A stretch of 21,309 bases of DNA, taken from a virus. Shown piece by piece: positions 1-21,309 of the stretch. Under the pieces are notes generated by a model that was not told the origin of the DNA, did no database searches, and was given only the letters and a program-made list of their open reading frames with translations. Within the stretch, counting starts at the first letter, position 1. Each line of letters opens with the position of its first letter. The position numbers and the translations under genes are program-made. Location: IMG/VR virus record IMGVR_UViG_3300021197_001096, positions 1 through 21,309 of that record. One strand, 5' to 3'.

Positions 1-2
1 CA

Positions 3-152
3 CGCCCACACTGGTCGCTTGTAGAACAGGCGTATCGTAAGGCTGGCCTCTCACGAGATGATGCAATCCAACAGGCAAGGCTGGTGCGAATACTTCGCTG
101 GTCTGATTGGGATGCTGAAAAGGAGACAGTTAAGCTATGGAAACCAAGCTAG
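3..152 (+). CDS. 3' end of an unrecognised gene (partial)
   Basis: An open frame enters from the left edge and ends with TAG at 150-152, giving the last 49 residues of a protein. The tail is rich in tryptophan, arginine and charged residues (for example LVRILRWSDWDAEKE) and looks like a folded C-terminus, not random sequence. It overlaps the start of the next gene by 16 nt, the close packing seen through the rest of this module, which supports real coding. I do not recognise the family. Its position just upstream of DUF3310, methyltransferase and reductase genes suggests a replication or nucleotide-metabolism role, but that is inference only. Confidence 0.55.
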   Translation, partial: RPHWSLVEQAYRKAGLSRDDAIQQARLVRILRWSDWDAEKETVKLWKPS

Positions 153-400
153 ATGAATGGTTAGCAGACCCCTTTGACCAAACACAAATACATGAGCCTA
201 GTCATTATACGCAAGGTGATGTGGAGTGTATCGAAGCCATCAGGTCTGCGTTAGGTAAGGATGGCTTCATAGCCTTTTGCAGAGGCAATGCTATGAAATA
301 TACTTGGCGAATGTTGGATAAGCATGATGATGGCTATGCTGATGCCAATAAAGCAAAGAAATACCTCGATTGGATAATAGAGGAACTGGATGCTGAATGA
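137..400 (+). CDS. DUF3310 family protein
   Basis: An 87-residue protein whose middle and end carry the DUF3310 pattern: HYTQGDVECIEAI (about residues 23-35), then FCRGNAMKYTWRM (about 47-59) and a closing KAKKYLDWIIEEL helix. DUF3310 proteins are frequent in tailed phages. A domain of this type occurs in the T7 gene 1.7 product, which is known as a nucleotide kinase, so a role in nucleotide supply is possible, but no catalytic residues can be assigned from the sequence. The gene overlaps the partial gene upstream by 16 nt and the methyltransferase downstream by 11 nt, so all three are probably translated from one transcript. The length is normal for the short form of the family. Confidence 0.85.
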   Translation: METKLDEWLADPFDQTQIHEPSHYTQGDVECIEAIRSALGKDGFIAFCRGNAMKYTWRMLDKHDDGYADANKAKKYLDWIIEELDAE

Positions 401-944
401 TCAGCACATCCCATTCCCAACAAGCAAATTCAACATAATCTATGCAGACCCACCTTGGACATACCGTGTCTGGGGTAAGAAAGGTGAGGGTAGGTCAGCC
501 GCATCTCATTACGATGTGATGGACTTGAGCGACATCAAAGCTCTACCAGTTCAGGACATTGCAGAGGAAGACTGCGTTCTGTTCATGTGGGCTACCTACC
601 CCAACCTTCGGGAAGCCTTTGAAGTCCTAGATGCATGGGGCTTTACCTACAAAACTGTCGCCTTCACTTGGGTGAAGAAGAACAAAGTCAGCGATAGCTG
701 GTTCTGGGGCATGGGCTATTGGTCAAGAGCCAATGCAGAGATTTGCTTGTTAGCCACTAAAGGCAAACCAAAACGTGCATCGACCAAAGTACATCAGGTG
801 GTCGATGCGAGAATAATGAAACACTCCCAAAAGCCAGACGAGGTTCGTGACCGCATAGTGCAACTGTGTGGTGATAAACCACGCATTGAACTGTTCGCAA
901 GGCAACCAGCGACAGGCTGGGTCAGTTGGGGCAACGAACTTTGA
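390..944 (+). CDS. MT-A70 family adenine methyltransferase
   Basis: A 184-residue protein with the MT-A70 signature: IIYADPPWTYR puts the catalytic DPPW at residues 20-23. It is followed by HYDVMDLSDIKALPV, by LFMWATYPNLREAFEVLDAWGF and by the closing KHSQKPDEVRD and RIELFARQPATGW blocks. Known phage and bacterial members transfer a methyl group from S-adenosylmethionine to the N6 of adenine in DNA. The target of this one cannot be read from sequence. The ATG at 390 has AGAGGA just upstream (379-384) inside the DUF3310 gene, and the two frames overlap by 11 nt. The stop at 942-944 lies 7 nt before the reductase start. The protein is compact, with no extra recognition domain, so specificity may be loose. 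A role in protecting phage DNA or modulating host methylation is inference. Confidence 0.93.
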   Translation: MLNDQHIPFPTSKFNIIYADPPWTYRVWGKKGEGRSAASHYDVMDLSDIKALPVQDIAEEDCVLFMWATYPNLREAFEVLDAWGFTYKTVAFTWVKKNKVSDSWFWGMGYWSRANAEICLLATKGKPKRASTKVHQVVDARIMKHSQKPDEVRDRIVQLCGDKPRIELFARQPATGWVSWGNEL

Positions 945-951
945 GGACAGG

Positions 952-2601
952 ATGACATTTAGAAACAAATTCAGTGAAGACATATTCAATCTTAAATACC
1001 GCCACGAGGGCTGTGAGACTTGGCCGCAACTAGCGTCAACGCTGGTGCATGAGGTCTGTGATGGGCTGATGCCCAAGTCAGAAGTAGAACAGTTGGTGCA
1101 GTATGTAGTGGATATGAAGTTCTTAGCTGGTGGTCGCTATCTTTGGTACGCAGGGCGACCACTTAAATACTACAACAATTGCTTCCTATTAAAGGCTGAA
1201 GAAGACACAAGAGAAGATTGGGCAACACTAGCCCACAAGGTTACATCAGCCCTTATGTCAGGTGGCGGTGTGGGCGTAGACTACTCAGTCTATCGCGCAC
1301 AGGGCAGTCCATTGAAGCGTTCTGGTGGGCTAGCATCAGGCACACTACCCATGATGAACCTAGTCAATAATATTGGCAGGAACGTGATGCAGGGCGGCTC
1401 TAGACGCTCCGCAATGTACGCCAGTCTGCATTGGAAGCATGGTGATGTGGAAGACTTCCTAGATATGAAGAACTGGGCTGACATGGCTATTGGTGACACC
1501 ACTATAGCCAAACTGAAACAGGCCGACTTCAACTTCCAAGCACCAATGGATATGACCAATATCTCTGTGAACTACGACACAGAATGGCAGGACAACTATT
1601 GGAAGACAGGTGAGGTTGGCGATGTGTTCATGAAGAACATAAAGCAAGCTTTGTCTACTTCAGAGCCTGGACTCTCTTTCAATTACATGAAGGACGCAGA
1701 AACCCTTCGCAACGCCTGTTGTGAAGTGACAAGCGCAGATGCAGATGACGTATGTAACTTAGGAAGCGTTAACATGAGTAGAATTGAGAGCATCTCTGAG
1801 TTTGCTGATGTCGTCAATCTGGCTACCAAGTTCCTGCTTTGCGGAACTATTAGAGGGCATGTGCCCTACGAAGCAATCGCTAAAACACGAGAAAAGAATA
1901 GAAGGCTGGGTCTTGGCCTCATGGGTTTACATGAGTGGCTGATCCAGCGAGGAGAAAGATATGAAGTTACCCCTGAGTTACATAAATGGCTCTACGTTTA
2001 TAAAACAGTGTCGGATACTGTCTCTAGAACTTTTGCAGACGAGTGTTCTGTTAGTCGCCCTGTTGCTAATCGGGCTATCGCTCCAACTGGTTCTATTGGC
2101 ATCTTGGCTGGCACTAGCACTGGGGTCGAGCCGATCTTTGCTGTCGCCTATAAGAGACGCTATCTTAAGGGTGGTACACGATGGCACTACCAGTATGTTG
2201 TGGACAGTGCCGCACAAGACCTCATCGAAAGATATGGGGCAGACCCAGACAAAATAGAGAGTGCACTTGACCTTGCGGCCGACCCAGAACGCAGGATGAA
2301 GTTCCAAGCAGATGTGCAAGACTATGTGGACATGGCAATCTCATCCACCATCAACCTACCTGCATGGGGAAGTAAGCTAAATAACGAAGATACTGTAGAA
2401 CCCTTCGCACATATGTTGGCTAAGTACGCCCACAGACTGCGTGGCTTTACCTGCTATGCTGATGGGAGTAGGGGTGGCCAGCCATTGACTGCCGTGCCTT
2501 ACTCTGAAGCCAGCAACAGACAGGGTGAGGAAATCGAAGAGTTGGTGGAAACACATGATATCTGTGACATCACAGGTCATGGTGGTTCATGTGGGGTATA
2601 G
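952..2601 (+). CDS. nrdJ: Class II (adenosylcobalamin-dependent) ribonucleotide reductase
   Basis: A 549-residue reductase that converts ribonucleotides to deoxyribonucleotides. The active-site cysteine pair is visible as C77 (YNNCFLL) and C268 (VCNLGSVNM). The N-x-C-x-E radical site is N254, C256, E258 (NACCEV), the PTGS loop is at 378-381, and C538 and C547 at the tail fit the reducing cysteines. The C-terminal core reads CYADGSR (501-507), the class II pattern, where class I enzymes have the paired tyrosines that pass a radical from the beta subunit. No nrdB is seen nearby. I chose ATG 952 because GAGGA (943-947) precedes it. A longer in-frame extension to 868 would lie inside the methyltransferase gene and add no family sequence. 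There is no ATP-cone at the N-terminus, so activity regulation by dATP is probably absent. Confidence 0.92.
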   Translation: MTFRNKFSEDIFNLKYRHEGCETWPQLASTLVHEVCDGLMPKSEVEQLVQYVVDMKFLAGGRYLWYAGRPLKYYNNCFLLKAEEDTREDWATLAHKVTSALMSGGGVGVDYSVYRAQGSPLKRSGGLASGTLPMMNLVNNIGRNVMQGGSRRSAMYASLHWKHGDVEDFLDMKNWADMAIGDTTIAKLKQADFNFQAPMDMTNISVNYDTEWQDNYWKTGEVGDVFMKNIKQALSTSEPGLSFNYMKDAETLRNACCEVTSADADDVCNLGSVNMSRIESISEFADVVNLATKFLLCGTIRGHVPYEAIAKTREKNRRLGLGLMGLHEWLIQRGERYEVTPELHKWLYVYKTVSDTVSRTFADECSVSRPVANRAIAPTGSIGILAGTSTGVEPIFAVAYKRRYLKGGTRWHYQYVVDSAAQDLIERYGADPDKIESALDLAADPERRMKFQADVQDYVDMAISSTINLPAWGSKLNNEDTVEPFAHMLAKYAHRLRGFTCYADGSRGGQPLTAVPYSEASNRQGEEIEELVETHDICDITGHGGSCGV

Positions 2602-2621
2602 CTACTGGTGATTGTGCCATA

Positions 2622-2663
2622 GCCATCGGACATTATGCTTATGCCATCGGACATTTAAGCAAT
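2622..2663 (+). repeat. Tandem 21-bp direct repeat downstream of the reductase
   Basis: Two adjacent 21-bp units (2622-2642 and 2643-2663) share a perfect 13-bp core, GCCATCGGACATT, and then diverge. They sit between the reductase stop and a promoter-like sequence, about two helical turns apart, so they could be a protein-binding site. No function is shown. Confidence 0.6.
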
Positions 2664-2691
2664 AAAAACAACGATTTATGTCGTTTTATAC

Positions 2692-2719
2692 TTGCCATAA
2701 CCGTTTCTTTGGTTACACT
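2692..2719 (+). promoter_or_regulatory. Sigma70-like promoter candidate for the small ORF and RNA
   Basis: TTGCCA (2692-2697) and TACACT (2714-2719) are separated by 16 bp, matching 5 of 6 and 4 of 6 of the bacterial -35 and -10 consensus. The site follows the 21-bp repeats and lies about 30 nt upstream of the start codon of the 52-residue ORF. It would drive that ORF and the folded RNA behind it. Pattern evidence only. Confidence 0.4.
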
Positions 2720-2748
2720 GAATACAGTTATTAATTAAGGAGATGGTT

Positions 2749-2907
2749 ATGGAAGAGTTTAGGTTTGTTCAGACAGCAGAAGACCATATCAAACTGGCTA
2801 TAGAGTGTCTGCTTACAGATACTAAAGCTAGTAGAGAAGAAGCACTCGAATACTTGTTGGAGATACAGGAGCGAACAGCAGGTCAGAAGTTCCCTGAGTT
2901 TAAATAA
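2749..2907 (+). CDS. Small hypothetical protein (52 aa)
   Basis: A 52-residue ORF with a good ribosome site, AAGGAG at 2737-2742, 6 nt before the ATG. An in-frame ATG at 2743 abuts the ribosome site and is less likely. The product is largely helical by eye, acidic and leucine-rich (for example EEALEYLLEIQERT near residues 30-43), without membrane segment or signal peptide. I do not recognise the family. It stands alone between a promoter-like site and a folded RNA with terminator, so it may form a short separate transcript. Small proteins in such positions in phages often act on host functions, but nothing here shows that. Confidence 0.6.
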   Translation: MEEFRFVQTAEDHIKLAIECLLTDTKASREEALEYLLEIQERTAGQKFPEFK

Positions 2908-2909
2908 AG

Positions 2910-3036
2910 GTGAGCCTGAGCCGTTGATAGTGTTAATGGCAAAACCAACATAACTACGTTTAGGAGGTAGTGGCTCAGGTCACATCTCCCAATTGCAATT
3001 CCTATGCCTCACTGAGAAATCAGTGGGGCTTTTTTT
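2910..3036 (+). ncRNA. Candidate structured RNA ending in a Rho-independent terminator
   Basis: Beginning 2 nt after the stop of the small ORF, GTGA+CCTGAGCC (2910-2913 and 2915-2922) pairs with GGCTCAGG+TCAC (2972-2983), a 12-bp helix with one bulged G. Inside it, ACTAC (2953-2957) pairs with GTAGT (2967-2971) and stacks directly on the outer helix. Its loop contains AGGAG. A weaker hairpin forms around 2932-2949. The element is followed by a strong terminator (3006-3036) and then by a gene on the opposite strand, so it does not lead into a + strand gene. It could be a 3'-UTR-derived small RNA, a free-standing RNA or a stabilising 3' end. I match it to no known class. Confidence 0.5.
3006..3036 (+). 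terminator. Strong Rho-independent terminator
   Basis: The 10-bp stem GCCTCACTGA / TCAGTGGGGC (3006-3015 and 3020-3029, one G-T wobble) closes a GAAA tetraloop and is followed by seven T (3030-3036). There is no T-run on the other strand, so it acts in the + direction only. It closes the early/metabolism transcript before the minus-strand gene. Confidence 0.93.
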
Positions 3037-3054
3037 CGCCTATTTACTTAGAAT

Positions 3055-3078
3055 GGGTAAACCTAAAGCGGTTTGCCC
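3055..3078. other. Hairpin at the 3' end of the minus-strand gene
   Basis: GGGTAAACC (3055-3063) pairs with GGTTTGCCC (3070-3078) around a 6-nt loop: nine base pairs with one wobble. It covers the stop codon of the minus-strand gene. Neither strand has a T-run behind it, so it is not a classical terminator, but it could stabilise the minus-strand mRNA end or help separate convergent transcription. Confidence 0.45.
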
Positions 3079-3371
3079 TTGAGTGCGAAATACAACTGTT
3101 CGCCAAGGTAGTCTGCTACCAACTGATATTCCTGTATTAGCTGTTGTTCATGTGAGAGAGATTCCCATACATCTGGCAGAAACTCTCTGCAATACTCAGT
3201 GACTCTGACTTTCAGAGAACCCTGAATAACAACCATGTCTCTAGGTTCTTGAGGTTGGTGTTTCTTGTACATCCTCAACATAGTCTCACTCATTCTACCC
3301 CACAGAATTTGTTTATGCTGTGGGTCGTCAAAGTGGATAGCTATAGCAACAACCGCATCCTCTAGGTTCAT
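3063..3371 (-). CDS. Hypothetical protein on the opposite strand (102 aa)
   Basis: A 102-residue minus-strand ORF with balanced composition and no membrane segment. It starts at ATG 3371 and ends with TAG at 3065-3063. The product looks helical, with EYCREFLPDVWESLSHEQQL (about residues 59-78) and LVADYLGEQLYFALKGKPL at the end. I do not recognise the family. It is the only well-supported gene on this strand and is bounded by the + strand terminator on one side and the repeat-rich region on the other. An isolated, oppositely oriented gene between early and late blocks is the place where phages often keep a regulator, but no DNA-binding motif is visible. The ribosome site is weak. Confidence 0.6.
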   Translation of the reverse strand: MNLEDAVVAIAIHFDDPQHKQILWGRMSETMLRMYKKHQPQEPRDMVVIQGSLKVRVTEYCREFLPDVWESLSHEQQLIQEYQLVADYLGEQLYFALKGKPL

Positions 3372-3550
3372 ATGTCCAAATCTTCTGGGTCAGGTCTGTA
3401 CTTTGGAGCAAAGAAAAACGCCCTACATCAGTGGCTCTTTATCCTGCAATACCAAAGATTGCCGCGAGATCCAGTCAGTAGGACGTTTGTTCTTTATATG
3501 CAATATATATGCATTTTGTTTACATCTGACAACATATTTACACAAGTTAA

Positions 3551-3580
3551 CCCATATTTTCCCATATTTGCCTATATTTA
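3551..3580 (+). repeat. Three tandem 10-bp AT-rich repeats
   Basis: Consecutive decamers CCCATATTTT, CCCATATTTG and CCTATATTTA occupy exactly 30 bp, so equivalent bases recur about once per helical turn on the same face of the DNA. This spacing is typical of DNA-unwinding elements and of arrays bound by initiator or regulatory proteins, but function is not shown. Confidence 0.65.
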
Positions 3581-3591
3581 GACACATCAGT

Positions 3592-3650
3592 TCAAAGGTT
3601 GGCCTTATAGACAAACATAGCGTCCTCAAAGGTTGGGCTTATAGATAAAC
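3592..3650 (+). repeat. 25-bp direct repeat, two copies 34 bp apart
   Basis: Copy one is 3592-3616 and copy two 3626-3650. They match at 23 of 25 positions (core TCAAAGGTTGG, then CTTATAGA and AAAC). They lie just downstream of the tandem decamers and before ACTTAAGT. They may be iteron-like binding sites or duplicated phage promoters. No good -35/-10 pair fits at normal spacing. Confidence 0.7.
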
Positions 3651-3868
3651 TTAAGTGGTCTAATGTGACGACTACTTAGAATGAAATCGTAATTGAGTGG
3701 AACTTAAGTAAGGCGGTTTTAATTGGTCGTTTTATGCAAGCCAAGCAAGCCCAAGAACACTTGAGAATACCACTGCTATCCATAAGAAATAGCGTGAGAT
3801 AGGCCTTTGCCTTCTTTGGTGGGCATAAGTGGCGAAAGATGAGCCTTCTCTTGGTCTTTGTCGTTTAA

Positions 3869-3885
3869 TAATCATTGTATGATTA
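3869..3885. promoter_or_regulatory. Operator-like inverted repeat overlapping a -10-like hexamer
   Basis: TAATCAT (3869-3875) and ATGATTA (3879-3885) form a perfect 7-bp inverted repeat with a 3-nt centre, and TATGAT (3878-3883, 5 of 6 to the -10 consensus) lies within its right half. A short ORF with AGAGGAA at its ribosome site begins at 3908. The -35 region is poor, so this is a weak candidate. Confidence 0.3.
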
Positions 3886-4243
3886 GTGTAGAACAAAAGA
3901 GGAACGAATGTCAAGTTCCGCTCCCGATTTTGCAAGAAGAGAAAATGCCCTGTCCAGATAAATTTCAGACATAGCCAAGCCTAATGTCTCAGAACCCCTA
4001 AGATGATAGGGGGTGGGGGTAGGTCAAGTGAGCAACTATCACATTACATTACAGCAAATTCAGTCACTTAGCATGACCGAGGTATTTCAAGCGACACTTT
4101 GGCAGGGACTCCAGCCAGAATTTGCACCCCCCATGCGTTGAGATTCAAATTGACTTCAAAATCTGACGCTTTGTTGGGTGTTGCTGTTGTTGTTGTCTGT
4201 CGCTCTCAAGCAGAGGCCACCCCAGAAAACAAAGGAAAAACCA

Positions 4244-5155
4244 TTGCCCTTAGAAACTACAGCTAACTTTATCAATGGGCTGAATATCAATAATCCAGCC
4301 TCTACAGACGGCATCCAAGACGCAGACAATCATTTGAGACTTATAAAGTCTGCAATCAAGAATACCTTTCCCAATATTGCTGGCGCAGTAAATGCGACAC
4401 ATACAGAACTCAATACTGTGGCAGATGGTGGTACAGCGGCAACAGCTACAACCCTCGTGAACGCAGATAGAATGGTCATGAATGACGATGGCACTATGGT
4501 GCAAGTCGCACTGTCTGACCTCATTACTTACCTAGCCTCAAACCTAAGTGTCACAAGTTCCATGATCACCAATGGCACTATAACGAACGATGACATTGCA
4601 AACGGTACTATTACTGGCTCTAAGCTAGCCGCAGGTTCTTTGTTTTCCTCTGGGATGATTGTACCTTTTGCAGGTTCAACAGCCCCAAGCGGATGGCTAA
4701 TGTGCTTTGGACAGGATGTCTCACGCACAATCGAGGCCAGCCTATTTACTGCAATAGGAAGCACCTACGGGGCAGGGGATGGCTCAACCACATTTAACGT
4801 TCCTGATTTGCGTGGTCGTGTAATTGCGGGTCAGGACGACATGGGGGGCGTGTCTGCTAACAGGCTTTTAGGTGTGACAGGGTCTGTTGATGGAGATAGC
4901 TTGGGGTCTACAGGGGGCAATGAAACCCACACTTTGACCACCGCTGAAATGCCATCACACAATCACTCAGGTACAGTTGACCTCCGCACTAACTGGGAAG
5001 CTGGAACATCCAGCCTATCCCCAGTTGGAACTGGAAGTGCGAGATATGACGGGAGTGCCTCACAGCCGACTTTGAGTATCTCAAATACTGGTGGCGGGAG
5101 TGCACATCCAAACGTGCAACCAACAATCATTCTGAATTACCTAATCAAAACTTAG
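4244..5155 (+). CDS. Tail fibre / tail-collar domain protein
   Basis: A 303-residue structural protein. The N-terminus (ETTANFINGLNINNPAST, then DADNHLRLIKSAIKNTFPNI) matches the opening of many phage collar-fibre proteins. A Phage Tail Collar domain follows at about residues 135-192 (GMIVPFAGSTAPSGW through FNVPDLRGR). A histidine cluster PSHNH (237-241) and a terminal NVQPTIILNYLIKT complete the family pattern, and in some relatives such histidines bind metal in a trimer. I chose the TTG at 4244: AAGGA (4232-4236) sits 7 nt upstream and homologous sequence begins there. The longer GTG start at 4178 would add a low-complexity leucine run with no ribosome site. It is the first gene of the late block, and its stop overlaps the ribosome site of the next gene. 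Its likely role is in the distal tail or host binding. Confidence 0.85.
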   Translation: MPLETTANFINGLNINNPASTDGIQDADNHLRLIKSAIKNTFPNIAGAVNATHTELNTVADGGTAATATTLVNADRMVMNDDGTMVQVALSDLITYLASNLSVTSSMITNGTITNDDIANGTITGSKLAAGSLFSSGMIVPFAGSTAPSGWLMCFGQDVSRTIEASLFTAIGSTYGAGDGSTTFNVPDLRGRVIAGQDDMGGVSANRLLGVTGSVDGDSLGSTGGNETHTLTTAEMPSHNHSGTVDLRTNWEAGTSSLSPVGTGSARYDGSASQPTLSISNTGGGSAHPNVQPTIILNYLIKT

Positions 5156-5165
5156 AGGTGTCGCT

Positions 5166-6794
5166 ATGGCTTCAGCAACTTTGCCTGTGCGTGACCTTGG
5201 TAGCATTGGGCTAGTTACAGATATTGACCCATATAACCTTCCTATCAACGGGTTCACCACAGCCGATAACATCAGGTTTGACGAGGGTAAGGTAAAAAGG
5301 TCTGTATTATTTAGAACAGTCAAAGATAGCTTGGGGTTTACCCCTAGAGCTTGTTTTGGGGTCGTACCTCCTACTGGTTTCGATACAGTTCTAGTGGTCA
5401 GTGACAATTGGGTTATCAATGAGTATGCAAATAATGCCCTAACCAATAGGTCAGGCAGTATTACTGGCAGTTCCAGCCCCAAACCCTACACGATTAACTC
5501 ACTTGCTGATGTCGTATATATAAACAGGCCAGACAGAGTGCCAGTTTACAGACTTCCTAGTGGCACAAACTTTTCTGACTTAACGAACTGGGATAGTAAC
5601 TGGCGTTGCGAGGCAATGCGTCCTTTCGGGGAATTTCTGATGGCCTTAAATGTCACAGAAACCAACACTAACTATCCAAACAGAATACGGTTTTCAAACA
5701 TCGTTCAAGCTAATGCTATTCCCGATAGTTGGGATGCTACTGATGCAACAAAATCAGCGGGATTTGTTGATTTAGTCCAAATGCAGACCCCTATAAAAGA
5801 TGGTCTGGAATTGGGGTCTAATTTCCTAATTTATAGCTCTAGTGAAGTATTTAGCATGGATTTTGTTGGGGGCAGTCTGCTATTTTCATTTCGCAAATTG
5901 TTCAGTGACGATGGGGTTATTAATCAAAACTGTATTGTAGAAGCGGATGGTAAACATTTCGTCTTTGGCAACAGTGATATTTACACAACAGACGGTAATA
6001 CTAAAATATCAGTAGCCGATAAGCGCATACGACAGTCAGTCTACAAATCTTTGAACGTAAAGAACTCTGACAGATGTTTTGTTCAGCATAATAAGGTGCT
6101 AAGTGAAATCTATTTTTGCTTTCAGGCTGGCGACAGCACAGTCAATTTTCCAAATACCACGAGATGTAATAGAGCGGCTGTTCTAAATTACCGTGATAAC
6201 ACTTGGAGCATGATTGACCTTCCCAATGTCAGTTCAGGCACAACTGCCAATGTTGATACAGTCACCACATACGCAGACGCTACAGAAACATATGAAACAA
6301 TAGGTGGTACATTTCACGATCAGGAAGATAGCTTCAATCGTCACACTTTGATGATAGGCCAGAATGATACTGATAATGGCATTACCTCTGACAAACTTTA
6401 TGCATTGGATTTATCCGACAGCGGGTCATCTGTTGCTTTTGCTATAGACACTCAAGCAACTAAGCCCCCTGTTTTAGAGCGAGTAGGCATTGATTTAGAT
6501 GAAACTGGTCAAAGTATTGATGGCTATAAAGTGCTCACGCGGGTTCTACCTCAGTTTGCTACACTCAATCAGGACAATACTAACGTAACCTTTGAGTTTG
6601 GCGCATCAGATATACCAAGTGACGTACCAACATATGGCGCACCTGTAACCTTCAACATTGCGTCTGACTATAAGCTAGATTCCAGAGCATCTGGACGATA
6701 TCTAAGCTACAAAATTACATTAGATGCCAATGATTATAAAGATTTCAGCTTCTCAGGAATGGATTTCGACATTTCTACCACAGGGGCGAAGTGA
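5166..6794 (+). CDS. P22 gp10-like packaged-DNA stabilisation / tail accessory protein
   Basis: A 542-residue beta-rich protein. The N-terminal block LPVRDLGSIGLVTDIDPYNL followed by FTTADNIRFDEGKVKRS is the recurring opening of phage stabilisation proteins, which plug the portal and form part of the tail hub in P22-like phages. The C-terminus (GRYLSYKITL then DFSFSGMDFDI) also fits, resembling the repeated closing domain of that group. ATG 5166 has AGAGGT at its ribosome site, overlapping the stop of the collar gene. The stop at 6792-6794 overlaps the next start by 1 nt, so the two are coupled. Assignment to the general family is fairly good. The exact equivalence to P22 gp10 is inference. 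Confidence 0.65.
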   Translation: MASATLPVRDLGSIGLVTDIDPYNLPINGFTTADNIRFDEGKVKRSVLFRTVKDSLGFTPRACFGVVPPTGFDTVLVVSDNWVINEYANNALTNRSGSITGSSSPKPYTINSLADVVYINRPDRVPVYRLPSGTNFSDLTNWDSNWRCEAMRPFGEFLMALNVTETNTNYPNRIRFSNIVQANAIPDSWDATDATKSAGFVDLVQMQTPIKDGLELGSNFLIYSSSEVFSMDFVGGSLLFSFRKLFSDDGVINQNCIVEADGKHFVFGNSDIYTTDGNTKISVADKRIRQSVYKSLNVKNSDRCFVQHNKVLSEIYFCFQAGDSTVNFPNTTRCNRAAVLNYRDNTWSMIDLPNVSSGTTANVDTVTTYADATETYETIGGTFHDQEDSFNRHTLMIGQNDTDNGITSDKLYALDLSDSGSSVAFAIDTQATKPPVLERVGIDLDETGQSIDGYKVLTRVLPQFATLNQDNTNVTFEFGASDIPSDVPTYGAPVTFNIASDYKLDSRASGRYLSYKITLDANDYKDFSFSGMDFDISTTGAK

Positions 6795-7072
6795 TGGCAG
6801 TCAATGAAAAGTCAAACGTAGTTCTAGCAAGTTACCAAAGAAACAACTCACCACAGCTAGAGCAAGACTTACGCAAATATCTACAGGACGAGTTACAGAG
6901 AATAGAAACCTCAATCAGGTCGCTAATAACAAGCGGTGTTGAGGTCTTAGATGCGCCTCCTCTAAATCCAGTTAGAGGCATGGTTAAATACAATGTTAGC
7001 CCTTGGGATGCTCTTGGGGACGGCTCAGAAGGTTTGGTCGTCTACAACGGTTCTGCTTGGTCTAATGTATAA
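6794..7072 (+). CDS. Small tail-associated hypothetical protein (92 aa)
   Basis: A 92-residue protein. The N-terminal half is helical (QLEQDLRKYLQDELQRIETS, about residues 22-41) and the C-terminal half carries the pattern PVRGMVKYNV ... GSEGLVVYNGSAW, a motif seen in many phage tail-fibre and neck-associated small proteins. I chose ATG 6794, overlapping the upstream stop as TGATG, because AGGGG (6782-6786) lies 7 nt before it. The GTG at 6791 is in frame but too close to that site. It probably forms a short coiled oligomer tied to the tail or fibre. No enzymatic motif is visible. Confidence 0.65.
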   Translation: MAVNEKSNVVLASYQRNNSPQLEQDLRKYLQDELQRIETSIRSLITSGVEVLDAPPLNPVRGMVKYNVSPWDALGDGSEGLVVYNGSAWSNV

Positions 7073-7087
7073 CAAAAGGAATATATA

Positions 7088-8179
7088 ATGGTTGACCCAA
7101 TTACAGCGTCTGCTTTGATTACAGGCGGTAGTGCGCTTCTGGGCGGTTTCATGGGCAATAAGGCGGCAAAGCAAGATAGAGCGGCTCAAATGGCCGCAAA
7201 TCGCATGAATATGATGCCCTACCTAGATGCACAACCTTATACGACTGACCTTTATCAGCGTGGGCAAAGTGCTTTAGATAACCAGCTAAATACTGGTTAT
7301 TATCAGGGACAAACATTTGCAGACCTAGACCCAATGCAACAGCAAGCAATTCGGTTGATGCAGGGGGCTGGTACAGCGGCTGGCGGTGATGCCACAAACT
7401 TCATGTCTATAGGTCGTGGTTTTGCTAACAACTATGGTGATATCTACAATCGTGCACAGCAAGATATGTTGGGCAATGCTTTAAGTTATGCATCTGCAAA
7501 CACAGAGCCTCTTTTGGCTAATGCTATGCGCGACCCATACAGACAACTGACAGAACAAACACTTCCTAACATTGACAGAACAGCATCTGCATCTATGAAC
7601 ACAAATAGTTCCCGTGCAGGTATTGCTGATGCTATAGCACAAAGAGCCTTTGATGACCGAAGCGCAGATGCGGCCGCTAATATCCAAGACAGACTAATAG
7701 ATAGGTCGATGAAGGCGCAACAAGCACAATTATCTAACATGACAGCGGCAAACAAAAACCTTGGTGGCCTGTATAATATGGGCTTTAGCCAATCTGGAGA
7801 TGCGGCACGAATGTTAGGGCAGGGAGGCGGTATCCTTCAAGCAAGAGAGCAATCATTGCTTGATGATGATAGAGCGAGGTTCGAAGGCAATAGAGATTAC
7901 GATATGAACGCCTTGATGGGTTATAACGCTGGCATTTTAGGGCGAACACCAACTTCGGTAAACAACATAAAACCTGCAACGGCTAATCCTATGATGGGCG
8001 GTCTTTCTGGTGCTATGGCTGGGTTTGGCTTTGGTCAGAAGTATGGCGGTAAAATTAACGATTACTTCTCTGGCATGGGCGGTGGCCAACCATCATCTTC
8101 ATACGGCAATTTCATGACACCACAACAGCAACGAAGCTATTTTGGAGGCATGAACTTTGGCGGCAACAATCAGATATAG
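7088..8179 (+). CDS. Putative internal virion / DNA-ejection protein (363 aa)
   Basis: A 363-residue protein rich in alanine, glycine, methionine and glutamine. The start, ITASALITGGSALLGGFMGN (residues 5-24), is a hydrophobic glycine zipper-like segment typical of phage ejection and internal virion proteins. The body is helical with repeated alanine-glutamine-rich stretches, and the end is glycine-rich and disordered (about residues 300-363). AAGGA precedes the ATG. It is the first of three consecutive large genes of similar character placed between tail and terminase genes, like the trio of ejection proteins in P22-type phages. No catalytic motif is visible. The assignment rests on composition and context. 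Confidence 0.5.
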   Translation: MVDPITASALITGGSALLGGFMGNKAAKQDRAAQMAANRMNMMPYLDAQPYTTDLYQRGQSALDNQLNTGYYQGQTFADLDPMQQQAIRLMQGAGTAAGGDATNFMSIGRGFANNYGDIYNRAQQDMLGNALSYASANTEPLLANAMRDPYRQLTEQTLPNIDRTASASMNTNSSRAGIADAIAQRAFDDRSADAAANIQDRLIDRSMKAQQAQLSNMTAANKNLGGLYNMGFSQSGDAARMLGQGGGILQAREQSLLDDDRARFEGNRDYDMNALMGYNAGILGRTPTSVNNIKPATANPMMGGLSGAMAGFGFGQKYGGKINDYFSGMGGGQPSSSYGNFMTPQQQRSYFGGMNFGGNNQI

Positions 8180-8188
8180 GAGATTGAT

Positions 8189-9379
8189 ATGTCAAATCCA
8201 AACACTCCTATTCTAAACTATTTAGATAGCATTGGTTTTAACACTAACTTTACCCGTGGCGCATTACGCCAGCCAGCACCAGAATATGGTTTCTACGAAA
8301 GTGAACCTATTTTGCGGATGGCAACACCACCGAACTATGTAAACATTGCTTCACCTGCTCCAAGACCTCAACGACCAACGCAGATGGATACCACCTCTAC
8401 TCCATACAAAGACATGGGGCATGTAACAGCCTTTAATCAGCCTCGTCAGGTCGATATAGCAACACCAACGCCCCGACCCACTATGGAAGAGCGTCAAAGG
8501 GCGGCTGGGGTATTAGCACAACCAGAAAACAGACGAGATAATGCGATGCTGGCCACACCAAAGCGGCCAGAAAGACCCGATATGTCTATAGGCATGGCCG
8601 ATGCGCTTATGAGCATAGGAGGCGCAGGTTTACGAGGCGCACAAGAAGGCGGTCTTTCCTCTTTAGGGGGAATGATACAGCAAAAAGACGTAATAGATGA
8701 AGTTAATAGGTCAGCAGTTCTCGAAGATTATAACGCTCAAATCGCTCAACAAGAAGCTGAAAGAAACGCTAAATTTGACCAGCAAAAGCAAGCCGACCTT
8801 CAGGCATATAGAGAAGCATCGCTAAAAGCTAGACAAGGCACAACCTCATCCACATCTGCAAAACAAGATGCTGATCTTCAGCAAGGCATAGCAAACTATG
8901 ACCAAGCCATTACCAAGATGGAAATGGCATTAGGCGACCTTCGCTCTGGCATGAGCCTAACTGGCCTAATAGACGGCACAATTGGTGCGCTATGGGATAG
9001 AGTAAGGGGCAACCCAGAGGCTACTTCTCGACTTCTGTTGCAAGAACTGAAGGTGGATTCTGCACTTATCCAGATTTCACAAACAAAAGGCGCAATCTCA
9101 AACAAAGAGATGGAACTGTTCTTGTCGCCAACACCAGACATAAAACTCGATGCTGAAAGTACATGGATTAATTGGATTGAACGAAGGCTAGAACTAGCGA
9201 AAACAGTTAGAAATAGACTAGCAAATGGTGAGACTGTGGACAACCCAGCTACTGAAGAACAGGCAAGTCAGTTTGCCACAACACCAGCAACCACTGCACA
9301 AACATCACCAGCTTCTGCACAAGGTGACTTCGTACTAAGTCCAGAAGATCAGGCAATATTTGATAAATACCCACAATAA
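8189..9379 (+). CDS. Putative internal virion / ejection protein (396 aa)
   Basis: A 396-residue protein in two parts. The first 130 residues are proline-rich and repetitive (for example IASPAPRPQRPTQ and IATPTPRPTMEE), probably unfolded. A coiled-coil-like segment follows at about 170-220. Then comes a conserved-looking block, LLQELKVDSALIQISQTKG followed by ISNKEMELFLSPTPD and WINWIERRLELAKTVRNRL (about 286-345), a pattern I have seen in phage structural proteins near ejection genes. AGGAG (8178-8182) precedes the ATG by 6 nt and overlaps the stop of the previous gene. No enzyme motif is visible. Its role as an injected or tail-interior protein is inferred from neighbours. Confidence 0.5.
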   Translation: MSNPNTPILNYLDSIGFNTNFTRGALRQPAPEYGFYESEPILRMATPPNYVNIASPAPRPQRPTQMDTTSTPYKDMGHVTAFNQPRQVDIATPTPRPTMEERQRAAGVLAQPENRRDNAMLATPKRPERPDMSIGMADALMSIGGAGLRGAQEGGLSSLGGMIQQKDVIDEVNRSAVLEDYNAQIAQQEAERNAKFDQQKQADLQAYREASLKARQGTTSSTSAKQDADLQQGIANYDQAITKMEMALGDLRSGMSLTGLIDGTIGALWDRVRGNPEATSRLLLQELKVDSALIQISQTKGAISNKEMELFLSPTPDIKLDAESTWINWIERRLELAKTVRNRLANGETVDNPATEEQASQFATTPATTAQTSPASAQGDFVLSPEDQAIFDKYPQ

Positions 9380-9392
9380 TTAGGAGCATGGC

Positions 9393-11645
9393 ATGGCCAC
9401 AGTTCAACAGCTTATGTCTGCTTTGCGTAAAGCAGATGCGGCAGGTAATACTGCTGACGCTAATCGCCTTGCTCAACTAATCAGACAAGCTACAACACCA
9501 GTGGATAGAAGTTTCTCTTCTGCTTTCAAATCAGGCATTGATGCGCCATTGGAAAATATGGCCACAACAGCGAAAGTTTTGGGGCAAAATGAGATTGCTG
9601 ACAATCTGAGCGGTCTAACAGATGCGCCAGTGAACTATGAAAGTGCATCTAACAGGTTCATTAATCCCCAAGAAGGCGATCAAACAGTTGCTGGTTTTGG
9701 ATATGAGTATCTGCCAAGAGCGGCTGTCGAGCAAGCAGGTCAATTTGCTGGCTCACTACTTTCTAGAACAGGGGGTGGTTTACTTGCAGGGGGTCTGACA
9801 GGCGGCAATCCTATTGCTATAGGCGTAGGAGCGGCAGTAGCCCCAGCTATGTTTGAATTTGTTCAGCAAGTAGGCGGTAACGCACTTGAACGAGCCAAGA
9901 ATAATGGCAGAGAAGAGCCTAATATAGACGATTGGAAGGCCGCATCAGCTACGGCGGGGCTGTCAGGTGTCCTAAACTCATTTGGTGTCAAAGGCGGTGC
10001 TGGTATCTTCAATAGTATGTTGCGAGAAGGCGTCACTGAAGGCGCACAAAGCGTAACTCAACAAACAGGCGTGTCATTAGGCACAGATGCTGGCCTTCAG
10101 CTTGACCCAAAACAGGCTATTGGTGAGGGCATAATAGGTGGAACAGCGGCAGGTGGTGTTCAGACCAGCATTGCTACTGCAAAAGCACCAGTAACAGTCA
10201 CAAGAGCGGCAGTTAACGTAGTGTCAGGCAATGGTTCTGCGCCAAAAGATGCAGAAGCGGCCGCTGATTTTGCTCGTGACCTTCAACAAATGGCAGATGA
10301 TAGCGGTTATGACCTAAATGAAGTTAATCCGACAGCCACAGGCGGTGTGAAAACAACAATTGACGATGTGCATGGTGAGTACACTTCAGATATGGACTCT
10401 TTAGCAAGGCTGTTGCGTAACCAGTTAGGCTACAAGGACACTGACCCAGAGGCACAAAGGCTGGATAAAGTCATAGCCAAGACAGCCCTCAAAAAGGGAA
10501 GAAACAAAGCTAAAAACCTAGTCAGCAAGAAAGATATAGCGGCAGTACGCAAGATAGTTGGTAAGTCGCAAGAGGGTGAGAGGTTAATCAATCTTCTACG
10601 CAAATCGAATGAACTATCCAGAGTAAGTAATGCTGGCCTCAAAGGCGGTGTTAGCCAATTCACAGACATCTTCAACCCATTAGACACAGCCAATCAGGGT
10701 TATAGTGCGCCTCGAAACCTTGTCGGTGCGTTAGCAACTGGTTTAGGTGGTGCGGCCGCATATGGAACAGGCGGTGCATCCTTATTACCTCAAGCGGCCG
10801 CTGTCGGGGCTGGTCGTGCAATTGATGCGGCTACAGGAAGACGAAGCAGGGTTGCAAAATTCATTAGAGATAATGCAGGTAATCAAGGCATATCAACACA
10901 AGCCAATCTACCTTCAGTGGCAAATCAGAATGAAGCCGCACAGCAAGGCAAGGCTTTGCAGAAGTTCCTAAAGGCGCAGAAACAGAGAATTGATGCAGAT
11001 CGCAAGCAAGTTGCTGAAGAGAAAGAACAGCAAAGAATAAGGGAAATAAACCTAGATAGCTTGCAAAGAGGTGAACCCCCCAAGGGCGACAGCAAAGACC
11101 CTAACCCATCACCTCAGTATATCATGCAAACTGCCACTGGGCTGGATGCTCGTGGTGTCTCAGATATGCTCAATATTATTCGTAGAACAAGGCCAAAGCT
11201 GAAAGAAGCGGCCGACAGTTATCAACAGATGCTGGAAAATGCCACACAAGTCAAAGACCAGAATGAACTTATCAAAGCCGTGAAGGGGCTAGTCCTGAAA
11301 ATGGGCGGCACTCTGCCAGATGATGTACCGCAAAACGTACAACAAGCGCAGACGCAGACCGACATAAAGCGGCAAACGGGTATTGAGGGCAATAAGCAAC
11401 GCATTGCACAGCTTCGGCAGGACATGAATGACGACCCTGATGTTACTGAAATTGATAAACGCATCATAAATAGAGCATTGGACGTTCTGGAACTGCCATT
11501 AGGCACTGACCCAGTGAAAGCGGCAGAAGATATTCTGACAGAGGCAGAAGGCAGAGTAGCCAACAAAGCAAAGGCTACTCAGTACCTGAAACCTTATGTT
11601 GAGCGAGTGCGCCAACAACAGAAGAAACCACTAACAAGAAACTAA
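9393..11645 (+). CDS. Large internal virion / ejection protein with membrane-active segments (750 aa)
   Basis: A 750-residue protein, the largest in the window. Residues 7-31 carry LMSALRKADAAGNTADANRL, an alanine-rich repeat motif common at the start of phage internal virion proteins. Glycine/alanine-rich hydrophobic segments at about 118-155 and 440-475 could enter a membrane during DNA delivery. A basic stretch lies near 365-395, and the C-terminal third is charged, helical and glutamine-rich. I see no lytic transglycosylase or peptidase motif. ATG 9393 has AGGAG (9382-9386) 6 nt upstream. Another ATG at 9388 is out of frame. It closes the three-gene ejection block and is followed by packaging genes. 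Function is inferred from architecture. Confidence 0.55.
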   Translation: MATVQQLMSALRKADAAGNTADANRLAQLIRQATTPVDRSFSSAFKSGIDAPLENMATTAKVLGQNEIADNLSGLTDAPVNYESASNRFINPQEGDQTVAGFGYEYLPRAAVEQAGQFAGSLLSRTGGGLLAGGLTGGNPIAIGVGAAVAPAMFEFVQQVGGNALERAKNNGREEPNIDDWKAASATAGLSGVLNSFGVKGGAGIFNSMLREGVTEGAQSVTQQTGVSLGTDAGLQLDPKQAIGEGIIGGTAAGGVQTSIATAKAPVTVTRAAVNVVSGNGSAPKDAEAAADFARDLQQMADDSGYDLNEVNPTATGGVKTTIDDVHGEYTSDMDSLARLLRNQLGYKDTDPEAQRLDKVIAKTALKKGRNKAKNLVSKKDIAAVRKIVGKSQEGERLINLLRKSNELSRVSNAGLKGGVSQFTDIFNPLDTANQGYSAPRNLVGALATGLGGAAAYGTGGASLLPQAAAVGAGRAIDAATGRRSRVAKFIRDNAGNQGISTQANLPSVANQNEAAQQGKALQKFLKAQKQRIDADRKQVAEEKEQQRIREINLDSLQRGEPPKGDSKDPNPSPQYIMQTATGLDARGVSDMLNIIRRTRPKLKEAADSYQQMLENATQVKDQNELIKAVKGLVLKMGGTLPDDVPQNVQQAQTQTDIKRQTGIEGNKQRIAQLRQDMNDDPDVTEIDKRIINRALDVLELPLGTDPVKAAEDILTEAEGRVANKAKATQYLKPYVERVRQQQKKPLTRN

Positions 11646-11655
11646 GGAGAGAGCG

Positions 11656-11931
11656 ATGCAGGTAACTGCTATCGACCTGTTGGCCTACGCTGACAGGCTT
11701 GAACGCTTGCAAGCATCAAACTGGAGTGACCATGAAAAACGGTTGGTAGCACAGGACATTTTGAAGTCCTTTCCGCAACCCGCCTACTGTGTTCACAACA
11801 TTGAAACCAGACTGATTGTTGCAAGAAAATATGAGGATTACATCAATGGGTTCACAACCAAAGAAGCCCAGAGCGAAAAGCCCAAGCAAAAAAGGGTCAG
11901 GAAAACACCCACAAAAAGCCCCAAAGCGTAA
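11656..11931 (+). CDS. Hypothetical protein upstream of small terminase (91 aa)
   Basis: A 91-residue protein with a helical body (LLAYADRLERLQASNWSDHE, about residues 8-27) and a very basic tail (EKPKQKRVRKTPTKSPK). AAGGAGA directly precedes the ATG. Its last 86 nt overlap the start of the small terminase gene in another frame, and both frames encode lysine-rich segments there. I do not recognise the family. Its position next to the terminase genes suggests a DNA-binding or packaging-related role, supported only by the charge of its tail. Confidence 0.65.
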   Translation: MQVTAIDLLAYADRLERLQASNWSDHEKRLVAQDILKSFPQPAYCVHNIETRLIVARKYEDYINGFTTKEAQSEKPKQKRVRKTPTKSPKA

Positions 11932-12346
11932 CTACTTCTCAGATTTGATGAAGACAGAAGAGGGCAGGGCATTGCGAAGGAAGTGGTCAACCAAACCACG
12001 CAAAAACGCTGGGCGACCCAGAGGTGTGCCTGATGGTTATACAAGAGAGCAGATAGAACCCATCAGAGCAAAAGTTAAACAAGAAGCGAAGAGGATAGTC
12101 GAGATTATGAGCAAAGAATACTCTATCGAGGACGAGTATGCGAAAGCGGCTCTAGAAACAGCAGTTGAAGTCATGAAGGTAGTTGGCGACAACAGAGAAA
12201 GAGTTGCGGCCGCTCGTCTCGTCCTAGATTTCACCAAAAGCCGTCCAGTCACCAAAAGTGAGATGGCCATTAGCAAAGCAGAGGATTTTCTTGCTGGTTT
12301 GCTAGATGAAGATGAAGATGGACAAGAAACTAAAGGCAGTTCGTAA
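11846..12346 (+). CDS. terS: Putative small terminase subunit
   Basis: A 166-residue protein. The N-terminal 35 residues are lysine-rich, followed by KPRKNAGRPRGVPDGYT (about residues 54-70), whose GRPRG is an AT-hook-like minor-groove motif. The rest is a helical region (about 75-135) and an acidic end (LLDEDEDGQE). Small terminases bind phage DNA, form rings and hand DNA to the large subunit. The gene lies immediately upstream of the large terminase and overlaps it by 41 nt. I chose ATG 11846 because GAGGA (11833-11837) sits 8 nt before it. ATG 11948 has no ribosome site. Position and DNA-binding features support the call, but sequence similarity alone does not prove it. Confidence 0.65.
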   Translation: MGSQPKKPRAKSPSKKGSGKHPQKAPKRNYFSDLMKTEEGRALRRKWSTKPRKNAGRPRGVPDGYTREQIEPIRAKVKQEAKRIVEIMSKEYSIEDEYAKAALETAVEVMKVVGDNRERVAAARLVLDFTKSRPVTKSEMAISKAEDFLAGLLDEDEDGQETKGSS

Positions 12347-13889
12347 ACGCCTTTATGACGATTTTAGCTTCTACTCTAAATCTGCTCTTAAGATTAGAAC
12401 AAAATCGGGCGAAATAGCCCCACTTAATCTAAACCCAGCACAACAAATCCTTCAGGACGCCATAGACAAACAAATGGCATCAGAAGGTAAAATCAGGATC
12501 ATCATTCTAAAGGCACGACAGCAAGGTTTGTCCACTATGGTGGGCGGCTACCTTTATTTCTCTGTGAGCCAAAACAAAGCGCGAAAAGCTATGGTGATTT
12601 CTCACACTGCCGATAGCACAAGATCGCTTTTTGATTTAGGGAAACGCTATCACGACAACTGCCCAGAAATACTTAAGCCACACACCAAATACAGTTCCAG
12701 AAGAGAACTATCATTTGATGTGCTTGATAGTAGCTACATTGTGGCTACAGCAGGTGGTGATGCAGTAGGACGAGGCGAGACAATCAGTCACCTTCACGCA
12801 TCAGAATTGGCGTTTTGGCCAAAATCAACAGCAGGTGAAATCTGGAATGGTTTGACACAAGCTGTGCCTAATGAGCCTAACACAGCAGTTTTTGTTGAAA
12901 GCACTGCAAATGGCGTCAGTGGTGTATTTTATGACCTTTGGCAGGGGGCTTGTAAGGGCGAGAATGGTTATGTGCCAGTGTTTATTCCTTGGTTTACAGA
13001 TCCAACTTATAGAGAAGATGTGCCAGCTAACTTCGAGCGAACACCAGAGGAAGAAGAACTGGTGGAAGAATATGGGCTTGATGATGAACAGCTTATGTTT
13101 CGTAGGCGCAAGATAGCCCAGAATGGCATCGACCTTTTTATGCAGGAATATCCTGCGACCCCTGACGAAAGTTTCCTTACATCTGGACGACCTGTGTTTA
13201 ACCCAGAACAGCTTCAGAAATGTCTTACTAACACAAGAGATATCGAGCAGAAGCTGGCTTTGGAAGGCGATGAATGGATGCCAAACCACAGGGGCGAACT
13301 GCAAATATACAGACCACTAGATGATGGAGAAAGATATGTCATTGGGGCAGATTCTTCAATGGGCGTCAGAAATGGAGACTACTCAGTTGCACAAGTCCTC
13401 GACAGTCAGAAAAGGCAAGTCGCAACATGGCGTGGCCATGTCCATCCCGACTACTTTGCTGAAATCCTTTATGCGCTGGGGATGTATTACAATGAAGCGT
13501 TTATCATTGTGGAGAACAATTCACATGGCATCCTTACCTGCACAAGGCTGGGCAAAGATATGTCCTATCCGAACTTTTACACAGAAGTGCAAATGGACAA
13601 ACTCACAGAAAAAGAAACTGTCAGATTGGGTTTCAGCACAACCAGTAAGACCAAACCACTGGTTATAGACCAGCTTCGTGCCTCAATGCGAGAGGATGAG
13701 TTGAAACTAAACGACAAAACAACCATCAGAGAAATGCTCACCTACGTTGTCACTGAAACAGGGTCAATGGAAGCAGAGGCTGGATGTCATGATGACTGCG
13801 TTATGTCGCTGGCATTAGCTAATCACGTTCATGAAGGTGCATGGACACCCATAGAACAGCCGCAGGGCATTTACCTAGAGATGATATAA
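12306..13889 (+). CDS. terL: Large terminase subunit (DNA-packaging ATPase/nuclease)
   Basis: A 527-residue packaging motor that pumps DNA into the procapsid and cuts it. The ATPase shows a Walker A-like KARQQGLST (69-77), a Walker B region HLHASE with the catalytic glutamate at 167, and the coupling motif ESTANG (198-203). The RNase H-like nuclease shows IGADSS (D349), IIVENNSHG (E403) and CHDDCVMSLALA (D496, D497). All expected acidic residues are present, so it should be active. Three in-frame ATGs lie at 12306, 12312 and 12318 within a short repeat, and none has a clear ribosome site. I keep the first, and translation is probably coupled to the small terminase, which it overlaps by 41 nt. 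The stop is followed 1 nt later by the portal start. Confidence 0.95.
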   Translation: MKMKMDKKLKAVRKRLYDDFSFYSKSALKIRTKSGEIAPLNLNPAQQILQDAIDKQMASEGKIRIIILKARQQGLSTMVGGYLYFSVSQNKARKAMVISHTADSTRSLFDLGKRYHDNCPEILKPHTKYSSRRELSFDVLDSSYIVATAGGDAVGRGETISHLHASELAFWPKSTAGEIWNGLTQAVPNEPNTAVFVESTANGVSGVFYDLWQGACKGENGYVPVFIPWFTDPTYREDVPANFERTPEEEELVEEYGLDDEQLMFRRRKIAQNGIDLFMQEYPATPDESFLTSGRPVFNPEQLQKCLTNTRDIEQKLALEGDEWMPNHRGELQIYRPLDDGERYVIGADSSMGVRNGDYSVAQVLDSQKRQVATWRGHVHPDYFAEILYALGMYYNEAFIIVENNSHGILTCTRLGKDMSYPNFYTEVQMDKLTEKETVRLGFSTTSKTKPLVIDQLRASMREDELKLNDKTTIREMLTYVVTETGSMEAEAGCHDDCVMSLALANHVHEGAWTPIEQPQGIYLEMI

Positions 13890-13890
13890 T

Positions 13891-15924
13891 ATGGCAAAAA
13901 TAGATGACTATCAGCCAATGAGCGATGAGGACATCCTCAAAGCACTGGATGTGAACATCAAAAGTGCTATCGGTTTCTATGATTCCGAATTGAGCAAAGA
14001 GCGTAAGAAAGTCACTGACTACTATAACGCTTCACTTCCACGCCCCCAGCATGACGGCAATTCTAAATACATCAGTCAAGATGTCTATACTGGTGTGCAA
14101 GCAATGACAGCAAACCTGTTGGAAACATTCTCAGCGGGTTCAAAAATCATAAAGTTTAGCCCAATAGGGCAAGAAGACATCGAAATGGCTAGGGTTTGCT
14201 CCAGTTACACTGAGCATGTCCTTTTCAAAATGAATGACGGGCTGTCTGTTTTCCAAAGCGTGATAATGGATGGCTTGATGGCCAGAGTAGGGGTCTGCAA
14301 AGCCTTCTGGGAACAACGCTCAGAGTTTCAAGAAGAGGAATTTAGTGACCTGACATCAGACCAGCTAGATTTAATTCTGGCCGATGAAGATGTAACACTT
14401 TTAGAGAGTGATACTGACGAAACTGGTTTGTTATTTGGCACGATTGAGCGTGAGATAGACACATCACAAGTCTGCATTATGCCAGTGCCACCAGAAGAGT
14501 TCATTATAGAGCCACAGGCTAAATCTTTAGAGGATGTAGACTTCGTAGCACATAGAACCACCAAGAGCCTCACTCAATTACGGCAAATGGGCTATGACGA
14601 AGAGAAAATATCAAACATTAGTGATGATGAAAGCACTAGCCTTGAAACAGACCCTGAAATCCTAGCCAGATTTGAGAATATTGGTGCAAGCAGAAAGAAC
14701 GATGCTTATGGCTACATAGACCAAGTACGAGAAGTGATGGTTTATGAAAGCTTTATTCGGTTGGATGTAGAAGGCACAGGCGAAGCCGTCTTGCATAAGG
14801 TTTGCAAGGCTGGCAACCAAATCCTAGAGATTGAAAAGGTAGACAGACTGCCATTTATGGTATTCTGCCCACTACCTACGCCACATAGCTTCTTTGGCTC
14901 TAGCTTTGCTGAAAAGCTAATTCCAACACAAAATGCAAAGACTGTGTTAACTCGTGGAGTGCTTGACCATACTGTTATAGCAAATACGCCTAGATATATA
15001 GTCACCAAAGGCGCAGTGGTTTCGCCCAGAGAAATTACCGATGCTAGAGTGGGTGGGATCATCAATACAACCAGACCTGATGCCATCACACCGATGCCTC
15101 AAGCACCTCTCAATCCTTTCATTTTCCAAACCATAAACATGCTTAACGAGGATGCTGAAGATAAGTCCTCAGTTTCATCTTTGAGCACTGGCTTGAATAA
15201 GGATGTCATTTCCAAGCAAAACTCAGCCCAGATGGTTGAACAGCTTGTGACCATGAGCCAGCAACGCATGAAGATAATGGCTCGTCTGTTCGCACAGCAA
15301 TTTCTAAAGCCATTGGCCTACGAGATTTACAGGCTAGTCGTAGAGAACGAACAGGCTACGAAGATATTCGAGATTGCAGGAAACTTTGTGCCCATTGAGC
15401 CAAGAACATGGGCTGAAAAGCGTGATGTAACAATTGAGATGCATTTGGGTGTGTCTGAACAGGAAAAAGAGGTTCAGAAGCATCTATCAATGCACACACT
15501 TATGACGCAAGACCCATCTCTTGCGCCTCTGTATAGTTTAGAGAACCGCTATAACATGATGAAGGCAGTTTTAGAGGCTCAAGGTATTCTGAATGTTGAC
15601 GAATACCTTACTAATCCAGCTATGCTTCCACCACCACAGCCTGACCCTGCACAGCAAATGCAGATGGCAATGGCAGAAAAGCAACTGGAAATCCAAGAGC
15701 GTCAAACTCAGGTGGCCGAAAACAAGGTCACACTGGATGCTCAAAAGGCACAGGAAAAAGCTGAACTGGATGCGGCAAAGGCAGAAGCCCAATTTGCATT
15801 ACAGGCAGACCAACAAGACCTGAAAGAAGAACAATTCGCCCACAAGAAACGAATAGACGAAGGCGAACTTGAACTTCTGCGCCAAACCGATGACCTGCGT
15901 GGGATAGCAAGCCCAACAGGCTAA
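13891..15924 (+). CDS. Portal protein (P22/SU10-like podovirus type)
   Basis: A 677-residue portal, the dodecameric ring at the head vertex through which DNA enters and leaves. Recognisable blocks are ADYYNASLP-like VTDYYNASLPRPQHDGNSKY (about residues 42-61), then VYTGVQAMTANLLETF, VCIMPVPPEEFIIEP and MVFCPLPTPHSFFGSSFAE. A long helical, glutamine/alanine-rich coiled-coil tail follows from about 575, PDPAQQMQMAMAEKQLEIQE onward. The length is close to that of P22-type portals (around 700), which also end in an extended helical barrel. It begins 1 nt after the large terminase stop and is followed by the scaffold region, the standard order of head-assembly genes. No protease or other fused domain is seen. 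Confidence 0.88.
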   Translation: MAKIDDYQPMSDEDILKALDVNIKSAIGFYDSELSKERKKVTDYYNASLPRPQHDGNSKYISQDVYTGVQAMTANLLETFSAGSKIIKFSPIGQEDIEMARVCSSYTEHVLFKMNDGLSVFQSVIMDGLMARVGVCKAFWEQRSEFQEEEFSDLTSDQLDLILADEDVTLLESDTDETGLLFGTIEREIDTSQVCIMPVPPEEFIIEPQAKSLEDVDFVAHRTTKSLTQLRQMGYDEEKISNISDDESTSLETDPEILARFENIGASRKNDAYGYIDQVREVMVYESFIRLDVEGTGEAVLHKVCKAGNQILEIEKVDRLPFMVFCPLPTPHSFFGSSFAEKLIPTQNAKTVLTRGVLDHTVIANTPRYIVTKGAVVSPREITDARVGGIINTTRPDAITPMPQAPLNPFIFQTINMLNEDAEDKSSVSSLSTGLNKDVISKQNSAQMVEQLVTMSQQRMKIMARLFAQQFLKPLAYEIYRLVVENEQATKIFEIAGNFVPIEPRTWAEKRDVTIEMHLGVSEQEKEVQKHLSMHTLMTQDPSLAPLYSLENRYNMMKAVLEAQGILNVDEYLTNPAMLPPPQPDPAQQMQMAMAEKQLEIQERQTQVAENKVTLDAQKAQEKAELDAAKAEAQFALQADQQDLKEEQFAHKKRIDEGELELLRQTDDLRGIASPTG

Positions 15925-15946
15925 ACTCAATATTAAGGAGAAAAAT

Positions 15947-16240
15947 ATGACAGAAATGACAAACGAAGATGCAATGATTAATGCAGGTAATGAAGCTGAA
16001 TCACTGCTAAATAATGAGGTTTTCAACAAGACTATAGATGGTCTTGTGCAAGCCACTTTTCAGGGGTTCGTTAACACTGCCCCCGACAAAGAAGAAGAGC
16101 GAGACAAGGTCTACCATCACTATCGTGCACTGGTCGATATTATGCACACACTGACCCAGAGAGTTGCAGTGCGTGACCAGATTATTGCCCAAAACGATAA
16201 TGACGTAGATGACAATGACGATAACAGTGGAGATGAATAA
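15947..16240 (+). CDS. Small acidic protein between portal and scaffold (97 aa)
   Basis: A 97-residue protein with a helical core (LLNNEVFNKTIDGLVQATFQ, about residues 20-39, then DKVYHHYRALVDIMHTLTQR) and an acidic, asparagine/aspartate-rich tail. AAGGAG precedes the ATG. Small proteins with the same core pattern are common between portal and scaffold genes in podovirus-like phages, but the function is unknown to me. The location implies a role in head assembly, perhaps together with the scaffold, which begins 5 nt downstream. Confidence 0.65.
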   Translation: MTEMTNEDAMINAGNEAESLLNNEVFNKTIDGLVQATFQGFVNTAPDKEEERDKVYHHYRALVDIMHTLTQRVAVRDQIIAQNDNDVDDNDDNSGDE

Positions 16241-16245
16241 GCACC

Positions 16246-17256
16246 ATGAATAACGTGCTAGATGCTCAAGAAGAACGCACTGTCTATGATGACTTAGATA
16301 GTGCGTCAGAAGCCCTACTGAAGCGATGGGAGGACGCAGAAAAGCCATCCGAACATGCGAAAGAAGAGGCTAATCAACCAGAGGACACTGAGACAGATAC
16401 TTTGGATGATGAAGATGATGTTGAAACTGTCGAAATAGATGCAAATGAAGAGGACGATGACCCTGTAGAAGAGGCAGAGCCAGACAACGATGAAGAAGTA
16501 GATATTGAGGAAGTCGAATTAAACGATGACCTAGAAATCGAAGTTCTCGTAAATGGCAAAGCAGAACAGGCATCATTAGGCCAACTCAAACGCCTATTCG
16601 GACAGGAAAAGGCATTAACTCAAAAGTCTCAAGAAGTCGCAAACCAACGAAAAGAAGCAGAAACAAACATTGGCAAAACCAATGTCGTTATGCAAAAGCT
16701 GATTGAAAAGGCAGAGGCTCGATGGAAGCCATATTCAGAAGTGGATATGCTCCTAGCATCCAAAACAATGGATGACGCAGACTTTGGCCAACTCAGGAAA
16801 GAAGCACAAGATGCGGCAGACGACCTGAAGTTCCTGCAAGAAGAAGCAGACAACTACTTTGGTGAACTGCAACACCAACAGCAACTGGCTTTACAAAAGC
16901 AAGCCCAAGAAGCTGTAAAAGTCCTAGAACAGGACATTCCTGAATGGAACAATCAACTATATGACGACATTAGAAGCTATGCTGTATCTCAAGGCTTACC
17001 TGAAGAACAGGTGAACACTTATGTCGATCCAGTGGTAATCAAACTGCTAAACAAGGCTCGTCTATTCGATGCGGCCAAGCAGGTAACGACCACTAAGAAG
17101 AAAAGGGTCGCAAAGAAAGTCTTAAAGACCAGCAAAGCCCCAAATATGGATGCTAATGCCAAAGCCCGAAAGCAGAAGGCCGCACAGGCCAAACTGCGTA
17201 ACAGTAATGACATTGATGACATTACACAGGCTATTCTTGCTCGTTGGGAACAATAA
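16246..17256 (+). CDS. Capsid scaffold / assembly protein
   Basis: A 336-residue protein with the composition of a scaffold. It has a very acidic N-terminal region (about residues 30-95), then IEVLVNGKAEQASLGQLKRL (about 98-117), which is the pattern found at the head of many phage scaffold proteins. A long helical coiled-coil region follows (about 118-230), then a strongly basic segment near 275-320 suited to touching the capsid interior. Scaffolds shape the procapsid and are removed before DNA packaging. The gene lies directly upstream of the major capsid gene, the usual order. The ribosome site is modest (GGAGA near 16229, about 12 nt from the start), so translation may be coupled to the gene upstream. 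Confidence 0.8.
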   Translation: MNNVLDAQEERTVYDDLDSASEALLKRWEDAEKPSEHAKEEANQPEDTETDTLDDEDDVETVEIDANEEDDDPVEEAEPDNDEEVDIEEVELNDDLEIEVLVNGKAEQASLGQLKRLFGQEKALTQKSQEVANQRKEAETNIGKTNVVMQKLIEKAEARWKPYSEVDMLLASKTMDDADFGQLRKEAQDAADDLKFLQEEADNYFGELQHQQQLALQKQAQEAVKVLEQDIPEWNNQLYDDIRSYAVSQGLPEEQVNTYVDPVVIKLLNKARLFDAAKQVTTTKKKRVAKKVLKTSKAPNMDANAKARKQKAAQAKLRNSNDIDDITQAILARWEQ

Positions 17257-17288
17257 CAAAACCATCGTGATAAGAAGGAATAAATATC

Positions 17289-18433
17289 ATGGCAACCTAC
17301 TCAACCTATGATCAGGTGGGTATCAAAGAAGATGTCAGTGACATCATCATGGACATTAGTTAGTGGTGTCCTTTTTGCGTAAGCAATCAAAACAAACTGT
17401 GTGAAAACAGGGAACACCTAGAACAGGCAATCCTGTGCCAAGCCCCGTAAGGGGAAGGTGCAACGACTATCCAGCAATGGAGTAGGGTCAAGCGACCCGA
17501 AGCGCACAGCCCCAATACATGGGAGAAGATATAGTCTGAACTGGCTAGGGATAGCCAGCAGTCCACTATGGGCGGTCTGAGGAGTAGCGAACTCAGGCGA
17601 ACAAATGCACACCTACCGACACCCCATTGTTTTCGGCTATCAAAAGCCAGAAAGTAGACAATCGGGTGTATCAATACCAAACAGATGCTCTTGACGCACC
17701 AGCCGCAAATGCGGCAGTGGAAGGGGCTGACCCAACTATGGCAACACTGACTGCCACAACCATGATCAGTGGAAATACGCAGATCCTGACAAAAGCGTTC
17801 CAAGTGAGCGAGTCAGCACAGGCCGTTTCGACCTACGGCAGAGCAAAAGAAGCGGCTTACCAATTGTCTAAAGCATTGAAAAGCTTGAAGAAAGACGTAG
17901 AATTTGCCTATGTTGGCGCATCAAATGCGGCAGTCACAGGCACATCTTCTGTGGCTCGTGAAATGGCATCAGCAGATGTGTTGATTGACTCAACTACTAC
18001 TGTCGATGCTGGTGCTGGTTCAGCAGATGCACTGACTGAAGCCAAGCTAAATGACCTTGGCCAAGCTGTCTACGAAGCAGGTGGTAATCCTGACATTTTC
18101 ATGATCAAGCCAGCCGATAGTCTTATCGTGGCAGGGTTCACTGGAAGTGCAGGTCGTCAGCGTACTTTCAATGACGAAAACAAGACACTCACCAATGCAG
18201 TTGACCTGATTGTTAGCCCATTCGGAAGCTATAAGGTCGTGCTTAACAGAGTGCAGATGTCTACCCACGCCTTCCTGCTAGACCCATCAATGTGGCGTTC
18301 AGCAGTATTGCGTCCATTTACCAGAACACTTCTGGCAAAGACTGGCGACTCTGAGAAGCATTTCCTTTCGTATGAGGGTGGCTTAATGCACCTGAATCCG
18401 AAGGCTTCAGGGATGATTACCCAGTTGTCATAA
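17289..18433 (+). CDS. Major capsid protein, split by a group I intron (join 17289-17356 and 17608-18433)
   Basis: Exon 1 (17289-17356) encodes 22 residues plus two bases of codon 23, and exon 2 (17608-18433) completes a 297-residue protein. Splicing makes ATC from AT|C and restores DITPTDTPLFSAIKS, matching the conserved (S/T)PT(D/E)TP motif near the N-terminus of DUF5309/SU10-type major head proteins. The opening TYDQVGIKEDVSDII also fits that family. Without splicing, translation stops at TAG 17361-17363 after 24 codons. AAGGAA precedes ATG 17289. The TTG at 17627, sometimes taken as a start, has no basis because it lies inside the conserved motif. The product is the HK97-fold shell subunit. 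It follows the scaffold gene directly, and a large hairpin lies after its stop. Confidence 0.92.
17357..17607 (+). ncRNA. Group I intron (subgroup IA-like) in the major capsid gene
   Basis: A 251-nt self-splicing intron candidate. P1: exon GGACAT (17351-17356) pairs with the guide GTGTCC (17366-17371), with the required U-G wobble at the 5' splice site. P2: 17375-17378/17383-17386 with GTAA loop. P3: CTGTGTG (17397-17403) with CGCACAG (17503-17509). P4: ACAGG (17407-17411) with CCTGT (17432-17436), and P5 inside it. P6: CCCC/GGGG with GTAA loop (17443-17454). P7: GACTAT (17465-17470) with ATAGTC (17531-17536). P7.1: GGGTC/GACCC (17485-17498), an extra hairpin typical of IA introns. P8: 17511-17523. 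P9: seven pairs with GGGA loop (17541-17558). A further hairpin lies at 17577-17596. The terminal G is 17607, and CAC of exon 2 can form P10 with 17363-17365. There is no endonuclease ORF. Confidence 0.95.
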
Positions 18434-18442
18434 GGCAATAAA

Positions 18443-18494
18443 TTGCGGTGTCAGGGGGAAGTTTTGCTCTCCTTATTCTCTCCTGACACCACAA
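18443..18494. other. Long hairpin after the major capsid gene
   Basis: GGTGTCAGG (18447-18455) pairs perfectly with CCTGACACC (18482-18490). TTG/CAA extends the stem beyond one mismatch (18443-18445 with 18492-18494), and the loop is about 26 nt. No T-run follows, so it is not a classical terminator. It lies 9 nt after the capsid stop and ends about 27 nt before the next start, a place where a stable stem could protect capsid mRNA or reduce read-through. Confidence 0.7.
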
Positions 18495-18520
18495 TCACCC
18501 CAAAAATCTAAGGAGCAATC

Positions 18521-18829
18521 ATGACCAATGATTACAAGCTGAAAGGCGTTCAGCACGACTACCACGTTGATAGTGGCGGTCTTTACAACAAACGCACCCA
18601 AGATATTCCACAGTCCTTTCTGGATGGCATCGCAGAACAACGCAACAACAGCACAAAGCAAGTTGAAGGCGACTATATGCGAGTTGCCTCTATTCCCACA
18701 GTAATCGTGGAGAAGTGGATGGCAGAGGGATTTAACATCTTTGACCAGAATGTTGATGGCAAAGACATTATCAAAAGACTGAAAGCAGAAGGGCTAGATG
18801 CCTTTTTGACCACTGATAAGAGCATATAG
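18521..18829 (+). CDS. Small conserved virion-associated protein (102 aa)
   Basis: A 102-residue protein with a clear ribosome site (AAGGAG before ATG 18521). The block GDYMRVASIPTVIVEKWMAE (about residues 50-69) followed by GFNIFDQN and the closing KRLKAEGLDAFLTT is a pattern shared by small proteins that follow the capsid gene in many podovirus-like phages. There the product is annotated as hypothetical. It may decorate the capsid or take part in head completion, but I know of no defined function. Its stop overlaps the ribosome site of the next mini-gene. Confidence 0.75.
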   Translation: MTNDYKLKGVQHDYHVDSGGLYNKRTQDIPQSFLDGIAEQRNNSTKQVEGDYMRVASIPTVIVEKWMAEGFNIFDQNVDGKDIIKRLKAEGLDAFLTTDKSI

Positions 18830-18838
18830 GAGAAAATG

Positions 18839-18967
18839 ATGCCTAATGTTGCAGGAAAAATGTACCCCTACACTAAGGCTGGTCAGACAGCCGCAAAGAA
18901 GGCCGCTAAGAAAATTGCGTCAAAGACGAAAGCTGGCAAAAAGAAGTCCAGTAAGAGAATGGCGTAA
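18839..18967 (+). CDS. Lysine-rich mini-protein 1 (42 aa)
   Basis: A 42-residue, extremely basic protein. It begins MPNVAGKMYPYTKAG and continues as an alanine/lysine-rich helix (AAKKAAKKIASKTKAGKKK). AGGAG (18828-18832), overlapping the previous stop, lies 6 nt before ATG 18839. An in-frame ATG at 18836 is possible but too close. Short proteins opening in this way follow the capsid gene in several marine phages, and the charge suggests DNA binding inside the head, similar in character to histone tails. That role is inference. The stop overlaps the next start by 1 nt (TAATG). Confidence 0.75.
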   Translation: MPNVAGKMYPYTKAGQTAAKKAAKKIASKTKAGKKKSSKRMA

Positions 18968-19122
18968 TGGCTAGGATCGGCCTTTACGACCGCATCAATG
19001 CCAAGCAAAAAGCTGGCAAGAAGATGCGAAAGAAGGGTGCAAAAGGCGCACCTACTGATGAGGCGTTTCGCAAAGCGGCTCTAACAGCCAAAAAACCCAA
19101 GAAGAAAACTAGGAAGGCGTAA
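18967..19122 (+). CDS. Lysine-rich mini-protein 2 (51 aa)
   Basis: A 51-residue basic protein, MARIGLYDRINAKQKAGKKM, then RKKGAKGAPTDEAFRKAALT and a lysine-rich end. The pattern GLY-x-x-I-x-AK with KMRKKGAKGAPT is a widespread motif of small phage proteins of unknown function encoded near head genes. The ATG overlaps the upstream TAA (TAATG), so translation is coupled. Its stop is 3 nt before the adaptor gene, whose ribosome site (AGGAAGG, 19111-19117) lies within its last codons. Nucleic-acid binding is likely from charge, and the specific role is unknown. Confidence 0.78.
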   Translation: MARIGLYDRINAKQKAGKKMRKKGAKGAPTDEAFRKAALTAKKPKKKTRKA

Positions 19123-19125
19123 GTC

Positions 19126-19740
19126 ATGAATTACGGTGAAGTGAAATCACACTTTGAAGCGTTGCTCAATCGTAGCGATAACACTTCTGCACTGACGACA
19201 ACATTTATTGAACAGGGCATCAGAAGGGTCGCTAGGATGCTTCGCTCTGGAATGAATGAAAAAGTCCAAGTTATTACTCTATCACAGCCAACTGCCTCGA
19301 TAACCTTACCTTCGGACTTTTTGGAATTAATTAGCCTTTATTACAAAGACAGAGAGCTAGTAAGGCTACCTAACAGCCAATTCAGACCATACGCTGATAA
19401 CCCAGTGAAGGGTAAGCCAGACCATTTCACACGACAGCAAGAAACATTATTCATCCACCCACAGCCATCTGATGGTGACATTACACTTTATTACTATGGC
19501 GACTTCGACCCACTGTCGTCTGACACTGACAGCAATGCTCTGACTGTAAGTGCGCCAGAGGTTGTAATCTATGCGGCTCTTACATTTAGCGCAGATTATT
19601 ATCTTGATGAACGAGCATCCCTATTTGAGCAGAAGTTTCAAACCTTCCTCGCAGAAATACAAAGCCAAGCAAATGATCAGGAGTTGAACGGCTCAACGCA
19701 AGTTATTGCTCCTGCCTATAGATTTGAGGACGATATATAA
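19126..19740 (+). CDS. Head-tail adaptor / head completion protein
   Basis: A 204-residue protein. The opening (YGEVKSHFEALLNRSD), then FIEQGIRRVARMLR, ITLPSDFLELISLYYKDREL and LTFSADYYLDERASLFEQKF follow the pattern of phage adaptor proteins of the SU10/P22 gp4 kind, which attach below the portal and join it to the tail. The length of about 200 residues is normal. AGGAAGG (19111-19117) sits 8 nt before the ATG. The gene lies after the capsid block and overlaps the fibre gene by 1 nt (TAATG), consistent with a neck role. No lysozyme-like catalytic motif is seen. Confidence 0.72.
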   Translation: MNYGEVKSHFEALLNRSDNTSALTTTFIEQGIRRVARMLRSGMNEKVQVITLSQPTASITLPSDFLELISLYYKDRELVRLPNSQFRPYADNPVKGKPDHFTRQQETLFIHPQPSDGDITLYYYGDFDPLSSDTDSNALTVSAPEVVIYAALTFSADYYLDERASLFEQKFQTFLAEIQSQANDQELNGSTQVIAPAYRFEDDI

Positions 19741-21309
19741 TGGCTACATCCAGCTTTTACAAAAGCAGTGGTTCAACACCAGAGGTTGAAAACACAATTA
19801 ACACAGCCGTAACACAGGCGGCTGGCTCAGCTACACAAGCGGCCACTTCGGCCACACAGGCAAACACTTCAGCTACCAATGCTCAGACTAGCCTTAACTC
19901 TTTTCAGCAATATTATCTTGGCACATACACAACTGCGCCATCCACAACCCAAATCGGTGCGCTATATTTCAATAGTGGTTCATCACAGCTTTTTGTGTGG
20001 GATGGAAGTAGCTGGAACGTAACAACCACAGCCAATTCGATTAGTGATACTGATGATGTCTCTGAAGGCACAAGCAACCTCTATTTTACCAATGCTAGGG
20101 CAGATGCAAGGATTACAGCCTCTACAACAGATGCACTAACAGAAGGTAGCACCAACCTCTATCACACAGATGAGAGGGTTGATGACAGAGTAAACGGTTT
20201 ACTAACGGCTGGTAGTAATATCACGCTCACATATGATGATGCGGCTAATACGCTGACAATAGCATCTAGTGGCGGTGGTGGTGGCTCTTCTATTAGTGAT
20301 ACTGACGCACTTTCAGAGGGTAGCACAAACCTATATTTCACAAATGCTAGAGCCACATCAGCAATCACAGGCTCAGACTTGGATATGGGCGGTAACAAGG
20401 TTCTATTCGGAAACATGTATTCCGCTGAAAGCGACCTCCCATCTGCAACCACCTATCACGGGATGTTTGCCCATGTGCATGGCACAGGGAAGGGGTACTT
20501 TGCTCATGGTGGTAGCTGGCATAAGTTACTCGATGAGACTTCAAGCACAACTGCAAACCTAACTGAAGGCAGTAACCTTTATTATACTGATGAAAGAGTA
20601 GATGACAGGGTTAACGCACTTCTTACTGCTGGCTCGAATATTACACTGACCTATAACGATGCGGCTAACACACTTACTATCGCATCAACTGCATCAGGTG
20701 GCAGTGGCGGTGAAGCTTATGTAGACATCCAAACTACAAGCGGAACTCAGCCATCAGCTTCAGGAACAGATGGCATAGCTATCGGTAAACAGGCTGTGGT
20801 TGGTTCAAGTGCCTCCAATAGTGTGGCTATAGGAAGCAGTGCAACGGCTAATAATTCTTCGAGCATTGCTATCGGCCTCAATTCAAGCACAAGCAGTTAT
20901 AGTGGCTCTATTGCACTAGGCTCAAGCGCAGTTGCAAATGCTCACAACCAGCTAATGCTAGGTGCGGCAAGTGGCTATGTGGGTGCGCTTACATCAGTTC
21001 GTGTTGCAAACACTAGCTATACCCCATCTAATTCTATGGACTTGGCTACTAAGTCATATGTTGATAGCAATTCTGGGTCTGGCACATCCACCTTTAGCGG
21101 GTTAACAGACACACCAGCTTCAATGGGCACATCAGGCCAGTATTTAGCAGTAAACTCAGGCGGCACTGCACTAGAGTTTGTGGCCGCTCCAAGTGGCGGT
21201 AGTTCAGGGATTGCGCTGACTGACCTCAGTGCCACTAATGCATCCGCTGGAACTGCTGGTTTAGCTTATAACAATGGCACTGGTGTTTTCACATTTACAC
21301 CGCCTGACT
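19740..21309 (+). CDS. Repetitive tail fibre protein (3' end outside the window)
   Basis: The frame opens at ATG 19740, overlapping the adaptor stop, and stays open to the right edge: 523 complete codons, no stop. The start is an alanine/threonine helix (about residues 15-55). Two copies of a fibre repeat follow (20139-20267 and 20562-20687), containing NLY(H/Y)TDERVDDRVN and LLTAGSNITLTY. Shorter SEGSTNLYFTNAR relatives lie near 20061 and 20310. Around residues 345-407 are SVAIGSSATANNSS and SIALGSSAVAN repeats, like the YadA-type beta-roll of trimeric adhesins. A FSGLTDTPASMGTSGQYL fibre block comes next. It is probably a trimeric receptor-binding fibre or its shaft. The receptor-binding tip is probably beyond the edge. 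Confidence 0.88.
   Translation, partial: MATSSFYKSSGSTPEVENTINTAVTQAAGSATQAATSATQANTSATNAQTSLNSFQQYYLGTYTTAPSTTQIGALYFNSGSSQLFVWDGSSWNVTTTANSISDTDDVSEGTSNLYFTNARADARITASTTDALTEGSTNLYHTDERVDDRVNGLLTAGSNITLTYDDAANTLTIASSGGGGGSSISDTDALSEGSTNLYFTNARATSAITGSDLDMGGNKVLFGNMYSAESDLPSATTYHGMFAHVHGTGKGYFAHGGSWHKLLDETSSTTANLTEGSNLYYTDERVDDRVNALLTAGSNITLTYNDAANTLTIASTASGGSGGEAYVDIQTTSGTQPSASGTDGIAIGKQAVVGSSASNSVAIGSSATANNSSSIAIGLNSSTSSYSGSIALGSSAVANAHNQLMLGAASGYVGALTSVRVANTSYTPSNSMDLATKSYVDSNSGSGTSTFSGLTDTPASMGTSGQYLAVNSGGTALEFVAAPSGGSSGIALTDLSATNASAGTAGLAYNNGTGVFTFTPPD

Follow-up and report, generated by a model that had tools for sequence, protein, structure and literature searches.

A conserved, clade-specific RNA element predicted at the 3' end of the nrdJ/thyX operon in uncultured phages

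We describe here a conserved and clade-specific element at a phage operon's 3' end; judged from its sequence, it is a structured RNA. It was studied in what we call the window, the whole 21,309-nucleotide stretch analysed (positions 1-21,309 of the IMG/VR record IMGVR_UViG_3300021197_001096, an uncultured virus). Conservation across related contigs is the strongest support for the element, which is probably a working RNA and, according to energy modelling, perhaps one with two shapes. The reading that we favour, with a probability of about 0.42, is that of a small noncoding phage RNA predicted to derive from the operon 3' end.

Comparison of the predicted genes with PHROGs and Pfam gave the window a tailed-phage gene content, which also includes a portal, a scaffold and an SU10-type capsid. 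The features that matter here are the following, where fold A is a three-way junction (P1, P2 and P3) and fold B is a second, exclusive fold.

952-2601, + strand: nrdJ-like ribonucleotide reductase large subunit, an operon gene (PHROGs/Pfam comparison)
2589-2738, + strand: 49-aa ORF, spotted by eye, overlapping the end of nrdJ
2749-2907, + strand: p52, a 52-aa ORF whose stop codon ends 2 nt ahead of the closing helix
2910-2922, + strand: 5' arm of the closing helix P1 (2910-2913 and 2915-2922, G2914 bulged)
2923-2949, + strand: hairpin P2, 4-bp base 2923-2926/2946-2949, loop 2927-2945, unchanged in every homologue
2953-2971, + strand: hairpin P3, stem 2953-2957/2967-2971, abutting (stacking on) P1, invariant
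2972-2983, + strand: 3' arm of P1 (2972-2979 and 2980-2983; 12 bp in total)
2984-3005, + strand: linker, single-stranded in fold A, 6 nt at its 5' end pairing in fold B
3006-3036, + strand: intrinsic terminator of the operon, stem 3006-3015/3020-3029 (10 bp), loop GAAA, T-run 3030-3036 (T7)
3063-3371, - strand: ORF
4178-5155: tail collar gene
12306-13889: terminase gene

Isolated phages are distant from this virus. The closest isolate for the reductase is the Roseobacter phage CRP-3 (72.9%) and for the terminase CRP-7 (39.9%), while the tail protein reached 27.7-28.8% among the matches listed; for the collar, one record lies at 60-80% and no record covers 80% of the gene. The p52 protein had no match in PHROGs or Pfam, and its relatives are found in locus L082 (85%, without the element) and in L083 (77%, with the element). 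The 49-aa ORF, which carries AIGHYAYAIG-type repeats and a hydrophobic tail, has counterparts in L082 (73%) and L083 (62%) and no PHROGs match. Elsewhere in the window, a group I intron (RF00028, 84.2 bits) occupies 17347-17558, and another (79.7 bits) was seen in L299 at 11763-11984 (record G001). Both appear to split the SU10-type capsid gene at different places, the window intron preceding the capsid query stretch and that of G001 dividing the same stretch at about residue 58/59. A short noncoding stretch around ATAAATTTCAGA, perhaps a promoter, lies upstream of the collar gene (window 3922-3969, L083 2169-2216, L008 7978-8025) and is 80-89% identical between pairs, in surroundings that blastn could not align.

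Three further IMG/VR contigs carry the element, namely 3300003409_000019 (loci L008 and L090), 3300025617_000046 (L111) and 3300021197_001658 (L083, L116 and L207). Because L008 and L111 are near-identical (99.94% over 9,396 bases) they were counted once, which leaves three lineages including the window. Carriers were found by protein-anchored and pattern scans of viral contigs, with the nrdJ and tail scans each taking the best 80 loci. The pattern scans returned 31, 4, 12 and 21 stretches, of which 2, 3, 3 and 3 were the element, and an nhmmer search of the window plus 276 loci (277 sequences) gave full-length matches in 8 entries that represent the 4 contigs. Model R1, run on 83, 91, 6 and 30 sources, recovered the same contigs only, its best other match being the terminator of L006 at 23.3 bits; its scope was without L001, L084-L089, L091-L110, L112-L115, L128-L196, L292-L300 and L319, and among these loci nhmmer covered all except L292-L297. 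Of 6 records, 4 have the element, each with a single copy in the same place and orientation.

Over the 90 nt of junction and linker, 87 positions in L083 and 88 in L008 are identical to the window (96.7-97.8%). Just upstream, the window and L083 agree at 107/138 (77.5%) and 121/160 (75.6%) positions, or 76.5% of the 298 nt together, and after the terminator agreement falls to 24/70 with L083 and 27/69 with L008. The terminator stem itself is identical at 19/24 (L083) and 21/24 (L008) positions. Differences within the junction and linker are confined to the bulged base (G or A), one base at the foot of P1, where a U-A pair of two versions is mismatched in the window, and a few linker bases, since 2984-2993 and 2995-2999 are invariant and only the remaining linker positions vary. 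Consequently, 26 of the 27 junction pairs never vary among these three near-identical sequences and the 27th is the pair mismatched in the window; the single two-sided change, A-U to G-C, is in the terminator stem. The earlier note had proposed covariation as a check and worded its absence as counting against the idea, but three near-identical sequences leave nothing to covary and the check, once run, was uninformative.

Direct reading of the letters showed that 2910-2983 is able to fold as a three-way junction, a closing helix with two hairpins, in agreement with the earlier note, which had described a closing helix of 12 bp, bulged once, around two hairpins, one of them stacked on that helix and with AGGAG in its loop; the P3 loop (2958-2966) is GUUUAGGAG and presents AGGAG. 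With boundaries picked to suit the element, 2905-2990 has a minimum free energy of -29.3 kcal/mol (z -3.18; 2/200 shuffles as good) and 2909-2985 one of -29.0 kcal/mol (0/1000 shuffles as good, and likewise 0/1000 for the L008 version). When the 95 nt ahead of the terminator were cut out blind, z was -1.85 in the window, -1.68 in L008 and -2.37 in L083 (100 shuffles each), and the same cut of L006, without the element, gave -2.3, so carriers do no better by this measure. At the same gene junction, 26 chosen loci yielded 9 terminators, and the 95 nt preceding these had z from -2.37 to 0.35. Nor is a 12-bp closing helix rare by itself, as the window has 1 against a mean of 0.42 in 60 whole-window shuffles, 20 of which have at least one. 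Folded alone or with its terminator, the element formed P1 with a probability of 0.99-1.00 in all three versions. Two copies of the window element, when cofolded, gained 9.5 kcal/mol through linker-linker pairs, and L008 is, by eye, without that palindrome. Pairing of the loop GGAG with the linker CUCC inside fold A was considered and judged by reasoning to be impossible in cis, because the 12-bp helix lies beneath the loop and only about 2 nt of the linker can be spared.

In all 4 contigs the element follows the last stop codon of the nrdJ/thyX operon and precedes the operon's terminator, the distance from stop codon to closing helix being 1 nt in L083, 2 nt in the window and 6 nt in L008 and L111. 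The last gene differs, being thyX in L008 and L111 and p52 in the window and L083, and the element's place is unchanged. The strong terminator that had been reported after the junction was borne out, and it ranks first among the 9 sites listed for 1-6000 (4.6 expected), with 10 pairs. The absence of a + strand gene downstream, also part of the earlier description, holds for the window as far as about 4178, and none such follows in L008 or L111; it fails for L083, where a 323-aa + strand ORF begins 27 nt past the T-run. The statement that the element is not a leader for a following gene stands for the window, L008 and L111 and cannot be made of L083. The L083 gene (831-1802) has no PHROGs match; it is 34% identical to a post-terminator gene of L004 (7608-8486) and was not found in the window or L008.

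Presence of the element is patchy. Among 31 table rows in which a collar match is preceded by a match to the reductase, thyX or p52, 4 have the element, which represent two phages, and 27 lack it, with many of the reductase matches at only 21-27%. L082 lacks it next to its 52-aa ORF; at the expected site (about 5160-5240) a minus-strand helix of about 10 bp with a T-run after it was noticed by eye. In L004, L005 and L006, whose reductases are 84-85% identical, a terminator lies 14-50 nt past the end of the thyX alignment and the junction is absent, which suggests from the sequences that the terminator is probably the older part.

The same letters can form fold B, in which the purine loop pairs with the downstream linker, an internal partner missing from the earlier note. 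Once P1 opens, the GGAG and CUCC letters do pair, and the fold consists of two hairpins.

2920-2940, + strand: HP-A, 9 pairs, loop AGU; excludes P1 and P2
2963-2989, + strand: HP-B, GGAGGU and GUGGC with GUCAC and AUCUCC, loop UCAG; excludes P1 and P3

On 2907-3005 the energies are -28.2 kcal/mol for fold A and -24.3 kcal/mol for fold B, and neither uses the letters of the terminator stem. When 2740-3045 was folded whole, both the minimum free energy structure and the centroid were the two-hairpin fold and not the junction. In the window the probability of P1 went from 1.00 alone to 0.65, 0.10 and 0.00 with 100, 200 and 400 nt of upstream sequence, whereas in L008 and L083 it stayed at 1.00 at all six upstream lengths, which counts against a general context switch, since the switch is seen in the window alone. 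When sequences were redealt keeping fold A, an alternative as good arose in 41/2000 and 39/2000 cases, and with stems kept and loops redealt in 32/2000. These modelled values are suggestive of a fold B better than chance at about the 2% level, for a fold chosen after it had first been seen. Shuffles of HP-A, HP-B and 2920-2989 alone were as good in 0, 0 and 2 of 1000, figures biased by the post hoc picking of these pieces.

Conservation can be read against both folds. Of the positions in 2910-2990, 39 are unpaired in the outer helices of fold A, and 21 of these pair in fold B, which explains part of the invariance of loop and linker. However, 17 of the 18 positions unpaired in both folds are also invariant, and this pattern in the sequence suggests a sequence-specific partner for the element as well.

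A ribosome at a stop codon covers the mRNA to about +16 from the P-site codon. Ribosome blocking was computed on one energy model with this general footprint. With blocking to +16, HP-B formed with a probability of 1.00 in the window, 1.00 in L083 and 0.59 in L008; to +19 it was 1.00 in all three; to +13 it was 0.99, 1.00 and 0.05, respectively, and to +10 at most 0.14. Loss of fold A upon blocking of P1 is trivial and the quality of fold B alone is informative. Formation of fold B under blocking would make sense of the closeness of the element to the stop codon.

Pairing of the exposed letters with phage mRNA, as had been proposed, was unsupported on the phages' own start sites in the window and in G001. 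A crude ORF picker with a score cut gave 18 sites in the window, where the pseudo-ORF at 2970 was left out, and 37 in G001, where its counterpart at 15267 was kept. Shuffles as good as the linker numbered 22/300 in the window, a weak signal, and 149/300 in G001; the corresponding counts were 75/300 and 48/300 for the P2 stretch and 178/300 and 260/300 for the P3 stretch. In L083, AUCUCC matches by eye the Shine-Dalgarno of p52 and CAUAACUA matches the p52 start; antisense action on phage start sites was nevertheless rejected, as the L008 and L111 records, which may be fragments, are without a p52 match and the general pairing test failed. A GTG frame at 2970 was judged not to be a gene, with a Shine-Dalgarno word only 2 nt ahead and a course that, in each of the three versions, runs through the terminator and then diverges. 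The near-total identity of the element leaves no visible codon pattern by which to assess protein coding. A promoter-like site at 2692-2719 ahead of p52, inside a small ORF in the window, has a counterpart in L083 (459-486), and promoter-like sites were no commoner than in shuffles (6 versus 9.9 and 5 versus 5.2).

Rfam release 15 had no family at gathering threshold over the element, consistent with the class having been called unknown. The best weak match, and the sole hit at E<0.01, was Spot 42 RNA (RF00021; E 0.00081 in a 181-base search), with 28 bits against a cut-off of 80; it covers 2950-3037 instead of the whole junction, and its alignment indicates that it relies on the terminator. 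ARAGORN on the window gave no tRNA or tmRNA match at the element. Isolate-phage records had no match save 30 terminator letters in a microvirus, and plasmid records nothing like the element beyond terminator letters. One gapped pattern run on 84,980 bacterial and archaeal genomes returned 6 stretches, all chance by eye and by model R1; a diverged genome copy could escape that pattern, which requires both loops. The titles and abstract openings of the literature matches listed do not name the element.

The small-RNA reading is favoured by the shuffle result for fold A, the conservation relative to the flanks, the constant place despite a differing last gene, the invariant unpaired positions, the quality of fold B, the blocking results and the precedent of phage phiKZ, and it is weakened by the lack of junction covariation and of start-site pairing, by promoter sites no commoner than chance and by the patchy presence. 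As the anatomy suggests, transcription would run from nrdJ, through thyX where present and the small ORFs, into the element and halt at the terminator. The last 125 nt or so (2910-3036) would remain once the transcript is cut near the stop codon, or would arise from an operon-internal promoter. Once freed from the upstream mRNA, it is computed to adopt fold A, exposing AGGAG and AUCUCCC, and the exposed letters may then act on host RNA or an RNA-binding protein. On the mRNA, a ribosome at the stop codon, given the general footprint, would hide the 5' arm of P1 and leave fold B, in which the AGGAG and AUCUCCC stretches are paired. A fully ribosome-gated RNA, where the finishing ribosome holds a closed form with the Shine-Dalgarno word paired to an anti-Shine-Dalgarno stretch, and where the end of translation or cutting of the 3' piece frees a junction that exposes both and acts on host RNAs or ribosomes, would go further, and on the modelling we consider it a long shot. 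The strongest alternative, still an unlikely one in our judgement, is a cis-acting 3' UTR in which element and terminator protect or process the operon mRNA, possibly through the ribosome at the last stop, and nothing acts in trans. The core helix 1-6 nt from the stop codon in every carrier, the preference for fold B under ribosome-like blocking and the two exclusive folds, which account for the 21 of 39 positions without an outside partner, all agree with it; the invariance of the doubly unpaired positions and of linker 2990-2993 and 2995-2999 does not, and L004, L005 and L006 keep operon and terminator without the element.

Were the element a decoy or docking RNA, its AGGAGGU, which is a Shine-Dalgarno word with no mismatch, would bind the 30S subunit or some RNA-binding protein, or else titrate a host sRNA rich in CU. 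This would explain the invariant loop, and 2953-2974 pairs with a standard 16S tail sequence at -11.6 kcal/mol (7 pairs, a value with no control and with the opening cost left out). However, the last two letters of AGGAGGU are in the P3 stem, fold B gives the word a partner within the element and AGGAG occurs 22 times over both strands of the window, and we regard this explanation as improbable. Lower still we place a DNA feature, such as a site of recombination or replication or a repeat that was inserted and has inverted ends; the sharp identity step at the borders and the patchy presence would suit it, but the element is a single copy of constant place and orientation and is absent from plasmids and isolate phages beyond terminator letters. 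It is hardly credible that the fold serves as an attenuator or riboswitch gating read-through into a next gene: two exclusive folds exist, and a gene does follow the terminator closely in L083, with a homologue after that of L004, but neither fold touches the terminator stem, the same-strand gene directly downstream is seen in L083 and not in the window, L008 or L111, and L004 has gene and terminator with no junction. We give equally little credence to recent exchange between phages, instead of constraint, as the source of the identity. The thyX genes of L083 and L008 are 92% identical over 375 nt against 78% in the tail region, so these two do share recent DNA beside the site, but between the window and L083 identity is about 76% as far as the element's edge, between the window and L008 it is 72% in the reductase gene, and exchange would need to stop at the element borders in both pairs.

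Taken as a small phage RNA, the element stands out through conservation alone in uncultured phages, and it provides a model open to testing, together with a sequence and two folds that compete. Should it act in trans or respond to translation of the operon, it would link phage nucleotide genes to the control of host or phage RNA. Described phage noncoding RNAs are few, with 21 counted in one 2021 paper (PMC8545117). That paper describes two phiKZ RNAs of similar size from intergenic or UTR sequence, and the element resembles these RNAs, which are about 100-180 nt, UTR-derived or intergenic and from a lytic phage, with no convincing ORF reported. The phiKZ RNAs were seen by Northern blot and Grad-seq, whereas the present element is known from its sequence. 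VpdS, PreS, c4 and CfrI are, as proposed for the element, phage-encoded sRNAs (PMC12197685), a likeness checked through Rfam only. These four differ in having proposed targets or roles, and c4 and CfrI are antisense RNAs; c4 likely presents in loops the letters with which it pairs, acting around a ribosome-binding site, and a phage metabolic gene carries CfrI at its 3' end. Since UTR-derived phage RNAs are already known (PMC8545117, PMC12197685), the element would be a new family of a known type.
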